A DNA stretch of 64,000 bases from Conexibacter woesei Iso977N (GTDB taxonomy: Bacteria; Actinomycetota; Thermoleophilia; Solirubrobacterales; Solirubrobacteraceae): positions 1,178,001-1,242,000 of the forward strand of contig NZ_AUKG01000001.1 in assembly GCF_000424625.1 (NCBI RefSeq), in the 5' to 3' direction. The notes beneath the pieces are model-generated. The model saw nothing but the letters and a program-made list of their open reading frames with translations, did not search any database and was not told where the DNA came from. Within the stretch, counting starts at the first letter, position 1; the number at the start of each line of letters is the position of its first letter. Below are positions 1-64,000 of the stretch, piece by piece. Made by a program: the position numbers and the translations under genes.

Positions 1-218
1 GGCTCGTCGGCGAGCGGCCCGGCGGCGGCGACGACCCGCAGCGTGGCGTCGTGGGCGTCCAGGCGTTGGACGACCGCGAGGAAGAACCCGAACGCGCTGT
101 GCAGCTCGTCGACCGCGGTCTGCGCGATCGCGCCCGCGTCATCGAGCGGCGCCAACTTGGTCGCCAGCCGAGCCGCGACCGCCAGCCGCGACCGCTCCTT
201 CACCATCGAGATCCCCAT
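1..218 (-). CDS. GAF-domain protein, N-terminal fragment
   Basis: The reverse strand is open from an ATG at 218 to the window edge, giving about 72 residues. The sequence has an arginine-rich start (MVKERSRLAVAARLATKL), then a helix with AIAQTAVDELHSAFGF and strands such as FFLAVVQRLD and ATLRVVAAAG. This helix-plus-sheet opening is typical of GAF domains, which bind small ligands in signalling proteins such as diguanylate cyclases, histidine kinases and PP2C phosphatases. The output domain lies outside the window, so the full function cannot be named. A second in-frame ATG sits at 206, and neither start has a strong ribosome binding site. The gene points away from the tRNA gene to its right. 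Confidence 0.6.
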   Translation of the reverse strand, partial: MGISMVKERSRLAVAARLATKLAPLDDAGAIAQTAVDELHSAFGFFLAVVQRLDAHDATLRVVAAAGPLADE

Positions 219-345
219 GCCATCCCGGAACTTCGGCACTCCGCCGCGCCACCTGTTGGGCCCAACGGTCCAAATCGACCTGCCACGTTGTCGAGCCTCC
301 ACCACGCACACATCGCCCACCTCACCTACAATCCGCCTCCACCTC

Positions 346-418
346 GCCGACGTAGCTCAGCTGGTAGAGCACTTCACTCGTAATGAAGGGGTCCCCGGTT
401 CGAATCCGGGCGTCGGCT
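346..418 (+). tRNA. tRNA-Thr (anticodon CGT)
   Basis: A full cloverleaf is readable. The acceptor arms GCCGACG and CGTCGGC pair over 7 bp. The D arm is GCTC...GAGC, the anticodon stem is CTTCA/TGAAG around the loop CTCGTAA (anticodon CGT), and the T arm is CCCGG-TTCGAAT-CCGGG. The discriminator base is T and no CCA is encoded. CGT reads ACG threonine codons. The anticodon arm is also the left attachment site of the element that follows. Confidence 0.95.
377..393 (+). repeat. attL core (17-base direct repeat, tRNA copy)
   Basis: The sequence CTCGTAATGAAGGGGTC covers the tRNA-Thr anticodon loop and the 3' side of its stem. It recurs exactly at 9846-9862 in the same orientation, about 9.5 kb away, just past the methyltransferase gene. 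Integrases of the tyrosine family commonly use tRNA anticodon or T arms as targets. Confidence 0.75.
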
Positions 419-598
419 TGCCAGGGAGTCGCTGCAAATGCGCTGAATTCGCACCCGCAGGATGGTGCCGCGCAACCCGCTGACTCCAGGTTGTTGGGGC
501 AGAATGGGGTCCCAGAGAGTCCCTTCGAGGTGTGTCTTGGCTGCTCGCGTCTGCGATTGGCCGAGGGTGTTCCGCTTGCTTGCGCGACTGAAGAGGCG

Positions 599-847
599 AT
601 GACACAGCTCGAACTGCCCTTCGACGATGAGCCGTCGCCAGAGGCCTCATCGCCGGGATACCTCACGATCGCCGAGGCCGCCGAGCGGGTCCGCTGCCAT
701 GAGCGGACGATCCGCCGGGCGATCGACCGCGGCGCGTTGCGCGCCGGACGCGTCCGCGGGGCGAATGCCGCCCGCGGCGCGTTCCGGATACGGCCGGCGG
801 ACCTGGACCGCTGGCTGTTCTCGGACGATGATGAGGAGGCGCCATGA
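599..847 (+). CDS. Excisionase-family helix-turn-helix protein
   Basis: This 82-residue protein starts at ATG 599, with a GAAGAGG ribosome binding site just upstream. It carries one MerR/excisionase-type winged helix: YLTIAEAAERVRCHERTIRR, then AIDRGALRAGRVRG, then FRIRPADLDRWL. This is the standard arrangement of HTH_17 proteins that bind att sites or element promoters. An acidic tail (SDDDEEAP) follows. Its stop overlaps the ATG at 844 of the integrase reading frame (ATGA), so the two were translationally coupled. The position between the tRNA att site and the integrase supports a role as recombination directionality factor or regulator. Confidence 0.8.
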   Translation: MTQLELPFDDEPSPEASSPGYLTIAEAAERVRCHERTIRRAIDRGALRAGRVRGANAARGAFRIRPADLDRWLFSDDDEEAP

Positions 848-1989
848 CCCTTCGCCTCCGACTCGCGCAAGCCGCGCGTCGAGTTGCGCCGTCGGCGTCG
901 GACCGACGGCAGCATCTCGACGACGCCGACCGTGCGCTGGACGGAACAGGACGGCGCCCGCCGTCGGTTGAGCTTCGACACGTTCGAGGAAGCGGACCTG
1001 GAGCGAGCGCGCCTGGCGCTGGAACTGGCGCAGCACGGGACGATCGGCGGCGTGGTCAAGGACAACACCTTGGCCGCGCTGTGGCCGACCTACCGCGCCG
1101 ACGCCGTCGCGCGCTTAGCTCGGGGACGATCGTCAGCTACGACCGTTGCTGGGCTCGCCACCTCGCGCCGCGCTTCGGCGACATGGCGCTGGACGAGATC
1201 ACGCCGCGCTCGGTCGCGCAGTGGCGCGCCGACATGTTGGACAACGGGATCGGTTGCGAGACGGTACGCCGCGCGATGGTGTTGTTACAGGCCATGTTCA
1301 CGCTCGGTGTCGAGTGGGGTGAGGCCGAGCGCAATCCGGTCTCGGTCGTGCGCAAGCCTCGTCAAGGTCGTACGCGCGCGATCGAGGTCCTGGACCCGGC
1401 AACTGTCGAGCGGCTGCGCCGCGCGCTGCTCGCGGACGGCGACCACTTCTCCGCAACGCTGGTGAGCGTGCTGGCCTACGCCGGCGTCCGTCCAGGCGAA
1501 GGCATAGCACTTGAACGACGCCACATCCGCGAGGACACCATCTTGGTCGAGCAGGCGGTGTCCTACGGGTCTCTGAAGTTGCAGAAGACCGGCCGCGTCC
1601 ACCGGACCGTCGACTCCTCCCAGAGCTTCGCGAGGACATCTTGGGCTGGTGCGACATGAAGGACATCACCCGACGCGACGCACCTCTGTTCGGCCGAAGC
1701 GACGGCGATTGGATGCGACCCGACGACTGGAAGAACTGGCGCCGCCGCCGTCGTCAACGCGACAACCGAGGCCATCAACCTCGGCCGCCCACGCCCTTAC
1801 GACCTCCGCCACTCCTTCGCCTCGCTGATGATCCGCGACGGCAACACCTCGATCGTCGAGCTCGCCGAGCAACTCGGCCACTCACCGACCGAGACGCTGA
1901 AGACCTACGCTCACGTCTTCGCCGAGCACCGGCGACAGCCTCGCGTGCCGGCGAGCGACCTCATCCGAGCGGCTCGGTCGGCGTCCTGA
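844..1989 (+). pseudogene. Tyrosine recombinase (integrase), broken by several frameshifts
   Basis: Joined across frames, this encodes an integrase of about 370 residues. An N-terminal arm-binding region (DGSISTTPTVRWTEQDG) lies in one frame up to about 1110. The core-binding region (SYDRCWARHLAPRFGDM) and first catalytic Arg (AGVRPGEG) lie in a second frame up to about 1610. ELREDILGWCDMKD is in a third frame up to about 1740. The last part, with YDLRHSFASLMI and the nucleophile Tyr in LKTYAHVF, is back in the second frame and ends at the TGA at 1987. The catalytic R, K, H/Y-R and Y residues are all still readable, but no single frame spans them. The N-terminal segment is also out of frame with the ATG at 844, so a further frameshift near the start is possible. 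The gene is therefore recently inactivated, or the assembly has indel errors here. Confidence 0.85.
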
Positions 1990-1994
1990 GATGT

Positions 1995-2037
1995 GGTCCG
2001 AGCGTCGTCGATGCTCGGACCGGAGGGGGAGAGTTTT
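1995..2037 (+). terminator. Hairpin after the integrase
   Basis: The perfect 9-bp arms GGTCCGAGC (1995-2003) and GCTCGGACC (2013-2021) enclose a 9-base loop. A purine-rich stretch and TTTT at 2034-2037 follow. The hairpin starts 6 bases after the integrase stop. It probably acts as a terminator, although the T run is displaced from the stem. Confidence 0.5.
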
Positions 2038-2093
2038 CGTCCCCACGCCCTAGAGGAATCAGGAGAGGTCCCTCCCCTAGAGAATCGAAAAGC

Positions 2094-2122
2094 GCCCCCG
2101 CGCCGCTGACACGGCCGGGGGC
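2094..2122 (+). other. G+C-rich stem-loop ahead of the small-ORF cluster
   Basis: GCCCCCG (2094-2100) pairs with CGGGGGC (2116-2122), extended inward by GCCG/CGGC with a single bulged C. It lies 7 bases upstream of a strong AAGGAG ribosome binding site and is not followed by T residues. It looks more like a 5'-leader structure or transcription insulator than a terminator. Confidence 0.35.
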
Positions 2123-2145
2123 ATGGCCCAAGGAGCACGAACTCC

Positions 2146-2196
2146 ATGAGCAACACGGACGCTATCCATCTGCGTGATCGCGAGGCTGCGCGATGA
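2146..2196 (+). CDS. 16-residue ORF, possible leader peptide
   Basis: The ATG at 2146 follows a strong Shine-Dalgarno sequence, AAGGAG at 2130-2135, at normal spacing. The peptide is MSNTDAIHLRDREAAR. Its TGA overlaps the ATG of the next ORF (ATGA), the usual sign of translational coupling. The downstream gene has no strong ribosome binding site of its own, so translation of this short ORF may deliver ribosomes to it. No homologue is recognised. It may be a real small protein, a leader, or only a coupling device. Confidence 0.4.
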   Translation: MSNTDAIHLRDREAAR

Positions 2197-2432
2197 AGGT
2201 CACCGGCAGCGGCAGCCCCGCCTACCTGACGGTTCGATTTCGCGAGCGCGAGATCCCCGGCCTCGAGGTCGAGCTGCACGAGCGCCTACGCGACGCCGAG
2301 GCAGCCGTCCGCGACGGTACCGACCTCGAACGCGTCGACCGCCGGTCTGCGGAGGAGGTCTTGGGCGCGACCCGCCGCCTCCTCCAGCAGCTCGCAGACC
2401 CGAGCGACACGAAGGCGACCGAGTCGTCGTGA
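2193..2432 (+). CDS. Small hypothetical protein of the element (79 aa)
   Basis: I do not recognise this protein. It is intact and begins with a short beta-rich part (SGSPAYLTVRFREREIPGLE). A charged helical part rich in Glu, Asp and Arg follows (VELHERLRDAEAAVRDGTDL and EEVLGATRRLLQQL). No signal peptide or membrane segment is visible. It overlaps the preceding 16-codon ORF by ATGA and the following gene by GTGA, so the three form one coupled cluster between the integrase and vsr. Such positions in integrative elements often hold small regulators or anti-defence proteins, but nothing in the sequence shows which. Confidence 0.55.
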   Translation: MKVTGSGSPAYLTVRFREREIPGLEVELHERLRDAEAAVRDGTDLERVDRRSAEEVLGATRRLLQQLADPSDTKATESS

Positions 2433-2635
2433 CCGGACCCACCTGGCTCCTCGGCACCGAGATCGTCTGCGCGACGATCACCGCCGTCGACCGCTTCCGC
2501 GACATCGTCCATCACTTCGTCGACGAGTCCGACGGCGATCCTCGCCTTCTGCGCGAGGTGCTCGCAGCCGCCAGCGCCTGGTGCGAGACGCTGATGGGCT
2601 ACGAGCACGCTGAGACCTTCGGCATCGAAGACTGA
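2429..2635 (+). CDS. Small hypothetical protein of the element (68 aa)
   Basis: The GTG start overlaps the stop of the previous gene (GTGA). The product begins VTGPTWLLGTEIVCATITAV and continues with a mostly helical, acidic region (RFRDIVHHFVDESDGD, LREVLAAASAWCETLMGYEH). It has no recognisable domain. An in-frame extension further upstream would overlap the preceding gene and is unlikely. This is the last gene of the coupled small-ORF set, and 337 bases without a clear gene follow it. Confidence 0.5.
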   Translation: MTGPTWLLGTEIVCATITAVDRFRDIVHHFVDESDGDPRLLREVLAAASAWCETLMGYEHAETFGIED

Positions 2636-2972
2636 CCGGAGCGCTGGCCGGCGCCCGACCGAGGGCGCTGGCCAGCTGGGTGTCGGAGGTCAATCCAAGG
2701 CCGTCGACGGACGTCTCGGCACGTAGTGCAAGTGTGTGCCGGTCTCAACGCTTGGGTGATCGCAGGCGACACGGCACACCTGAAGCCTCTGGCGGATCCG
2801 GCCGCTTTGACGCCAAGTTGCTTGATGGGTGCAGGAAGCGATCGACCGTTAGCCGGAGAGGTGGGTGCGGGACGAACACGCAGCTGCGATCGTGTCGGAC
2901 GGGCGCGATCGCGAAAGACGCAGACGCTCGGCTTGAGTCACACCAGGCTCTCGTAGTGGCGACAATGGCGAG
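2636..2972. other. Gene-free stretch before vsr
   Basis: I see no convincing coding sequence. Near 2640-2675 there is a partly self-complementary segment built from repeats of GCGCTGGCC, which may be a weak terminator for the small-ORF cluster. No clear promoter was found for vsr. Confidence 0.3.
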
Positions 2973-3418
2973 GTGGCCGACACGATCACCCCCGAACCTT
3001 CAACTCCCGCAGCTCGTGCGACGATGCGCGCCAACCGCGGCCACGACACAGGCCCTGAACTGGCTCTACGGCGAGCACTCCATCGGCGGGGGCTCCGTTA
3101 TCGGGTGAACCACGCACCGGTGGCCGGACTTCGCTGCCGCCCGGATATCGTGTTCACGCGAGCACGAGTTGCGGTATTCGTCGATGGATGCTTTGGCACT
3201 GCTGCCCGCTACACGGCACCTGGCCGAAGGCGAATGCTGCGTGGTGGCGCAACAAGCTCGACGCCAACGTCGAACGAGACCGTCGAAACGACCTCGCTCT
3301 CACCGTTCGAGGGTGGCGCGTCGTGCGGATCTGGGAGCACGAGAACGTCGATCAGGCGGCGGTAAAGATCGCGATGCTCATTGGCCCAGGGCGAGCTCGC
3401 GACGCCACCAAACGATAA
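2973..3418 (+). pseudogene. vsr: Very-short-patch-repair (Vsr) endonuclease, one frameshift
   Basis: Vsr nicks next to T:G mismatches left by deamination of 5-methylcytosine, and its gene usually accompanies a cytosine methyltransferase. From the GTG at 2973, the first frame reads through STPAARATMRANRGHDTGPE, RRALHRRGLRYRVN and RPDIVFTRARVAVFVDGCF. It then leaves register at the TTT of 3192-3194. In another frame the expected continuation appears: WHCCPLHGTWPKANAAWW, then KLDANVERDRRNDLALTV and GWRVVRIWEHENVD, ending at 3418. One extra T would restore a normal protein of about 148 residues. The metal-binding Asp (RPDIVF) and the WHCCPLHG region are present. It is either a pseudogene or a one-base assembly error. 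Confidence 0.85.
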
Positions 3419-3692
3419 CGCGGGCACCGACAAACCCCAAGCGAGGCCGGCACGACCGCTTGGGCCGAGAGTGCTGATGTTGGCAAGGGTCAGCAGCTCG
3501 GCAAACAGTTTCGCTGCTCGCCAGCGGCGACGCGCGAGTCGAGATCGCCACTTTCGCCTGCCTGACCATTAGGCTTACCGCGCCGTGCTCCGAGCCAGCG
3601 CAACGCCGCCCATCCAGTTACCCGAAGCCGTCGTGGAGATGGCCGCGGTCGGTCTCCAGCAACCGCAGGCCAAGGCGTAGGAGGATCGATAG

Positions 3693-6677
3693 GTGCCTGG
3701 CTTCCGCGCTAGCGCGCGAACCGTCGATCTATTGGGGCGTCAGCAGATCGCAGGGATCCCCACCGCGATCAGCGAGCTGTTCAAGAACGCCCACGACGCG
3801 TACGCACAACACGTTGAGGTTGACCTACTCCGGCCTCAAAACCTCCTTGTTCTCCGCGACGACGGCATCGGGATGACCGAGGCTGATTTCGTCGATCGCT
3901 GGTTGACGCTTGGGACTGAGAGCAAGGTCGAAGGGTCTGGACTCGGTCGGCCACCAAAGCCGCGAAACGCTGCGGCACGCCCGGTTCTCGGCGAGAAAGG
4001 CATCGGCCGACTGGCGATTGCGTCGATCGGGCCCCAGACGCTCGTTGTCACGCGTGCACAACGCGGTAGCACGTTGCACGAGCCGATCGTCGCCTTGATT
4101 AGCTGGACGCTTTTCCAACTGCCGGGTATCAGCCTCGACGACATTCTGGTGCCGATCCGACGCCTCCCCAACGGTCGGCTTCCGACCGCGGCATTGGTCC
4201 GTGAGATGTCGGCCGAAGTCCTCGCGAACCTTCGAGCGGTGGCGCCTCGGGCTAGTTCCGACCTGGTCGCCCGCGCAACGGCACAGCTTGAAGACTTGAG
4301 CTTGGACCCAGCATCACTTGATGCTCTCCTCGGCAGACCGTCCCTCTCCGGCGATGGACACGGGACGCAGTTCTTCGTGTCTCCGGTTGAAGGTGCCTTA
4401 ATCGCCGACCTCGACGCCGAGAGAGTTGAGTGGGGAACGTCGGACGTGAAGCGAACACTCATCGGGTTCGCGAACACAATGACGCCTGGTCATTCCGCTG
4501 AGCGCATCACGACAGCATTTCGCGACCATCAGAGCGCAGAAGTCGTGACCGACGTCATCGGGTCAGATGAGTTCTTCACTGAAGAGGAATTCCGGAGAGC
4601 GGACCACCACATCCAGGGGACGTTCGATGAATACGGCCAGTTTTCTGGAACAGTGACCGTGTTCGACCAGCCGCCACAAGACCATCGTGTCCCGTGGCCA
4701 GACGCCCGCGGTCGCAAACTTGACTGCGGGCCATTTCGTCTGAATCTAGCCGTCGTCCAGGGCGATCGCCAGGAGAGCCTTCTCGACCGCGACACGTGGG
4801 TTGAACTGACCCGCAAGATGAATGCCATTGGCGGTCTTTACATCTATCGCGACGCGATTCGCGTCCTTCCCTATGGAAACGCCGATAACGACTTTCTGGA
4901 GATCGAGCGCAACCGAACGAAGAACGCTGGGCGCTACTACTTTTCGTATCGGCGGATGTTCGGGGTCGTGGAACTCGACTCCGACGAGAACCGAGCACTT
5001 CAGGAAAAGGCTGGCCGTGAAGGCTTCCTCGACAATCGCGCCTACCGTCAATTTCGCGGTGTCCTGCGCAACTTCTTCGTCCGCACAGCCTTTGACTACT
5101 TCGCTGTCGAAGGGGCGGCTTCCGCCGCCTACCAAGAGACTCGCGACAACCTGCAGGCAGCGAATCGGGAAGCCGAGCGCCAGGAAAAGCTGAAGCGAAA
5201 GCGACGACGCGCTTATGCGCTGGAGTTGGAAGAACGCTTTCGGCAGGTCCAAGCAGGCCAGCCCGAGCTGGACGCTGCAGCTGTTCTCAATGAACTCGAT
5301 GGCCGCTTGAGCGCAGCAGCCGGTGACCGCGACACCAGTCACGCCACGGAAGAGTTCGTCCGTGCGGAGATCGAAGCCCGCCGCGAGCTTGAGAGAGTGC
5401 GGGCGCGCTATCGCCTCGCGGCGCCGCGCGGTCTCGGTCTATCGCGATCGGTGCGCAACGAGGCGGCGTCATATAACCGCGAATTCGAGCGGCTCGACCA
5501 CGAGGTGATCCGGCCAGCAGCCGAACAGATCGACGCGCTCGTCGCACTGCGATCTGAAGATCTGAAACTCGCCCTGGACCGCCGGCTCCGGCTGGAGGCG
5601 TTGATCGACGAGGTCGCCCGACGCGGGGTTACCTCAGTTGGTCGAGCCGCGCGAGACGCCCGAGAGCGTGCACGAAGCGTGTCGGACGGCGTCGACGAGC
5701 TCGCTCGGACAGCCCGCAAGCAGTTGGAAGCAGTGATCAACGACACACGCGCAGACGTTGCACGCCTAGACGTGTCGTCGATCTCTGAGTCTGAACTCGT
5801 TGAGCATCGACTTCGCCTCGAGGCAACCGTGGATCAGGCCGCAGAGCACGAGCGCGAGTTGTTGGACGCACTTATCGAGCAACTCGGGGGCATCGCGCTC
5901 GCTCGCAACGGGGGCGGCGACGCAGTCAGTGCGCTTCAGGCACAACAACAACAAGAGGACAAGCTTCTCGCCCTTGAGGATCGCGCCGATGTCGACCTGG
6001 AGATGGCAACACAGGGTTTGGCGATCCAGGTCATCAACCATGAGTTCGCGCATTCCATCGGTGCAGTGCGAGAAAATCTGAAGCGGCTCAGCGCGTGGTC
6101 TCAGGTGAACCCGGACCTGCGGCGACTCTACGGTGATATCCGGGCATCATTCGATCACCTTGACGGCTATCTCCGACTGTTTACACCGCTGCAGCGACGG
6201 CTGAACCGGCGGCGCGAATCAATTGCGGGCGGCGAGATCGTCGCGTACGTAGAAGACGTCTTCCGGCGATCAATTGACGAGGCTCGCGCTGGGACGCGCG
6301 AACCGCTGCTCGTTGCGTCAGCAGATTTCCGCCATCATGAGGTCGTTGGCTATCGGTCGACGTTCTATCCCGTGTTCGTCAACCTGGTCGACAACGCTCT
6401 GTACTGGGCGGAGCGGGCCTCTGACCGTCCGCAGGTTCGACTCGGCGTCCGCGGCAGGACACTAACCGTCTGCGACAACGGTCCGGGCATCGAGCCGCGT
6501 CACCGCGACCAGATCTTCGAGATGGGGTGGACACTGAAGCCAGGCGGTCGGGGGGCCGGGCTCAACATCTCGCGTCAGGTACTCGACGCCGAGGGCTGGT
6601 CTCTAGAGGTGGTGCCGTCGGAATCTGGCGCATGCCTTGGTTTGCAACCGCGAGAGGACCCCGAAAGTAGTGACTGA
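3693..6677 (+). CDS. Dual GHKL ATPase: MORC/Hsp90-like N-terminus, coiled coil, histidine-kinase-like C-terminus
   Basis: This is a 994-residue cytosolic protein. The GTG start at 3693 has a good AGGAGG site (3679-3684). Residues 20-110 form a GHL-type ATP-binding site: N-box ISELFKNAHDAYA (Glu28, Asn32), G1 motif DDGIGM (about 56-61) and G2 motif LGEKGIGRLA (about 99-108). This is the style of MutL, Hsp90 and MORC. A middle region is followed by a long charged coiled coil (about residues 490-780). Then comes a DHp-like helix VINHEFAHSIGAVRENLKRL (His783 and His787), followed by a second Bergerat fold: N-box NLVDNALYW (from about 897), G1 CDNGPGI and G2 GGRGAGLNISRQ. It therefore joins a conformational ATPase to a kinase-like ATPase. 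The next gene overlaps it and encodes a receiver-like protein. No membrane segments are seen. Its neighbours Vsr and Dcm point to genome defence or DNA-damage sensing. The exact activity is inferred. Confidence 0.8.
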   Translation: MPGFRASARTVDLLGRQQIAGIPTAISELFKNAHDAYAQHVEVDLLRPQNLLVLRDDGIGMTEADFVDRWLTLGTESKVEGSGLGRPPKPRNAAARPVLGEKGIGRLAIASIGPQTLVVTRAQRGSTLHEPIVALISWTLFQLPGISLDDILVPIRRLPNGRLPTAALVREMSAEVLANLRAVAPRASSDLVARATAQLEDLSLDPASLDALLGRPSLSGDGHGTQFFVSPVEGALIADLDAERVEWGTSDVKRTLIGFANTMTPGHSAERITTAFRDHQSAEVVTDVIGSDEFFTEEEFRRADHHIQGTFDEYGQFSGTVTVFDQPPQDHRVPWPDARGRKLDCGPFRLNLAVVQGDRQESLLDRDTWVELTRKMNAIGGLYIYRDAIRVLPYGNADNDFLEIERNRTKNAGRYYFSYRRMFGVVELDSDENRALQEKAGREGFLDNRAYRQFRGVLRNFFVRTAFDYFAVEGAASAAYQETRDNLQAANREAERQEKLKRKRRRAYALELEERFRQVQAGQPELDAAAVLNELDGRLSAAAGDRDTSHATEEFVRAEIEARRELERVRARYRLAAPRGLGLSRSVRNEAASYNREFERLDHEVIRPAAEQIDALVALRSEDLKLALDRRLRLEALIDEVARRGVTSVGRAARDARERARSVSDGVDELARTARKQLEAVINDTRADVARLDVSSISESELVEHRLRLEATVDQAAEHERELLDALIEQLGGIALARNGGGDAVSALQAQQQQEDKLLALEDRADVDLEMATQGLAIQVINHEFAHSIGAVRENLKRLSAWSQVNPDLRRLYGDIRASFDHLDGYLRLFTPLQRRLNRRRESIAGGEIVAYVEDVFRRSIDEARAGTREPLLVASADFRHHEVVGYRSTFYPVFVNLVDNALYWAERASDRPQVRLGVRGRTLTVCDNGPGIEPRHRDQIFEMGWTLKPGGRGAGLNISRQVLDAEGWSLEVVPSESGACLGLQPREDPESSD

Positions 6678-8211
6678 TCTCGTAGACCTCAGCCGCGCCG
6701 CAGCGCGGGAGTTCATTCAGTCCGCCGTGGTCATCGATGACGAGGCAGGGCAGTTGACCGACGACGATGTGGCGCCCGGCGCGGCGTCTGCGTTGACGAC
6801 GCCCTCGGTGGGAGCGACCACCTCGGAGTCAGCACAGAACGAGCCGACCCGGCGGCCGCGTCATCCGCTTCGCAGCAAAGCGCTGGTAGAGACTTTCGCC
6901 AGCCTCGGCGTTGTATGTGGCGTCCTGCAGCCAACCGAACCCGAGGGCGATCCGGTTGACAGCGTCTTCGCTCAGGCGGTGTCGCGCGCCGACGTCGTCA
7001 TCCTTGATTGGCAGCTGAATCAGGACCGCGGAGAACGAGCCCTCGGGTACATCAGGCAGATCTTGGACGCGGACAACGAGCGGCTGCGTCTCGTGGCTAT
7101 CTACACAGGCGAGAGCGCATTGGAAGACATCGCTCGCCTGATCGCCGAGGAGCTGGGCGCTGATTACTCGGAGGACGACCCATTTGTCGTCGTGTACGGT
7201 GCGATGCGGCTGGCTGTGTTCGCCAAAGAGGTTGCTCGTGATCAAGGCGCTGAGGCGGCCCGAGTCCTGGTAGAGGAAGAGCTTCCTGGGCAACTCGTCA
7301 ACGAGTTTGCGTGGGCCAACCAGGGTGTCGTCCCTGCCGCAACCATGCGAGCATTGGCTGCGATGCGCCGGAACGCCCACCGGATGCTTCTCGCCCTCGG
7401 GGCGGAACTCGACGTCGGATTCCTTGCCCACCGAATGCTCTTGCCAGACCCGGAAGACGCCGAGGAGCACCTTCTTGGACTGATCGTTTCGGAATTGGAG
7501 TCCATCATCTTCGACGATCTCGCAACGCGCGAAATCGCTGGTACCGCCGGAGCGGTCGCATGGCTGACACACAACGTCGAGGGTGGAGACGACCGGAAGC
7601 CGACTCGTGAGGAACTTGAGCGGTGCCTTACGGAAGGCTTCAGTAAAGCGAAGGCCACAGCGCCCGGGCTGCAGGATTTCGAGAAGAAGACCATCACGAG
7701 TGCGCTGGGAGACGCAGAAGCCGGGCTGACGTCGGGGCGGGACTTCGCCATGCGGATGACGCTTCGCACTGCTTACGAACGCCCTCCTAAGCGCCTGACG
7801 TTCGGTTGCTTGCTACGCGACAGTTCCGACGACTACTACTTGTGCGTCCAGCCGGCCTGCGACGCCCTCCGTCTTGAGGACGAGACCCGCTTCCCGCTGC
7901 TTCCGTGCGAAGTGGTCACGGCTGACCGCTACGACCTGGTTGTTTGCGATCGCGACGTGGAGCGCCGACTCAAGGTGGTTCGGCAACCGCGTCGGCTGCG
8001 GATGGTCGCCTTTCTGCCCGATCCGACTCAACGCTCCGTAATCGCGGGATCCGGAGAGATCTTCTCGTCAGTTAACGAGGGAGATTTTGTGCTCGTGGGT
8101 CGGCTCAAGCCCGACATGACGCAGCAGGAGGCTCACGGCATGGGGCACGCTTTCTCACGACCGGGCATCGACGTTCCAGAGTTCCTGCGGATTCGCAAGC
8201 CGCGCGACTAA
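6670..8211 (+). CDS. Receiver-domain protein partnered with the dual ATPase
   Basis: I place the start at GTG 6670, which overlaps the upstream stop (GTGACTGA). An in-frame ATG at 6637 also exists but would overlap the ATPase gene more deeply. The 513-residue product has a receiver-like N-terminus. VVIDDEA (Asp23/24) gives the acidic pair, DVVILDWQL (Asp113) gives the phosphoacceptor, and AIYTGES (Thr146) matches the conserved Thr after strand 4. Between the acidic pair and Asp113 there is a longer than usual linker, rich in acidic, Ser and Thr residues. The C-terminal 350 residues (for example MRALAAMRRNAHRMLLALGA and VVRQPRRLRMVAFLPD) match no output domain I know and show no DNA-binding HTH. 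Coupling to a kinase-like ATPase suggests a two-component-type switch whose output is this unknown domain. Confidence 0.75.
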   Translation: MTDLVDLSRAAAREFIQSAVVIDDEAGQLTDDDVAPGAASALTTPSVGATTSESAQNEPTRRPRHPLRSKALVETFASLGVVCGVLQPTEPEGDPVDSVFAQAVSRADVVILDWQLNQDRGERALGYIRQILDADNERLRLVAIYTGESALEDIARLIAEELGADYSEDDPFVVVYGAMRLAVFAKEVARDQGAEAARVLVEEELPGQLVNEFAWANQGVVPAATMRALAAMRRNAHRMLLALGAELDVGFLAHRMLLPDPEDAEEHLLGLIVSELESIIFDDLATREIAGTAGAVAWLTHNVEGGDDRKPTREELERCLTEGFSKAKATAPGLQDFEKKTITSALGDAEAGLTSGRDFAMRMTLRTAYERPPKRLTFGCLLRDSSDDYYLCVQPACDALRLEDETRFPLLPCEVVTADRYDLVVCDRDVERRLKVVRQPRRLRMVAFLPDPTQRSVIAGSGEIFSSVNEGDFVLVGRLKPDMTQQEAHGMGHAFSRPGIDVPEFLRIRKPRD

Positions 8212-8225
8212 ATTGGACCGCGGCG

Positions 8226-9344
8226 TCACTCCGCCCCCCGATCGCTAACGCTTTTGTTAGCGGCAGTCGTAAGCGCCACGGCGATGACTTCGGCCTGTGA
8301 TTGAACGAAGCCGGGCGGCAGCGCATTGCCGATGAGTTCCGCCGCCCGGTACTTGCCACGCGAGAGCGGAAATCTGTAGTCCGGCGGAAACCCCTGCAGC
8401 AGGGCGGCTTCGCGCAATGTGATCGCGCGATTCTGCTCGGGATGCAAGAAACGGCCCTTACTGGGATTGATGCAACCACCGGTCAGAGTGGGCGCCGGGT
8501 CGTCCCAGCTCATGCGACCGTAGATGTCGAAGAACCCCGGGTTGGGACGGTCCTCTGTGCGCTGGTGACAGGCCAACTGCGCGTCTTCACCAAGAAGTCG
8601 AAAGGAGCCGCCGTCCCGTGGGACCTGCTCAATTCGGCGCTGAATCTTGATGCTGCGGCTCTCACCATGATTGTGAAGGGCATCGGAACTGTTGTCTGGA
8701 ACGGGTAGCCCACCGATTGCGTCCCGAACGCTCTGCGCCAGCTCCGTCCGCTCGACCAGACCGATGCGGCCGCCATGCAGCGCCAGCATCACTAGCCGCC
8801 GCCGGCGCTGGGGAACGCCGAAGTCCGCAGCGTCAAGAATGCCGTAGGCGCACCCGTAGCCTAGGCGCTCGAGCCGCGCCCGAAGCCGGCCAAACCGAAT
8901 GTCACGACCCAGCGCAGGCACATTCTCCATCAGCAGCGCCTTCGGGAGAAGCGCTTCCGCGAATCTCCCGAACTGGCTCACGAGTGAGTTGCGGGGATCC
9001 TTGACACTCGTGGTTTGACGTCGTGTCTTGACTGTCGAGAAACCTTGGCAAGGCGGACAACCTGCCAGGAGGTCGAGCTGTCCCACCTTCAATCCCAACT
9101 CGTCCGCCATCCCGAGGGGCTCGAGCGTACGGATGTCCTGCTCCCAAACACGTACGTCCGGATGATTGGCCTGGTAAGCCTCGATCGCGAGTGGCTCAAT
9201 GTCTACCGCGCCAATCACCGAGAAATTGGCATTGGCCAGCCCGACGCTCATGCCTCCAGCACCGCAGAAGAGATCGATTGCTGTCAGGAGTGGCTTTTGG
9301 GTTCTCCGAGCGACTGTCGCCCTTGCGTCCGTGACCTCACTCAC
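8226..9344 (-). CDS. DNA (cytosine-5-)-methyltransferase
   Basis: The enzyme transfers a methyl group from SAM to C5 of cytosine in a specific DNA site. The conserved blocks appear in order: motif I AIDLFCGAGGMSVGL, motif IV GCPPCQGFS with the catalytic Cys, motif VI ENVP, motif VIII QRRRRLVML, the target-recognition region, then LTGGCINPS, REAALLQGFPPDY and motif X IGNALPP. Starting at GTG 9344, with AAAGGG just upstream, gives 372 residues, normal for the Dcm family. An ATG at 9425 would add 27 arginine-rich residues that do not resemble the family. It converges on the receiver gene. No restriction endonuclease gene is next to it; Vsr in the same element is its usual repair partner. Confidence 0.92.
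   Translation of the reverse strand: MSEVTDARATVARRTQKPLLTAIDLFCGAGGMSVGLANANFSVIGAVDIEPLAIEAYQANHPDVRVWEQDIRTLEPLGMADELGLKVGQLDLLAGCPPCQGFSTVKTRRQTTSVKDPRNSLVSQFGRFAEALLPKALLMENVPALGRDIRFGRLRARLERLGYGCAYGILDAADFGVPQRRRRLVMLALHGGRIGLVERTELAQSVRDAIGGLPVPDNSSDALHNHGESRSIKIQRRIEQVPRDGGSFRLLGEDAQLACHQRTEDRPNPGFFDIYGRMSWDDPAPTLTGGCINPSKGRFLHPEQNRAITLREAALLQGFPPDYRFPLSRGKYRAAELIGNALPPGFVQSQAEVIAVALTTAANKSVSDRGAE
8243..8262 (+). terminator. Hairpin between the receiver gene and the methyltransferase
   Basis: CGCTAAC (8243-8249) and GTTAGCG (8256-8262) form a perfect 7-bp stem with the T-containing loop GCTTTT. The hairpin begins 32 bases after the receiver stop codon and lies inside the 3' end of the convergent methyltransferase gene. 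It may terminate the plus-strand operon. Confidence 0.35.
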
Positions 9345-9845
9345 CGGCGGGCCCTTTGGCCGGGCGCTCCGGGGAGCAAGAGCCGAACCGACGCGGGCGA
9401 CACGGCGAGATTCGTTGCGGCGCAACGCTCTGCTGACCGGCTACAGCCCGGCTGGAGGTTGCGCCGTGCTCGAAGATATTGCGCGCGCGAGGACACTCGC
9501 GCGATCCTAGCCGGGCACCCGGCGGCAGCGGGTCGTGATGGCCCTTGGCGTCGGCCAACGGCTATCCAAGGCCCCGCGGCGAGAATCCTGCGGCGAGAAT
9601 CAGGTGAGCGCGAGACTTCCATTCGATTGGGGCGGACGATGACCTGATGAACCTGGGCATCGTCCTGTGATCGACGTCGGCCGGTGCCTCGCGGCAGAGG
9701 CGACGGGGCGGGACCAGATTGGGTCCCAAGCTCCGTTCCGCTCGGTTACACTCCACCCATGCCTAGTCTGCAAAGCCTTGCGCTTTGCAGCGACTTGACT
9801 AGCACCGACACAACTCCTTCAACCACTGAGACCACCCGAGTGGCG
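9345..9845. other. Right end of the element without a clear gene
   Basis: No convincing protein is seen between the methyltransferase start and the right att repeat. The stretch contains a short tandem repeat (two copies of CGGCGAGAATC near 9578-9602) and the hairpin described separately at 9763-9802. The methyltransferase promoter must lie in this stretch, but I could not fix its -35 and -10 boxes. Confidence 0.4.
9763..9802. repeat. Inverted repeat just inside the right att repeat
   Basis: CTGCAAAGC (9768-9776) and GCTTTGCAG (9782-9790) are perfect arms around a 5-base loop. They are flanked by the shorter pair CTAGT (9763-9767) and ACTAG (9798-9802). It lies 44 bases from the right att core, so it could be a recombinase or directionality-factor arm site, or the terminator of a lost gene. 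Confidence 0.45.
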
Positions 9846-9862
9846 CTCGTAATGAAGGGGTC
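9846..9862 (+). repeat. attR core (17-base direct repeat, distal copy)
   Basis: This is the exact copy of the tRNA-Thr anticodon-arm segment at 377-393, in direct orientation. The sequence after it does not continue as a tRNA, so the identity stops at 17 bases. It lies close to where codon style and G+C return to the chromosomal pattern. Confidence 0.7.
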
Positions 9863-9960
9863 GGGGGTCTGCAGGATCGTGGGCGCGCCGGGCCGCCTCG
9901 GCGCTTGACCGGGGATGGCGACGGATGCGGGTGGGTGGTGGCGGCGGGAGCATCGGGGGC

Positions 9961-10386
9961 ATGGACAAGAACAAGTTGCCCGCCCCGGACGAGGGGTTCG
10001 TCGTTACGCAGTTCCTCGCCGTCCGGGATGTTGCGCGGTCGCGGGAGTTCTATGTGGATGTGCTCGGTGGGGAGGTTGTGGTTGAGGAGGATCCGTGCAT
10101 CGTGAGGCTGGCGAACTCGTGGTTGATCATGAACCCGGGTGGGGGGCCGACGGCGGATAAGCCGGGGGTCACGATCGTTGAACACGAGGTGGGGGATGAG
10201 GTCTCGAGCTTCCTGAACTTGCGTGTTGCTGATGTCGCGGCGTCATATGAGACCTGGAAGGCCCGGGGTGCTGAGTTCTTGACGCCGCCGATCGATCGTG
10301 GGGCTGAGATCCGGTGTTACATGCGGGATCCGGATGGCTACCTGATCGAGGTTGGGCAGTCGACCGGGCTGCTGGACCGGGGCTGA
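9961..10386 (+). CDS. VOC-superfamily (glyoxalase/bleomycin-resistance-like) protein
   Basis: This 141-residue cytosolic protein starts at ATG 9961; a further upstream start would add only a Gly-rich tail. One VOC module is seen. FLAVRDVARSREFYVDVLGG is the classic first beta-alpha unit, and CYMRDPDGYLIEVGQS is the last strand with the usual metal-binding Glu. Family members are metal-dependent dioxygenases, isomerases or antibiotic-binding proteins, and the substrate cannot be told here. It is the first chromosomal gene to the right of the element. Confidence 0.8.
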   Translation: MDKNKLPAPDEGFVVTQFLAVRDVARSREFYVDVLGGEVVVEEDPCIVRLANSWLIMNPGGGPTADKPGVTIVEHEVGDEVSSFLNLRVADVAASYETWKARGAEFLTPPIDRGAEIRCYMRDPDGYLIEVGQSTGLLDRG

Positions 10387-10462
10387 CGGTGAGGTGTGTG
10401 CACCCCCGCGGGAGGCGCGGGTGCACGGTGGGCGGCGGGGCGGCGAGGCGGTACAAGGGCTC

Positions 10463-11386
10463 ATGGGCTCTCCGTATCCGCTGGTGGATCAGCTGATCGT
10501 CACGCCGGGCGAACCGGCGGGCTTGGCGGCGCGGGATCCGGGGTGGACCGGCGGTGAGGATCTCGCGCATCTCGCGAGCGATGAGCGCCAGCGCCTGGCG
10601 CAGGATGTGATCGCCGAGGGTGTCGCTGAGCTGGCCGAGGCGCAGGAGCTGTTGTGGGCCAGCGATCGCTACGCGGTCCTGGTGGTACTCCAGGCGATGG
10701 ATGCGGCCGGCAAGGACTCGGTCATCAAGCACGTCATGTCGGGGATGAACCCGCAGGGTGTGGACGTCGTCTCGTTCCGCAGGCCGTCGGCGGAAGAGCT
10801 GGACCATGACTTCCTGTGGCGCATCTCCAGGGCGCTGCCGGAGCGGGGGCGGATCGGGATCTTCAACCGCTCGCACTACGAGGAGGTCGTCGCGCTGCGC
10901 GTGCATCCGGAATGGCTCGCTCCGCAGCGGCTCCCGGACGGCCCGCGCGACGACGCGTTCTGGGCGGCGCGGTACGAGGACATCAACACCTTCGAGCGGC
11001 ACCTGGATCGCAACGGCACCAAGGTGGTGAAGTTCTTCCTGCACGTGGGCAAGGACGTCCAGAAGGAGCGCTTCCTCTCCCGCCTGGACCGGCCCGGCAA
11101 GGAGTGGAAGTTCAACGCCGCCGACGTCGCCGAGCGCGCGCGGTTCGACGAGTACCTCGGCGCCTTCGAGACCGCGCTGACCGCCACGTCGACCCCCTGG
11201 GCGCCCTGGTACGTCGTCCCGGCCGACCACTGGTGGGTGACGCAGGCGATCGTCGCGCGCGTCCTGGCGGTCACGCTCGGCGCGCTCGACCTGCGTTGGC
11301 CGGAGGTCAGCCCGGAGCAGCACGCCGCCAACCTGGAGGCCCGCGCGCTGCTCGACGCGGAGACCGCCACCGTTCAGGCCTCCTGA
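10463..11386 (+). CDS. ppk2: Polyphosphate kinase 2 family protein
   Basis: PPK2 enzymes move phosphate between polyphosphate and nucleotides, making NDP or NTP from NMP or NDP. The 307-residue protein has the Walker-A-like loop VLQAMDAAGKDS, the family signature HVMSGMNPQGVDV, the lid region FRRPSAEELDHDFLWRI, and the Walker-B-like GIFNRSHYEEVVALRVHPE. This set resembles class III single-domain PPK2s, which can use both AMP and ADP; the class assignment is an inference. I chose the ATG at 10463 because the preceding in-frame residues look non-coding. The next gene starts on its stop (TGATG), so the two are coupled. Confidence 0.9.
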   Translation: MGSPYPLVDQLIVTPGEPAGLAARDPGWTGGEDLAHLASDERQRLAQDVIAEGVAELAEAQELLWASDRYAVLVVLQAMDAAGKDSVIKHVMSGMNPQGVDVVSFRRPSAEELDHDFLWRISRALPERGRIGIFNRSHYEEVVALRVHPEWLAPQRLPDGPRDDAFWAARYEDINTFERHLDRNGTKVVKFFLHVGKDVQKERFLSRLDRPGKEWKFNAADVAERARFDEYLGAFETALTATSTPWAPWYVVPADHWWVTQAIVARVLAVTLGALDLRWPEVSPEQHAANLEARALLDAETATVQAS

Positions 11387-11967
11387 TGGGCTTCCGCTGG
11401 GAGTGGCGCACGTTCGGCCCGGACCTCGGGACGGCGGCCGAGCGGCTCGCCGCGCTCCCGGCGGAGCTGGAGACCGACAGCGACGAGACCTACTTGGTGT
11501 CCGACGACGTCCGGCACGCGGTCAAGGTGCGCGGCGGGTTGATGGACGTCAAGCACCTGGAGCGCGTCGGCGGCGACGGCCTCCAGCTCTGGCGCCCGGT
11601 GATGAAGGCGCCGCTGCCGGTGTCCGCCGACGACGCGGCCGCGGTGCTGGACGCGCTGCGCGTGCCGGTCCCGGAGCTTGACCCGGGCGCGCGCTACGAC
11701 CTCGCGGCGATCGTCGCGGCGGGCGGCGGCGCGGTCACGGCGGTCGCGATGCGCAAGCACCGCCGCCACGTCACCTTCGACGGCGCGAGGGCGGAACTGA
11801 GCGACCTCAGCGCCCAGGACCGCACGACCCGGACGATCGCTATCGAGTCCGAGGACCCGCACCTCGTGACCGCCGCGGTGCTCGCGCTCGGCCTCGCCGA
11901 CCGTGACAACACGAGCATGCCCGAGGGCCTCGTGTACCTCGTGAATCAGCCGAAGGTGAGCACGTAG
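11386..11967 (+). CDS. CYTH-like (triphosphate tunnel) protein coupled to PPK2
   Basis: This 193-residue protein has its ATG inside the stop of the PPK2 gene. It begins FRWEWRTFG and has alternating strands with paired basic and acidic residues: ETYLVSDDVRHAVKVRGG, MDVKHLERV and AVAMRKHRRHVTFDGARAEL, ending in AIESEDPHLVTAAVLALGL. The strand layout and charged pairs recall the triphosphate tunnel (CYTH) fold, which binds triphosphate or polyphosphate. A coupled PPK2 would fit a polyphosphate role. The match is weak by eye, because the classic ExExK start is not clear, so this remains an inference. Confidence 0.5.
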   Translation: MGFRWEWRTFGPDLGTAAERLAALPAELETDSDETYLVSDDVRHAVKVRGGLMDVKHLERVGGDGLQLWRPVMKAPLPVSADDAAAVLDALRVPVPELDPGARYDLAAIVAAGGGAVTAVAMRKHRRHVTFDGARAELSDLSAQDRTTRTIAIESEDPHLVTAAVLALGLADRDNTSMPEGLVYLVNQPKVST

Positions 11968-12878
11968 GCGCGGACGCCGGGTGCGGCGAAGGTGATCGAG
12001 ATGGTGTGCTCGCCCGGCTCGCGGAGGCGGAGGAGCTGGTGCATGCGGGGCTCGGTCAGGACGCCGGCGCCGGAGGGATCGACGTCGAGGCCCGCGTCGG
12101 CGCCGGGTGGGGCGCCGTCGAGGGTGACCGTGAAGGGGATCGGGGCGGAGTCGGCGGTGAGGACGAGGTTCACGTCGCGGGCGGAGAAGGTGTAGGTGAT
12201 GGTGCCGCCGGGTTCGCGGAGGTGGGCGGATTCGGGGAGGAGGGTCCAGTGGCCGGAGAGGGACCAGGCGTTGAGGGGTGGCGCGGCGCGCTCGCTCCCG
12301 CCGCCGCGCGGCTCGTCGGCGTCGATGCGGCGTTCGCCGCGCGCGGTGCCGAGGTAGGTCTCGGGGGATCGGACGTGGGGCCAGTCGGCGGCGAGGGATG
12401 GCCCGGTCGCGGTGATCTCCGAGGGTGGGGCGGAGAGGCCCAGCGCCGATTGGATCGCGGATTCGGTCTCGGCGTATGACTCTTCGCCGAAGTGCGTGTA
12501 CTTGGTCGCGCCCGTTGTGGGGTCGATCAAGTAGACCGCTGGCCAGTAGTTGTTGTTGAAGGCTCGCCAGAGGGCGAAGTCGTTGTCGATCACCACGGGG
12601 TACGGGATGGACAACGATGCGAGCGCGGTGTCGAGGTTCTCAGCGGAGTGCTCGAACGAGAACTCCGGCGCGTGCGCGCCGATCACCGTCAACCCCGACG
12701 CCGCGTAGCGCTCGTGCCACGCCCGGACGTACGGCAGCGTCCGCAGCCAGTTCACGCACGAGTAGGTCCAGAACTGGACGAGCACGGCGCCCTCGCGCGC
12801 CCGGAGCGCCTCCGCGGTCAGCGGGTCGGAGTTGCGCCAGGCCGTCGCGGGCGCGGTGTCGAGCGCGGTGAGGAGCAC
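11946..12878 (-). CDS. Thioredoxin-like protein with a DipZ-type C-terminal domain
   Basis: The 310-residue protein starts at GTG 12878, 16 bases after the PilZ stop. Residues 20-150 form a redoxin fold: LVQFWTYSCVNWLRTLPYV, a long insert with GAHAPEFSFEHSAENL, and the cis-Pro region NNYWPAVYLID. The C-terminal half (from FGEESYAETE) resembles the carbohydrate-binding-like domain found behind the redoxin part of DipZ/CcdA fusions, ending in strands such as TFSARDVNLVLTADS. The usual CxxC is CVNW, so only the first Cys remains. No transmembrane DipZ half and no signal peptide are visible. The gene overlaps the CYTH-like gene tail to tail by 22 bases. Confidence 0.8.
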   Translation of the reverse strand: MLLTALDTAPATAWRNSDPLTAEALRAREGAVLVQFWTYSCVNWLRTLPYVRAWHERYAASGLTVIGAHAPEFSFEHSAENLDTALASLSIPYPVVIDNDFALWRAFNNNYWPAVYLIDPTTGATKYTHFGEESYAETESAIQSALGLSAPPSEITATGPSLAADWPHVRSPETYLGTARGERRIDADEPRGGGSERAAPPLNAWSLSGHWTLLPESAHLREPGGTITYTFSARDVNLVLTADSAPIPFTVTLDGAPPGADAGLDVDPSGAGVLTEPRMHQLLRLREPGEHTISITFAAPGVRAYVLTFG

Positions 12879-12894
12879 GCGCGCATGATCGCGC

Positions 12895-13215
12895 TCAGTG
12901 GGGTGCCGTGGCCAGCGACGCGAGGAACGCGTCGATCGCGTCCTGCTCGCCGGGCTCGAGGTGCTCGAAGCGCAGCGCGTACGTCGAGTGGTGGTGCTCG
13001 CGCAGCACGCGCGAAGCAAGGCGCAGGTGGGTGCCGGCGTCGACCTCGAGGTCGAACGTCAGCTCCTCGTCGATCGCGAGCGGCCGCTCGGTGACGATCC
13101 GCGCGCCGTGCGTGCAGAGGTCGCGGGTCTGCGCGGGCACGGAGTTGCCGACCCTGCGCTCCAGGTGCGCGTCGAGGACGACCGACACCCGAGGTTGCGA
13201 CCGGCGGTTCTCCAT
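12895..13215 (-). CDS. PilZ-domain protein
   Basis: This 106-residue single-domain protein contains the two c-di-GMP-binding signatures, an RxxxR-type motif in RRSQPRVSV and the D-x-S-x-x-G-like motif RDLCTHGARI (Ser replaced by Cys). The beta-barrel strands (LTFDLEVDAGTHLRLASRVL, STYALRFEHL) and a C-terminal helix (QDAIDAFLASLA) follow. PilZ proteins turn c-di-GMP levels into changes in motility, polysaccharide export or enzyme activity. I used the ATG at 13215, although in-frame ATGs lie upstream. It lies upstream of the thioredoxin-like gene on the same strand and is divergent from the methyltransferase gene. Confidence 0.8.
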   Translation of the reverse strand: MENRRSQPRVSVVLDAHLERRVGNSVPAQTRDLCTHGARIVTERPLAIDEELTFDLEVDAGTHLRLASRVLREHHHSTYALRFEHLEPGEQDAIDAFLASLATAPH

Positions 13216-13257
13216 GACCACGATGGTCCCCGCAACCGGCGTGAGAGGGTGTGGAGG

Positions 13258-13860
13258 ATGTCCGACCATCGTCATCCGCTGTTCGCGAGGTTCTGGGCGT
13301 TCGCCGGCCCGCGGGCCATGTCGAAGCGTGACCGCGCCGCGTTGCTGAGCGGGCTCAGCGGCGACCTCGTCGAGGTCGGCGCGGGCGACGGCCTCAACTT
13401 CCCGTTCTACCCGCCGGACGTGGCGAGCGTCACCGCCGTCGAGCCGGAGCCGAGCCTGCGGGCGCGGGCGGCCGCGGGCGCGCCGCCCCAAGTCAGGGTG
13501 GTCGACGGCACCGCGGAGCACCTGCCCGTCGCGGACGCCAGCGCCGATGCGGTGGTCGCGTGCCTCGTGCTCTGCAGCGTCGCCGACCAGGACGCCGCGC
13601 TGGCGGAGGTCGCGCGGGTGCTGAAGCCCGGCGGCGTCCTTCGCTTCTACGAGCACGTCGTCGCCGAGAACCGCGCCGGCCGGAGCGCGCAGCAGGTCCT
13701 CGACCGCACCGGCCTGTGGCCGACGCTCGCCGCCGGCTGCCACCTCACCCGCGACACGCGCGCGGCGATGGTCCGGAATGGCTTCGCGCTCGCCGACGAA
13801 CGCCGCTTCAGCGTCGGCGGCCTCCCGCACATCGCGGGAACGGCGACGCGCCAGCTCTAG
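13258..13860 (+). CDS. Class I SAM-dependent methyltransferase
   Basis: The 200-residue enzyme has the Rossmann SAM site LVEVGAGDGLNFPFYP (motif I), the acidic end of strand 2 (AVEPEP), the motif II/III region DGTAEHLPVADASADAVVA and LKPGGVLRFYEHV. The overall pattern resembles small UbiE/METTL7-type methyltransferases acting on small or lipid-like substrates. The start at ATG 13258 has GGAGG-like bases just upstream. It is divergent from the PilZ gene with about 40 bases between them. The substrate is unknown. Confidence 0.85.
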   Translation: MSDHRHPLFARFWAFAGPRAMSKRDRAALLSGLSGDLVEVGAGDGLNFPFYPPDVASVTAVEPEPSLRARAAAGAPPQVRVVDGTAEHLPVADASADAVVACLVLCSVADQDAALAEVARVLKPGGVLRFYEHVVAENRAGRSAQQVLDRTGLWPTLAAGCHLTRDTRAAMVRNGFALADERRFSVGGLPHIAGTATRQL

Positions 13861-13912
13861 GGGACCAACGTCCCCTTCACCCGCGCGCCGCGGCACGGCA
13901 AGATGCCACGCC

Positions 13913-15025
13913 ATGCGCCGTGCCGTGATCGCCGTCCTGCTCTCGTTGACCGCTGCCGTCGCACCCGCAGGCGCCCAGGCGGCCGAGACCGGCACCGCCG
14001 ACAGCTTCCACGACAACGTCGGCGCGCTCGTCACCGCGCTCTCCGGGACGACCGGCCGCGGCGCGGTCCACGTCGGCACCACCCTCATCTTCAACAACAA
14101 CATCGGCGGCGACGAGGGCAGGGTCGCGGCCGGGCTGGACTGCGTGTCGATCCAGGTCCAGGGCGCGCGCAACTCCAAGACGTTCGCGAGGTCCAAGGTC
14201 AGGGCCGCCCAGGCGTGCCTGGCACAACTCCCCAAGAGCGCCCCCTCGACCAAGGCCATCAAGAAGTCCCTCGCCGCCATCGCCGGCCGCGCCAAGGCCG
14301 GCCGCGTCTTCGGCGCGATGGCCACCGCGCTGCGCAAGCAGCAGTCCGCCTACATGGCCGCGAACTACAAGTCCATCAACATCTTCGGCGTCGACCTGCC
14401 CGAGGTCTACGACGACCTCGAGTGCGCCGACGTCAAGATCGAGACCAACCACCAGTCCGGTGCCCTGTCGTGCGTCAAGCGCCTCGCCCGCGTGTCCAGG
14501 CAGCTCGCCCCGCTGAAGCCGCCGATCACCTTCGGCTCCGACCTCTCCGCGACCCCGCAGGCCCTGCCGGCGACCTTCGCGCCCGAGGACACCGAGTTCT
14601 GGGACGCCGCGCTGACCGTCCCCGCCGACGGCACGATCACGACCTTCCGCCTGAAGACCGGCGACTCGCCCGTCGACCTCCCGCTGCGCTTCAGCGTCGT
14701 GCGCCCCAACGGCGACGGCACGGTCACCGTCGTGACCACGACCAACCCCGTCTACCCGCTCGCCGCCCACGACGCGACGATCCACACCTACCCGACCGCC
14801 TCGCTCTCGTTCGCCTGCTGCAAGGTCAGGAAGGGCGACATCGTGACCGTCGACAACTCCGGCACGACGACCCCGAACGCCTACGTCTGGTTCGCTCCGC
14901 AACCCGGAACGATCACGTACTCCCACAGGTCGAACGGCCAGAGCCAGAACGCCGGCGTCGTCTGGACGCCGATCACCCACGACGGCTTCGAGACGCTCGT
15001 CCAGGTCGTCATGCAGCCCAACTGA
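13913..15025 (+). CDS. Secreted hypothetical protein (370 aa)
   Basis: A Sec-type signal peptide is clear (MRRAVIAVLLSLTAAVAPAG, cleavage near AQA-AE). The mature protein has a helical Lys/Ala-rich part (KAIKKSLAAIAGRAKAGRVF), then a beta-rich C-terminal half (LPLRFSVVRPNGDGTVTVVT, GDIVTVDNSGTTTPNAY, GTITYSHRSNGQ). Several Cys residues (for example SFACCKV) may form disulphides outside the cell. I do not recognise the family. The coding sequence is strongly G+C-biased at third positions, so it is a real native gene. Confidence 0.7.
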   Translation: MRRAVIAVLLSLTAAVAPAGAQAAETGTADSFHDNVGALVTALSGTTGRGAVHVGTTLIFNNNIGGDEGRVAAGLDCVSIQVQGARNSKTFARSKVRAAQACLAQLPKSAPSTKAIKKSLAAIAGRAKAGRVFGAMATALRKQQSAYMAANYKSINIFGVDLPEVYDDLECADVKIETNHQSGALSCVKRLARVSRQLAPLKPPITFGSDLSATPQALPATFAPEDTEFWDAALTVPADGTITTFRLKTGDSPVDLPLRFSVVRPNGDGTVTVVTTTNPVYPLAAHDATIHTYPTASLSFACCKVRKGDIVTVDNSGTTTPNAYVWFAPQPGTITYSHRSNGQSQNAGVVWTPITHDGFETLVQVVMQPN

Positions 15026-15034
15026 CCCGAGGGC

Positions 15035-16114
15035 CTACTCAGCGCACGGGATGAAGCCCGCAGGCTTCGCGAGCGATCGCCGCAGCGACCAGAACGCCAC
15101 CGCGCCGAGCAGCAGCGGGACCCAGAACAAGATCAAGCGATAGGACAACACGGCCGCGGTCGCGCTCGAGGCGCCCGCCCCGTAGACCACGAGCGTCCCG
15201 ATCAGGCCGCCGTCGATCCCGCCGATCCCGCCCGGGATCGGCAGCAGCCCGCCGAGCTGCCCGATCAAGTACCCCAACAAGATGACCGACACGCTGGGCG
15301 AGATCCCGACCGCCTTGAACGTCGCCCACAGCGCGAGGTTGTCCCACGCCCAGTAGCCGATGATCCCGGCGATCAGCCACGGGTTGTGGCGCTTGAGCAA
15401 CACGCCGGCCTCGCCGGTCCCGCGCACGATCGCGCTGCGCGCCCCGCGCCACAGCTTGCGGGCGCGCGAGTGCTGCTCCTCGGCCGGCGGGCCCTCGGGG
15501 AGCCGCGGGATCAGGGTCACCAACCCGATCGCCAGGATGCTCAGCACGGCCGGGAAGATCGTCAGCCACGGTGACTGCGACGGGCCGATGACGCCCGCGA
15601 AGGCGAGCACGCCGACGACCGCGACCGCCGCGAAGTTCACGGAGGACTTGAGCAGCAGGAAGGCCACCGAGCGCCGCGCGATCGTGTCCGGCTTCATGCC
15701 CGCGCGCGACAGCACCCAGGCGCCCAGCGCGATCCCGCCCGCGCCCGACGCCGGGACGATCGAGCCCATCCCGACCTCGCTCAGCCCCACCTCGGCCGCC
15801 GAGCGCCAGCTCATCAGCGAGCAGAACACCGGGCGGAACATCATCACGTAGGACAACGAGGACAGCACCTCGAAGACGATCGCCACCGCGATCCAACCGG
15901 GCGAGGCCTCGCCGAGCCGGTCGCGGACCTCGCCGAGCCCCGGCGCCAGCACCGCGACCAGGACCAGCACCGCGATCAGCGCCGCCGTCTGCAGCGCGTG
16001 GCGCAACAGCGACCGCGGGTCGAGCCCGGACGGCATCGCGCCGGCGGGCGGCGTGCTGCCCAGCGGCTCGGCGACGATCTGCGGGCGGGTGCGGGGAGGA
16101 GGACCGGCGGCCAT
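15035..16114 (-). CDS. YbhN/UPF0104-type integral membrane protein
   Basis: This 359-residue protein has about eight hydrophobic helices after a Pro-rich cytoplasmic start. They include TAALIAVLVLVAVLAPGL, GWIAVAIVFEVLSSLSYVMM, VAVVGVLAFAGVIG and LLLGAVAFWSL. The family signatures are visible: GSIVPASGAGGIALGAWVL, and GQLGGLLPIPGGIGGIDGGL with its Gly/Pro-rich turn. The family is related to the lysylphosphatidylglycerol synthetase membrane domain (flippase-like), and its substrate is usually unknown. The start at ATG 16114 removes 19 non-conserved residues. It converges on the secreted-protein gene, and a TetR gene lies just upstream on the same strand. Confidence 0.85.
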   Translation of the reverse strand: MAAGPPPRTRPQIVAEPLGSTPPAGAMPSGLDPRSLLRHALQTAALIAVLVLVAVLAPGLGEVRDRLGEASPGWIAVAIVFEVLSSLSYVMMFRPVFCSLMSWRSAAEVGLSEVGMGSIVPASGAGGIALGAWVLSRAGMKPDTIARRSVAFLLLKSSVNFAAVAVVGVLAFAGVIGPSQSPWLTIFPAVLSILAIGLVTLIPRLPEGPPAEEQHSRARKLWRGARSAIVRGTGEAGVLLKRHNPWLIAGIIGYWAWDNLALWATFKAVGISPSVSVILLGYLIGQLGGLLPIPGGIGGIDGGLIGTLVVYGAGASSATAAVLSYRLILFWVPLLLGAVAFWSLRRSLAKPAGFIPCAE

Positions 16115-16177
16115 GGGGAGGGACCTTCGCTCCACTATAGGTTCCCCGCCCGCCCTCCCCGTGCGCCTCACGCGCGC

Positions 16178-16747
16178 CTACGCGCGCGCGGGCGCGGCAA
16201 GCCCGCCGAGCACGACGCGCAGCGCGGTCTCCGGCGGGCGCGGGCGCACGCTCCCGGCCGCCGCGGCGCCGAGCATCCGCATCGCGACCAGGAGGTCCTC
16301 CGCGGTCAGGTGCGCGGCCATCGTCCCGGCCCGGTGCGCGGCCTCGACGACCGGCGCGATCATCGCCACGACGCGCTCGGCCAGCAGCTCGCGCTGCTCG
16401 GCGGGCAGCGCGTGCTGCGTGATCGCCTCCAGGAAGCCGCGGTTCTCGTGCTGCTGCTCCATCGCGGCGGTCAGGAACGCGCGCAGGACGTCGGCATCGG
16501 CGCCGCGCAGCGCGGCCTGGGCCGCGTCGTCGAGGTCCTCGCAGACCGCCTCGGTGACGGCGACGACGAGGTCGAGCTTGGTCGGGAAGTGGCGGTAGAG
16601 CGTGGCGACGCCGACCCCGGCGCGCTTGGCGATCGCGTCGACGGCGACGTCGAGGCCGTCCTCCCGGAACGCCGCGGTCGCGGCGCGGGCCAGCCGCGCG
16701 CGGTTGCGCACGGCGTCGCGGCGGGTGGGCGGCGTGGTCGCGGACAA
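16178..16747 (-). CDS. TetR-family transcriptional regulator
   Basis: This 189-residue repressor has an N-terminal HTH (RLARAATAAFREDGLDVAVD, IAKRAGVGVATLYRHFPTK). Its Ala-rich helical ligand domain ends in DLLVAMRMLGAAAAG. The start codon appears to be TTG 16747; the next candidate is GTG 16711. Two palindromes with the same half-sites lie just upstream, between this gene and the UspA gene. It probably represses itself and uspA, and perhaps the YbhN-like gene behind it. The inducer is unknown. Confidence 0.85.
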   Translation of the reverse strand: MSATTPPTRRDAVRNRARLARAATAAFREDGLDVAVDAIAKRAGVGVATLYRHFPTKLDLVVAVTEAVCEDLDDAAQAALRGADADVLRAFLTAAMEQQHENRGFLEAITQHALPAEQRELLAERVVAMIAPVVEAAHRAGTMAAHLTAEDLLVAMRMLGAAAAGSVRPRPPETALRVVLGGLAAPARA

Positions 16748-16766
16748 GCGCGGTCAGTCTAGCGGC

Positions 16767-16790
16767 AAAGCGGAGTGAGCACTTCGTTTT
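16767..16790. promoter_or_regulatory. Putative TetR operator 1
   Basis: CGGAGTG (16771-16777) and CACTTCG (16780-16786) form an inverted repeat with a 2-base spacer, flanked by AAA and TTT runs. It begins 20 bases upstream of the TetR start. The same half-site and spacing recur about 46 bases further on. Confidence 0.55.
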
Positions 16791-16813
16791 CGTGGTACCC
16801 TGGACCTGTCATG

Positions 16814-16835
16814 AAACGGAGTGGCCACTACGGTT
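16814..16835. promoter_or_regulatory. Putative TetR operator 2
   Basis: CGGAGTG (16817-16823) and CACTACG (16826-16832) are separated by 2 bases and flanked by AAA and GTT, the same architecture as operator 1. The centres of the two sites are 46 bases apart. This site overlaps the earliest possible GTG start of the UspA gene, which favours the later ATG. Confidence 0.55.
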
Positions 16836-16883
16836 CCGGCCCTGCGCGCCGGCTTCCGGCAGAGGGTTAGGCTCGCGTCCGCG

Positions 16884-17411
16884 ATGTTCCGCAACGTGCT
16901 CCTCGGGCTCGACTTCACGCCGGCGTCGCAGCGCGCGCTGGACGAGGCGATCGAGCTGTGCGAGCGCCACGGCGGGCGGCTGACGATCCTGACCGCGATC
17001 CCGGAGGTCCGGGGCTGGGCGGCCGGGCCGTGCGAGTCGGTGACGGCGGCCAACCAGCTCAACGAGCAGCTGGAGCGAGACGCCTGCGAGCTGCAACATG
17101 ATGCCCTTGAGCGGGTCCCGGCCGACCTGCCGGTGCGGACGCTGATCCGCCGCGAGCACGGCTGCGCGGCGCTGCTGGCCGAGCTGGAGACCGGGCGCCA
17201 CGACACGCTCGTCATCGGCGCCTCGACGACCGGCCGCGTGCGTTGCACGCGCTCGCTGACCCGGCGCATGCTGCGCCGCGGCGACATCCCGGTCCTCGTC
17301 GTCTCCGACCCGCCGCGCCTGCACCTGCCGCGCGACGGCGGGGCGCTACGCGGCGGCGGGCTCGGCCGCGGGTGGCGGCGGGCTCGGGAAGAGCGCGCCG
17401 CGACGTCCTAG
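16884..17411 (+). CDS. Universal stress protein (UspA family), divergent
   Basis: The 175-residue protein opens as a typical UspA fold: MFRNVLLGLDFTPASQRALD, EAIELCERHGGRLTILTAIP, later DTLVIGASTTG and GDIPVLVVSDP. The ATP-binding signature G-x2-G-x9-G-S/T is degenerate, since GASTTGRVRCTRSLTRRML lacks the usual second Gly. ATP binding is therefore doubtful. I prefer ATG 16884 over GTG 16821 because the latter lies inside an operator palindrome. The Arg/Gly-rich C-terminal tail is not part of the family fold. Divergent from the TetR gene and probably controlled by it. Confidence 0.75.
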   Translation: MFRNVLLGLDFTPASQRALDEAIELCERHGGRLTILTAIPEVRGWAAGPCESVTAANQLNEQLERDACELQHDALERVPADLPVRTLIRREHGCAALLAELETGRHDTLVIGASTTGRVRCTRSLTRRMLRRGDIPVLVVSDPPRLHLPRDGGALRGGGLGRGWRRAREERAATS

Positions 17412-17605
17412 GTGTTGGAAGGCGCGCGCTCGGCGCCCGGAGCGGGCGTGCGGCGCAGCGGGCCGGCGGGTGCGCCGGCGGCGGTCGTGACGGTCGTGGC
17501 GCGGGGCGGCGTCGCGACGCGGGTCGCCTCGGCGGGGGCGGAGCGCAGGATGCGCTGGTAGCGGCGGACGAGCTCGGACTGTGGATCGCGTTCGAAGCGC
17601 GGCAT
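17408..17605 (-). CDS. Small hypothetical protein (65 aa)
   Basis: A short basic, Ala/Pro/Thr-rich ORF. It begins MPRFERDPQSELVRRYQRIL, which could form an amphipathic helix, and the rest is low complexity (PPRATTVTTAAGAPAGPL). It overlaps the UspA stop by 4 bases. No domain or signal peptide is seen and the ribosome binding site is weak. It may be a small native protein or a chance ORF. Confidence 0.35.
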   Translation of the reverse strand: MPRFERDPQSELVRRYQRILRSAPAEATRVATPPRATTVTTAAGAPAGPLRRTPAPGAERAPSNT

Positions 17606-17702
17606 TGTGGGGTGTGGACCTCCGTGTCGAGCGGCGGGTCGGTGACCTTAGCGGCAAATGTCACGATCGCCTTTCCGGTCTGTCCGATACCTGACCGCTG
17701 AG

Positions 17703-18443
17703 TCAGTCCCGGTGGTGGTCCACGACCTCGATGTTGTGCCCGTCCGGATCCAGGACGTAGGCCGCGTAGTAGCCCGGGTGGTACTGCGGGCGTTCGCCCG
17801 GCATGCCGTTGTCGCGGTAGCCCGCGGCGGTCGCCTCGGCGTGGAAGCGGCGCACGTCCTCCTCGCTGCCCGCGAACGCGAGGTGGACGTTCTCGGTCAG
17901 GACCGCGCCCGGGACGACCGAGAACGACACGCCGTGGCCGCCGCGCGCGACCCGGAACGTCGCGCGGTCGTCGCCGACGTAGCGCTCCAACAGCCCGGCG
18001 CCGGGCAGGATCGCGCGGTAGAACGCGGTCGACTTCTGCAGGTCGGCGACGCGCATCCACACGTGCGAGACGACCGCGCGGTGGTCCTGATCGGCGTAGT
18101 GGACGGCCTCGACCGAGTTGCCGTCCGGGTCGCGCAGGAACGCGCCGTAGTAGTCGTCGATGTACTGCGGGCGCGGGCCGGGCGGCCCGTCGTCGACGCC
18201 GCCCGCGGCCAGGCCGGCCTTCCAGAACGCGTCGACCTGCTCGCGCGACGGCGCCACGAACCCGATGTGGACGTTGCGCGTCACCGGGTGGCCGTCGTCG
18301 GCCTGGGCCAGCGAGAAGTCCCGCCACTCTGCAAAGGCGTGCGTGGAATAGCTCTGGTCAACCCCGAGGCTCTGCAGGATCTCGGTGAAGAACGGCTCCG
18401 AGCGGGTGCGGTCGGCGACCCGGATCGTCACGTGATCGAACAC
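17703..18443 (-). CDS. Two-domain VOC protein (glyoxalase/dioxygenase family)
   Basis: The protein has 246 residues from GTG 18443. Two VOC modules follow each other. The first runs from FDHVTIRVADRTRSEPFF to GAFLRDPDGNSVEAVHYAD. The second runs from VVSHVWMRVADLQKSTAFYR to AAYVLDPDGHNIEVVDHHRD. Both end in the DPDGxxxE strand that carries the metal-binding Glu, and each starts with a His in HV. Such tandem VOC proteins form the eight-stranded site of extradiol dioxygenases and glyoxalases within one chain. The substrate is unknown. Divergent from the SRPBCC gene. Confidence 0.85.
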   Translation of the reverse strand: MFDHVTIRVADRTRSEPFFTEILQSLGVDQSYSTHAFAEWRDFSLAQADDGHPVTRNVHIGFVAPSREQVDAFWKAGLAAGGVDDGPPGPRPQYIDDYYGAFLRDPDGNSVEAVHYADQDHRAVVSHVWMRVADLQKSTAFYRAILPGAGLLERYVGDDRATFRVARGGHGVSFSVVPGAVLTENVHLAFAGSEEDVRRFHAEATAAGYRDNGMPGERPQYHPGYYAAYVLDPDGHNIEVVDHHRD

Positions 18444-18502
18444 GCCGCCCAACGTACCGCGCCTCATCGCGCTCGACCGATCCGGACAAAGACCACGCTG
18501 CC

Positions 18503-18940
18503 ATGGCCCCCGACCTGATCGCCCCCGCCCGCGCGGCGACCCGGACCATCTCGATCCCCGCGGCACCGGTGGCGGTCTTCGCCGTCATCGCCGATCCGCT
18601 CCGGCTTCCCGAGTGGTCGCCGACCTTCGCGCGGTCGGTCGCGCCGCACGGCGGGCGCTGGCGGGTGACGACGTTTACCGGCGAGGTGACGGTCGCGCTG
18701 GTCGTCGAGCGCGAGCCCGCGTGGACCGTCGACTACGTGCGCCCGCACCACCCGAAGGACGCCGGGACGCGGATGCGCGCGATCCCGTCCGGGCGCGGCA
18801 GCGAGCTCGTCTACACCACGCTGCTGGCGGCGGAGGCGACCGACCGCGACGTCGAGCGCGCGGCCCGCGTCATGGGCGACGAGCTCGACACGATCCGCGG
18901 GCTAGCGGTGCTCGCGCGTGGCCGCACGCGGCGCTGGTGA
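18503..18940 (+). CDS. SRPBCC-family protein (polyketide cyclase/dehydrase type)
   Basis: This 145-residue protein matches the START/Bet v1-like pattern. A first strand TRTISIPAAPVAVFAVIADP leads into helix-turn LRLPEWSP, then alternating strands (GGRWRVTTFTGEVTVALVVE, GSELVYTTLLA) and a long C-terminal helix (RDVERAARVMGDELDTIRGL). The family binds hydrophobic ligands in a cavity, and members range from cyclases to lipid carriers and toxin-antitoxin proteins. Its 3' end overlaps the convergent AlgJ-like gene by 39 bases. The ligand is unknown. Confidence 0.75.
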   Translation: MAPDLIAPARAATRTISIPAAPVAVFAVIADPLRLPEWSPTFARSVAPHGGRWRVTTFTGEVTVALVVEREPAWTVDYVRPHHPKDAGTRMRAIPSGRGSELVYTTLLAAEATDRDVERAARVMGDELDTIRGLAVLARGRTRRW

Positions 18941-20359
18941 GCCGTCGAGCGCGATCGTGCGCGGCGCGCCGAGGACGACGCCGGCCGTCGCCTGCAGCAC
19001 GATCGGCAGGTCCGACAGCTTGCGGTGCGCCGGGACCGCCAGGACCATCGAGCCGCCGGCCGCGCCCTGGCACGGGGCCGCGAGGCCGGTGCGCGGCTGC
19101 TGGGTCATCGCGACGCCGCCGCCCTTGGGGTTGCGGACGATCGGCAGGCGGATCAGGCGCGGGTAGGGCGCCGCGTCGCCGCCGGGCGCGCGCAGGGTCA
19201 CGGTGTCGGTCCCGGCCTCGCCGATCCGGACCTGCTCGGCGTCCGGGCGCGGCCTGTCGTCGGCCGAGCGGTAGCTGCCGCGCGGCCCGGTCAGGCGCGC
19301 CGCGAGCAGGCCGACCGGGCGCCCGCACATCGTGTCGAAGTCGATCAGGTTGCGCCCGACCGACTCCACCACCATCGACCTCGCCCTCAGGATCGCCTGG
19401 TCGCAGGTCATGTCGATCACGTGCGGGATCGAGCAGAACGTCACGCCCTTCAGCGCGGTCTGCGCCAGCGGCGGCGCGTTGCCCGGGAGCGGGTCGGTGA
19501 ACGAGCGCTCGGTCTGCGAGTCGCCGACCACGAGCGCCTCGCCCGGCGCGAACGGCGGCGACGCGGGCCTGCGGGCGACGACGAGGCGGTCGCGCTCGGT
19601 CGTGGAGATCAGGCCGAGCATGGAGTTCAGGTCGCCCTGGCGGTCGTACTGCGGGCCGAGCCCGACGCCCATCTGGCCCGAGAGCCCGGGGCGCAGCGCG
19701 TCGAGCACGCGGCGGATGTAGATCAGCCGGCCGGTGCCGTTCCAGTGGGTGTCGGTCTTCAGGTAGGTCGGCGTGCCGCCGGCCTCCAGCGTGCGCAGCG
19801 CCTCGTCGATCGACCCGCCGCCCTTCGTGGCCAGCAGCCGCTGCTCGACCTGCGCCTGGAGCGCGCGTGCGCACGCGAGCCGCTCCAGGCCGTCGGCGCC
19901 GGCCGGAACGTCCTGCGGGTGGATGAAGAGCTTGTCGGCCGGCTCCAGGACCAGCGCGCGCTTGCCGGCGGCGACGAGCGTCAGCGCCAGGATCTGGGCG
20001 GCGTCGGCCGGGTCGTGGGCGGGCGGCGAGTCGCCGCACGTGCGCGTGCCGGGCGTGAAGTAGCGGTAGCCGTGGTGGCCGAGGACGACGTCGGGCGCCG
20101 ACGAGTCGTGGAACAGGTCGACCGCGATCTTGCCGTGGATCGACAGCGCGCGGGCGCGCACCGGGAGGCGCTCGAAGAAGGCGGCGTCGAACTGCCTGTA
20201 GGTCGCGTCGTGGCGCAGCGACTTGATGTTCTTGGCCGGGAACGCGGTCTTGGGCCGGTTGTCGAGCAGCGCCTGGCGACCGCCGCCGGCCCAGATCGCG
20301 GCGGGGGCGACCAGCAGCGCGACGAGCCAGGCGATGGGGAGGAGCTTGCGCGCGGGCAT
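18902..20359 (-). CDS. AlgJ/AlgX-like SGNH-type O-acetylation protein
   Basis: The 485-residue protein has an N-terminal signal anchor (KLLPIAWLVALLVAPAAIWA) and an extracellular SGNH-hydrolase-like domain. The family features are visible: LEPADKLFIHPQDVP, the DxH block KTDTHWNGTGRLIYI, and the GDS nucleophile block LVVGDSQTERSF. These match the alginate O-acetyltransferase accessory proteins AlgJ and AlgX, which receive acetyl groups from an AlgI-type membrane acyltransferase. The gene starts 3 bases after the stop of exactly such an MBOAT gene, so the pair is an operon for O-acetylating a secreted polysaccharide. Which glycan is modified is unknown. Confidence 0.85.
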   Translation of the reverse strand: MPARKLLPIAWLVALLVAPAAIWAGGGRQALLDNRPKTAFPAKNIKSLRHDATYRQFDAAFFERLPVRARALSIHGKIAVDLFHDSSAPDVVLGHHGYRYFTPGTRTCGDSPPAHDPADAAQILALTLVAAGKRALVLEPADKLFIHPQDVPAGADGLERLACARALQAQVEQRLLATKGGGSIDEALRTLEAGGTPTYLKTDTHWNGTGRLIYIRRVLDALRPGLSGQMGVGLGPQYDRQGDLNSMLGLISTTERDRLVVARRPASPPFAPGEALVVGDSQTERSFTDPLPGNAPPLAQTALKGVTFCSIPHVIDMTCDQAILRARSMVVESVGRNLIDFDTMCGRPVGLLAARLTGPRGSYRSADDRPRPDAEQVRIGEAGTDTVTLRAPGGDAAPYPRLIRLPIVRNPKGGGVAMTQQPRTGLAAPCQGAAGGSMVLAVPAHRKLSDLPIVLQATAGVVLGAPRTIALDGSPAPRAATREHR

Positions 20360-20362
20360 GGC

Positions 20363-21808
20363 CTAGAACTGGAAGTACAGGAAGGGGTGGAAGCCCGTGG
20401 ACAGGACGTAGACGAGCGCCAGCGGCGCGCCGAGCGCGAGGCTCGCGGTGCGGGCGACGTCCGGGATCCGGCCGACGGCCTCGGTCAGCCAGCGGCCGGC
20501 GCTGCGGCGGCCGGGCAGGACGACGATCACCGCGGCGACCAGGAGCACGAACAGCGCCTGGTGGGTCAGCGCGGTGTCGACCGCGTCGGTGAAGCCGCCG
20601 CGGAAGCCGAGCATCGCTTTGTAGTAGTGCTCAGCGGTGCTGAGCGAACCGGCGCGGAAGAGGACCCAGCCGACCAGGACGATCAGGAACGTCGTCGCGC
20701 GGCGCAAGATGGGGTACTTGATCGGCTGGCCGCCGACAGCGCGCAGGCCGGTCGCGCGCTCGACCAGCAGCCAGGCGCCGTGGTACAGACCCCAGAGCAC
20801 GAACGACCACGCCGCGCCGTGCCAGAGGCCGGTCAGCGCGAACACGATGATCAGGTTGCGGTAGGTCGCGTTGATGCCGCCGCGGTTGCCGCCGAGCGAG
20901 ATGTACACGTAGTCGCGGAACCAGCGCGACAGCGTCATGTGCCAGCGGCGCCAGAACTCGGTGATCGAGTGCGAGGAGTACGGGCGGTCGAAGTTCTCCG
21001 GCAGGTGGAAGCCGAGCATCCTGCCGATGCCGATCGCCATGTCGCTGTAGCCGGAGAAGTCGTAGTACAACTGCAAGGTGTAGGCGAACGCGCCGAGCCA
21101 GGCGGCGGAGGTCGTCAGCGCGGTGCCGTCGCCGCTGTTGGCGGTCGCGAACGCCGCGTCGGCGATCGGCGCGAGCTGGTCGGCGATCAGGACCTTCTTG
21201 GCGAGGCCGTGCGCGAAGCGGATCGCGCCGTCGGACGCGTCCTGCGCGCGCGGGCGCGGCGTGTGGAGGTCCTGCTGGATCTCGCGCAGGCGGACGATCG
21301 GGCCGGCGATCGAGCGCGGGAAGAGGCTGACGAAGAGCAGGACGTCGGTGGGGTCCTTGCGCGGCTCGACGTCGCCGCGCCAGACGTCGACGACGTAGCT
21401 GATCTTCTCGAACGTGAAGAACGACACGCCGATCGGGAGCGCGACGTGCGCGATCCCGGGGCCGCCGGCGCCGAAGATCGACGCGAGGTGGTCGAGCTGG
21501 TCGCTGGCGAACCCGAGGTACTTGTAGTAGCCGAGGATCGCGAGGTTCTGGACGATGCCGAGCGTCAGCAGCGCGTTGGCGCGGCGCTTGTTGTCGTCCT
21601 TGCGGGCCTTCTGGATCCCGAGCGCGAGCGCCCAGTCGGCGAGCGCGCTGGCCCACACGATCGCCAGCACGCCCTGGACGCCCCAGGCGTAGAAGACCGC
21701 CGAGGCCGCGAGCAGGACGAAGCGCCGGAAGCGCGCGGGGGTCGCCCAGGTCGCCAGGAGGACGACCGGCAGGAAGGCGAAGAGGAACGTCGGGGACGAG
21801 AAGACCAA
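20363..21808 (-). CDS. MBOAT-family O-acyltransferase (AlgI-like)
   Basis: This 481-residue multi-pass membrane protein starts at TTG 21808, giving the family-normal beginning VFSSPTFLFAFLPVVLL. The MBOAT hallmarks are present: YYKYLGF, LPIGVSFFTFEKISYVVDVW, LQLYYDFSGYSDMAIGIGRM, then the Asn/His region ENFDRPYSSHSITEFWRRWH with RWFRDYVYISLGGNRGG, and the catalytic His in LTGLWHGAAWSFVLWG. The protein moves acyl, usually acetyl, groups across the membrane for transfer to polysaccharide. It lies first in an operon with the AlgJ-like gene. The DNA ligase gene is divergent, about 60 bases away. Confidence 0.9.
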   Translation of the reverse strand: MVFSSPTFLFAFLPVVLLATWATPARFRRFVLLAASAVFYAWGVQGVLAIVWASALADWALALGIQKARKDDNKRRANALLTLGIVQNLAILGYYKYLGFASDQLDHLASIFGAGGPGIAHVALPIGVSFFTFEKISYVVDVWRGDVEPRKDPTDVLLFVSLFPRSIAGPIVRLREIQQDLHTPRPRAQDASDGAIRFAHGLAKKVLIADQLAPIADAAFATANSGDGTALTTSAAWLGAFAYTLQLYYDFSGYSDMAIGIGRMLGFHLPENFDRPYSSHSITEFWRRWHMTLSRWFRDYVYISLGGNRGGINATYRNLIIVFALTGLWHGAAWSFVLWGLYHGAWLLVERATGLRAVGGQPIKYPILRRATTFLIVLVGWVLFRAGSLSTAEHYYKAMLGFRGGFTDAVDTALTHQALFVLLVAAVIVVLPGRRSAGRWLTEAVGRIPDVARTASLALGAPLALVYVLSTGFHPFLYFQF

Positions 21809-21872
21809 AGCGCGGGGGCGCGCCTTTTGGGCGCCGCGGGACCTTACCCCGTACGACAGGATGATGGGCACC

Positions 21873-23381
21873 ATGCGCTTCGCCGACCTCGCCGCCACGT
21901 CGCTCGCCGTCGGGGCCACACGCTCGCGGAAGGAGAAGGCCGCGCTGCTGGCCGAGGCGCTGCGCGGGCTGGAGCCGGGTGAGGTCGAGCCGGGGGTCGC
22001 GTACCTGTCGGGCGAGCTGCGCCAGCGGCGCACGGGCGTGGGGTGGCGGACGCTGGCGGACCTGCCGGAGCCGGCGGCTGAGGCGTCTTTGACGATCGGC
22101 GACGTCGATGTCGTGCTGGAGGAGGTCTCCGCGATGAGCGGGTCCGGGTCCCAAGCGGCGCGGCGGGAGACGGTGGCGTCGTTGTTCGCGCGCGCGACCG
22201 CGGAGGAGCAGGGGTTCCTGCGCGCGCTGATCGGCGGGGAGCTGCGCCAAGGCGCGCTGGCTGGCGTGATGGCCGACGCGGTCGCGCAGGCGACGGGGCT
22301 GCCGCGGAGGGCGGTCGACCGGGCGACGATGCTGCGGGGCGATGCGCGGGTGGTGGCTGAGGTCGTGTTGCGCGAGGGGGCCGCCGGGTTGGGGTCGTTC
22401 GCTTTGGAGGTGGGGCGGCCGGTCGGGCCGATGCTCGCCTCGCCGGCCGCGTCGCTGGAGGAGGCGATGGAGAAGCTGGGGGAGGCCGCGGTCGACTGGA
22501 AGCTCGACGGCGCGCGGATCCAGGTCCATCGCTCCGGGGACGAGGTGCTGATCGCGTCGCGGTCGCTCGACGACCTGACGGCGCGGCTGCCGGAGGTGGT
22601 GGAGGCGGCGCGGGCGCTGCCCTTCGATCGCTTCGTGCTCGACGGCGAGGCGATCGCGTTCCGGGCGGACGGGCGGCCGGAGCCGTTCCAGGTGACGTCG
22701 TCGCGCGTGGCGTCGGGCGCGGCGGGGGTGGTCCCGGTGTTCTTCGACATCTTGGCGCTCGAGGACGAGGACCTGCTCGACGTGCCGCTGCGGGTGCGCG
22801 ACGAGGCGCTGCGGCGGGCGGTCCCGGATGACGCGCTGCGCGTGGCGCGGGTGGTCACCGATGATGTAGGGGTTGCTCGGGAGCACTTCGAGGCGGCGCT
22901 GGCGGCGGGGCACGAGGGCGTCGTGGCGAAGGACCTCGACGCGGTCTACGCCGCGGGACGGCGGGGCGCGGGGTGGCTGAAGGTCAAGCCGCGGCACACG
23001 CTCGACCTGGTGGTGCTGGCCGCCGAGTGGGGGCACGGGCGGCGGCGCGGGTGGCTGTCGAACCTGCATCTGGGCGCGCGGGCGGTCGACGGCAGCGACG
23101 GGTTCGTGATGCTCGGCAAGACGTTCAAGGGGCTGACCGACGAGCTGCTGGCGTGGCAGACCGAGCAGCTTGGCGCGCTGGCGGTGCGGGAGGAGGGGAT
23201 CACCGTGTTCGTGGAGCCTCGGCTGGTCGTCGAGATCGCCTTCGACGGCGTGCAGACGTCGCCGCGCTATCCGGGCGGCGTGGCGCTGCGGTTCGCGCGG
23301 GTGCTGCGCTATCGCGAGGACAAGCGGGCCGACGAGGCCGACGACCTGAACGCGGTGCTGGCCCTGCGCGCGGGGTCTTGA
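21873..23381 (+). CDS. ligB: ATP-dependent DNA ligase (LigB type)
   Basis: The enzyme seals DNA nicks using ATP. The roughly 500-residue protein has an N-terminal DNA-binding domain (FADLAATSLAVGATRSRKEK). The adenylation domain has the nucleotidyl lysine in DWKLDGARIQVHRSG (motif I), with SRSLDDLTARLPE, FVLDGEAIAF, VFFDILALEDEDL, GHEGVVAKDLDAVYAAGRRG and WLKVKPRHTLDLVV (motif V). A C-terminal OB fold (DGFVMLGKTFKGLTDELLAW) ends in the motif VI region GGVALRFARVLRYREDK. In-frame ATGs also exist at 21861 and 21864. I prefer 21873 because family members begin at this point. Confidence 0.93.
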   Translation: MRFADLAATSLAVGATRSRKEKAALLAEALRGLEPGEVEPGVAYLSGELRQRRTGVGWRTLADLPEPAAEASLTIGDVDVVLEEVSAMSGSGSQAARRETVASLFARATAEEQGFLRALIGGELRQGALAGVMADAVAQATGLPRRAVDRATMLRGDARVVAEVVLREGAAGLGSFALEVGRPVGPMLASPAASLEEAMEKLGEAAVDWKLDGARIQVHRSGDEVLIASRSLDDLTARLPEVVEAARALPFDRFVLDGEAIAFRADGRPEPFQVTSSRVASGAAGVVPVFFDILALEDEDLLDVPLRVRDEALRRAVPDDALRVARVVTDDVGVAREHFEAALAAGHEGVVAKDLDAVYAAGRRGAGWLKVKPRHTLDLVVLAAEWGHGRRRGWLSNLHLGARAVDGSDGFVMLGKTFKGLTDELLAWQTEQLGALAVREEGITVFVEPRLVVEIAFDGVQTSPRYPGGVALRFARVLRYREDKRADEADDLNAVLALRAGS

Positions 23382-23444
23382 CATCGCGAGTGCGCAGGAA
23401 GCTCCATCAGAATTGTGGTGTCGAACCGATAAGGTGGCGCCCCG

Positions 23445-23831
23445 ATGGATGAGCCCTCCTCCTCCGAGCCCGACTCCCACCGGATCCGCGCCGCGCTGGC
23501 GCCGGTCGTCACGCGCGTCCTGCGCCGCCACGGCCGCGAGCCGGTGAAGCTGGCCGAGCCCGCCGGCGCGAGCGCGCCGTGGTTCTCGCTCAAGGACGAC
23601 GCGGGCGCGCCGCTCGTCCTGGTCGCGGCCCACGACCACCACGTCCACTTCCTGCTGGGCAGGCGCGGGTTCGTCGCGTCTCGCCATTGGGTCGAAGCGG
23701 AGATCGACGCGCTGGCGGGTTGGTTCGAGGATGTCCTGGATGCCGCGCTCGGTGGTGGGTTGGAGGTTCACGCCGGCGGGACGACCGCCACGCTGCGGAC
23801 GCGCTCCGGCGCGATCCCGCTGAGCGCCTAG
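23445..23831 (+). CDS. Hypothetical protein (128 aa)
   Basis: The ATG at 23445 has AAGGTGG just upstream. The protein is acidic and Ser-rich at its start. It then shows helices and strands such as RIRAALAPVVTRVLRRHGRE, PLVLVAAHDHHVHFLLGRRG and WVEAEIDALAGWFEDVLDAA, ending in an arginine/threonine-rich strand. No known domain is recognised and no signal peptide or membrane helix is visible. Codon bias is strongly native. It lies between the ligase gene and an MFS operon with no obvious link to either. Confidence 0.6.
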   Translation: MDEPSSSEPDSHRIRAALAPVVTRVLRRHGREPVKLAEPAGASAPWFSLKDDAGAPLVLVAAHDHHVHFLLGRRGFVASRHWVEAEIDALAGWFEDVLDAALGGGLEVHAGGTTATLRTRSGAIPLSA

Positions 23832-23871
23832 CCGCCAAGCGCGCGGCTCCGTCCGCTAAAGTCAGCGAGCG

Positions 23872-25368
23872 ATGACATCGTCTGCTGACCCGCGGCTCGT
23901 CCGCCTGTCCCTGATCGCCGCGGCGCTGGTCGTGTCGGTCGTCTCGACGCTCGGTGCGTCGTTGATCCCGACGATCGCGAGCGACCAGCACGTCTCGCTC
24001 GGCAACGCGCAGTGGGTGCTGACCGTGACGCTGCTGGTCGGCGCGATCGCGACGCCGGTCCTGGGGCGGATCGGCGACGGGCCGGCGCGGCGGACGACGC
24101 TCGTCGCGACGCTGCTGGTCGTGTGCGCCGGCTCGCTCGTCGCTGCGCTGAGCGGCGGGCGGTTCTGGCAGCTGCTGCTCGGCCGCGGGCTGCAGGGCGT
24201 CGGCTACGCGACGGTCCCGCTGACGATCGCGATCGCGCGCGAGGTGCTCGACGCGGCGACGGCGCGCAAGGCGATCGCGGTGCTGTCGGTGACGGTCGCG
24301 GTCGGCGCGGGGCTCGGCTACCCGGTGACCGGCGTGATCGCGCAGCAGCTCGACTTCCACGACGCCTACGCGATGGCGACGGTGCTGAGCGCGCTGGCGG
24401 CGGTGGCGATCCTGTCCGTGATCCCGCGTGGTGAGGTCGTGGCGCCGCGCGAGAGGCGGCGCTTCGACGTCGCGGGCGCGCTCCTGCTCGGCGGCGGGCT
24501 CGCGCTGGCGCTGCTCGCGGTCTCCCAGGGTGAGGAGTGGGGCTGGGCGAGCGCGCGCGTCGTCGGTGCGGCGGTGGCCGCGGTCGTGCTCCTGCTGGCA
24601 TGGGCGCGCGTGGAGCTGGGTACGGCCGACCCGCTCGTCGACCTGCGCCTGATGGCCGCCCGCACCGTGATGGGGGCCAACGCCGCCGGGTTGTTGATGG
24701 GCTTCGGGATGTACATGATCATGTCGCTGATGAGCCGCCTTGCCCAGACGCCGAAGGTCACCGGTTACGGCCTTGGCGCGTCGCTGGTCTCGACCGGGCT
24801 GTTGTTGGTGCCCTTGTCGCTGGCGTCGCTGGTCTCGGCGCCGATCGCGCGGGCGGTGGGCGCGCGGTTCGGGATGCGCGTCGTGCTGCCGCTGGGCGCG
24901 CTCGTCGTGACCGGGACCGGCGTGCTGCTGGCCCTCGCGCACGGGTCGATGGTCGACCTGGCCGTGGCCTCGGCGCTCGCCGGGGTGGGCATCGGCAGTA
25001 GCTTTGCGGCGATGCCCGCCCTGATCGTCGCCGCCGTGCCGCCCGAGCGCACCGGCAGCGCCACGTCGCTGAACCAGGTGCTGCGGACCGTCGGCGGCGC
25101 CGTCGGGTCCGCGGCGAGCGCCGCGATCCTGACCGCGCACACGGTCGGCGGCTCGTCGGGGCTGCCGAGCGAGTCGGGGTACACGGTGGCGTTCGCGGTC
25201 GGCGCGGCGCTGTGCGCGGTGACCGCGGTCGTTGCGTGGCTGCTGGTGCCGAGCGCACGTGCGGGTGTTGTTGTCGCGGACGATCCGGAGGTCGAGCTGC
25301 TGATGGTCGAGGAGGCCGCGTCGGCCGTCGGGCCGAGCGTGTTCGACGGCGAGCGCGTGCGGGCGTGA
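23872..25368 (+). CDS. MFS transporter, DHA2 drug-efflux type
   Basis: This 498-residue protein has about 14 hydrophobic helices. These begin with LIAAALVVSVVSTLGASLIP and the motif-A-like loop PVLGRIGDGPARRTT. Later come LGRGLQGVGYATVPLTIAIA (motif C region), GLGYPVTGVIAQ and the central pair around GANAAGLLMGFGMYMIMSLM. Fourteen-helix DHA2 transporters export drugs and other toxic compounds using the proton gradient. The next gene, a TetR regulator, starts on this gene's stop (GTGA), so efflux and control are co-transcribed and coupled. The C-terminal cytoplasmic tail is acidic. Confidence 0.88.
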   Translation: MTSSADPRLVRLSLIAAALVVSVVSTLGASLIPTIASDQHVSLGNAQWVLTVTLLVGAIATPVLGRIGDGPARRTTLVATLLVVCAGSLVAALSGGRFWQLLLGRGLQGVGYATVPLTIAIAREVLDAATARKAIAVLSVTVAVGAGLGYPVTGVIAQQLDFHDAYAMATVLSALAAVAILSVIPRGEVVAPRERRRFDVAGALLLGGGLALALLAVSQGEEWGWASARVVGAAVAAVVLLLAWARVELGTADPLVDLRLMAARTVMGANAAGLLMGFGMYMIMSLMSRLAQTPKVTGYGLGASLVSTGLLLVPLSLASLVSAPIARAVGARFGMRVVLPLGALVVTGTGVLLALAHGSMVDLAVASALAGVGIGSSFAAMPALIVAAVPPERTGSATSLNQVLRTVGGAVGSAASAAILTAHTVGGSSGLPSESGYTVAFAVGAALCAVTAVVAWLLVPSARAGVVVADDPEVELLMVEEAASAVGPSVFDGERVRA

Positions 25369-25946
25369 GCGCGGGGGAGGCCACACCGCGCCGTCGCGAT
25401 GCCGCGGCGACGCGTGACGCGCTGCTCGTCGCGGCGCGCGAGCTGTTCGACGCCAACGGGTTCCGAGGGACCACGGTCCGGATGATCGGCGAGCGCGCCG
25501 GCGTCGACCAGGCGCTGATCGCGCGCTACTTCGGCGGGAAGTCCGAGCTGTACCAGGCGGTCCTGGCCGACGCGGGCGCGCAGCCGGAGGTCGCCGCCGA
25601 CGACGGTCCGCCGCCGCGGGAGCGCACGCCGCGCGAGGTGATCGACCTGTTCCTCGCGCGCGTCGACGAGCACGGCGTCGGCCCCGTCCTGCGCGCCCTG
25701 ATGGCGCCCGAGACCGACGCGGAGACGTTGGACGCCGTGACCGCGCGGCTGCGCGAGCGCGTGATCGTGCCGCTGACCCGGTCGTTGAAGGCGGCGGGCG
25801 TGGACGACCCGAAGCTCCGCGCCGAGCTGATCGTCGCCCAGCTCCTCGGCGTCATGACCGCCCGCGCCAACGGTTCCCTGCCGCTCGTCTCCGCCGCCGA
25901 CCGCGACGCGCTTGCGGACCTCCTCGAGCGCATGCTCTGCGCCTGA
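25365..25946 (+). CDS. TetR-family regulator coupled to the upstream MFS gene
   Basis: The 193-residue repressor overlaps the transporter stop (GTG 25365, GTGA). Its HTH reads LVAARELFDANGFRGTTVRM then IGERAGVDQALIARYFGGKS. The C-terminal region (EVIDLFLARVDEHGVGPVLR, AELIVAQLLGVMTARANG) resembles the TetR_C domain found in ArpA/ScbR-like and efflux regulators. It most likely controls the operon in which it lies. The ligand is unknown. Confidence 0.85.
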   Translation: MSAGEATPRRRDAAATRDALLVAARELFDANGFRGTTVRMIGERAGVDQALIARYFGGKSELYQAVLADAGAQPEVAADDGPPPRERTPREVIDLFLARVDEHGVGPVLRALMAPETDAETLDAVTARLRERVIVPLTRSLKAAGVDDPKLRAELIVAQLLGVMTARANGSLPLVSAADRDALADLLERMLCA

Positions 25947-26191
25947 CGCACCAGTCACGCGCACCACTGCCGCGGCACCTCCACCGCCACTCGCTCCACG
26001 CGCCTGATCGCCGCTGGTCGCGCGGTCCCTCGTTCCGCAACAACATGCTGCGGTCCTGCGGGCGGTTCGGTTGAGGGCGCTTCGCTGATCGTTGTCGTCA
26101 GCGGTGGCGCGAGTGGTCGCGGTCTTGCCGTCGGCCGTCCGGTGTCGTTGGTCGCGCCGTCTTTCGTTCCGCGAAGCATGATGTCGCAAAG
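25947..26191. other. Gene-free stretch with a degenerate direct repeat
   Basis: No convincing gene is seen. Two related segments occur, near 26012-26049 and 26146-26182. Each contains GGTCGCGC, then a variable GTC-TC, then TCGTTCCGC and an ATG-containing end. They are direct and imperfect. Their role is unknown. The promoter of the next MFS gene starts immediately after. Confidence 0.3.
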
Positions 26192-26220
26192 TTGACAGAG
26201 CTGTAAAGCACGGCTACCTT
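26192..26220 (+). promoter_or_regulatory. Sigma-70-type promoter of the MFS-TetR operon
   Basis: TTGACA (26192-26197) is a perfect -35 box. TACCTT (26215-26220) is a reasonable -10 box, 17 bases away. Transcription would start near 26227, inside the inverted-repeat operator described next, which is the usual layout for repression. Confidence 0.6.
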
Positions 26221-26246
26221 GGGTTGACACTCTCGTCAACCCAAGG
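26217..26246. promoter_or_regulatory. Perfect inverted-repeat operator over the -10 box and Shine-Dalgarno site
   Basis: CCTTGGGTTGAC (26217-26228) and GTCAACCCAAGG (26235-26246) are perfect 12-base arms around the 6-base spacer ACTCTC. The core TTGAC-N6-GTCAA has the form of many TetR operators. The right arm runs into the AAGGAGG ribosome binding site (26243-26249). Binding would block the -10 box and start site, and in RNA the hairpin would also mask the ribosome site. Confidence 0.7.
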
Positions 26247-26254
26247 AGGTTGGT

Positions 26255-27652
26255 GTGGTTCCCTCTCCCCATCCGGGCCGGGCGTCTTGGGCGACGCTTG
26301 GTGTGTTGGTTGCTGCGCAGTTCATGGTGGTGTTGGACATCGCGATCGTGAACGTCGCTTTGCCGTCGATCGGTGGTGCTCTGGACCTGAAGGCGGCGGA
26401 TCTGTCGTGGGTCGTCACGGCGTACATCCTGTGCAGTGGCGGGTTGTTGCTGGTCGGTGGGCGGGTCGCGGATGGCGTTGGCCGCAAGCGGGCGTTCGTC
26501 GCGGGGCTCGTGGTCTTCACGGGTGCGTCGCTCGCCTCCGGGCTCGCGCCGACGAGTGGGTTCCTGATCGGCGCGCGCGCCATCCAGGGCGTCGGCGCGT
26601 CGGTCATGACGCCTTCGGCGCTCGCGCTCGTCGCCGTCACGTACGAGGGGCAGCAGCGCGCGACCGCGCTGGCGATCTGGGGTGCGGTCGCCTCCGGTGG
26701 GATCGCGGTCGGCGCGGTCGCCGGTGGGCTGCTGACGACGTGGCTGGACTGGCGCTGGATCTTCCTCGTCAACGTCCCGGTCGGCCTCGTCGCGGGCGTC
26801 GCCGCGGTGCGGATCGTCCGTGACGAGGCGGAACGGCGCACCGGCAGGCTCGACCTCCCGGGCGCGCTCACCGCCGTCGCCGGCCTCGCGACGTTGGTGT
26901 ACGCCTTCTCCGGCGCCGCCGAGCACGGCTGGGGCTCGGCGCGGACGCTGTCGCTCATCGGCGTCGCGGTCGCGCTGCTCGCCGCGTGCGCGGTGATCGA
27001 AACGCGGTCGAACGACCCGCTCGTCCCGCCGCGCCTGCTCAGGAACCCCACGCTCGCCGCGGGCAGCATCGTGATGCTCGGCGCGACCGGCATCATGGCC
27101 GGCGCGTTCTTCCTCAACTCGCTCTACCTCCAGTCGGTCCTGCACTGGTCGGCGCTCGACACCGGCCTCGCGTTCCTGCCGCTCGTCGCGATGACCGCGC
27201 TCGGCGTCCACGTCACGCAGCGCCTGGTGCAGCAGGCCGGCACTCGGACCCTGATCGCCGCCGGCCTCGCGCTCGTCGCGGTCGGGACGGGCCTGCTCGC
27301 GCTCGCGCCGGACCACGCCCGCTACGCGACCGACCTCCTGCCGGGCCTGCTCGTCTTCGGCCTCGGGATCGGCGTGGCGTTCCCGGCGACGTCGATCACC
27401 GCGCTCTCCGACGTAGACCATCAACAAGCCGGGATGGCCTCGGGCCTGATGGGCACCGCGCACGAGGTCGGGGCGGCGCTCGGCGTCGCGGTCCTGGCCG
27501 CGATCGCGACGGGCGCCACCGGCGGCACCGCCGCGGGCTACGGTGCGGCGTGCCTGGCGGCCGCGGTCGTCGCGGCGCTGCTGGCGGCGGGCGCCGCGCT
27601 GGCGATCCCGTCGGTCCGCCCGGCCGCCGGCCATGCCGTCGCGCTGCACTGA
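26255..27652 (+). CDS. MFS transporter, DHA2 drug-efflux type
   Basis: The 465-residue protein starts at GTG 26255, with AAGGAGG five bases upstream. It has the DHA2 signatures: the first helix LGVLVAAQFMVVLDIAIVNV and VALPSIGGAL, motif A VGGRVADGVGRKRAFVAGL, the motif C region RAIQGVGASVMTPSALALV, and WLDWRWIFLVNVPVGLVAG. This last block is typical of EmrB/QacA-like pumps. It is controlled by the strong promoter and palindromic operator just upstream. A TetR gene follows after a 16-base gap and is the likely repressor. Its substrates are probably hydrophobic antimicrobials. Confidence 0.9.
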   Translation: MVPSPHPGRASWATLGVLVAAQFMVVLDIAIVNVALPSIGGALDLKAADLSWVVTAYILCSGGLLLVGGRVADGVGRKRAFVAGLVVFTGASLASGLAPTSGFLIGARAIQGVGASVMTPSALALVAVTYEGQQRATALAIWGAVASGGIAVGAVAGGLLTTWLDWRWIFLVNVPVGLVAGVAAVRIVRDEAERRTGRLDLPGALTAVAGLATLVYAFSGAAEHGWGSARTLSLIGVAVALLAACAVIETRSNDPLVPPRLLRNPTLAAGSIVMLGATGIMAGAFFLNSLYLQSVLHWSALDTGLAFLPLVAMTALGVHVTQRLVQQAGTRTLIAAGLALVAVGTGLLALAPDHARYATDLLPGLLVFGLGIGVAFPATSITALSDVDHQQAGMASGLMGTAHEVGAALGVAVLAAIATGATGGTAAGYGAACLAAAVVAALLAAGAALAIPSVRPAAGHAVALH

Positions 27653-27668
27653 AGTAGCGTCTCCGGGA

Positions 27669-28259
27669 GTGCCGAGCACCGACCACCGCCGCGCGACCGC
27701 CGAGCGCAACGTCGAGAGGATCCTCGACGCGGCCGCCGCGCTGCTGGCGCGCGGCGACGCGGCGTCGACCTCGGCCGTCGCGGCCGAGGCCGGCGTCTCG
27801 CGCCCGACCGTCTACGCGCACTTCCCGACCCGCGCGGCCCTGGTCGAGGCGGTCGCGACCCGCGCGATCGACCACGCGGTCGAGGTCGTCGAGCGCGCCC
27901 AGCTCGACGACGGCCCGCCGCTGGAGGCGCTGGACCGACTTGTAGAACTTGGCTGGCAGCAGCTCGACCGCCACGGCGCGATCGCCCAGGCCAGCGCCGA
28001 CCAGCTCCCGCCCAAGGCGATGAACCGTGCGCACACCGCCCTCAGAGCGCCGATCGGCGCCCTCGTCGCCCGCGGTCAGCGCGAAGGCGCCTTCCGGACC
28101 GACCTGCCCGAGAGCTGGCTCGTCTCCTCCTACTTCGCGCTCATGCACACCGCGGGCGACGAGGTCCGCGCCGGCGCGCTCAAGCGCAGGGACGCGGTCG
28201 CCGTGCTGCAGCCGTCCGTCCGCGCGCTGTTCGCGGCGAACCCCGCAGGATCGCGCTAG
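27669..28259 (+). CDS. TetR-family regulator of the second MFS operon
   Basis: This 196-residue repressor starts at GTG 27669, with GGGAG upstream. The HTH reads ERILDAAAALLARGDAASTS then VAAEAGVSRPTVYAHFPTRA. The ligand domain includes ELGWQQLDRHGAIAQASADQ and a Trp-containing helix ESWLVSSYFALMHTAGDEV. It is downstream of the pump and probably binds the perfect 12-base inverted repeat ahead of the operon. Its end overlaps the convergent helicase-loader gene by 4 bases. Confidence 0.85.
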   Translation: MPSTDHRRATAERNVERILDAAAALLARGDAASTSAVAAEAGVSRPTVYAHFPTRAALVEAVATRAIDHAVEVVERAQLDDGPPLEALDRLVELGWQQLDRHGAIAQASADQLPPKAMNRAHTALRAPIGALVARGQREGAFRTDLPESWLVSSYFALMHTAGDEVRAGALKRRDAVAVLQPSVRALFAANPAGSR

Positions 28260-28990
28260 GCGCCGACCTGCATCCGGTAGTCGGTGCCGGTCAGCAGCAG
28301 GGGCTCGCCGACCATCTGGACCAGGCGGGAGAACGTGCGGCCGCCGACGTGGTCGCTGAGCGACTCCGGGTTGATCTTCTCGCCGAAGGGCGTGTCGGAG
28401 GTGAAGACGATCGCCTTGTTGTACTCGTACCGGCGGTTGACGATCGTGTACAGCTGCTCCAGGACCCAGTCGTTGGGCCGCGGGACCGAGACGTCCTCCA
28501 GGTGCAGCAGGTCGACGTGCGTGACCGCGTTGATGATCTCGCGCGTCGTCGGCTGCGCGTCCGGCTTGTAGGACTCGCGCAGCTCGTTGAGCAAGTCGGT
28601 GGTGTTGCGCGTCAACACCGACAACCCGGCCACGCGCGCCTGCTGGGCGACGTAGTAGGCCAGCGTCGTCTTGCCGGTCCCCTTGTTCCCCAACAACCAC
28701 AGCCCGCGCCCCGCGCGCACGTTGGCCTCGATCCCGGACGTGAAGCGCCGGACCGTGCCCGCCGCCGCGCCGTGGTTCTCGGCGATCCCGCTCAGCGGCA
28801 GCGCGTCGAAGCTCAAGTTCTGGAACCGCGACGGCGCATAGCGCCCGACGTTGTCCTCCATGTCGGCGTGCATCCGCCGCCGCAGCCGCTCCTCGCGGCA
28901 CGAGCACGGGTACGCGCTGCGCGTCACCTCGTCGAAGAGGAAGCCGTTGGCGTCGCAGCCGTGGGGGCAATCGAAGTCGGGGTCAAGCAT
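28256..28990 (-). CDS. DnaC/IstB-like AAA+ ATPase (helicase loader type)
   Basis: This 244-residue protein opens with a Cys cluster (CPHGCDANGF and later YPCSCREE) that probably binds zinc. The AAA+ core has Walker A LWLLGNKGTGKTTLAYYVA, Walker B VDLLHLEDVSVPRPNDWVL, sensor-1 region KAIVFTSDTPFGE and a C-terminal Arg-rich helix GGRTFSRLVQMVGEPLLLTG. This is the pattern of DnaC/DnaI helicase loaders and IstB. No transposase is nearby, so a replication or repair role is more likely than an insertion-sequence role. The upstream gene overlaps its start by 8 bases and encodes a related but motif-less protein. Confidence 0.8.
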   Translation of the reverse strand: MLDPDFDCPHGCDANGFLFDEVTRSAYPCSCREERLRRRMHADMEDNVGRYAPSRFQNLSFDALPLSGIAENHGAAAGTVRRFTSGIEANVRAGRGLWLLGNKGTGKTTLAYYVAQQARVAGLSVLTRNTTDLLNELRESYKPDAQPTTREIINAVTHVDLLHLEDVSVPRPNDWVLEQLYTIVNRRYEYNKAIVFTSDTPFGEKINPESLSDHVGGRTFSRLVQMVGEPLLLTGTDYRMQVGA

Positions 28991-30269
28991 GGGATCTCTC
29001 GGGTGGGCGGCTGCCGAGCAGCGGTTCGCCGGCGGCGCAGGATAGGCGGTGGAAGGTCTCGGGCGAGAGCGCGCGTTCGAGGTCGGCCAGCGGCCAGCCG
29101 GTGGAGACGATCACGGTCGCGCGGCGGTGGTCGTAGCGGCCGTGGCCGATCAGCTCGAGCTGCTCGCTGAGCCACCCGCGCTGCCAGCCGGGGGCGCGCT
29201 CGATGACGCCGACGTCGATCCCGACCAACACCAGCAGGTCGCACTGCTGCAGCGCCTCCAGCCGCTCGCGGTAGCCGCCGAACTTCGACAGGTACACGAG
29301 CGACCGGTACAGCGACGACAGCGAGTACAGCGCCGCGCTGCGCCCCGCGATCGCGGCCGCGCGGGCGATCGCCGCCGCCGCGCTGCCGGCCGCGGTCTGG
29401 GCGATCCTCTGGACCTCCATCAGGCTCAGCTCGCCGCCGGCGCGTGAGCCGCGCTCGGTCGCGCCGGCCTGCGCGACCGCCTCGGTGTCGAGCAGCCGCC
29501 CGGCGCGCGCGGTCGCGGCCTCGAAGTCCTCCTGCGAGCGCGGCGGCGTGTAGGCGTCGTCGAGCTGCGCGGCGGCGGCGGTCGCCGCGGCCTGGCGGTC
29601 CCACGGCGCGACGGTCATCCACAGGCCGCGACCGTCGTCCAGATGACGATCGATGTCCGACGTCCAGGCCGAGACGACGCTGTGCAGCGCGGGGTGCAGC
29701 TCCGGGTGCAGCGAGGACGCCAGCGCGAAGTTGCGGATCTCCGGCGTGATCGTGCCGCCGAGGCGGCGGTCGCGCGCGCGGGCGATCCTCAGCGGGCGGC
29801 AGCGGCAGGCGCGCGCGGCGCGCGCCGCGCCGTCGTCGACGATCCAGCCCGAGCCGTCGCAGTGCTCGCCGGGGTCCATCGTGCCGCGGCGGCGCGACGG
29901 GTCGAAGTCGCAGACCTCCTCGGCCGCGCCGCGGCGCTCCGGGGGTCCGGACGGGCGCAGGAACACGAAGCGCGACGCGTCGACCTCCGGCGCGGTCTCG
30001 GGAAGCTCGACCGCCACCGCGCCCCGCCGTCCCTCCGGCGTCAGCGTGACGCGCGGCGGGTCGGCGTCGACCGCCCGGACCAGGCCCCGCGCGCGCAGGC
30101 GGTCCAGCACGACGCCGACGACGCGCTCGTCCAGCGCCGCGGCCTCCGCGACGCCCGGGACCGGCAGCTCGCGGACGCCGAGGCCGAAGCGCAGGCCCTC
30201 GCGATCCAGGCCCGCGACCTTCGCCAGCACCCAGTCCTCCAGGGCGCGGTCGTGGTCGTCGGGGGCCAT
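28983..30269 (-). CDS. Winged-helix protein with a degenerate DnaC-like ATPase half
   Basis: The protein has 428 residues from ATG 30269. The N-terminal 100 residues look like a winged helix (LDRLRARGLVRAVDADPPRV). The C-terminal part runs parallel to the next gene's product. It has a CDGSG...CRCRP zinc-like cluster, then GRGLWMTVAPWDRQAAATAA where the partner has GRGLWLLGNKGTGKTTLAYY. CDLLVLVGIDVGV replaces the Walker B strand, ATVIVSTGWPLADLERAL replaces sensor 1, and ETFHRLSCAAGEPLL matches the partner's ending. Walker A Lys and Thr are lost, so it should not hydrolyse ATP. It overlaps the active loader by 8 bases and probably forms a complex with it. Confidence 0.65.
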   Translation of the reverse strand: MAPDDHDRALEDWVLAKVAGLDREGLRFGLGVRELPVPGVAEAAALDERVVGVVLDRLRARGLVRAVDADPPRVTLTPEGRRGAVAVELPETAPEVDASRFVFLRPSGPPERRGAAEEVCDFDPSRRRGTMDPGEHCDGSGWIVDDGAARAARACRCRPLRIARARDRRLGGTITPEIRNFALASSLHPELHPALHSVVSAWTSDIDRHLDDGRGLWMTVAPWDRQAAATAAAAQLDDAYTPPRSQEDFEAATARAGRLLDTEAVAQAGATERGSRAGGELSLMEVQRIAQTAAGSAAAAIARAAAIAGRSAALYSLSSLYRSLVYLSKFGGYRERLEALQQCDLLVLVGIDVGVIERAPGWQRGWLSEQLELIGHGRYDHRRATVIVSTGWPLADLERALSPETFHRLSCAAGEPLLGSRPPERSHA

Positions 30270-30343
30270 GCGTCCCAGGGTAGATGGGCGTGCCGTCGGC
30301 TCGGGCGCGATCTCCCCGGAGCTTGCGGACGAAACGCTGCGGC

Positions 30344-30982
30344 CTACGCCGCCGGGACCGCGGGAGCAGGCGTCGGCGCCAGCTCCTCCGCGCCGTCGAG
30401 CCGCTGCGCGAGCTGCCGCAGCCCGCGCGACACGCGCGCCCGGACCACCTGCGCGCCGACGCCCAGCTCGCGCGCGATCGCGTCGTACTCGCGCTGCTCC
30501 AGGATCCGCAGGCGCAGCGCCTCGCGCTGGTCGGAGCCGAGCCCGTCCAGCGCGCGCTCCAGCAGCGGCGCCAACCGCTGCAGGTCGGCGAGCTCCTCGA
30601 TCCGCTCGTACTCCGCGGGCCCCAGCGACGCGACCGGCACGCCGATCCGCTCCAGGCAGCGGCGCTCGACGGTCCCCCGCTCGCGCCAGCGGTAGAGCTG
30701 GTGGCGCGCGACCGTCCACATCCAGGCGCGCCCCTGCTCCTCGGTCTCGCCGCGGAACTCGCCGATGTGCGCGAACAGCTCCGCGAACGTCTCGGCCATC
30801 AGGTCGAACGCGGTCTCCGGGTCGAACGTCCGCCGCGCGAACCAGCGCAGGACGTGGTCGTGGTGCTCGAGGTAGACGTCGGCGAACGCCGACGGGTCGG
30901 CGCGTGCCCGGACGAACCCCGGCCGCGTCCGTCCCCCTCCGAGTCTCAGCAGCCGGCGCATCCGCGGCTCATCCTCGCACAC
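30344..30982 (-). CDS. ECF-like RNA polymerase sigma factor
   Basis: The 212-residue protein carries sigma region 2 (FADVYLEHHDHVLRWFARRT, FDLMAETFAELFAHIGEFRG, ARAWMWTVARHQLYRWRERG) and region 4 (ALDGLGSDQREALRLRILEQ, EYDAIARELGVGAQVVRARV). A Pro/Ala tail ends the protein. GTG 30982 and ATG 30961 are both possible starts. The upstream DNA holds a small palindrome (GGTTTAGAAACC at 30991-31002) that could be part of its own promoter. No anti-sigma gene is adjacent. It directs RNA polymerase to an unknown regulon. Confidence 0.85.
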   Translation of the reverse strand: MCEDEPRMRRLLRLGGGRTRPGFVRARADPSAFADVYLEHHDHVLRWFARRTFDPETAFDLMAETFAELFAHIGEFRGETEEQGRAWMWTVARHQLYRWRERGTVERRCLERIGVPVASLGPAEYERIEELADLQRLAPLLERALDGLGSDQREALRLRILEQREYDAIARELGVGAQVVRARVSRGLRQLAQRLDGAEELAPTPAPAVPAA

Positions 30983-31118
30983 CGCTAAGGGGTTTAGAAA
31001 CCGATCGTGGCCTGAAGGTGGTCACAGCTGTGGCACCCTCGGACTCTTAGGTCGAGCAAGCCATGATCGGGATCAGCGGTGGACGAGGATGAGCGGCGGA
31101 CGTGCGCCGGTGAAGCGG

Positions 31119-31574
31119 TCAGCCCTCGCCGGTGCGCTTGGCGGACTCGCGGACGATCCTCTGGACCTTCGGGCGCAGCGTGTCGAGCAGCTTCTGCAGC
31201 CCCTCGCGCGCCTCGCCGTCCAGGATCACCGGGACCGGGTAGCCACCGTCGGCGCTCGGCAGCGTCAGGACGCCGCAGAGCTTCTGCAGGCCGACGAGCG
31301 GGTCGTTGAGGTCGGCCTCGTTGTCGGGCACGAGCGCGTAGAAGTGCTCGACGGCGCCGCGGACGCGGCCCTCCTCGGCGAGCTCGACGACGCCCGCCGA
31401 CAGCAGCGTCCGGACGTGGTACGCGACCGCGCCGAGCGTGTTGCCGGTCACTTCGGACAGCCGCGTCGGGCTGATCGGCTCTCCGTAGCTGCGCATCGCG
31501 TCCACGATCTGGTCGCGGGTCGGGTGCGGGCGCAGGGTCTTGCGGCGCTGTTGCTGCTGGCGCTTGGTCGCCAT
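31119..31574 (-). CDS. ArsR-like winged-helix regulator with basic N-terminus
   Basis: This 151-residue protein starts at ATG 31574 with a very basic, Gln-rich head (MATKRQQQQRRKTLRPHPTR). A winged helix follows (IVDAMRSYGEPISPTRLSEV, LGAVAYHVRTLLSAGVVELA, VRGAVEHFYALVP). The rest is a helical region that may dimerise. The HTH recognition helix TGNTLGAVAYHVRTL resembles ArsR/DUF-type regulators. A second HTH gene is divergent from it across about 40 bases, so the two probably share and control the same intergenic DNA. Confidence 0.75.
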   Translation of the reverse strand: MATKRQQQQRRKTLRPHPTRDQIVDAMRSYGEPISPTRLSEVTGNTLGAVAYHVRTLLSAGVVELAEEGRVRGAVEHFYALVPDNEADLNDPLVGLQKLCGVLTLPSADGGYPVPVILDGEAREGLQKLLDTLRPKVQRIVRESAKRTGEG

Positions 31575-31615
31575 TGGATTCAGGCTCCTGTTGTCGTGGC
31601 GGGTTGAGTGAGTTC

Positions 31616-31942
31616 GTGAACGGTCTGTCCGATGAAGCGGCGGCACTGCTGGCGGAGCTTCGCCATCCAGTACGTCTTCCCATCCTGCTCGCGCTCGAAG
31701 AACGGCCCCGGAGCCCGACCGAGATGGCCGAGGACCTCGGTGAGCCGTTCGATCGCGTCAATCACGCGATGCGGGCGATGGCCGCCGCCGGGTTGATCGC
31801 GCTCGTGCGCGAGGAGCCGGCGATCGCAGCGCCGAACCTCATGCGCCGGATCTACGCCGTGCGCTACCAGGGCTGGCAGCGCCTGGTCGAGGCGCTCGAA
31901 GCGATCGCCGACGCGCCGGTCGACGACGCCGGCGCGCGTTAG
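31616..31942 (+). CDS. Small ArsR-like winged-helix regulator
   Basis: The roughly 108-residue protein consists of one winged helix: ALLAELRHPVRLPILLALEE, RSPTEMAEDLGEPFDRVNHA, MRAMAAAGLIALVREE, and a short dimer helix GWQRLVEALEAIADAPVDD. The start is uncertain (GTG 31616 or TTG 31604). No metal-binding Cys pair is visible, so it is not a classic metal-sensing ArsR. It lies head to head with another winged-helix gene and they may act as a pair. Confidence 0.7.
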   Translation: MNGLSDEAAALLAELRHPVRLPILLALEERPRSPTEMAEDLGEPFDRVNHAMRAMAAAGLIALVREEPAIAAPNLMRRIYAVRYQGWQRLVEALEAIADAPVDDAGAR

Positions 31943-32230
31943 TCGCGGGCTCGCGTGCTGGGGGACAGGCACGGGCTTGGCGGGGATGGGGTCGGACCGT
32001 TCATCGCGCGATGAGGTAGCGCGGCGGCACTGTAACGGTCCTCACTGCTGGGAGCAAGCGCAGCGTTGAAATTGGATTCGGTGCGTGACCGGCAAAGAAC
32101 CCGGCCGCGCCGTCCTGTGGGCTGAGGATGACGGCACGACCGGGCTCTTGGAACGCTGAGACACCGCACGGCGGCGGAAGATCACAACTGGGTGGCGAAT
32201 CGCACCCGATCGGGCGACTCGACGTGCTCA
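31943..32230. other. Gene-free stretch between convergent genes
   Basis: I see no credible coding sequence here. It lies between the small HTH gene and the 3' end of the RTX-repeat gene; the terminator hairpin of the latter is listed separately. Confidence 0.4.
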
Positions 32231-32254
32231 GGCTGCCGATGTGATCAGGCAGCC
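32231..32254 (-). terminator. Hairpin after the RTX-repeat gene
   Basis: GGCTGCC (32231-32237) and GGCAGCC (32248-32254) form a 7-bp stem with a 10-base loop, 16 bases beyond the stop codon of the minus-strand gene. There is no strong T run, so efficiency is uncertain. Confidence 0.45.
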
Positions 32255-32269
32255 CGAACCTGGTCGGTT

Positions 32270-33757
32270 CTACCGCTTGAGCGTCAACGCGACACGATCG
32301 GCGCCTGCGGCGAACGTGAGCTTGGCGCGCTTGACCTTGCGCAGGGCGCGCCTGCCGGCGGCCGTGACGTGGACGGTGACCCTGGCGGTGCCGGCGGCGT
32401 CGGCCTTCGCGCTGCCCTTGGCGACGACCGTCGTGCCGCGCCTGACCGTGATGGTGGTCTTGGTGCGGGGAGCGCGGTGGGTGACGGTGACCGTGAGGCC
32501 CTTGGCGCTCAGCAGCGCGCGCAGCGTGGCGCGGGCGGGGAGCGTGAGCTTCTTGGTGGTCTTCGTGGGCTTGGCGCCGGCGTTGTTGGTGCCCTTGGCG
32601 CCTGCGCCGGTCCCGGTGGTCCCAGGCGCGGCCCCGCCGGCGGCCGCGCCGCGGGTGACGGTCTCGCAGTCGGGCGCGACCGTGTCCTGGGGGTCGGCCT
32701 TGACGCTGTCCTGGCCGGGGCCGCAGGAGATCGTGTCGGCCTCGCCGTCGAGCGCGTCGATCGTGTCCGACGACGAGCCGGGCGAGAGGTCGCAGTGCAG
32801 CTCGTTGCAGCGGCCGTCGCGGTCGCCGGCGATCCTGTCCGGGCCGGGGCCGCCGACGATCGTGTCGTCGCCGTAGCCGCCGGTGAGCGTGTCGGCGCCG
32901 GGGCCGCCGTCGATCGCGTCGTCGCTGTCGGAGCCCTTGAGCTGGTCGTTGCCGCCCTTGCCGGTCAGCTCGGCGCGGTTGCCGACCTCGGAGGCCGAGG
33001 CGATGTCGTCGCCGTCGGTGCCGACGTAGCGCAGCGACCCGTAGGACTCGACGAGCTCCATGTTGGTGACGTTGTCGCCCTCGCCCGGGAAGCCGTCGTC
33101 GGCGACGCCGTCCTGGGTGACCGTCACGAGCTGCTCGGTCGCGGGGTCGCCGCGCATCCAGTCGGTGATCGAGTCGCGGCCGGGGCCGCCGTCGATGACG
33201 TCGGGCGCGTCGTGCTCCATCGGGTCGGACGCGAGCGTGTCGTCGCCGTTGCCGCCGTGGAGGGCGTCGGCGCCGGCGTCGCCCTGGAGCGTGTCGTTGC
33301 CGTCACCGCCGTCGAGGGCGTCGTCGCCGGTCAGGCCGGAGAGCTTGTCGTTGCCGGGGCCGCCCTGGACGACCTCGGAGCCGTAGCCCTCCATGAAGTC
33401 GTTGCCGGCGCCGAGGTCGGCGCGGACGTAGGGCTGCGACGGCGCGTCGGCCATGTAGGAGTGGACCATGTCGTCGCCACCGCCCATCGCGACGTTGACG
33501 CCGCCGGGCGTGGCCGGGCAGGAGACCTGGCCGTCGCCGTTGCAGCCGGCCCCGGCCGCGACGGGACCGCCGAAGCTGATCGCGCCGTCGTAGTAGGTGA
33601 GGTCGATGGTCTCGGGCGCGTCGGTGCCGGAGACCGTGATCGTCTGGCCGTCGGAGGAGACGGTGACGGCGGCGTTGGCGGCGGCGGGGACCGCCACCAG
33701 CGCTGCGGCGCCGGCGAGCGCCGCGGCGAGGAGCTTGGGGGAGGAGGGGAGATGCAT
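32270..33757 (-). CDS. Secreted RTX (haemolysin-type calcium-binding) repeat protein
   Basis: The 495-residue protein starts at ATG 33757, with a Sec signal peptide (LLAAALAGAAALVAVPAAAN). The mature part contains many nonapeptide GGxGxDxLx-type repeats in two blocks: QGGPGNDKLSGLTGDDALDG, GGDGNDTLQGDAGADALHGG and, later, DGGPGADTLTGGYGDDTIVG. These fold into a calcium-stabilised beta roll outside the cell. After a Gly/Thr linker, the C-terminus is a Lys-rich Ig-like strand region (TITVRRGTTVVAKGSAKADA, LTFAAGADRVALTL). No protease, lipase or adhesin domain is recognised, and no type I secretion genes are adjacent. Confidence 0.85.
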   Translation of the reverse strand: MHLPSSPKLLAAALAGAAALVAVPAAANAAVTVSSDGQTITVSGTDAPETIDLTYYDGAISFGGPVAAGAGCNGDGQVSCPATPGGVNVAMGGGDDMVHSYMADAPSQPYVRADLGAGNDFMEGYGSEVVQGGPGNDKLSGLTGDDALDGGDGNDTLQGDAGADALHGGNGDDTLASDPMEHDAPDVIDGGPGRDSITDWMRGDPATEQLVTVTQDGVADDGFPGEGDNVTNMELVESYGSLRYVGTDGDDIASASEVGNRAELTGKGGNDQLKGSDSDDAIDGGPGADTLTGGYGDDTIVGGPGPDRIAGDRDGRCNELHCDLSPGSSSDTIDALDGEADTISCGPGQDSVKADPQDTVAPDCETVTRGAAAGGAAPGTTGTGAGAKGTNNAGAKPTKTTKKLTLPARATLRALLSAKGLTVTVTHRAPRTKTTITVRRGTTVVAKGSAKADAAGTARVTVHVTAAGRRALRKVKRAKLTFAAGADRVALTLKR

Positions 33758-33804
33758 GTGGCGCAGCGTGCCGGGAGTGGCCGCGCGCCACATCAGGGGA
33801 ACCC

Positions 33805-34176
33805 CTAGTGGGCGGTCTGCCAGCTGGTGTCGGCGCCGACCTCGCCGGCCTGGGCCTGGGCGATCGCGGCGCGGGCCTGGGCGCCGACGGCGATGACGGT
33901 GTCGTAGCCCTCGGCGGCGAGCTTGGTCGCCTGGGCCTGGGTCTCGAGCGCGCCGCCGGTCGTGACGACCGTGGCGTGCATCGGGGCGATCGCGCCGACC
34001 TGGCTGGCGGCGGCGTCGGAGCCCGCCAGGACGGCGACCTTCGGGGCGTGCGCGGTGGCGGTGGCGGCGTCCTGGGTGGCGGCGACGGCGGCGGTGGCGC
34101 CGCCCGCGAGGAGCACGGCCGCGACCGCGCTGCGGGCCAGGAGGCTGGATGAACGACGGAGGTGGGGAGAGGTCAT
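33805..34176 (-). CDS. Small secreted protein of unknown function
   Basis: The roughly 123-residue protein starts at ATG 34176, where a good GAGG-like site is lacking. A signal peptide is clear (RSAVAAVLLAGGATAAVAAT). The mature part is Ala/Thr-rich with a short alpha-beta pattern (APKVAVLAGSDAAASQVGAI, YDTVIAVGAQARAAIAQAQA) that resembles part of a Rossmann-like fold, similar in style to putative cell-wall-binding repeat proteins. The start region contains a TACGTAT repeat (34176-34182 and 34191-34197) that may be part of a promoter or operator. Confidence 0.6.
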   Translation of the reverse strand: MTSPHLRRSSSLLARSAVAAVLLAGGATAAVAATQDAATATAHAPKVAVLAGSDAAASQVGAIAPMHATVVTTGGALETQAQATKLAAEGYDTVIAVGAQARAAIAQAQAGEVGADTSWQTAH

Positions 34177-34345
34177 ACGTATCACTGTACTACGTATTAC
34201 TCGCCTGCTGCCGAAATTCCTTGAGGCGCTCCGTCAGGGCGCGCACCGCACGGCGTCGGCGTGGCGTGGTTGCATCCACGGCATCGCCACGAACTCGAAG
34301 AGCTCGCGCCCGGTCTCCGGCGCCGCGTCCAGCAGGTCGCGCAAG

Positions 34346-35338
34346 GTGACGAGCGTCGACGTCGCCAAGAAGGCCGGGGTCTCGCAGACCACGGTGTCGC
34401 TCGTCTTCTCCGGCAAGGCCGGCGGGCGGATCAGCGCGGCGACGGTCGAGGCGGTCCGGGCGGCCGCGGCCGAGCTGGGCTACCGCCCGAACGCGGCGGC
34501 GCGCGCGCTGCGGTCCGGGACGGCGAGCGCGGTGGGGCTGGTCGTCCGCGACGTCACGCACCCGTTCTTCGGCCGCACGCTGCGCGGTGCGCAGAAGGCG
34601 GCGTCGGAGGCCGGCCACGTCGTCGTCCTGATCGACGACAACTACGGCCGCGGCGACGCGGCGGTCGAGGCCCTGCGCGACGGCGCGATCGACGGCTTCC
34701 TGTACTTCGCGGCCGTCCCGTCGGAGGCGATGCGCGCGCCCGGCGCGCCGCCGGTCGTCATGGTCGAGTCGGTCGAGGAGGGGCTGCCGTTCGTCCGGCT
34801 GGACTCCGAGGGCGGCGCGGACGCCGCGATGCGCCACCTCGTCGAGCTCGGCCACACCCGGATCGGCTCGCTGCGCCTGGAGGCCGGCGACCTGCACGGC
34901 GGCCAGACGTTCGACCTGCGCCACGCGGCGTGGGCGGAGCACCTGCGCGCGATCGGCGCCGACCCGGCGGCGCAGGCGGTCGGGACGACCGCGTTCGACG
35001 CGGACTCCACGATCGCCGCGGCGCGCGCGATGCTCGACGTCCCGGTCGCGGAGCGGCCGACCGCGATCCTCGCCGACGACGACCTCCTGGCCGCGGGCGT
35101 CGTGGCGGCCTGCCACCAGCTCGGGCTGCGCGTGCCGCAGGACGTCGCGGTCGTCGGCTTCGACGACCTCGAGCTGGCGCGGCTCATGTCGCCGCCGCTG
35201 ACGACCGTCGCCTTCGACGCCGAGGCGCTCGGCGCCGCGGCGTTCGAGACGCTGCTGGCCAAGCTCCAGGGCCGGCGCCCGCGCGACCGCGTGCTGGAGT
35301 CGCGGTTGATCGTCCGCGGCTCGACCGTCGCGGAGTAG
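34346..35338 (+). CDS. LacI-family transcriptional regulator
   Basis: The 330-residue protein begins with the HTH at its very start (TSVDVAKKAGVSQTTVSLVF), the usual LacI layout, so GTG 34346 is chosen; AGCAGG lies just upstream. The hinge LGYRPNAAARALRSG follows, then a periplasmic-binding-protein-like effector domain (ASAVGLVVRDVTHPFFGRTL, DGFLYFAAVPS, AILADDDLLAAGVVAACHQL, QDVAVVGFDDLELARLMSPP). It is 10 bases upstream of an acyl-CoA synthetase gene and probably controls that operon. The ligand may be an acid or sugar related to it, but this cannot be read from the sequence. Confidence 0.88.
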   Translation: MTSVDVAKKAGVSQTTVSLVFSGKAGGRISAATVEAVRAAAAELGYRPNAAARALRSGTASAVGLVVRDVTHPFFGRTLRGAQKAASEAGHVVVLIDDNYGRGDAAVEALRDGAIDGFLYFAAVPSEAMRAPGAPPVVMVESVEEGLPFVRLDSEGGADAAMRHLVELGHTRIGSLRLEAGDLHGGQTFDLRHAAWAEHLRAIGADPAAQAVGTTAFDADSTIAAARAMLDVPVAERPTAILADDDLLAAGVVAACHQLGLRVPQDVAVVGFDDLELARLMSPPLTTVAFDAEALGAAAFETLLAKLQGRRPRDRVLESRLIVRGSTVAE

Positions 35339-35348
35339 GGTCGGCGGC

Positions 35349-36908
35349 ATGGCCGCCGACCTGACGCGATCCAGCACCGTCCCGGACCTGATCCGCCGCA
35401 GCGCGCGGCGCACGCCGACGCGTGACGCGCTGATCTTCGGCGAGCGGCGCTGGACCTACGAGGAGCTCGACGACGCGGTCTCGCGGGTCGCCGGGCGGCT
35501 GCTGGAGCTTGGGCTGAGGAAGGGCGAGCGCGTCGCGGCGTATGGCACGAACAGCGACGCCTACGTGTTGCTCTACCTGGGCTGCGCGCGGGCCGGACTG
35601 GTGCATGTGCCCGTCAACTACAACTTGGTCGGCGCCGAGTTGTCGTACATCATCAACGACGCGCGCTCGATCGCGCTGTTCGCCGATCCCGGGCTGATGG
35701 GCGCGGTGGAGGCGATCGGCGACGCCCTCGGCGACGTCACCTGGACCGGCACGCTGCGCGACGGGGTGGACGGCAAGATCGACGTGCTGGCCTGGGCGCT
35801 GACCGGCGAGGTGCCGTCGCTGGAGGCGATCCCGGTCGCCGACGACGACCTCGTGCAGTTGTTGTACACCTCGGGGACGACCGCGGCGCCGAAGGGCGCG
35901 ATGATGACCCACCGCGCGTTCGTGGCCGAGTACGTGTCGTGCGTGGCCGCGCTGGACATGACCGAGCGCGACGTGCCGCTGCACCCGCTGCCGCTCTACC
36001 ACTCGGCGCAGATGCACGCGTTCTTGATGCCCTACCTGATGCTGGGGGCGACGAACTGGGTCGTCGAGAAGCCCGACCCCGCCGACGTCCTGGAGCGTGT
36101 CGAGCGCGACGGCATCACCTCGCTGTTCGCGCCGCCGACGGTCTGGATCGCCATCGGCGAGCACCCGGACTTCGCCACCCGCGACCTCTCATCGCTGAAG
36201 AAGGCGTACTACGGGGCGTCGATCATGCCCGTGCCGGTGCTGCAGCGGCTGCGCGACGCGCTGGACGGCGTCGGGTTCTACAACGCCTTCGGGCAGTCGG
36301 AGATCGCGCCGCTGGCGACGGTCCTGCGTCCGGAGGAGCATGACGAGCGGCCTGACAGCGCCGGCCGTCCGGTGTTGTTCGTGGAGATCAAGGTGGTCGA
36401 CGACGAGGGCCAGGACGTGACGAGCGGCGGCGTCGGCGAGGTGCTCTACCGGTCGCCGCAGCTGTGCACCGGCTACTGGGACAAGCCGGAGGCGACCGAG
36501 GAGGCGTTCGCCGGTGGTTGGTTCCACAGCGGCGACCTGGTGCGGATCGACGAGGAGGGCTACATCTTCGTCGTCGACCGCGTCAAGGACGTCATCAACA
36601 CCGGCGGCGTCCTGGTCGCCAGCCGCGAGGTCGAAGAGGCGCTCTACACCCACCCGGCGGTCGCCGAGGTCGCGGTGATCGGGACACCCCACCCGAAGTG
36701 GATCGAGGCGATCTCCGCGGTCGTCGTGACCCGCGAGCCGATCACCGAGGACGAGCTGCTGACCCACGCCCGCGAGCACCTCGCACCCTTCAAGCTCCCC
36801 AAGTCCATCCACTTCGTCGACGAGCTCCCCAAGAACCCGTCAGGGAAGTTGTTGAAGCGCGACCTCCGCGAGCGCTTCGGCGGCACCGAGTCCGCCATCG
36901 GCCGCTAG
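35349..36908 (+). CDS. Acyl-CoA synthetase (AMP-forming)
   Basis: This 519-residue ANL-superfamily enzyme activates a carboxylic acid with ATP, then joins it to CoA. The P-loop-like motif LLYTSGTTAAPKGAMMTHRA, the A5-type YNAFGQSEIAPLATVL, the A7/A8 block WFHSGDLVRIDEEGYIFVVD and RVKDVINTGGVLVASREVEE, and the catalytic Lys in NPSGKLLKRDLRE are all present. The overall form resembles medium- or long-chain fatty-acid and benzoate/cinnamate-type ligases. It sits directly behind the LacI regulator gene. The substrate is not certain. Confidence 0.9.
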   Translation: MAADLTRSSTVPDLIRRSARRTPTRDALIFGERRWTYEELDDAVSRVAGRLLELGLRKGERVAAYGTNSDAYVLLYLGCARAGLVHVPVNYNLVGAELSYIINDARSIALFADPGLMGAVEAIGDALGDVTWTGTLRDGVDGKIDVLAWALTGEVPSLEAIPVADDDLVQLLYTSGTTAAPKGAMMTHRAFVAEYVSCVAALDMTERDVPLHPLPLYHSAQMHAFLMPYLMLGATNWVVEKPDPADVLERVERDGITSLFAPPTVWIAIGEHPDFATRDLSSLKKAYYGASIMPVPVLQRLRDALDGVGFYNAFGQSEIAPLATVLRPEEHDERPDSAGRPVLFVEIKVVDDEGQDVTSGGVGEVLYRSPQLCTGYWDKPEATEEAFAGGWFHSGDLVRIDEEGYIFVVDRVKDVINTGGVLVASREVEEALYTHPAVAEVAVIGTPHPKWIEAISAVVVTREPITEDELLTHAREHLAPFKLPKSIHFVDELPKNPSGKLLKRDLRERFGGTESAIGR

Positions 36909-37348
36909 GCGTCCCCCTGGGGGACGTCCCCGAACGGGCCGCGGCGAAATCTAGCGCGCAACATCGACGAAGCGGCGCGGCACAGCGCGTTTCCCTACAC
37001 GCGCAATCCACGTCAAACCAATAACCGCTTCGGGTGTGACAGTGCTGTGAAGTTCAACGGGGACGTGGTACGCCGTGCGGTTTGAGGGCGTCACGGCTAG
37101 CGCGATCCCTCTTATCTCAAGGGAAAAGTGCCCTAGGCGGTCAGAAGCCGCTCCACGTCGGGTGCCTGGTGCGTCCCGCGACGGCCCCGGGTAAATGCCG
37201 GTTCGACATACCATAAGGATCACACTCGGAGGTGTTTGCAATTCCCGTTGGGACGGACTACAGTCGCGATCCGCGGCCGTCGTCAGGGGAGGACATCCGC
37301 AAGTAATCAGCCATTTATATTGGCTTCCTGTCCATACTAGGAGGAGCT
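36909..37348 (+). other. Long leader/promoter region of a secreted-protein gene
   Basis: This 440-base stretch has no credible gene and is less G+C-rich than its surroundings, especially near 37300-37340 (CATTTATATTGG). It ends in a very strong TAGGAGGAGCT ribosome binding site at 37338-37348. The length suggests a long 5' leader, distal promoters, or binding sites of several regulators. I could not match a known riboswitch family. Confidence 0.4.
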
Positions 37349-38224
37349 ATGAAGAAGTCTCTGCGCCCGCTTGTCGCTACGGCGATCGCGGTTGGCGCTG
37401 CAGCTTTGTCGGCGACGTCCGCAGTTGCGTCCGCGCCGACGGGTGAGTACGCCCAGTTCAAGTACTGCCCGTACCAGAACGCGGCCGTCACCGGTTGCCT
37501 GCTTTCGACGACCACGTCTGGGTCGTTCAAGCTCGGTAACGCGACCGTGCCGATCAACAAGCCGATCATCTTCCAGGGCGGCTTCAAGTTCGACCCGAGC
37601 ACGTTCGGCACGACGTTCTACGACGCGTCCAATGGCGGCGTCACCCTCAGCAGGACGAGCCTTGACGTTCCCGGCGGTCTGCTTGGTCTCATGAATCCGG
37701 GCGGCTTCTTCGGTCTGCTGGAGCAGGCATTCGAGAACGCCGTCAGGTCGGCCAATGGTGTGACGGCGACGGCTGAGGTGGCCGGGCCGGTCAGGTTCGA
37801 CTACTTCAACTTCCTGATCAACGACGGCGTCACCCTGACGCTGCCGATCCGGGTGCATCTCGAGAACCCGTTCCTCGGGCCGAACTGCTACATCGGGTCC
37901 ACGGGCAGCCCGGTGACGCTGAGGCTCACCCTCGGCACGACGTCGCCGCCGGCGGGTACCGCGCCGATCACGGGTTACGGCGGAGCCGTCAGCACGACGC
38001 CGGACGGCAACGTCGCTACGGCGACCGGGGCGAAGTTGGTGGACAACACCTTCTCGGTCCCCGCCGCGTCGGACTGCGGCTACCTCCCGCTGGACAAGCT
38101 GCTCATCACGGCTGCTGTGAACTCCAGGGAAGGCCTGCCGTCCGCGGCTGGCAGGAACGTCGCGATCCTGCAGGGCGACTCGCAGGTGGCGGACGGCGAC
38201 GGCCTCCGCACGAGCGTCAGGTAG
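37349..38224 (+). CDS. Secreted hypothetical protein (291 aa)
   Basis: A clear signal peptide (KKSLRPLVATAIAVGAAALS with cleavage near ASA-PTG) follows a very strong AGGAGG site. The mature protein is beta-rich and small-residue-rich: YAQFKYCPYQNAAVTGCLLS, FKLGNATVPINKPIIFQGGF, VRFDYFNFLINDGVTLTLPI and VTLRLTLGTTSPPAGTAPIT, with four or more Cys residues. I do not recognise the family. The strong translation signals, separate long leader and strong terminator suggest an abundant exported protein. Confidence 0.75.
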   Translation: MKKSLRPLVATAIAVGAAALSATSAVASAPTGEYAQFKYCPYQNAAVTGCLLSTTTSGSFKLGNATVPINKPIIFQGGFKFDPSTFGTTFYDASNGGVTLSRTSLDVPGGLLGLMNPGGFFGLLEQAFENAVRSANGVTATAEVAGPVRFDYFNFLINDGVTLTLPIRVHLENPFLGPNCYIGSTGSPVTLRLTLGTTSPPAGTAPITGYGGAVSTTPDGNVATATGAKLVDNTFSVPAASDCGYLPLDKLLITAAVNSREGLPSAAGRNVAILQGDSQVADGDGLRTSVR

Positions 38225-38257
38225 TAACGCAGCTCCGTCTGCAACACATGTCCTGAC

Positions 38258-38297
38258 AGAAGGGCCGTCGCGAAAGCGGCGGCCCTTCTTCGTTCTT
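38258..38297 (+). terminator. Rho-independent terminator
   Basis: GAAGGGCCG (38259-38267) pairs with CGGCCCTTC (38280-38288). Inner pairing continues CGC/GCG around a GAAA tetraloop, and TTCGTTCTT follows. It is a strong stem and lies 34 bases after the stop codon. Confidence 0.8.
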
Positions 38298-38426
38298 GGC
38301 GGACCCGTTGAGAAGCGGCGACGGTCGTGTGACGGCTGCGGGTTGCTATGGGAAACACGGATGGTTATAGTCGCCGCGAGCCGCCGGTCTGTCGTCTGGC
38401 GTCATGCTTCTTAGGAGGAGTCCAAG

Positions 38427-41400
38427 GTGGGTACTGGGATTGCGCGGACCAGGTCAGTCCGCGAGACGCGCGTGCGCCGCACCGTCGCGTGCGTGGTTGC
38501 AACTGCGGTGGCGGTTGCCGTGATGGCGTCCGCCGCGAGCGGGGCGCCGTTGCCGCTCACACCTGGCTATGGCCCGATCGGCTCGTTTGGTTCCGATGGC
38601 TCCGGTGGTACCGGACCGGGCACGCTTACTAATCCAGGGCATGTTGCGGTGGATGACGCCACGGGCAACATCTTGGTGGCGGACTCCGACGGAGGACGCG
38701 TGGAGGTGTTCTCACCGGACGCCGCTCCGCAGCTGGGGAACTACCTGACGGAGTTCGGCTCAGCTGACATCAGCCACCCCACCGGCATTGCTATCGACCA
38801 GTCGAATGGTGACGTCTACGTCGCCGGTGGCGACGCCGTTCAGCCGAAGATCGCACGCTACGTCTCCGACGGAGCCCCGGTCCCGACCTACACGCGCGAC
38901 CTTGGTTTCGCCAGCCCCGCGGCGGGATCCGGACCAGGGCAGGTCGGCGGTGTTGGCGCCGACTTCGACGTGGCTCTCGCCGTCGATCCTTCCAATCACG
39001 ACCTGCTGGTGGCCGATCGTGCCAACCACCGCGTGAGCCGCTACAACTCGAGTGGCGGATGGGTGCAGCCGTCGATCGATGGCACCGGCACGCCGGGCGG
39101 AGCCTTCGACACCCTGCTCGACGTCGCCGTGACCTCGACGTCGACGTACGTCCTGGATTCCAGCGGGGATCTCTCCTTCGGCGGGGGAAGCAGTCGCATC
39201 GTTGCCTTCGACAGCGGAGGCAACTACCAGCGCACCCTCGTGCAGGCGGATGACACGCCGATGCGGATGGCGGCCGGGCCCACGGGCGACCGCCTCGTGA
39301 CCGTGCACAACGACCTCACCGCGTTGGGGCACGTGCGGGTCTACGTAGGCGGCGAGCTCGCTGAAGTGAACGACATGTACGCCGGCGCTTCGCAGTCTCC
39401 CCCTGTCGGCGTCGCCATCGACGGTGGTGCCAGCAGGCGGATGTACGTGGTGACCGTTCCGTACTTGGGGGTCTTCGGGGCCGTCGGCGTCAACGTCTTG
39501 GCCGAAGGCCCGGCGGTGCGCCCGGACGACGTCGTGAGCAGCGATGCGCGCAGTGCGCATCTCACTGGCACGATCGTCCCGGTTGGATCGGCTACGACTG
39601 CCCGGTTCGAGTACTCGCTCGACGGCACGAGCTGGCCACCGACGGCCGACGAGCCCGTTGGTGACGGCTCCGGGACGCCCGGCAATCCGGCGACGGTGAA
39701 CTTCGCCGCAGATGTGACAGGCCTTCGACCCCATAGCACGTACAGGGTCCGGATCGTCGCGACGGACGCCCAGACGACGATCACTTCTTTGACCTCGAGC
39801 GTGCGCACCGCTGACGCGCTTCCTGACGTCTCGACCGGCTCGGCCACTGCCGTGACGACATCGACGGCCACGCTGGGCGGAACGGTCAACGCGCTGGGCT
39901 TGCAAACGACCTATTACTTCGAATACGGCACGACGGCTGCGTATGGGAGTCGCGTGCCCGCGGCGTCCGGCGGTGCCGCCGGAAACAGCTACGACGCGCG
40001 TTTCGTCACACGTGGTGTGTCCGGTCTCGCGGCCGGTCAGACGTATCACTACCGCCTGGTAGCGACGAGCTCCGTAGGCACGTCCTACGGCGCGGACGAG
40101 ACGTTCGTCACGGATGGTGCTGCTGCAGGGGTCGCTCGCAACTACGAGATGGTCAGCCCACCGTCGGGGAAGAACGGCATTCCTGTGGATATCACGTTCC
40201 TCGGCGTGCAAGCACGCACCGACGGAAACGCCGTGGTCTACACGCCGGCGAAGGCGAACTACTCCGATGCGAAGTCGACGCCTTACGCGCCGAAGATCTT
40301 GGCCGGCCGCTCAGCAACGGGCTGGACAAATACCCAGCTGGATCCGCCCGAGCTGAACGCCAACGCCGAGATGTTCTACACGACGCTCGCCGTTTCGGAC
40401 GATCTCCAGCGTGCGCTCGTAGTCAGCCGCGACAAGCTGTCCGACGACGCCGTGGCGGGCAATGGGAACGTCTACCTCCACGACATCAGCAGCGACGTCT
40501 ACACCCTGATCGCGACGTCGGCCGACCCGCAGCTCTTCCAAGAGCTCACGCAGACAACGGCGACGCGCCAGTTCGTGGGCGCGTCGGCTGATCTGAGCAC
40601 CGTGGCCTTCGTGACATCCGTCGCTCTGACGCCGGGTGCCACGGACGGCGTGGAGTCGATGTACTCTTGGTCGGCGTCGACCGGACTCCAACTCGTGTCG
40701 CGCCTTCCTGACGGCACGCCGGCGGTCACCGCCACCGGCTTCGTGGACAAGACGCTCCGTCATCCCCATCAGGTCTCGGATGACGGCCAGCGGGTGTTCT
40801 TCCAGCTCTTGGGCCAAGGTCTGTTCGTACGGGAAGGGGCATCCCGAACCGTCGCGATCTCGGTGTCCAAGCGCGCGGGCGACCCGACCACGCCGGTGGA
40901 CGCCACGTTCGTCAGCGCCACGGCGGACGGACGCTACGTCGTTTTCACCAGTTACTCGCCGCTCACGGATGACGCGCCCGACGACTTCTTGAGCAAGGCC
41001 TATCGATACGACGTCGACACCGGAAGCCTCCGCTGGTTGGCCACGGATGTGCAGAACTCGCTCGCGGCCTGGCCAGAGTCGGGCGATCTCGTCTTCATCT
41101 CGAACAGCAACTTGTACTACGAAAGCGGCGGGACGACGTCTCTCGCGGCGGCCGGCGTCGAGCAGGTCCCCCCCGCGGGCCTCGATCGCAGCGACAATGG
41201 TCGCTACTTCGTCTTCCAAAGCGCACAGCCGATCACCTCGTTCCCGAACAGCGGATTCTTGGAGGTGTACCTCTACGACACGCAGACCGCTCAGTTGAGC
41301 TGTCCGTCCTGTCGGGACGATGGTGCCGCCCCCACGGGCGACGCGCAGATGGGACAGGGCTCTGAGTCGTCGTTCGATCGCTACCAAGCGATGGCTGTGA

Positions 41401-42080
41401 ACGATGACGGCACAGTGTTCTTCGACACGACGGATCCGCTGGTGCCAAATGACGTGAACGGAACGCGCGACGTCTACGTTTACCGCTCCGGGCGCTTGAC
41501 GTTGATCAGCCCTGGAACGCGCGCATACGACGCCACGTTCGCGGATGCGACGCCTGATGGCAGCAATGTGTTCTTCGTCACGTCCCAGCGTCTCGTTGAT
41601 CAAGACGTGGACGACATCGCTGATCTGTACGACGCTCGTATCGGCGGAGGCATTGCCCAGCAGACGCAGCCGCCGCCCCGGGCTGCATGCGGCGGTAGCG
41701 AGTGTCGAGAGCCAGGTCCTGGCCCCGTGAGCTCGCCGGCTACGCCCACGCAGACCAGTGGCGGAGCGCCGACGGGGGCTTCGTCCGCGCCTGCGCGGGC
41801 CAGGATCACGATGGTGCGGTCCTCGTTCACCAGCAAGACCGTGAGGATCACCGTGTCGGTCTCCGGCCGCGGACGGATCCGCGCCTCGGGTGGGACCGTG
41901 ATCGCGACGAAGCGGTCGGCGACCAAGAGCGGCGTTTACACCCTGTCGGTGCCTCTCACCAGGGCAACCCAGGCGGCACGTCGCGCGCATCGCAAGGTCA
42001 AGGTGGCGGTCAGGGTCGCGCTGACGCCTCCGTTCGGATCGGTCGCAACGACCAGGCTCACCCGTACGCTCGGAAAGTAG
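38427..42080 (+). CDS. Very large secreted NHL/beta-propeller and fibronectin-type protein
   Basis: The protein has 1217 residues. The GTG at 38427 has AGGAGG 8-9 bases upstream. The signal peptide is TVACVVATAVAVAVMASAAS. NHL-like repeats follow (NPGHVAVDDATGNILVADSD, HPTGIAIDQSNGDVYVAGGD, DVALAVDPSNHDLLVADRAN). Next come two fibronectin-III-like domains (TATLGGTVNALGLQTTYYFE, GLAAGQTYHYRLVATSSVGT), then a long TolB/PD40-type propeller with repeated SxDGxxxxF motifs (SDDGQRVFFQLLG, TADGRYVVFTS, PDGSNVFFV). A Ser/Pro linker and a basic beta-strand end (KTVRITVSVSGRGRIRAS) close the protein. It is probably cell-surface or extracellular. The next gene begins 2 bases after its stop and appears to be co-transcribed. 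Confidence 0.8.
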   Translation: MGTGIARTRSVRETRVRRTVACVVATAVAVAVMASAASGAPLPLTPGYGPIGSFGSDGSGGTGPGTLTNPGHVAVDDATGNILVADSDGGRVEVFSPDAAPQLGNYLTEFGSADISHPTGIAIDQSNGDVYVAGGDAVQPKIARYVSDGAPVPTYTRDLGFASPAAGSGPGQVGGVGADFDVALAVDPSNHDLLVADRANHRVSRYNSSGGWVQPSIDGTGTPGGAFDTLLDVAVTSTSTYVLDSSGDLSFGGGSSRIVAFDSGGNYQRTLVQADDTPMRMAAGPTGDRLVTVHNDLTALGHVRVYVGGELAEVNDMYAGASQSPPVGVAIDGGASRRMYVVTVPYLGVFGAVGVNVLAEGPAVRPDDVVSSDARSAHLTGTIVPVGSATTARFEYSLDGTSWPPTADEPVGDGSGTPGNPATVNFAADVTGLRPHSTYRVRIVATDAQTTITSLTSSVRTADALPDVSTGSATAVTTSTATLGGTVNALGLQTTYYFEYGTTAAYGSRVPAASGGAAGNSYDARFVTRGVSGLAAGQTYHYRLVATSSVGTSYGADETFVTDGAAAGVARNYEMVSPPSGKNGIPVDITFLGVQARTDGNAVVYTPAKANYSDAKSTPYAPKILAGRSATGWTNTQLDPPELNANAEMFYTTLAVSDDLQRALVVSRDKLSDDAVAGNGNVYLHDISSDVYTLIATSADPQLFQELTQTTATRQFVGASADLSTVAFVTSVALTPGATDGVESMYSWSASTGLQLVSRLPDGTPAVTATGFVDKTLRHPHQVSDDGQRVFFQLLGQGLFVREGASRTVAISVSKRAGDPTTPVDATFVSATADGRYVVFTSYSPLTDDAPDDFLSKAYRYDVDTGSLRWLATDVQNSLAAWPESGDLVFISNSNLYYESGGTTSLAAAGVEQVPPAGLDRSDNGRYFVFQSAQPITSFPNSGFLEVYLYDTQTAQLSCPSCRDDGAAPTGDAQMGQGSESSFDRYQAMAVNDDGTVFFDTTDPLVPNDVNGTRDVYVYRSGRLTLISPGTRAYDATFADATPDGSNVFFVTSQRLVDQDVDDIADLYDARIGGGIAQQTQPPPRAACGGSECREPGPGPVSSPATPTQTSGGAPTGASSAPARARITMVRSSFTSKTVRITVSVSGRGRIRASGGTVIATKRSATKSGVYTLSVPLTRATQAARRAHRKVKVAVRVALTPPFGSVATTRLTRTLGK

Positions 42081-42082
42081 GA

Positions 42083-45049
42083 ATGATGAACTGGCTCGTG
42101 GAAAAGCGGCTTCTCCTTGCGACCGCCCTCGCCGCGCTGGCGATGACGGCGTGCGCAGCGACAGCTCATGCTCAGGACAGCTTCAGGATCACGAACGCTT
42201 GGATGTCCTTCACCGGCCCGGATGGGGCGTTCTCGAGTCAGGCCGGAGCGCATCCTGACGTGACGACGTACGTCGAGTTCCCGTCGTCGCCGTCCCCGGG
42301 CGGCGGGCGTCCCGTTCTCGCTGCGAACCCGAAGGACGTGCGGGTCGACCTTCCAACCGGGGTCACCGGCAATCCGACGGCGATGCCGACGTGCAGGGCA
42401 AGTTCGCTCATCCTGGTCTCTGGTCGTGTGGGGTGTGCCCCCGAGACGCAGGTCGGCGTGGTCGATGTGGGTGACGGTTCGGCAACGCCGCAGGTCGCCG
42501 CCGTGTTCAACATGGATCGACCGGCGGATGCTCCGGCGCAGTTCGCGTTCGTCTACTTGGGAGTGGCCGTCTACGTCAACGTCGAGGTTCGACCCGACGA
42601 CTACGGCATCTCGGCGTTGAGCACCCAGATCTCGCAGGCCGTTCCGATCGCGTCAGTGAAGTTGACGTTCTGGGGTGATCCGGCGAACAGCGCTCACGAT
42701 GGCCAGCGATGGGATCCCGCCGCCAATGGCTTCTCAGCCAGGAGCGCGGCCGCACCGCGTGCGTTCATGACGAACGCCACGTCCTGCACGGACACACCCC
42801 GCAGGATCACTGTGAGCGCGGACTCATGGCAGGCGCCGGGGCAGTTCTCGACCGTCGACCTCACGGCGGATCCGGATGGCACGCCGTTCGTCACCGACGG
42901 ATGTGAGCGGTTGGCGTTCGAGCCGTCGATCGATGTTCAGCCCCTCTCGCACACGGCCGATGCCCCGACGGGCTTGAACGTGGTGTTGACCGTGCCGCAG
43001 GACGATTCACCGTCGGGCCTCGCCGAGGCTCATGTCAAGAACGTCAAGGTGACGTTGCCGCCCGGCATGTCCGTGTCGCCCTCTTCGGCGGCGGGGCTCG
43101 GAGCCTGCACGCCGGAGCAGATCGGACTGGGCACGAACAACGTGCCGTCCTGTCCCGACTCATCGAAGATCGGCTCTGTCGAAATCGACACGCCGCTCCT
43201 CTCGGAACCGCTCGCCGGCGACATCGTGCTGGCGCAGCCCGACGACAACCCATTCCATTCGCTGCTGGCGCTGTACATCGTCGCGAAGGGGCCAGGGTTC
43301 GTGTTGAAGCTGCCCGGGAGGGTCGACGCCGATCCGGTGACGGGACAGCTCACGACGTCGTTCGACAACAACCCCCAGCTGCCGTTCAGCGCTTTGCGCC
43401 TCGCGTTCCGCGGCGGTTCGCAAGCCCCACTCGCGACGCCTCCCACCTGCGGCGTCTATCCGGTGAGCACGGAGATCACTTCGTGGGCGTCGGACACGCC
43501 GGTGGTCCGCAACGGATCGATGACGATCGACGACGGCTGTGGCGGGCGCCCGTTCCTGCCCTCGTTCAGCGCGGGAACGTCGACGCCGCAGGGAGGCGCG
43601 GACACGGCATTCACGTTCACCTTGACTCGTCCCGACCGGACTCAGACCCTGGAGAACGTCGTCACCTCGCTGCCGGCCGGTCTGCTCGGACGGATCGCCT
43701 CGGTGCCGCAATGCCAGGACCTTGCGGCCAGCGCGGGAACCTGCGCGGACGCGAGCTCGATCGGATCTGTCTCGGCCTTGAGCGGACCCGGAGCGGCGCC
43801 GTTGGGCCTCACTGGCAGGGTGTACTTGACGGGTCCGTACAAGGGAGCGCCCTTCGGGCTCTCGATCGTGGTCCCGACGGCCGGCCAGGCGGGGCCGTTC
43901 GACCTCGGCAACGTCGTCGTGCGGGCGTCGCTCGCGGTGGACCGCACCGATGCGCACGTCACCGTGGTCGCGGATCCTCTGCCGACGATCCTCCGCGGCA
44001 TCCCGCTGCGCCTGCGCCAGGTCGTCGTGGCGATCAACCGGCCGGGCTTCATGTTCAACCCGACCAGCTGCGCTAAGTCGGCGATCACGGGTCAGTTCGG
44101 AAGCGCCGAAGGCGCGCTCACGACGGGGCAGGCCCTCTTCCAACCGCTCGGGTGCAGCGACCTTGCGATGAAGCAAAAGCTTGCGCTTCGCTTCACCGGT
44201 AGGGCGACGACCGACGGACAGCACCCGGGAATCGTGGCGAAGCTCACGGCTGGGAGTGGCGGCGCCAACCTCGAGAAGGCCACCGTCAAGCTGCCGCTCT
44301 CCGTGGCCCTGGATCCGGATAACGCAGAGGCGTTGTGCACCCCCGCTCAACGCGACGCACGGGCGTGTCCACGAAACACGATCGTCGGATCGGCCAGCGC
44401 TAGGTCCATCCTGCCGCACACGCTGACCGGTCCGGTGTACTTCGTGCAGGGCATTCGCAAGACCGCCAGCGGCCGGACGCAGAGGACGCTGCCGAAGCTG
44501 TGGATCCCGTTGAGCGCTGACGGCGTGACGATCGACGTCAACGCGAGCTCCGACGTAGATTCCCTGAGCCGGCTCGTGACGACGTTCGACAACCTGCCAG
44601 ATGCCCCGATTTCGGAGTTCAACCTCAACATCACGGGCGGAAAGCACGGGATCATCGTCGTGTCGGGCAAGCCGGGGACGTGCGATCGAAGCAAGGAGAT
44701 CGACGCTCAGCTCACTGGGCAGAACGGCAAGATCCTCGAGGTGAATCCCAATGCGACAGTCGATGGCTGCAAGCCGCACGTGACGCAATCGAAGGCGTCG
44801 TCGAGAGCGGTCACCTTGCGGCTCAGTGGTGTCGGCGCCGGTCGGCTGACCTTGTCGGGCGGCGGTCTCATCACGTCGCGTCGATCGATCAAGTCAGCGA
44901 CCGCGGCCACGATCGCGGCGAGGTTGACCAGCGCGGCGCGGTCTCGCCTCCGTCACCACGGATCGCTCCAGATCAGGGTCACGGTGCGCTTTGCGCCCAG
45001 GCACGGCAGGGCGACTACCGTGCGGAAGTCGGTCACCGCCCGGCCGTGA
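42083..45049 (+). CDS. Very large secreted protein paired with the propeller protein
   Basis: The protein has 988 residues, starting 2 bases after the upstream stop (ATG 42083 or 42086). It has a signal peptide (LLLATALAALAMTACAATAH). The body is built of repeated beta domains with recurring patterns such as VRVDLPTGVTGNPTAMPTC, VKVTLPPGMSVSPSSAAGLG and VTSLPAGLLGRIASVPQC. Each has the form strand - LPxGxxGxP - Cys - IGxVxxxxP (for example SKIGSVEIDTPLLSEPLAGD). A basic C-terminal strand region (VTLRLSGVGAGRLTLSGGGL) resembles that of the upstream protein. I know of no functional name. The shared basic ends suggest the two products act together at the envelope. Confidence 0.75.
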   Translation: MMNWLVEKRLLLATALAALAMTACAATAHAQDSFRITNAWMSFTGPDGAFSSQAGAHPDVTTYVEFPSSPSPGGGRPVLAANPKDVRVDLPTGVTGNPTAMPTCRASSLILVSGRVGCAPETQVGVVDVGDGSATPQVAAVFNMDRPADAPAQFAFVYLGVAVYVNVEVRPDDYGISALSTQISQAVPIASVKLTFWGDPANSAHDGQRWDPAANGFSARSAAAPRAFMTNATSCTDTPRRITVSADSWQAPGQFSTVDLTADPDGTPFVTDGCERLAFEPSIDVQPLSHTADAPTGLNVVLTVPQDDSPSGLAEAHVKNVKVTLPPGMSVSPSSAAGLGACTPEQIGLGTNNVPSCPDSSKIGSVEIDTPLLSEPLAGDIVLAQPDDNPFHSLLALYIVAKGPGFVLKLPGRVDADPVTGQLTTSFDNNPQLPFSALRLAFRGGSQAPLATPPTCGVYPVSTEITSWASDTPVVRNGSMTIDDGCGGRPFLPSFSAGTSTPQGGADTAFTFTLTRPDRTQTLENVVTSLPAGLLGRIASVPQCQDLAASAGTCADASSIGSVSALSGPGAAPLGLTGRVYLTGPYKGAPFGLSIVVPTAGQAGPFDLGNVVVRASLAVDRTDAHVTVVADPLPTILRGIPLRLRQVVVAINRPGFMFNPTSCAKSAITGQFGSAEGALTTGQALFQPLGCSDLAMKQKLALRFTGRATTDGQHPGIVAKLTAGSGGANLEKATVKLPLSVALDPDNAEALCTPAQRDARACPRNTIVGSASARSILPHTLTGPVYFVQGIRKTASGRTQRTLPKLWIPLSADGVTIDVNASSDVDSLSRLVTTFDNLPDAPISEFNLNITGGKHGIIVVSGKPGTCDRSKEIDAQLTGQNGKILEVNPNATVDGCKPHVTQSKASSRAVTLRLSGVGAGRLTLSGGGLITSRRSIKSATAATIAARLTSAARSRLRHHGSLQIRVTVRFAPRHGRATTVRKSVTARP

Positions 45050-45084
45050 GGGATGGGCTGAGCGAGAAGTAGCAACCCCACCGG

Positions 45085-45122
45085 ACGCACGAGTGCCACG
45101 GCCTGCCGTGGCACTCGTGCGT
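45085..45122 (+). terminator. Strong terminator after the two large secreted-protein genes
   Basis: ACGCACGAGTGCCACGG (45085-45101) and its exact complement (45106-45122) form a perfect 17-bp stem around a CCTG loop, which is unusually strong. Only a TT precedes a G run, so the hairpin, rather than a U tract, must do most of the work. Confidence 0.75.
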
Positions 45123-45211
45123 TGGGGGCACGGTGACCCGCTCTGCCTTTGCGGGGCGTTCACTTGGTCGTGCTTTCGAGCCCCTGCCTCCCGGCCCCTG
45201 CCGAGACGGCA

Positions 45212-45235
45212 GACCAGAGCCGATCGGCTCTGGTC
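45212..45235. promoter_or_regulatory. Perfect 24-base palindrome upstream of a secreted-protein gene
   Basis: The segment equals its own reverse complement, with the half-site GACCAGAGCCGA and no spacer. It lies between the strong terminator and the next gene's start, 123 bases ahead of the ATG. It is a plausible operator for a dimeric regulator. Part of its right half (GGCTCTGGTCGG) recurs upstream of the paralogous gene at 46913. Confidence 0.5.
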
Positions 45236-45357
45236 GGGAAAGGCACTAGCACTTAGGTTCCTTTCATCGTCGTCAATGGCGCACGGGAGGAATGCCAAGA
45301 AGCACGTCCATTACGAAGTCTCCAGTCGTATGTGTCTATTTCTCAGTGAGGTATCAA

Positions 45358-45990
45358 ATGCTTTCTCGAATCGGTAAGTCCCTGCTCCCCATGGCCGTGC
45401 TCTGTGTGTCGCTCGCGTCCGTCGCGTCGGCCAGCGCGACCACCGCCACCATCACGTCGCCGGGCGCCAAGACCGCCACGGCGACGACGGGTTCTCAGCT
45501 GACGATCACGACCTCGGCCAGGACGACGGCGACCGTCAACTGCACGAGCTCGACCGCGAACTCGACCCTCGCGAACAACTCGGGCGCCCTGCCGCTGACG
45601 ATCAGCTCTGACGTCTCCCCGACGTTCACCGGCTGCACCGTCCCGGGCAGGGTCCCGGTCACCGTCAGCTGCACCAGGACGTCGGTGCTCAAGGCCACTG
45701 CTCTGACCGACGGCTCTGGTGTTACCAGGGGCTCGCTCAGCAGCATCAGCTGCAGCATCACCCTGAGCGCGACGTGCGCGACCAACGTCACGGGCACCGT
45801 GAACGGCAGCTTCGCGAACGCCTCCAGCCAGCTGACGATCGACACCGCGAACCAGGCGCTCCTGAGCACGCCGATCCCGGCCAGCACCTGCACCACGCTG
45901 CCGGCCGGCTCGGGCTCGTTCACGAACGCCACGGGTGGCGCTCTGGTGTACGGCGTCTCGCCGGCAACCAGGGTCGTCGTTGCCCCCTGA
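45358..45990 (+). CDS. Secreted Ser/Thr/Cys-rich protein, copy 1
   Basis: The ATG at 45358 has GTGAGG six bases upstream. A signal peptide is seen (LLPMAVLCVSLASVASASAT). The 210-residue protein is a beta-rich, Ser/Thr-rich chain with paired Cys residues (ATVNCTSSTANSTLANNSGA, SPTFTGCTVPGRVPVTVSCT, LSSISCSITLSATCATNVTG). Its pattern of alternating small polar and hydrophobic residues suggests an extracellular beta sandwich held by disulphides. A paralogue follows about 0.9 kb downstream. Function unknown. It has its own terminator. Confidence 0.75.
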   Translation: MLSRIGKSLLPMAVLCVSLASVASASATTATITSPGAKTATATTGSQLTITTSARTTATVNCTSSTANSTLANNSGALPLTISSDVSPTFTGCTVPGRVPVTVSCTRTSVLKATALTDGSGVTRGSLSSISCSITLSATCATNVTGTVNGSFANASSQLTIDTANQALLSTPIPASTCTTLPAGSGSFTNATGGALVYGVSPATRVVVAP

Positions 45991-46024
45991 CCCAGGCAAT
46001 CGCTGCCTGATGTAGGGAATCGGT

Positions 46025-46063
46025 GAAGGGTGTCCCCGCTGATAAGCGGGGACACCTTCATTT
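46025..46063 (+). terminator. Rho-independent terminator
   Basis: GAAGGGTGTCCCCGC pairs with GCGGGGACACCTTC around a short TGATAA loop, followed by ATTT. The stem is about 13 bp with one mismatch and lies 35 bases after the stop codon. Confidence 0.8.
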
Positions 46064-46494
<431 letters not shown>

Positions 46495-46815
46495 CTACAA
46501 GCCGAACTTCGCCCGGAACGCCTCCGGGACCAGGTCTGCATACTCCGGGTGCTTGTTGATGTAGATGTTGACGAACGGGCAGAACGGCAACACCGCCAGC
46601 CCCTCCTCGCGGGATGCATCCAACGCCGCGCCGATCAACCTCGACGCCAACCCCTGCCCCTCGAACTTCGGCTCGATCTCGGTATGCACGAATGCGATCA
46701 GCTCCGGCCGCCGCCGGTACTGCGCGAAGCCGGCCACGTCACCGTCGACGGCCACCTCGAACCGCTCAGCCTCGGCCTTGTCCTTCACGGTGATCGTCGC
46801 ACTCACATCACTCAC
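46495..46815 (-). CDS. Small GNAT-type acetyltransferase (YjdJ-like)
   Basis: The 106-residue protein starts at GTG 46815 or GTG 46806. It matches the small DUF-type GNAT proteins: strands ATITVKDKAEAERFEVAVDG and VAGFAQYRRRPELIAFVHTE, the motif A region EIEPKFEGQGLASRLIGAAL with the acetyl-CoA loop EGQGLAS, then VLPFCPFVNIYINKHPEYAD. Such proteins transfer an acetyl group from acetyl-CoA, but targets are unknown. It lies on the opposite strand between the two paralogous secreted-protein genes. Confidence 0.85.
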   Translation of the reverse strand: MSDVSATITVKDKAEAERFEVAVDGDVAGFAQYRRRPELIAFVHTEIEPKFEGQGLASRLIGAALDASREEGLAVLPFCPFVNIYINKHPEYADLVPEAFRAKFGL

Positions 46816-46912
46816 GCTACACCGGTGAGCAACCGCCGCTTGCCCGTTGGCTCTGGTCGGACACAGACCGCGCATGCAAACTCTGAGTGTTCATCAAACC
46901 TTGGAGGTTGTC

Positions 46913-47464
46913 ATGCGCAGAGTCCGATCCCTGCTCACCACCGCGGCGGTGGCTGTCGCCCTGTCCGCGGCGCTCGCTGCTGCCGCGGGGGCGACGGTGA
47001 CCCCGCCTGGCGCCAAGACCGGAACGACGGGGGCGGTCACGTTCGCCGGGATCGCCTGCACGAGCGGGTCGTTCACCGGGAACTGGGCCAGCTCGACCAC
47101 GATCAGCACCGACATGCAGCTCGCGTTCACCGGCTGCAGGAAGGCGAGCCTTGCGGTCACGATCGTCTGCACGAACACGGGCGTGCTAAGGGCCACGGGC
47201 TCGACGGTGGGCAACATCACGCCGCTGTCGCTGACGAGCCTGAGCTGCAGGATGTCCCTGAACGCGGCCCCGACGTGCAACGCCACAGTCTCGGGCAGCG
47301 TGGTTGCGAACTACAGCAACACGACCGGCGCGTTGACCATCAGCGCGAGCGGGCAGGCGTTGACGGTCAGCGGGAGCACCTGCACCAGCACGTTCCCGAA
47401 CGGCGCGACGAGCATGACGGCGGCGACCTACGTGGTGTCGCCCGCGACGACCATGTCGTTCTAA
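46913..47464 (+). CDS. Secreted Ser/Thr/Cys-rich protein, copy 2
   Basis: The ATG at 46913 is preceded by TTGGAGG at a spacing of 5 bases. A signal peptide is seen (LLTTAAVAVALSAALAAAAG). The 183-residue product follows the same plan as the protein encoded at 45358: VTPPGAKTGTT near the start, ending YVVSPATT where the other has YGVSPATR, with matching Cys positions (FTGCRKASLAVTIVCTNTGV, LSLTSLSCRMSLNAAPTCNA). The two are clear paralogues. It may be an envelope or spore-coat-like component, but its role is unknown. A perfect terminator follows. Confidence 0.75.
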   Translation: MRRVRSLLTTAAVAVALSAALAAAAGATVTPPGAKTGTTGAVTFAGIACTSGSFTGNWASSTTISTDMQLAFTGCRKASLAVTIVCTNTGVLRATGSTVGNITPLSLTSLSCRMSLNAAPTCNATVSGSVVANYSNTTGALTISASGQALTVSGSTCTSTFPNGATSMTAATYVVSPATTMSF

Positions 47465-47480
47465 GCGGTCGCGCCAAAAT

Positions 47481-47514
47481 GAAGCGGCCGGCGAACACCC
47501 TCGCCGGCCGCTTC
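47481..47514. terminator. Bidirectional terminator between convergent genes
   Basis: GAAGCGGCCGGCGA (47481-47494) and TCGCCGGCCGCTTC (47501-47514) form a perfect 14-bp stem around ACACCC. It lies between the convergent secreted-protein and MFS genes and can serve both. Confidence 0.8.
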
Positions 47515-47541
47515 GGTCTCGGACCCTCTCCCGATCCGGGC

Positions 47542-49017
47542 TTAGTGGGCGAGTACGGGCTCGCCGACGGTGGAGGGCTCGTGCACGCCCGGGCGCAGGA
47601 GGGCGGTGCAGAGCACGGCGGCCACCGCGAAGATCGCGGCCGACCAGTAGAAGGCGGTCGTGTAGCCGTGGATCGCGGCCTGCGCGACGACCGCCTTCGA
47701 CGCGGCGGCGGGGCCGGCGTCGGTGATCGCGTGGGTCGTCGCCGACGCGGCCAAGGTGGACAACAACGCGGTCCCGATCGAGCCGCCGATCTGCTGCATC
47801 GTGTTGACGGCCGCAGAGGCGACGCCCGCATCGCTGGGCTCGACACCGAGCGTGGCGGACGACATCGCCGGGGCGAAGATCAGGCCCATGCCGAGACCCA
47901 TCACGACGAGCCCGGGCAGGACGTGCAGCGCGTAGGACGAGTCCATCCCGATGCCGGTCAGCAGCAGCATCCCGATCGCGCCGAGCGTCAGGCCCGCGCC
48001 GATCAGCGGCCGCGCGCCGAAGCGCGGGATCAGCTGCGTCTGCGACGTCGTGGCGGTCAACATGATGGAGAACGTCATCGGCAGGAACGCCAGGCCGGTC
48101 TTGATCGGCGAGAAGCCGAGGTTCTGCTGCAGGTAGTACGTCAGGAACAGGAACACGCCGAACATCGAGATCGCGCTCAGCGCCATCGCGAGGTACGAGC
48201 CGCCGCGGTCACGGTCCAGGACGACCCGGAGCGGCAGCAGCGGGTGCGCCACGCGCTGCTGGATCATCACGAACGCGGCCAGCAGGACGACGCCGGCGAC
48301 GAGGAAGCCGATCGTCGTGCCGTTCGACCACGAGGTCTCCGACGCATGCGAGAACCCGTAGACCAGCGCGAACAGGCCGGCGCTCGCCGTGACCGTGCCC
48401 GGGATGTCCAGGCGCGGCTTGTTGGCCTGCGGCATGTTCTTCAACAACGTCGCCGCGCCGAACACCGCGACACCCGCGAACGCGAGGTTCACGTAGAGGC
48501 ACCAGCGCCACGACAGGTACTCGGTCAGCACGCCGCCCATGAGCAGGCCGACGGCCGCGCCGGAGCCGGCGATCGCGCCGAAGATCCCGAACGCCTTGTT
48601 GCGCTCGGACGGGTTGGTGAACGTCGTCGTCAGCAGCGACAGCGCGGCGGGCGCCAGCATCGCGCCGAACACGCCCTGCAGCGCGCGGGCGCCGACGAGC
48701 ATCCCGAACGACTGTGCGGCACCACCGATCGCGGATGCGATCGCGAAGCCGGCGAGGCCCGCGATGAACACCCACTTGCGCCCGAACAGGTCGCCGATGC
48801 GACCGCCGAGCAGCAGCAGCGAGCCGAACGCCAGCGCGTACGCGGTGACGATCCACTGCCGCGATTCATCCGAGAAGCCGAGGTCGTGCTGGGCGCTGGG
48901 GAGCGCGATGTTCACGATCGTCGCGTCGAGGACGACCATCAGCTGCGCGAGGCCGAGGACCGCGAGGATCCACCAGCGTCGCGCGTGGTGCGCGTCCTGA
49001 TGTGAGGAGGAGGTCAT
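47542..49017 (-). CDS. MFS transporter, DHA2 (EmrB/QacA-like) drug-efflux type
   Basis: The 491-residue, about 14-helix protein has the clear DHA2 signatures: AVLGLAQLMVVLDATIVNIA, LPSAQHDLGFSDESRQWIVT, motif A LGGRIGDLFGRKWVFIAGLA, the motif C region VGARALQGVFGAMLAPAALS, and LSWRWCLYVNLAFAGVAVF. Transporters of this type expel drugs by proton antiport. Its regulator is the divergent TetR gene to the right, with an inverted-repeat operator in the 120 bases between them. This is the third DHA2-type MFS-TetR module in this window. Confidence 0.9.
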   Translation of the reverse strand: MTSSSHQDAHHARRWWILAVLGLAQLMVVLDATIVNIALPSAQHDLGFSDESRQWIVTAYALAFGSLLLLGGRIGDLFGRKWVFIAGLAGFAIASAIGGAAQSFGMLVGARALQGVFGAMLAPAALSLLTTTFTNPSERNKAFGIFGAIAGSGAAVGLLMGGVLTEYLSWRWCLYVNLAFAGVAVFGAATLLKNMPQANKPRLDIPGTVTASAGLFALVYGFSHASETSWSNGTTIGFLVAGVVLLAAFVMIQQRVAHPLLPLRVVLDRDRGGSYLAMALSAISMFGVFLFLTYYLQQNLGFSPIKTGLAFLPMTFSIMLTATTSQTQLIPRFGARPLIGAGLTLGAIGMLLLTGIGMDSSYALHVLPGLVVMGLGMGLIFAPAMSSATLGVEPSDAGVASAAVNTMQQIGGSIGTALLSTLAASATTHAITDAGPAAASKAVVAQAAIHGYTTAFYWSAAIFAVAAVLCTALLRPGVHEPSTVGEPVLAH

Positions 49018-49094
49018 GAGAGGAAGGTCTTTCGTGGACTCAAGGGGAGAGGGTGAAGTGGAGGTCTTACCTCCGCTCTATCGACAGCCTAGCA

Positions 49095-49123
49095 CAAAAC
49101 TGGAGGAACCCTCTCCGGTTTTG
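49095..49123. promoter_or_regulatory. Inverted-repeat operator in the divergent MFS/TetR region
   Basis: CAAAACTGGAG (49095-49105) and CTCCGGTTTTG (49113-49123) match at 10 of 11 positions with a 7-base spacer. A smaller palindrome (GGAGGT-CTT-ACCTCC) lies at 49060-49074. The main repeat ends 16 bases before the GTG start of the TetR gene, a good position for autorepression and for control of the pump. Confidence 0.65.
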
Positions 49124-49139
49124 GTACGATGGCGCACCA

Positions 49140-49805
49140 GTGAGCACCGCCGAGTCCCCCGATCGCCCGCTCCGGAAAGATGCGGAGCGCAACCGCCAGC
49201 GGATCCTGGCCGCCGCCAGCGAGGTCTTCGCCGAGTCCGGGCTGGCCGCGTCGCTGGACGCCGTCGCCGAGCGCGCGGGCGTCGGCGTCGGGACCGTCTA
49301 CCGCCGCTTCCCCGACAAGGAGGCGCTGATCGACGCGCTGTTCGAGGCGCGGGTCGACGAGATCGTCCAGATCGCCACCGAGTGCGCCGAGACGCCCGAT
49401 CCCTGGGACGCGCTCGTCTGCTTCCTGGACCGCGCGATCACCCTGCACGGCGGCGACAAGGCGCTCAAGGAGATCGTCTTCTCCACCGCCCACGGCCACG
49501 AGCGGGTCAGCGGCGCGCGCGACCGGATCAAGCCGCTCGTCGCCGCCCTCGTGGCCCGCGCGAAGGACGCCGGCGCGCTGCGCGACGACTTCGACATCAC
49601 CGACACGCCGCTGATCCAGCTGATGCTGACGTCGGTGATCGAGTACGCCGGCGACGTCTCCCCGGACCTCTGGCGCCGCTACCTGGCGATCGTCCTGGAC
49701 GGCCTCCGCGCCGGCGCGCAGCGCACCCCGCTGGCGCCCGAAGGCCTCTCCGACGACCAGCTCGACGTCGTCATGTCGCGCGGCTTCGGCGGCGCCGGGC
49801 GGTAG
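49140..49805 (+). CDS. TetR-family regulator divergent from the MFS gene
   Basis: This 221-residue repressor starts at GTG 49140. The HTH reads ILAAASEVFAESGLAASLDA then VAERAGVGVGTVYRRFPDKE. The ligand region includes KEIVFSTAHGHERVSGARDR and LIQLMLTSVIEYAGDVSPDL. It resembles the SACE_7040/KstR-like group with a charged C-terminus. The location, head to head with a drug pump over a palindromic operator, is the typical TetR layout. Ligand unknown. Confidence 0.85.
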   Translation: MSTAESPDRPLRKDAERNRQRILAAASEVFAESGLAASLDAVAERAGVGVGTVYRRFPDKEALIDALFEARVDEIVQIATECAETPDPWDALVCFLDRAITLHGGDKALKEIVFSTAHGHERVSGARDRIKPLVAALVARAKDAGALRDDFDITDTPLIQLMLTSVIEYAGDVSPDLWRRYLAIVLDGLRAGAQRTPLAPEGLSDDQLDVVMSRGFGGAGR

Positions 49806-49836
49806 CTCGGCGTCCGATCCGGGCATACGAAGCGCC

Positions 49837-50970
49837 ATGGACGGCGCCACCGTGGACTTCGCGCTGACCCGCTTCGAGGCGGTCGATGGCGCGCGCCTGG
49901 AGGTGGAAGGGACCTGGTCGGGCGTCCGCGGCGTGCGCTTCGTGCGCCCCGCGCTGGTCGTGCGCGACGGGGCGACGGGCGGCGAGAAGACGCTGCTGGC
50001 GACCCTCGAGCACAAGCCCTGGCCGGCCAACGAGGGCGAGCCGTGGGTCGCCGCGTTCCCGTGGCCGGACGGCCGCACGGGCGCCGAGCCGCCGGACGTC
50101 GCGCGGACCGAGCTGGCGGTCGCGCCGTCGATCGTCGTCCCGCTGGCGCGCGCCGCCGAGTCCGACGACGGCAGCGTGACGGTCGCGCTCGACCCGGTCG
50201 ACGCGCTGCGCGCCGAGCTGGCCGCGACCGCCGAGCACACCAGGCGCCTGGAGGCCGAGGTCGCGTTCCTGCGCCGCGAACGCGAGGACGTCGAGGCCGC
50301 GCGGCGCGAGCGCGACGAGGCGCGGGCCGAGCGGGGTCGCGTGGCCGCCGACGTCGGCGACGCCGAAGCGCTGCGCGCCGAGCGGGACCGTCTGCAGGCC
50401 GCGACGCGCGACGCCGGGCGCACCGCCGAGAGGCTGCGCGCCGAGCGCGACGGGCTGAAGGACGAGCGTGACAGCGCGTTGAGCGGCCTGGAGAGGCTCG
50501 CGCTGGAGCGCGACGCGCTGCGCCAGGAGCTCGACGAGCGCGACGCCCGCGCGGCCGGCGCCGCCCGCCGCCGCGAGCAGGCGCTGGAGGAGCGCGACGC
50601 CGCCCGCCGCGACGGCGAGCAGGCCGCCGAGCGCGCCCGCGCCGAGCGCGACGCCGCCCGCGCCGAGAGCGAGCGCACCGCCGAGCAGGCGCGCGCCGAG
50701 GACGAGACCGCCGCCGAGCGCGCGGCCGCCCGCGAGCGCGAGCGCGCGGAGGAGCGGCTGAGGCAGCTTCGGGAGCAACTTGATGTGGTCGAAGACGAGC
50801 GCGACCGCGCGCTGGCCGAGCCCGCGGGCGTCGCGGCGCCGCCGGTCCGGGCCCCGCGCACGCACGAGGCGCAGTCCACGCACGCCGACTGGGCGGCGCG
50901 GACCGCGGCGATCCTGGCGGTCCTGGTCCTGCTCGTCCTCGCGATCACGTTCATGAAGGCGATCGCGTAG
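49837..50970 (+). CDS. Coiled-coil protein with a C-terminal membrane anchor
   Basis: The 377-residue protein has an N-terminal globular part of about 120 residues (TVDFALTRFEAVDGARLEVE, VRFVRPALVVRDGATGG) that looks like a small beta domain. Next comes about 210 residues of highly charged Ala/Arg/Glu heptad repeats (AERARAERDAARAESERTAE). A single C-terminal hydrophobic helix follows (TAAILAVLVLLVLAITFMKA). No signal peptide is present, so it is probably tail-anchored with the coiled coil in the cytoplasm. Similar proteins occur as envelope-linked structural or division-related factors. No partner is obvious in the neighbouring genes. Confidence 0.6.
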   Translation: MDGATVDFALTRFEAVDGARLEVEGTWSGVRGVRFVRPALVVRDGATGGEKTLLATLEHKPWPANEGEPWVAAFPWPDGRTGAEPPDVARTELAVAPSIVVPLARAAESDDGSVTVALDPVDALRAELAATAEHTRRLEAEVAFLRREREDVEAARRERDEARAERGRVAADVGDAEALRAERDRLQAATRDAGRTAERLRAERDGLKDERDSALSGLERLALERDALRQELDERDARAAGAARRREQALEERDAARRDGEQAAERARAERDAARAESERTAEQARAEDETAAERAAARERERAEERLRQLREQLDVVEDERDRALAEPAGVAAPPVRAPRTHEAQSTHADWAARTAAILAVLVLLVLAITFMKAIA

Positions 50971-50984
50971 CGCGCGACCGGGCG

Positions 50985-51551
50985 CTAGGGCGTCAGCACC
51001 GCGGCGATGATCCGCTCCAGCTCCTCGCGCAGGGCGGTCGGTGAGACGTCCTCCGCGATCGAGCCGGAGAGGACGAAGGACTGCGCGACGAGCAGCAGCG
51101 CCTGGGCCATGACGCGGACGTCGCCGGGGCGGATCGAGCCGTCGCGCTGGCCCTCGCCGATCTCGGCGATCAGCAGGCCGACCGCGGCGCGCTGCGTCTC
51201 GCCCATCCGGCCGAGCACGTAGGGCAGCAGCAGCTCGGGCTCGGCCTCGATGATCTTGGACATCAACGGGCTGCCCCGGAAGACGTCGACCGAGGCCATG
51301 ATGTGGCCGAGCACGCGCTCGCGGCCGTCGTCGCCGGGGAGGTCCTTGGCGACCTCGGCCATCGCGGCGCCGAACTCGCGCGTCATCAGGTCGCGCAGGA
51401 CCGCGTCCACGTCCGGGTAGCGGCGGTAGACCGTCATGCGGCTCACGCCCGCGCGGCGCGCGACGTCGGTCAGCGTGGTGCGCCGGATCCCGAAGTCGAG
51501 GACCGAGGCGCGGGTGGCGTCGAGGATGGCTTCCGTGGTCGCGTCGGTCAC
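50985..51551 (-). CDS. TetR-family regulator behind glpD
   Basis: The 188-residue repressor starts at GTG 51551, whose bases overlap the glpD stop (GTGA), so it is coupled to glpD. HTH: LDATRASVLDFGIRRTTLTD then VARRAGVSRMTVYRRYPDVD. The C-terminal part (VMAQALLLVAQSFVLSGSIA) is a normal TetR ligand domain. Half-sites ACATT and AATGT in the glpD/flavoprotein intergenic DNA are good candidate targets. The gene pair suggests control by a lipid or glycerol metabolite. Confidence 0.8.
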   Translation of the reverse strand: MTDATTEAILDATRASVLDFGIRRTTLTDVARRAGVSRMTVYRRYPDVDAVLRDLMTREFGAAMAEVAKDLPGDDGRERVLGHIMASVDVFRGSPLMSKIIEAEPELLLPYVLGRMGETQRAAVGLLIAEIGEGQRDGSIRPGDVRVMAQALLLVAQSFVLSGSIAEDVSPTALREELERIIAAVLTP

Positions 51552-53104
51552 GCTGCGGAAGCTTGACCACTTTCGGCGAGCAGCGCCTCCACGACTGGAC
51601 GAGCGTTGTGCCGGTCGGCGTCGACCAGGCCGATCCGGGTGCGGCGGTCGAGGATGTCGTCGGCGTCGAGCGCGCCCTCGTAGGCGGCCGCGTAGAGGAT
51701 CTCGGCTTGGAGGACGTCGAGGTGGGACAGCACCGGCTGGAGCAGCGACGGGTCGCCCTGGGCGAGTGCGAGCACCTCGGGCGCGAGCGTGCCGTGGCGG
51801 TCGACGACGCGGCGCGGCGCGTCGATCTGCGCAAGCTGCGCCCGCGGGGCGGCGCCGACGAGCGGGAGGTCGCGCGTGTGGCAGTCGCCGGCGGCGTTCT
51901 GCAGGCCGCCGGCCTCGACCGCCGCGTCGACCGCGTCCTGCGCCATCTGGCGGTAGGTCGTGAGCTTGCCGCCGACGATCGAGACCAGCCCGCCGCCGTG
52001 GCGGATCGTCGCGTGCCTGCGTGAGACGTCGGCGGTGCGCGCGTCGTCGGACTCGACCAGCGGGCGCAGGCCCGCGTAGGTCCCGACGACGTCGGCGCGC
52101 GTCAGCGGCGTGGCGAGCGTCGCGTTGAGCGTGTCGAGCAAGAACATGATGTCGCTCTCGGGCGCGGTCTGGACGTCCGGGATCGGCCCGGGCTGCTCCT
52201 CGTCGGTGATGCCGACGTAGGCCACGCCGGTGCGCTGAGCGATGGCGAAGACCCAGCGGCCGGCCTCGCCCGGGACCGGGAGGATGAGCTGGCCGTTGAG
52301 GCCGCCGAGGCGGTCGAGCGGGACGACGAGGTGCGTGCCGCGCGACGGGCGCAGCCTGATGTCGGACGTCGTCTCGCCGGCCCAGACGCCGGTGGCGTTG
52401 ACGACCGCGCGGGCGGAGACGTCGAACTCGGCGCCGGTCAGCTCGTCGCGCAGGCGGGCGCCGTCGCCGCTGACCTGCACCGCGCTCACGCGCGTCAGGA
52501 TCCGCGCGCCGTGCAGCGCCGCGGTCCGGGCCAGGCCGACGACCAGCCGCGCGTCGTCCTCGAGCTGCGCGTCGTGGGCGATCATGCCGCCGCGCAAGTT
52601 GGTGGTGTCGACGCCGGGGGCGATCGCGAGGATCTCGTCCGGCCGCGCGCGGCGCGCGCGCGGGAGGTCGCGGGCTGAGGTCCCGGCCGCGCGGCGCAGG
52701 CCGTCGCCGAGGCGCAGGCCGATGCTCAGCATGCGCGCACCCTTGCCGTCGATCTGCGGCGTGAACGGCGTCGCCTGCGTGATCGGGTGCACGAGGTGCG
52801 GCGCGGTCCTGGTCAGCAGTACGTGGCGCTCGCGCGCGGACTCCATCGCGATCCCCCAGGCGCCCTGCGCGAGGTAGCGCAGGCCGCCGTGGACGAGCTT
52901 CGAGGAGAACCGCGACGTTCCGTGCGCGAGGTCGCGGCGCTCGACGAGCGCGACGCTCAGGCCGCGCGCGGCGGCGTCGAGCGCGACGCCCGCGCCGGTC
53001 ACGCCGCCGCCGATGACCAGGAGGTCGAGAGGCTGCCCGCGCGTGTGTTGCAGGGCCTCCAGGTCGGTGGCGCGGCGGGCGGCGTTGAGCGCGTGGTGTG
53101 ACAT
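51548..53104 (-). CDS. glpD: Aerobic glycerol-3-phosphate dehydrogenase
   Basis: This 518-residue FAD enzyme oxidises glycerol-3-phosphate to DHAP and passes electrons to quinones. Evidence: the FAD Rossmann motif LLVIGGGVTGAGVALDAAAR, the family loop RDLAHGTSRFSSKLVHGGLR with YLAQG, later ARAVVNATGVWAGETTSDIR, RPSRGTHLVVPL, and IVGGKLTTYRQMAQDAVDAA. The C-terminal domain is as in GlpD. It is the first gene of an operon with a TetR gene. Divergent from it is an alkyl-DHAP-synthase-like gene, linking the pair to glycerol-based lipid metabolism. Confidence 0.92.
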   Translation of the reverse strand: MSHHALNAARRATDLEALQHTRGQPLDLLVIGGGVTGAGVALDAAARGLSVALVERRDLAHGTSRFSSKLVHGGLRYLAQGAWGIAMESARERHVLLTRTAPHLVHPITQATPFTPQIDGKGARMLSIGLRLGDGLRRAAGTSARDLPRARRARPDEILAIAPGVDTTNLRGGMIAHDAQLEDDARLVVGLARTAALHGARILTRVSAVQVSGDGARLRDELTGAEFDVSARAVVNATGVWAGETTSDIRLRPSRGTHLVVPLDRLGGLNGQLILPVPGEAGRWVFAIAQRTGVAYVGITDEEQPGPIPDVQTAPESDIMFLLDTLNATLATPLTRADVVGTYAGLRPLVESDDARTADVSRRHATIRHGGGLVSIVGGKLTTYRQMAQDAVDAAVEAGGLQNAAGDCHTRDLPLVGAAPRAQLAQIDAPRRVVDRHGTLAPEVLALAQGDPSLLQPVLSHLDVLQAEILYAAAYEGALDADDILDRRTRIGLVDADRHNARPVVEALLAESGQASAA

Positions 53105-53125
53105 TTCGACAGAGAATGTAACATT
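53101..53125. promoter_or_regulatory. ACATT/AATGT half-site cluster between glpD and the flavoprotein gene
   Basis: ACATT (53101-53105), AATGT (53115-53119) and ACATT (53121-53125) occur in a 30-base intergenic region. The last two form the perfect palindrome AATGTAACATT (53115-53125). The cluster sits between divergent starts and is a likely operator for the TetR protein encoded behind glpD. Confidence 0.55.
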
Positions 53126-53134
53126 GCCACGGAC

Positions 53135-54751
53135 ATGACGACGACTCGCACCGGTGACTTCGACCCCGCGGCCCGCTGGGCCGCCCCCGACGCCGACGCG
53201 GAGCCGCTGGTCTCCGAGTCCACGCGCGGGTTGCTGACGCAGGTCTTCGCGGTCGACGAGGCGGCGTTCGCGGCGGGCTCGCCGGCGGCGGTGGAGCTGG
53301 CGGTGGGCGACAGCGCCCTGCCCGAGTCGGCACGCGCGGCGCTGCTCGCGGTCGTCGGCGAGGCCGGGCTGTCGCTCGACGCGCCGGCGCGCGCGGCGCA
53401 CGCCAACGGGATGTCGTACCTGGACCTGATCCGGCGCAGCGCGGCGCCGCCGGCCGCGCCGGACGCGGTCGTCTCGCCCGCCGATCACGACGAGGTCGGG
53501 GCGGTCCTGAGAGCGTGCTCCGAGCACGGCGTGGCGGTCGTGCCGTTCGGCGGCGGGACCTCCGTTGTTGGTGGTGTCGCCCCGGAGCGCGGCGCGTTCG
53601 CGGCCGTGATCGCGCTGGACCTCGCGCGGCTGGACCAACTTGTAGGGGTCGACGAGATCTCCTGGACCGCGACGCTCCAGGCCGGCCTGACCGGCCCGCG
53701 CGCCGAGGTGCTGCTGGGCGAGCACGGGTTCACGCTCGGCCACGTCCCGCAGTCGTTCGAGCGCGCGACGATCGGCGGCTACGCGGCGACGCGCTCGGCC
53801 GGGCAGCTGTCGACCGGCTGGGGCCGCTTCGACGCGCTCGTCGAACATGTACGGGTTGCCACGCCGTCCGGCGACCTCGCGCTCGGGCGCGCGCCGGGCA
53901 GCGCCGCGGGGCCGGACCTCAAGCAGCTGGTCCTGGGCTCGGAGGGCGCGTTCGGCGTCGTCACCGAGGTCACGGTCCGGGTCCGGCCGGTCCCGGAGGA
54001 GCGGCGCCACGAGGGCTGGCGCGTGGCCGATCTGGCTTCGGGGTTGGAGATCCTGCGGACGCTCGCCCAGCGCGGGCCGCGGCCGGATCTCGCGCGTTTG
54101 AGCGACGAGGTCGAGACCGCGATGGGCGTGGCCACGGGCGGCGGTGGGACCGACGACGCCGGCGGCTGCCTGCTGCTGGTCGGCTGGGAGGGCTTCGCGG
54201 ATGACGTCGCGCGCCGGGCTGACGCGGCGGAGGCGATCCTGCGTGCTGCGGGTGCGACGCCGCTCGGCGCCGAGGCCGCCGCGTCCTGGGAGCACGGGCG
54301 CTTCCGCGCGCCGCGCCTGCGCGACGAGCTGCTCGGCACCGGGATGCTGATCGAGACGCTGGAGACCGCGACGTCCTGGCGCGACATCCACGCGCTGCAC
54401 GACCGCGTCGGCGCGGCGCTGCAGGAGGCGCTGGAGGGTCCGGTCGTCGTGGCGTGCCACGTGTCGCACCTCTACGCGGCGGGCTCGTCGCTGTACTTCA
54501 CGGTGCTCGCGCGGCGCTCCGAGGACGATCCGGTCGGGCAGTGGTCGGGCGCGAAGGCGGCCGTCATGGACGCGCTGGCGGACTCCGGCGCGACGCTCAC
54601 GCACCACCATGCTGTAGGCCTTGATCACGCGCCGTGGCTGGGCGCGGAGGACGGCGCGCTGGGCGTCGAGGTGCTGCGGGCGGTCAAGCGTCGGCTGGAT
54701 CCGGCAGGGGTGCTGAACCCCGGGAAGCTCCTGCCGCCCACCGAGCGATAG
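53135..54751 (+). CDS. FAD-binding oxidoreductase, alkyl-DHAP-synthase-like
   Basis: The 538-residue protein is of the PCMH/VAO type. After an N-terminal extension, the FAD domain reads VVSPADHDEVGAVLRACSEH, GVAVVPFGGGTSVVGGVAPE, AGLTGPRAEVLLGEHGFTLG and HVPQSFERATIGGYAATRSA, GQLSTGWGRFDALVEHVRVA, LVLGSEGAFGVVTEVTVRVR. The segment GGTSVVGGV and the YAATRSAGQ block resemble alkyldihydroxyacetonephosphate synthase, which makes ether lipids, and related glycolate- or D-lactate-type oxidases. The C-terminal domain includes ACHVSHLYAAGSSLYFTVL. Its position opposite glpD supports action on a glycerol-phosphate-derived substrate. Which product is formed is not known. Confidence 0.8.
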   Translation: MTTTRTGDFDPAARWAAPDADAEPLVSESTRGLLTQVFAVDEAAFAAGSPAAVELAVGDSALPESARAALLAVVGEAGLSLDAPARAAHANGMSYLDLIRRSAAPPAAPDAVVSPADHDEVGAVLRACSEHGVAVVPFGGGTSVVGGVAPERGAFAAVIALDLARLDQLVGVDEISWTATLQAGLTGPRAEVLLGEHGFTLGHVPQSFERATIGGYAATRSAGQLSTGWGRFDALVEHVRVATPSGDLALGRAPGSAAGPDLKQLVLGSEGAFGVVTEVTVRVRPVPEERRHEGWRVADLASGLEILRTLAQRGPRPDLARLSDEVETAMGVATGGGGTDDAGGCLLLVGWEGFADDVARRADAAEAILRAAGATPLGAEAAASWEHGRFRAPRLRDELLGTGMLIETLETATSWRDIHALHDRVGAALQEALEGPVVVACHVSHLYAAGSSLYFTVLARRSEDDPVGQWSGAKAAVMDALADSGATLTHHHAVGLDHAPWLGAEDGALGVEVLRAVKRRLDPAGVLNPGKLLPPTER

Positions 54752-56081
54752 GCCAACTCACGAGGCTGAGGCCGAGCGTCCCGGCCGTCCACCAGAAGGC
54801 GGTCCAGCCCTCGTCGCGGAACTGCTCGACGGCGGCGAAGACGATCACGCCGACGAGCGGGACCGACATGATGGTGATGCCCAGCGCGCCGCCGGGGATC
54901 TTGAACGGGCGCTCGAGGTCCGGGCGCTTGCGGCGCAGGGCGATCAGCGCGGCGAGCTCGAGCAACAACGTGATGTTGGTCAGGAAGACGTCGATCACGA
55001 CCAAGGTCTGGAACTTGCTCGTGGCGAACAGCGCGTAGATGACGCTGCACAGGACGATCGCGGCGATCGGGGTCCCGAAGCGCTTTGACCGCTTGACCAG
55101 CCGGCGCGGGAGGTAGCCGTCCTCGGCCAGGACGAACGGGATCCGGGAGTTCGTCAGCAGCAGGCTGGAGAACAGGCCGGCGGCCGAGGCGAGGCCGCCG
55201 ATCGTGATCGCGTGGCCCAGCCAGGAGCCGCCGAGCTGCTTGCCGACGCCGACGAAGCTGCCGTCGTCCCAGTCCTGCCAGCCGCCGGCGGCGAGCGCGC
55301 CGAGCAGCGGGATCACGTAGGCGGCGACGATCAGCGCGATGGCGTAGAACAACGCGCGCGGGACGTTGCGCTGCGGGTTCTCGACCTCCTCGGTCACCTG
55401 GGCGATCGAGTCGAAGCCGCAGTAGTTCCACATGACGATCCACAGGCCCGCGCCGAACGCGCCGACGGCGCCGGTGTGCTCGGGTGTGAACGGGCCGATC
55501 GGGTCGACGCCGTGGGAGAACAGCTGCGGGATGCCCCACGCGGCGAGCAGGGCGAACGGCGCCAGCGCGATGACGGTCAAGATGGTGCTGTTGTCGCCGA
55601 CGGCCTTGGCGCCGCGGAGGTTCAGGAGCGTGAACGGGATCACGACGCAGCCGACGCCGACGAGCCAGTGCAGGTCGAAGTCGAAGCCGGCGATGTGGAT
55701 CAGGGGCGTGGCGCCGTCGGCGACGCCGGGGATCAGGCCGGCCAGGTAGTCGGCGAACATCACGGGGTAGAGGGCCATGTCGACCCACGAGGTGATCCAC
55801 CACAACATGCCCTCCTGGTGGCCCCAGAAGTTCCCGAGCCCCTGCTTGACCCAGACGTAGGTGCCGCCCTCGTGGGGGATCGCTGAGCTGAGCTCTGCCG
55901 TGAACAGCGCGACCGGGATCGCGTAGATCACGGGGGTCACGAGCAGCAGGACGAAGGCCATGCCGGGGCCGGAGGAGGAGACCAGCGGCTCCAGGCCGTA
56001 GGCGCCGCCCGACACGCTGAAGAAGATCAGCGCGACGAGCGGGGTCAGGCGCACCTTGGCGCCGAAGCGGCTCCGCGACAT
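54684..56081 (-). CDS. APC-family amino acid permease
   Basis: The 465-residue protein has about 12 helices. It opens with RLTPLVALIFFSVSGGAYGL, the conserved G-rich helix 1 of the amino acid-polyamine-organocation family. It then has LSSAIPHEGGTYVWVKQGLG (helix 2-3 loop), WNYCGFDSIAQVTEEVENPQ with RNVPRAL (helix 6 substrate region and the typical ENP-R motif), and SRIPFVLAEDGYLPRRLVKR. These fit the LAT/YAT-like transporters. Transport of an amino acid or polyamine is likely, but its substrate is unknown. It overlaps the flavoprotein gene tail to tail by 68 bases. Confidence 0.85.
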   Translation of the reverse strand: MSRSRFGAKVRLTPLVALIFFSVSGGAYGLEPLVSSSGPGMAFVLLLVTPVIYAIPVALFTAELSSAIPHEGGTYVWVKQGLGNFWGHQEGMLWWITSWVDMALYPVMFADYLAGLIPGVADGATPLIHIAGFDFDLHWLVGVGCVVIPFTLLNLRGAKAVGDNSTILTVIALAPFALLAAWGIPQLFSHGVDPIGPFTPEHTGAVGAFGAGLWIVMWNYCGFDSIAQVTEEVENPQRNVPRALFYAIALIVAAYVIPLLGALAAGGWQDWDDGSFVGVGKQLGGSWLGHAITIGGLASAAGLFSSLLLTNSRIPFVLAEDGYLPRRLVKRSKRFGTPIAAIVLCSVIYALFATSKFQTLVVIDVFLTNITLLLELAALIALRRKRPDLERPFKIPGGALGITIMSVPLVGVIVFAAVEQFRDEGWTAFWWTAGTLGLSLVSWPIARWAAGASRGSAPLPDPADA

Positions 56082-56223
56082 CCCGGGGATGAAACGCGAC
56101 GCGGCGTGTCGCCCGCAAGGGACGGGGTGTCGGGTACGACGCGCGCCGGGCCGACGATGTGTCGGCCCGGCGCGGGTGCTGCGGATGCTGCGGTGCTGCG
56201 GAGGGGAGAGGAGTCAGCAGTCC

Positions 56224-56904
56224 TTACTGCTCGGGGTCCTGCTGGTCCTGCTGGGTGTCGCCCGCGAGCAGCCGGTAGAGGCTGCGACGGGCGTCCTCGA
56301 GGATCGCCTTGGCCTCGCCGAGCTGGCCCTTGCTGCCGGTCTGAGCGACCTGCATCGCGGCCACCGCCAGCGCCTGGGCGGCGTGGCGGAGCTCGTGGAG
56401 CTCGTCGTGAGCGCCCTCGCCGACCGTCTCCCACGGGGTGCCCATTCGCTCACGGTTGGTGTCGACGTGGGCGGTGCCCTCGTCGGTCAACGTGAACGAC
56501 TTGCGCCCGTCGGTCTCGGTCGCGCGGACGAGGCCCTCGTCCTCCAGCTGCGACAGCGCGGGGTAGACCGAGCCGGGGCTCGGGCGCCAGACGCCGCCGC
56601 TGCGCTCCTCGATCTCCTGCATCAGGCCGTAGCCGTTGCGCGGCTCCTCGGCCAGGAGCAGGAGGATCGCCGAGCGGATGTCTCCGCGACGCGCACGCCG
56701 GCCGCCACGCGGCCCGCGGTGCCCACCGGGCCCGCCGCCGCCGCGGAAGTCACCGGGACCGCCGAAGCCGCCCGGACCGCCGGGGCCCGGGCCGAACCCA
56801 CGGCCACGGCCCATCATCGCGAAGAGCTCGGGGATGCCGCCACGCTCGTGACGGCCCTTGTGATGGCAGCGCCCAGTTGGCGCTGCGAACGATGCACCAG
56901 TCAT
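56224..56904 (-). CDS. PadR-family regulator with a long Gly-rich head
   Basis: The 226-residue protein starts at ATG 56904, with AAGGAG seven bases upstream. The first 75 residues are low-complexity Gly/Arg/Pro (GFGPGPGGPGGFGGPGDFRG, GGHRGPRGGRRARRGD) after a short His-rich segment. The winged helix is typical PadR: DIRSAILLLLAEEPRNGYGL, MQEIEERSGGVWRPSPGSVY and PALSQLEDEGLVRATETDGR with KSFTLTDEG. The C-terminal helix (ALAVAAMQVAQTGSK) is for dimerisation. A nested palindrome lies just upstream and is probably its operator. The basic, Gly-rich head might bind nucleic acid or a metal. Confidence 0.85.
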   Translation of the reverse strand: MTGASFAAPTGRCHHKGRHERGGIPELFAMMGRGRGFGPGPGGPGGFGGPGDFRGGGGPGGHRGPRGGRRARRGDIRSAILLLLAEEPRNGYGLMQEIEERSGGVWRPSPGSVYPALSQLEDEGLVRATETDGRKSFTLTDEGTAHVDTNRERMGTPWETVGEGAHDELHELRHAAQALAVAAMQVAQTGSKGQLGEAKAILEDARRSLYRLLAGDTQQDQQDPEQ

Positions 56905-56929
56905 GTGGTGCTCCTTTCGTCTTTGATCT

Positions 56930-56966
56930 ATCGAACGAACATCACGATATATCGGAAGTGTTCGAT
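56930..56966. promoter_or_regulatory. Nested palindrome upstream of the PadR gene
   Basis: CGATATATCG (56945-56954) is a perfect 10-base palindrome. Around it, ATCGAAC (56930-56936) and GTTCGAT (56960-56966) form a second inverted repeat with nearly the same centre. The A+T-rich core stands out from the G+C-rich flanks, and PadR operators are often of this kind. It probably also contains the divergent promoters. Confidence 0.65.
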
Positions 56967-57016
56967 TGTCAAAAACCTGGCGCGCACGCGCTCGTCGTGC
57001 GGGAACGCGCTTCCGC

Positions 57017-57235
57017 ATGGAGCCGGACGACCTCGCGCTCGCGCTGCAAGCGCGCCTCCTCGCCGCAGGTCTCGGCATCACCAACGTGCCGCCGACCGAG
57101 GCGATCCCGGCGGAGGTCATCACGCTGGCGCGCGAAGGCCAGGCGATCGAAGCGATCCGCCGCCTCCGCAAGCTCCGCGGCCTCGGCCTGCTGCAAGCGA
57201 AGCGCGTCGTCGACGCGATCCCGGGGCAGGCGTAA
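57017..57235 (+). CDS. Small protein resembling the L7/L12 C-terminal domain
   Basis: A 72-residue protein from ATG 57017. Its C-terminal half, AIEAIRRLRKLRGLGLLQAK then RVVDAIPGQA, has the helix-turn-helix spacing of the ribosomal L7/L12 C-terminal domain (I-R-x-LTGLGL-x-EAK-x-x-V). The N-terminal half (LALALQARLLAAGLGITNVP) is helical. Small L7/L12-like proteins occur in actinobacteria. The function here is unknown. It is divergent from the PadR gene and may be regulated by it. Confidence 0.5.
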   Translation: MEPDDLALALQARLLAAGLGITNVPPTEAIPAEVITLAREGQAIEAIRRLRKLRGLGLLQAKRVVDAIPGQA

Positions 57236-57257
57236 TGGCTGCTCCTGGCGGGTGCGC

Positions 57258-57419
57258 GTGACGCCGAGGGCCTCGATCTTCCTTGCGAGCGGCACCGCGC
57301 TCATCACGGTCGCCAACGCAACCGAGAGGCACTGGGTGCTCGCGACGATCACCGGGGTCTTCGTTGTCCTACAACTCGCTTACTTCTGGTGGTCGAGGTC
57401 GTCGCCGGAAGCCCGCTGA
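57258..57419 (+). CDS. Very small membrane protein (53 aa)
   Basis: From GTG 57258 the product begins TPRASIFLASGTALITVANA and ends GVFVVLQLAYFWWSRSSPEA, with two hydrophobic segments and a hydrophilic turn (TERHWV) between them. This is a two-helix hairpin membrane protein. It lies 22 bases after the L7/L12-like ORF and may be in the same transcript. No family is recognised. Confidence 0.5.
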   Translation: MTPRASIFLASGTALITVANATERHWVLATITGVFVVLQLAYFWWSRSSPEAR

Positions 57420-57477
57420 CGTGACGCTGCTTCTCGCCTGTTCGATCCGCGATGGCGATTGCAGCCCGCGCGCGGAG

Positions 57478-59130
57478 CTAGGTGTCGCGGTCGGTGACGG
57501 GTGCTGCGAGGGCGTCGGTGATCGCTGCGGTGGCGATGTCCCGGGCCCAGACGCGGTGCAGTGGGTGGTCGATCTGGGGTAGCTCGCGGACGACGAGGCC
57601 GTGGTGCTGGGCCTCGGCCAGGCGGATGGCAAGGCGATCGGTGAGGAACTCGAACCCGTCGTCCCCCTCGGCGAACAGGAGCGTGGTCGGGATGCCGGTC
57701 GCAGCGAGGTCGTCGAGCCATCGCGCTTCGCGCGGGCGCGAACCGGCGCGGTCCTCTTCGTCCCAGCGGCCGCTGTCGGCGCCGGCGCGGATCGCGGCGA
57801 TCTCCTCGGTCCGGCGCCGGCGGGTCTCGGTGAGCGTCGCCTCGATCGGGTCGCCGAAGTTCCAGTACATCTGCGGGTTGAGCGCGATCACGCCGTCGAC
57901 CGGCTCGCGCAGGACCGCCTGCAGCGCCACCCACGCCGACGCGCACAGCCCGACCAGCGTGACGTGACGGTGACCGTCCGCACGCAGGGCGCGGACGAGC
58001 GCGATCGTGTCGTCGATCGCGTGCTCGTCGTAGGGACGGCCGGGAGCGCCGCCGTCCGGGCTCTCGCCCCAGCCGCGCCAGTCGGCGCGGACGCAGGTGT
58101 GGCCGTCGAGCGCGAGCGTGCGCGCGAGCTCCACCCATGCGCGGCCCGGGCCGACGTGCGGCTCGGAGCCGGTGTTGAGGAAGAGCAGCGTGCGGCCGGT
58201 CGGCGCGACGTCGAGCCCGGTCGTGACGATCGCGGCGAGCCCGAGGTCGCCGAGCCGGACCGCCCGCTCCTCGACCTGCCCGTCGCGCCAGGCGAGGGCG
58301 GCGGTCGCCGGCGGCGCGTCGGGCGCGTGCTCACCCGCCTGCTCGACCGGCGCCGGTCCGAGCCAGTCGGCGATCGCGCCGACGACCGTCTCGGGGACCG
58401 TCGCCTCCTCGGTCGCGGCGTCCAGGGCGGTCTCGCCGCCGTCGACCGCGTGGGCGTCGACCGCGCAGCCGAGCGCGGCGAGGTGGTCGGCGAGCTTCGC
58501 ATCGGGACGCGCGTCGGCGATCAGGACGCGCGCGGCGGGAGCGGCGCCGGCGTCGAGCGCCGAGAGGGCTCCGGCCTCGGCGAGCGTCTGCGCGCTGAAG
58601 ACGGTGCCGGCCGCGGCGACGGCCCCGGCGTCGTCGTCCGGGACGGGCTGCGCGAGCATCCGGATCTCCCGCGCCCAGCGGCGCCCGGAGGTCACCGGCG
58701 CCCAGAGGGCGAGCGCGTCGAGCCCGAGCGCCGCGCCGTCGAGCACCGCGAGCGTCGCGCCGAGGCGCACGCCGACGACCGTAACCGATGAGCACCCCTG
58801 CGCGCGCAGGTCCCCGACCGCCGCGGCGACCCCCGCGCGCCACGCGGCGACGCGACCCGGCTCCCACTGATCGCCCACGCTGTCGCCGGTGCCGTGATGG
58901 TCCAGCCGCGCGACGAGATGGCCGGCGGCCGCCAGTCGCTCGGCGAGCGTCCGCAGCGTCCGGTGCGTGCTCCACCACTGGTAGCCCACCGGCGGCACGA
59001 TCAGCACGCCGCTGCTCGCCCGCCCGCCCGCGGGCGTCGAGCACCACGTCATCAACGGCCCGCCAGGGCTACCGACCCATCGTGCTTGCGCTGCGGGCTG
59101 CCGGGCGTTCCGTCCTTCGCCGGTCATCAT
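57478..59130 (-). CDS. Fused pair of alpha/beta-hydrolase domains (exosortase-hydrolase-like)
   Basis: A 550-residue cytosolic protein from ATG 59130 (a GGAGG site lies upstream). It contains two alpha/beta-hydrolase modules. Domain 1 has GVLIVPPVGYQWWSTHRTLR, the strand LVARLDHHGTGDSVGD and the elbow VTVVGVRLGATLAVLD, which has Arg where Ser is expected. Domain 2 has RTLLFLNTGSEPHVGPGRAW, TCVRADWRGWGESPDG, an elbow HVTLVGLCASAWVALQAVLR with Cys at the nucleophile position, and a closing LLFAEGDDGFEFL and IDHPLHRVWARDI (Asp/His). The two types recall the pair of hydrolases found next to exosortase/polysaccharide systems, here joined into one chain. No such cluster is visible nearby. Confidence 0.7.
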   Translation of the reverse strand: MMTGEGRNARQPAAQARWVGSPGGPLMTWCSTPAGGRASSGVLIVPPVGYQWWSTHRTLRTLAERLAAAGHLVARLDHHGTGDSVGDQWEPGRVAAWRAGVAAAVGDLRAQGCSSVTVVGVRLGATLAVLDGAALGLDALALWAPVTSGRRWAREIRMLAQPVPDDDAGAVAAAGTVFSAQTLAEAGALSALDAGAAPAARVLIADARPDAKLADHLAALGCAVDAHAVDGGETALDAATEEATVPETVVGAIADWLGPAPVEQAGEHAPDAPPATAALAWRDGQVEERAVRLGDLGLAAIVTTGLDVAPTGRTLLFLNTGSEPHVGPGRAWVELARTLALDGHTCVRADWRGWGESPDGGAPGRPYDEHAIDDTIALVRALRADGHRHVTLVGLCASAWVALQAVLREPVDGVIALNPQMYWNFGDPIEATLTETRRRRTEEIAAIRAGADSGRWDEEDRAGSRPREARWLDDLAATGIPTTLLFAEGDDGFEFLTDRLAIRLAEAQHHGLVVRELPQIDHPLHRVWARDIATAAITDALAAPVTDRDT

Positions 59131-59388
59131 TTCGTCCTCCCTGACAAGGCCGCGTGCGCATGCTCGCGGTTCGATCAACGCTGCTAACTGTCGAAAATCC
59201 GAAGCGACGTACCCGAGGGGCGCACGCGCAAACGCTCTTCAGCGATGGAGCGTCTTTGTCCCGACACGCGATGGTCAGATCCTTGACGACACCCGCCTCT
59301 TTGGTGTTCAGTGCTCACCGCGTCCCGTGTGGGGGCGTCCGCGGCCCGCCAGGTCACCGGTCAGTTGCAACAACCGTGGGGGTTGGTC

Positions 59389-62300
59389 GTGGGCGTTCGG
59401 TCGTCTCGTTTCGTGCTGCTCGTATCGCTGCTGGGCGTGATCGCGGCGTGGTGCGTCGCGCTGGTCATGGGCCCGGTCTCGCAGGCCGACGCGCCCCAGG
59501 ACGCGGCCTCCGTCAGCAGCCCGAACGCGCTCAAGGGCGCCGCGCGTGCATCGGCGGCCGGGACCCACACGGCGCAGCTCTCCGGGCTCGGGACCGAGGT
59601 CGTCTCGGATCGCACCGAGCAGTCCAAGACGTTCGAGCGGGCCGACGGCACGCACGTGACGCGCATCTACCCCGAGCCGGTCCACTACCGCGACGGCGAC
59701 GTGTGGCGGTCGATCGACGACACCCTCGTGGACGCCGGAAGCGGCTACGTCCACCGCACCGCGAACTCCGGCGACGCGCTGATCCCGACGTCGCTCTCCC
59801 AGCCGTTCACGGTCAGCAAGGACGGCGCCTGGGTGAGGTTCGCGCTGGTCGGCGCCACCGGCCCGGCGACGGTCGCGGGCGACACCGCGACGTTCCCGGG
59901 TGCCGCAGGCGGCGTCGACGCCGCCTACCAGGCCGTCAGCGACGGCCTCAAGGAGACGCTGACGCTCGCGTCGCCCGACGCGCAGCGCGTCTTCGCCTAC
60001 GACCTCATCGCCAGCGACGGCCTGACGGCGCGGACCGCGAGCGACGGCGCGGTCGAGCTGGTCGACGGCAGCGGGGACGTGCGCTTCCGGTTCGGCGCGC
60101 CGGTGGTGTGGGACTCCGCCGCCACGCCGGCGGTGTCGCACGCGTCGGACCTCACGCTCGCCAGGACGGCCGCCGGCTGGCGGTTGACGCTGAGCGTCGA
60201 CCGGGCCTGGCTCCAAGACCCCGCGCGCAGTTTCCCGGTCACGGTCGATCCCGACGTCTACTGGGCGACCGACTGGACGATGCGCTTCCACGGCGCCCAG
60301 CGCGACTGCACGGTCGCCTCGGGCTCGCAGGCGTCGACGTCGTTCTGCGCGGACCCGACGCTGAGGGCCGGCTCGTCGTCCTCGCAGTCCTACAACTCGC
60401 TGTTGTACTTCAACCTGAGGTCCGCGATCCCCCAGGACGCGCGCGTCTACGACGCCACGCTCGCCCTCTTCGAGCCGGGCAGCGCCACGCAGTCGTCGTC
60501 GAACCTGCGGCTGCGGCCGATCACGAGGAACTGGACCTCGGCGGCGACGTGGAACACCGCGGACGGGACCACCGCGTGGTCCACGCCGGGCGGGGACGTC
60601 AGCGCCGCGGCCGGCGACGTGGGTGCGCCGTCCAGCGTCAACCACGAGGGCTACTGGTACTACTTCGCCGCGCCGGTCGCGCCGCTGCAGCGCGCGGTGT
60701 GGGGCACGCAGGGCGACTACGGCCTGCAGCTGGCCGCGGACGCCGGGTCGCCGACCCAGGCCTACACCTTCACGTCGACCGACGGCTCGTCGGCGCAGTG
60801 GCCGGCGCTGGACGTGTCGTGGCTCCCGGAGCGCGGTGCGCGCGGCTCGTTCACCCGCGACACCCAGCAGCTGTCGGACCGCTCGTCGCTCTCGGTCAAC
60901 GTCGCCGACGGCGTGCTGACCTACGAGAACGGCGACTTCACGATGCCCGGCACGGCGGGCCACGGTCTCCAGGTCACGCGCCGCTGGGACTCGACGCTCG
61001 CGAACGTCTGGACGACCTACGGGCGCGGGTGGGTCGCCAACTACCAGGACGCCGGGCTGCGGGTCGACAACGACAACTCGATCATGCTGTGGGACGAGTC
61101 GGGCGCGCACTGGCGCTACGCGCCGGACGGATCCGGGGGCTACAGGACGCCCGACGGCGGCAACGCGCAGCTGTGCAAGGTCGGGGTGACGACCGGCTGC
61201 AGCGCCGACTCGGTCGCCAGCGCGGCCTACCGGCTGACCGAGAACCAGTCGGGGCGCAAGTACTACTACTTGGGCTCCGGCTACCTGGCGGGGATCAAGG
61301 ACCGCAACAACAACACCATCTCGATCGCGATCACCTCCGGGTCCAACAACGTCTTCGCTGGAACCCAGAACCACACGATCACGCAGTCCAAGAACGCCAA
61401 CAACTTCGTGACGAGCGAGTCCGACGGCACGCGGTCGTGGGGCTTCACGCAGGGCGGGTCGGACAACACGAGGCTCATGTCGGCAACCGACCCGGCGGGC
61501 AGGAGCACGTCCTACGACTACACGAGCGACGGGTACCTGTCGAAGATCACCGATCCGCTCGGGAACGTGACCACGATCGACTGGGACACGCCGTCGCTCG
61601 GGGCGCGGCGTGTCACGAAGGTGGTCCGGGTCCTGGATCCGGCCGATCCGACCAACCCGGTCAAGAACCCGACCACGACGTACTCCTACGACTTCACCAA
61701 CCACAGGACCGTCGTGACCGACCCGGTCGGCAACAGCACGACGTCGAGCACGACCGACGGGCAGACGACCTACACCTACAACGAGCAGCTCCAGGTCAAC
61801 ACCGCGGTCGACGCGCTCGGCGAGGAGACCGACACGAGGTACACGCCCAACGGCGACACCGAGACGTTCGGCGACGGCACCGGGACGCAGAACGCGCGGT
61901 TGAGCACGCTCACCTACGCCAACACGGGGACCAACCCCACCAACAACACGACCGGAGGCTACACCGGGCTCAGGGATGGTCGGCTTGAGCAGTTCGGCGT
62001 CAACTACTGCGGCGATCCGTCGGAGGCCGCCTGCGGCAGCGATGCACTGCAGACCTACCGCCCGACCCGCTACACCGGCTCCAACGGCCAGTTCCAGACG
62101 TTCGGCTACGACACCTCCGGCAACCTGACCAACGTCGCCGACGGCGACTCGAGCAGGCCGGCGCAGAACCAGGCGACGCTGAGCTACGACCCGTCCGGGA
62201 GCGACACGGTCGCCCGCGACGGCACGTTGCGCTCGGCGACCGACGGCAACGGCAACAGGACGACGTTCGGCTACAACTCGCTGCGGCAGCTGACGTCGAT

Positions 62301-64000
62301 CAACCCGCCGGCGGCCGGGACCAACGGCGTCGTCGGGACGCAGCTGGGGGCCACGGGCATGACCTATGACTCGCTCGGCCGGCTGGCGACGCTGACCGAC
62401 GGCAAGGGGCAGGTCCACACGTTCTCCTACGACGCGATGGACCACATGACCAAGGATCTGCTGGGCAGCGGCGACTACTTCAGGTACACGTACGACGCCG
62501 ACGGCAACCTGACGCAGCGCGACGAGAGGAGGGGCGGTACGACGACGACCTCCACCTACGGGTTCGACGCGCTGAACCGCGTGAGCAGCGAGTCGTTCCC
62601 GTCCGGGCAGAGCAACACGTACGCCTACACGCTCAACAGCCAGCTCTACACGCTGGCGACGACCGGCGGGACGACGACGTATGGCTATGACGCGATCGAC
62701 CGCGTGACGTCCATCACCGATCCCAGCAGCGCGGTCGTCAGGTACGCCTACGACGACGGCACGACCGGGGGCACGCCGCGGACGATCACTACGACGATGC
62801 CCGGTAGTGCGACCACGACGACGTCGCTCAACCAGTCCGGGCGCCCGACCTCGATCGTCACCAAGAGCTCCGGCGGCACCGTGATCCAGAGCCGCTCGTA
62901 CGGCTACGGCTGGACCGACGCGTCCGGTGCCCGGGTGGGCGCGCAGGTCAGCTCGATGAGCGACCTCGCCGGCAACGCCACGTCGTACAGGTACGACCAG
63001 ACCGGTCAGCTGGCCGATGCCAAGAAGGTCAACGGCTCGACGACCGACGAGCTGGCGTGGACGTTCGACAGGGCCTCCAACCGGACGTCGAAGACCCGCA
63101 GGCTGACCGGGAGTGCCGACGCGGTCACCAGCTACAAGTACAACAACAACAACCAGCTGTGCTGGACGGTGCCCGGGGGCTCGGCGAACGCCTGCAACAG
63201 CACGCCGACGGGCGGGACCGGGTTCACCTACGACGCCGACGGCAACCAGCTGACCGGTGGTCCGGGAGGGTCGTTCGCCTACGACTCGTACAACCGGACG
63301 ACGGCGATGGGCTCGACCAGCCTCGGCTACCTCTCGCCGACCCAGAACGAGCTGGCGTCCTTCGGCTCGACGTCCATGCAATACACCGCCCTCGGCCTCT
63401 CCGCCGAGATCAACGGTACCGCCAAGACCTACATCATCCGCGACCCCTCAGGAAACGCCGTCGCTCAGCGACGCGTTAGCGGAACCACGTTGCAGGGCAC
63501 CGACTACTACGTGTCCGACAACCTCGGCTCCACGACCGCCCTCCTGACCTCCGGCTCGGTGGCTCGTTCCTGGACCTACGACCCTGACGGCACACCGGCC
63601 TCCTCGGGCTCAGGCGCCTCAACCGACCTCCTCTTCGCCGGCGGCCAGTCCCTCTCAAACGGCCTCACCCACTTCGGCGCCCGCTTCTACAACCCGGCCC
63701 TCGGCCGCTGGACCCAGCACGACCCCCTCCAGCAGGCTTCCGACCTTACCCAGGCCAACCAGTATGTCTACGCCGGTGGCGACCCGCTTAGCCAGGCTGA
63801 TCCGACGGGCCTCTACTCATGCGCGGGCGTGACGTTGCCCGTTTGCGATCTCACGTCCGGCATCGACCGAGTGCTCCACCCCGTAAACAAGGCGGCTGGA
63901 GGTTGCGTGCGAGGCGCAGCCGTTGGTGCTTTACGGGGTAGCGCGGGCGGCGCAGCTGCCGGATGCGTTTCGGGGGCTATTACCGGCAAGGGGATCGCAG
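59389..64000 (+). CDS. Rhs/YD-repeat protein with DNRLRE domain, C-terminus cut by the window edge
   Basis: From GTG 59389 (GGGGG site upstream) the frame stays open for more than 1530 codons to the window end. A signal anchor (FVLLVSLLGVIAAWCVALVM) is followed by a beta-rich region and a DNRLRE-like carbohydrate-binding domain (YNSLLYFNLRSAIPQDARVY, DATLALFEPG, RPITRNWTSAATWNTADGTT). Many YD repeats follow (FGYDTSGNLTNVADGD, YTYDADGNLTQRDERRG, YGYDAIDRVTSITDPSS). The Rhs core ends with FGARFYNPALGRWTQHDPL and NQYVYAGGDPLSQADPTGLY. After the DPTG junction a Gly/Ala-rich variable tip begins (GAAVGALRGSAGGAAAGCVS). Such tips are usually toxins or effectors. The tip is cut, so its activity is unknown. 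Confidence 0.9.
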   Translation, partial: MGVRSSRFVLLVSLLGVIAAWCVALVMGPVSQADAPQDAASVSSPNALKGAARASAAGTHTAQLSGLGTEVVSDRTEQSKTFERADGTHVTRIYPEPVHYRDGDVWRSIDDTLVDAGSGYVHRTANSGDALIPTSLSQPFTVSKDGAWVRFALVGATGPATVAGDTATFPGAAGGVDAAYQAVSDGLKETLTLASPDAQRVFAYDLIASDGLTARTASDGAVELVDGSGDVRFRFGAPVVWDSAATPAVSHASDLTLARTAAGWRLTLSVDRAWLQDPARSFPVTVDPDVYWATDWTMRFHGAQRDCTVASGSQASTSFCADPTLRAGSSSSQSYNSLLYFNLRSAIPQDARVYDATLALFEPGSATQSSSNLRLRPITRNWTSAATWNTADGTTAWSTPGGDVSAAAGDVGAPSSVNHEGYWYYFAAPVAPLQRAVWGTQGDYGLQLAADAGSPTQAYTFTSTDGSSAQWPALDVSWLPERGARGSFTRDTQQLSDRSSLSVNVADGVLTYENGDFTMPGTAGHGLQVTRRWDSTLANVWTTYGRGWVANYQDAGLRVDNDNSIMLWDESGAHWRYAPDGSGGYRTPDGGNAQLCKVGVTTGCSADSVASAAYRLTENQSGRKYYYLGSGYLAGIKDRNNNTISIAITSGSNNVFAGTQNHTITQSKNANNFVTSESDGTRSWGFTQGGSDNTRLMSATDPAGRSTSYDYTSDGYLSKITDPLGNVTTIDWDTPSLGARRVTKVVRVLDPADPTNPVKNPTTTYSYDFTNHRTVVTDPVGNSTTSSTTDGQTTYTYNEQLQVNTAVDALGEETDTRYTPNGDTETFGDGTGTQNARLSTLTYANTGTNPTNNTTGGYTGLRDGRLEQFGVNYCGDPSEAACGSDALQTYRPTRYTGSNGQFQTFGYDTSGNLTNVADGDSSRPAQNQATLSYDPSGSDTVARDGTLRSATDGNGNRTTFGYNSLRQLTSINPPAAGTNGVVGTQLGATGMTYDSLGRLATLTDGKGQVHTFSYDAMDHMTKDLLGSGDYFRYTYDADGNLTQRDERRGGTTTTSTYGFDALNRVSSESFPSGQSNTYAYTLNSQLYTLATTGGTTTYGYDAIDRVTSITDPSSAVVRYAYDDGTTGGTPRTITTTMPGSATTTTSLNQSGRPTSIVTKSSGGTVIQSRSYGYGWTDASGARVGAQVSSMSDLAGNATSYRYDQTGQLADAKKVNGSTTDELAWTFDRASNRTSKTRRLTGSADAVTSYKYNNNNQLCWTVPGGSANACNSTPTGGTGFTYDADGNQLTGGPGGSFAYDSYNRTTAMGSTSLGYLSPTQNELASFGSTSMQYTALGLSAEINGTAKTYIIRDPSGNAVAQRRVSGTTLQGTDYYVSDNLGSTTALLTSGSVARSWTYDPDGTPASSGSGASTDLLFAGGQSLSNGLTHFGARFYNPALGRWTQHDPLQQASDLTQANQYVYAGGDPLSQADPTGLYSCAGVTLPVCDLTSGIDRVLHPVNKAAGGCVRGAAVGALRGSAGGAAAGCVSGAITGKGIA

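Follow-up and report, generated by a model that had tools for sequence, protein, structure and literature searches.

The closest described relatives of the gene pair considered here are the families HEF_HK (PF19191) and Response_reg_2 (PF19192), which were defined by Bellieny-Rabelo, Pretorius and Moleleki in 2021 (PMC8011034). In that work, the HEF_HK-Response_reg_2 linkage reached 91.6% in 644 regions, and a conserved His and Asp were described, the core His of HEF_HK lying in the first DHp helix with an acidic residue directly after it. The predominant architecture, found in 174 of 222 sequences and called group 1, consists of HATPase_c_3, HEF_HK and HATPase_c; group 1 proteins were described there as soluble and free of transmembrane regions. 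A marked excess of restriction-modification (R-M) genes was reported for the same regions, in which C5-methylases frequently lie upstream and Vsr was seen in 20 genera. The authors speculated that the system has a regulatory role, namely the control of R-M expression. Earlier work on paraMORC proteins had already connected methylases and Vsr with related GHKL ATPases, and the word 'receiver' is absent from that paper (Iyer et al. 2008, PMC2292703). Our literature search returned a single further paper in which the family names are used and no functional study of the family, and no phosphotransfer, DNA-binding or phage-resistance assay was found.

The window, i.e., the whole stretch of 64,000 nucleotides that was analysed, contains a kinase-receiver pair whose membership of the HEF_HK/Response_reg_2 family is practically certain. 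The kinase fits group 1, since it has the three Pfam domains in the same order, the residues H783-E784, a linked Response_reg_2 gene and a C5-methylase neighbour. The original prediction had considered the layout of two ATPases plus a receiver as potentially undescribed. This part has to be withdrawn: the same architecture, with an adjacent receiver gene and methylase and Vsr neighbours, was published in 2021 (PMC8011034), and a novel architecture is therefore rejected.

The kinase and its receiver

The two genes and their domains are as follows.
3693..6677, plus strand: HEF_HK protein (the kinase), 994 aa, from Pfam, an alignment of 53 homologues, an AlphaFold model and fold matches
Kinase residues about 1-240: N-terminal GHKL domain
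Kinase residues about 250-450: S5-like domain
Kinase residues about 478-745: coiled coil, seen as long helices in the model
Kinase residues 747-828: DHp-like HEF_HK helical hairpin with His783
Kinase residues 842-990: C-terminal histidine-kinase ATPase domain
6670..8211, plus strand: Response_reg_2 protein (the receiver protein), 513 aa, from Pfam, an alignment of 60 homologues, an AlphaFold model, fold matches and the start codon
Receiver-protein residues about 15-190: receiver domain with predicted phospho-acceptor D113
Receiver-protein residues about 190-365: all-helical middle domain
Receiver-protein residues about 370-513: C-terminal beta barrel with invariant G379, C392 and C397

The Pfam matches of both proteins all exceed the curated cut-offs. 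In the kinase, they are HATPase_c_3 (residues 24-124, 3e-13), HEF_HK (775-839, 7e-25) and HATPase_c (891-977, 8e-17). An AlphaFold model built with 53 aligned sequences as input (mean pLDDT of 81.7) contains both of the Bergerat folds that had been read from the single 994-residue chain, and the coiled coil that had been proposed to join them appears as the long helices listed above. A fold comparison of residues 5-481 of the model with MORC3 gave a Z score of 19.0 (rmsd of 4.0 over 330 residues). MORC3 was the best match of the N-terminal ~480 residues, which also matched SMCHD1, Hsp90/TRAP1 and MutL, in agreement with the MORC/MutL/Hsp90 type first assigned to them. Judging from the model, the N-terminus carries a predicted GHKL and S5 ATPase module, which is named here MORC-like rather than MORC. 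The last 150 residues resemble the catalytic domains of histidine kinases with Z scores of about 17, as had been expected of the C-terminal fold and its His-bearing helix. Across the 53 aligned kinases, E28, N32, G58, G100, G103 and G105 are invariant in the N-terminal ATPase and N897, N901, G930, G952, G954 and G956 in the C-terminal one; H783 and E784, a His followed by an acidic residue, are likewise invariant.

The open reading frame at 6637-8211 matches Response_reg_2 (PF19192, 6e-35). Two start codons were considered for it. GTG 6670 has a purine-rich GAGAGGA just upstream, yields a protein of 513 aa, and reproduces the numbering of Asp113 and Thr146 used in the original prediction. It gives an overlap of 8 nt with the kinase frame, of which the stop codon is 6675-6677, so the overlap of the two genes was correctly foreseen. 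On these letters, GTG 6670 appears the likelier start; TTG 6637 is the less likely candidate, given the GAGAGGA in front of its rival. The model of the receiver protein has a pLDDT of 89.5, and its receiver domain resembles PhoP, PorX and Spo0F-type receivers in fold comparison (Z 11-12). D23, D108, D113 and K186 are invariant across the 60 aligned receivers, and D24 and T146 are 92% conserved. The downstream gene thus encodes a true receiver, marked by D23/D24, D113, T146 and K186 and followed by a large output region, and the acidic pair, Asp113 and Thr146 on which the first assignment relied stand. With the C-terminal Bergerat fold of the kinase and the receiver fold of its neighbour both present in the AlphaFold models, structure prediction agrees with the assignment of the two proteins.

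Gene company, inheritance and mobility

Around the pair, the following features were recognised.
8226..9425, minus strand: Dcm-type C5-cytosine DNA methyltransferase, 399 aa, convergent with the pair (PF00145 1e-52, TIGR00675 5e-43)
2973..3418, plus strand: frame-disrupted vsr, with its N-terminal half in the ORF at 2973-3365 and the remainder in the frame of 3188-3418
844..2050, plus strand: phage-type integrase whose frame changes several times and contains a stop, from Pfam integrase SAM-like matches
346-418: tRNA-Thr(CGT), shortly before the integrase
383-847: excisionase-like HTH_17 ORF between the tRNA-Thr and the integrase
10352-11386: polyphosphate kinase 2 (PPK2) gene, beyond the cassette, in ordinary chromosomal context

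The methylase and Vsr that had been placed beside the pair are both there, the latter with a broken frame. The Pfam match of vsr (PF03852, 2e-17) spans residues 13-74 only. Three-frame translation showed that both halves match Vsr in two frames, with the shift near 3190, after the motif VFVDGCF, and that the catalytic motif of the integrase lies downstream of its internal stop. Positions 346-2050 were read as an integrative island's left end, which may have decayed or been hit by assembly indels. The frames of the kinase, receiver and methylase are full length in the window, and the first two align along their length with their relatives. The broken frames of vsr and the integrase reflect either decay of the island beyond its three-gene core or indel errors in the assembly, and in both cases the core is intact. 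No convincing att repeats were seen flanking the island, and a syntenic empty site was not found in the comparison with the genus, in which similarity was scattered.

To survey the gene company, the genome collection was searched with a profile of four kinases, and from the 350 relatives retrieved, the best 80 loci were taken, as ranked by similarity to the kinase group of the window. These loci span Acidobacteriota, Actinomycetota, Bacteroidota, Chloroflexota, Pseudomonadota, Nitrospira, methanogenic archaea and others. In 79 of these best 80 loci, the next gene after the kinase is that of the receiver, and the sole exception (L074) has just 32 bases downstream of the kinase. Recurrence in 79 of 80 independent loci means that the pairing is not due to chance, and the co-occurrence in other genomes expected of the two genes is there.

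Among the 45 loci having enough flank on both sides, a Dcm-type methylase was found near the pair in all, and Vsr in 25, with none detected near the cassette in the other 20. Because both were searched with a single sequence as the query, the count of Vsr may be too low. The methylase lies upstream on the same strand in most complete sets (65 of 72); a downstream position on the opposite strand, as in the window, occurs in six, the window included. Mantel tests gave r values of 0.87 for kinase and receiver, 0.67 for kinase and methylase and 0.61 for receiver and methylase (permutation maxima of 0.15-0.22). Because the distance matrices correlate this strongly, the three genes are largely inherited together. 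The methylase has probably been exchanged more often than the two partners of the pair.

The set is found on mobile DNA. Six viral contigs (IMG/VR, L131-L136) carry the methylase, kinase and receiver, one of them (L131) with a convergent methylase as in the window, and copies of the cassette occur on plasmids of Rhizobium, Pantoea and Pseudoalteromonas. The kinases of the proteobacterial plasmid versions (L006:8965-14956, L007:7769-13837, L008:7734-13825) are 26-29% identical to that of the window, and their receivers are larger (602-642 aa). These versions look like a divergent subfamily that is common to most of the viral contigs (26-31% identity). The INPHARED phage records contain no match to the kinase. 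Among relatives, the receiver family is rare, with 3 of 201 genomes positive when that of the window is counted. The viral, plasmid and tRNA/integrase contexts, together with the sparse spread, form the pattern of a mobile defence-type cassette, a pattern that does not prove defence. A role in defence or genome integrity is plausible, since the methylase is always present and the contexts are those of prophages, plasmids and tRNA islands.

The receiver output and the function of the cassette

The output region had been described as uncharacterised, and this was upheld: no Pfam family was matched, and among the 60 receiver proteins only Response_reg_2 is common to all. No sequence homologue in the PDB was found up to an E value of 5. 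A weak match to one unnamed PHROG was seen in one of the 60 members, and 396 genomes of the phylum yielded three matches to the output domain, all within frames of 534-613 codons that resemble known receivers. The region has its own conserved residues: R233, D248 and H254 in the helical domain, and, besides the invariant residues of the barrel listed above, near-invariant D398, R401, F408 and R497.

An effector was also sought among the neighbours. The 104 genes flanking the cassettes contain no recurrent endonuclease family; three HNH proteins, a few type I R-M proteins, one McrBC and others were seen. The annotated cassettes of Pantoea and Pseudoalteromonas likewise show methylase, kinase and receiver only, with no nuclease listed in a gene table that is incomplete. 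A constant extra effector gene can be rejected, the only repeated candidate being an AAA ATPase (OLD/AriA-like, about 600 aa) encoded close to the receiver gene in 11 loci, most of them from Bacteroidota according to their record titles (e.g., L047:13653-15437). It matches HEC-04 and AriA in PADLOC, vsr often comes next after it, and the loci concerned are a possible four- or five-gene subtype of the cassette. Because no nuclease family recurs among the flanking genes, the effector most likely lies inside the cassette itself, with the output region of the receiver protein as the candidate.

The best explanation of the whole is that the published two-component pair and a Dcm-type methylase form a mobile three-gene cassette of the defence type, a reading to which we give even prospects. 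A defensive sensing mechanism can be outlined for it more tentatively, and here our confidence stays somewhat below the midpoint. The methylase would mark the host's own sites, and the MORC-like N-terminal half of the kinase would dimerise on ATP and clamp DNA in the manner of MORC and MutL. Where the DNA is unmodified or otherwise abnormal, the DHp helices would receive the state of the clamp through the coiled coil, the C-terminal ATPase would phosphorylate His783, and the phosphate would pass to Asp113 of the receiver. The phosphorylated receiver would then free its helical and beta-barrel output, the putative effector. Vsr, where present, would repair T:G mismatches that arise from deamination of 5-methylcytosine. 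Against this explanation, vsr and the integrase of the window have broken frames, which may mean partial decay of this copy or indel errors in the assembly; and a regulatory role, the control of R-M expression, would give an identical genomic pattern.

What the output might do bears on the first alternative. It holds that the pair is a guard of the methylase, comparable to PrrC or RloC, which senses loss of modification or damage to host DNA instead of foreign DNA, and that the receiver, once phosphorylated, brings about arrest or death of the cell by means of a MazF/ToxN-fold output. Chains of MazF are indeed the solved structures nearest to the barrel in Foldseek (E values of 2.8e-3 to 5e-2, probabilities of 0.98-1.00, TM scores of 0.54-0.62 over the target), with those of E. 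coli MazF ranked at the top (E 2.8e-3, probability 1.00, TM about 0.6 over MazF). MazF-fold toxins have a role in abortive infection (PMC5086642), and Ymh-type HEPN fusions in R-M loci were proposed to be guards that combine a paraMORC with a toxin (PMC3710099). However, a profile-profile comparison of the barrel with about 30 MazF-family sequences (a first set had only two) gave nothing, and PemK/MazF Pfam matches were absent from all 60 members of the receiver family. The RP and T motifs of MazF are missing from the barrel, which conserves C392, C397, D398 and R401 instead, and a small beta barrel can match through topology alone. With the comparison empty and the motifs absent, the resemblance of the modelled barrel to MazF is a lead on the fold only. 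ToxN and Kid also have the MazF-type fold but non-matching active sites (PMC5086642), so the barrel may be an RNase despite the absent motifs. The guard is, in sum, rather unlikely. It is doubtful, too, that phosphorylation arms the barrel as a toxin of the MazF/ToxN fold, in which case a MORC-type clamp would act through a His-Asp phosphorelay on a nucleic-acid-targeting effector when methylation is missing, and the cassette would amount to methylation-checked abortive infection without a restriction enzyme.

Most response regulators are transcription factors, and the pair could be an ordinary regulatory two-component system that tunes the linked methylase or restriction genes, its output binding DNA or RNA polymerase. 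This is what the describing paper speculated (PMC8011034). However, no DNA-binding output family and no HTH or winged helix was found by Pfam among the 60 receiver proteins, and the model shows a helical domain and a beta barrel; moreover, the N-terminal half of the kinase is a full, conserved MORC-type ATPase and not a small-ligand sensor. We consider such a regulator unlikely. An accessory of Dcm/Vsr repair, in which the MORC/MutL-like protein aids very-short-patch repair and the receiver tunes it, is highly improbable: Vsr is frequent beside the pair (25 of 45 loci) and E. coli Vsr works with MutL, according to a citation in PMC2292703, but 20 of the 45 complete loci have no Vsr detected near the cassette and the vsr frame of the window is broken.

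To return to the defence-type cassette, the HEF_HK/Response_reg_2 system has stood as a bioinformatic prediction since 2021 and is both mobile and widespread. The present survey narrows it to a three-gene core without a recurrent adjacent nuclease, in which the output domain of the receiver protein is the likely effector. That output is the remaining interest of a system already published. If it is true that the output is a toxin or nuclease, the cassette would be a restriction-type defence with a response regulator as its effector.

Comparison with known systems

The pair shares with HEF_HK and Response_reg_2 as published (PMC8011034) the domain order, the adjacent receiver gene, the key residues and the company of methylase and Vsr. 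It differs in that the methylase of the window is convergent and downstream (6 of 72 sets) and not upstream (65 of 72), and in the frame-disrupted vsr. With the MORC/paraMORC GHKL ATPases of R-M systems (PMC2292703), the kinase has in common the N-terminal GHKL and S5-like module and its proximity to a methylase and Vsr. Some of those families terminate in a nuclease, a TIR domain or an unknown extension, and SFII helicases are often found beside them, whereas the window protein has a histidine kinase at its C-terminus and a receiver partner of its own.

The toxin fold of MazF, Kid, ToxN and CcdB is the closest solved fold to the C-terminal barrel of the receiver protein, but the barrel has neither sequence-profile similarity to MazF nor the MazF motifs, and its invariant residues are others. 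In classical type II R-M systems, a cognate restriction endonuclease lies next to the methylase; among the 104 flanking genes here, no recurrent endonuclease was recognised, though an unrecognised nuclease may be present.

Detocs (PMC11249213) demonstrates that two-component relays can serve as defence systems. Both it and the present cassette are multi-gene and two-component-based, and in Detocs, an established defence, the chain ends in an effector. No PNP domain occurs in the 60 receiver proteins, and PADLOC gave no Detocs match for the kinase or the receiver. The best-described Detocs uses a PNP as its effector, whereas the window system has a MORC-type ATPase as its sensor and a methylase attached (PMC11249213).
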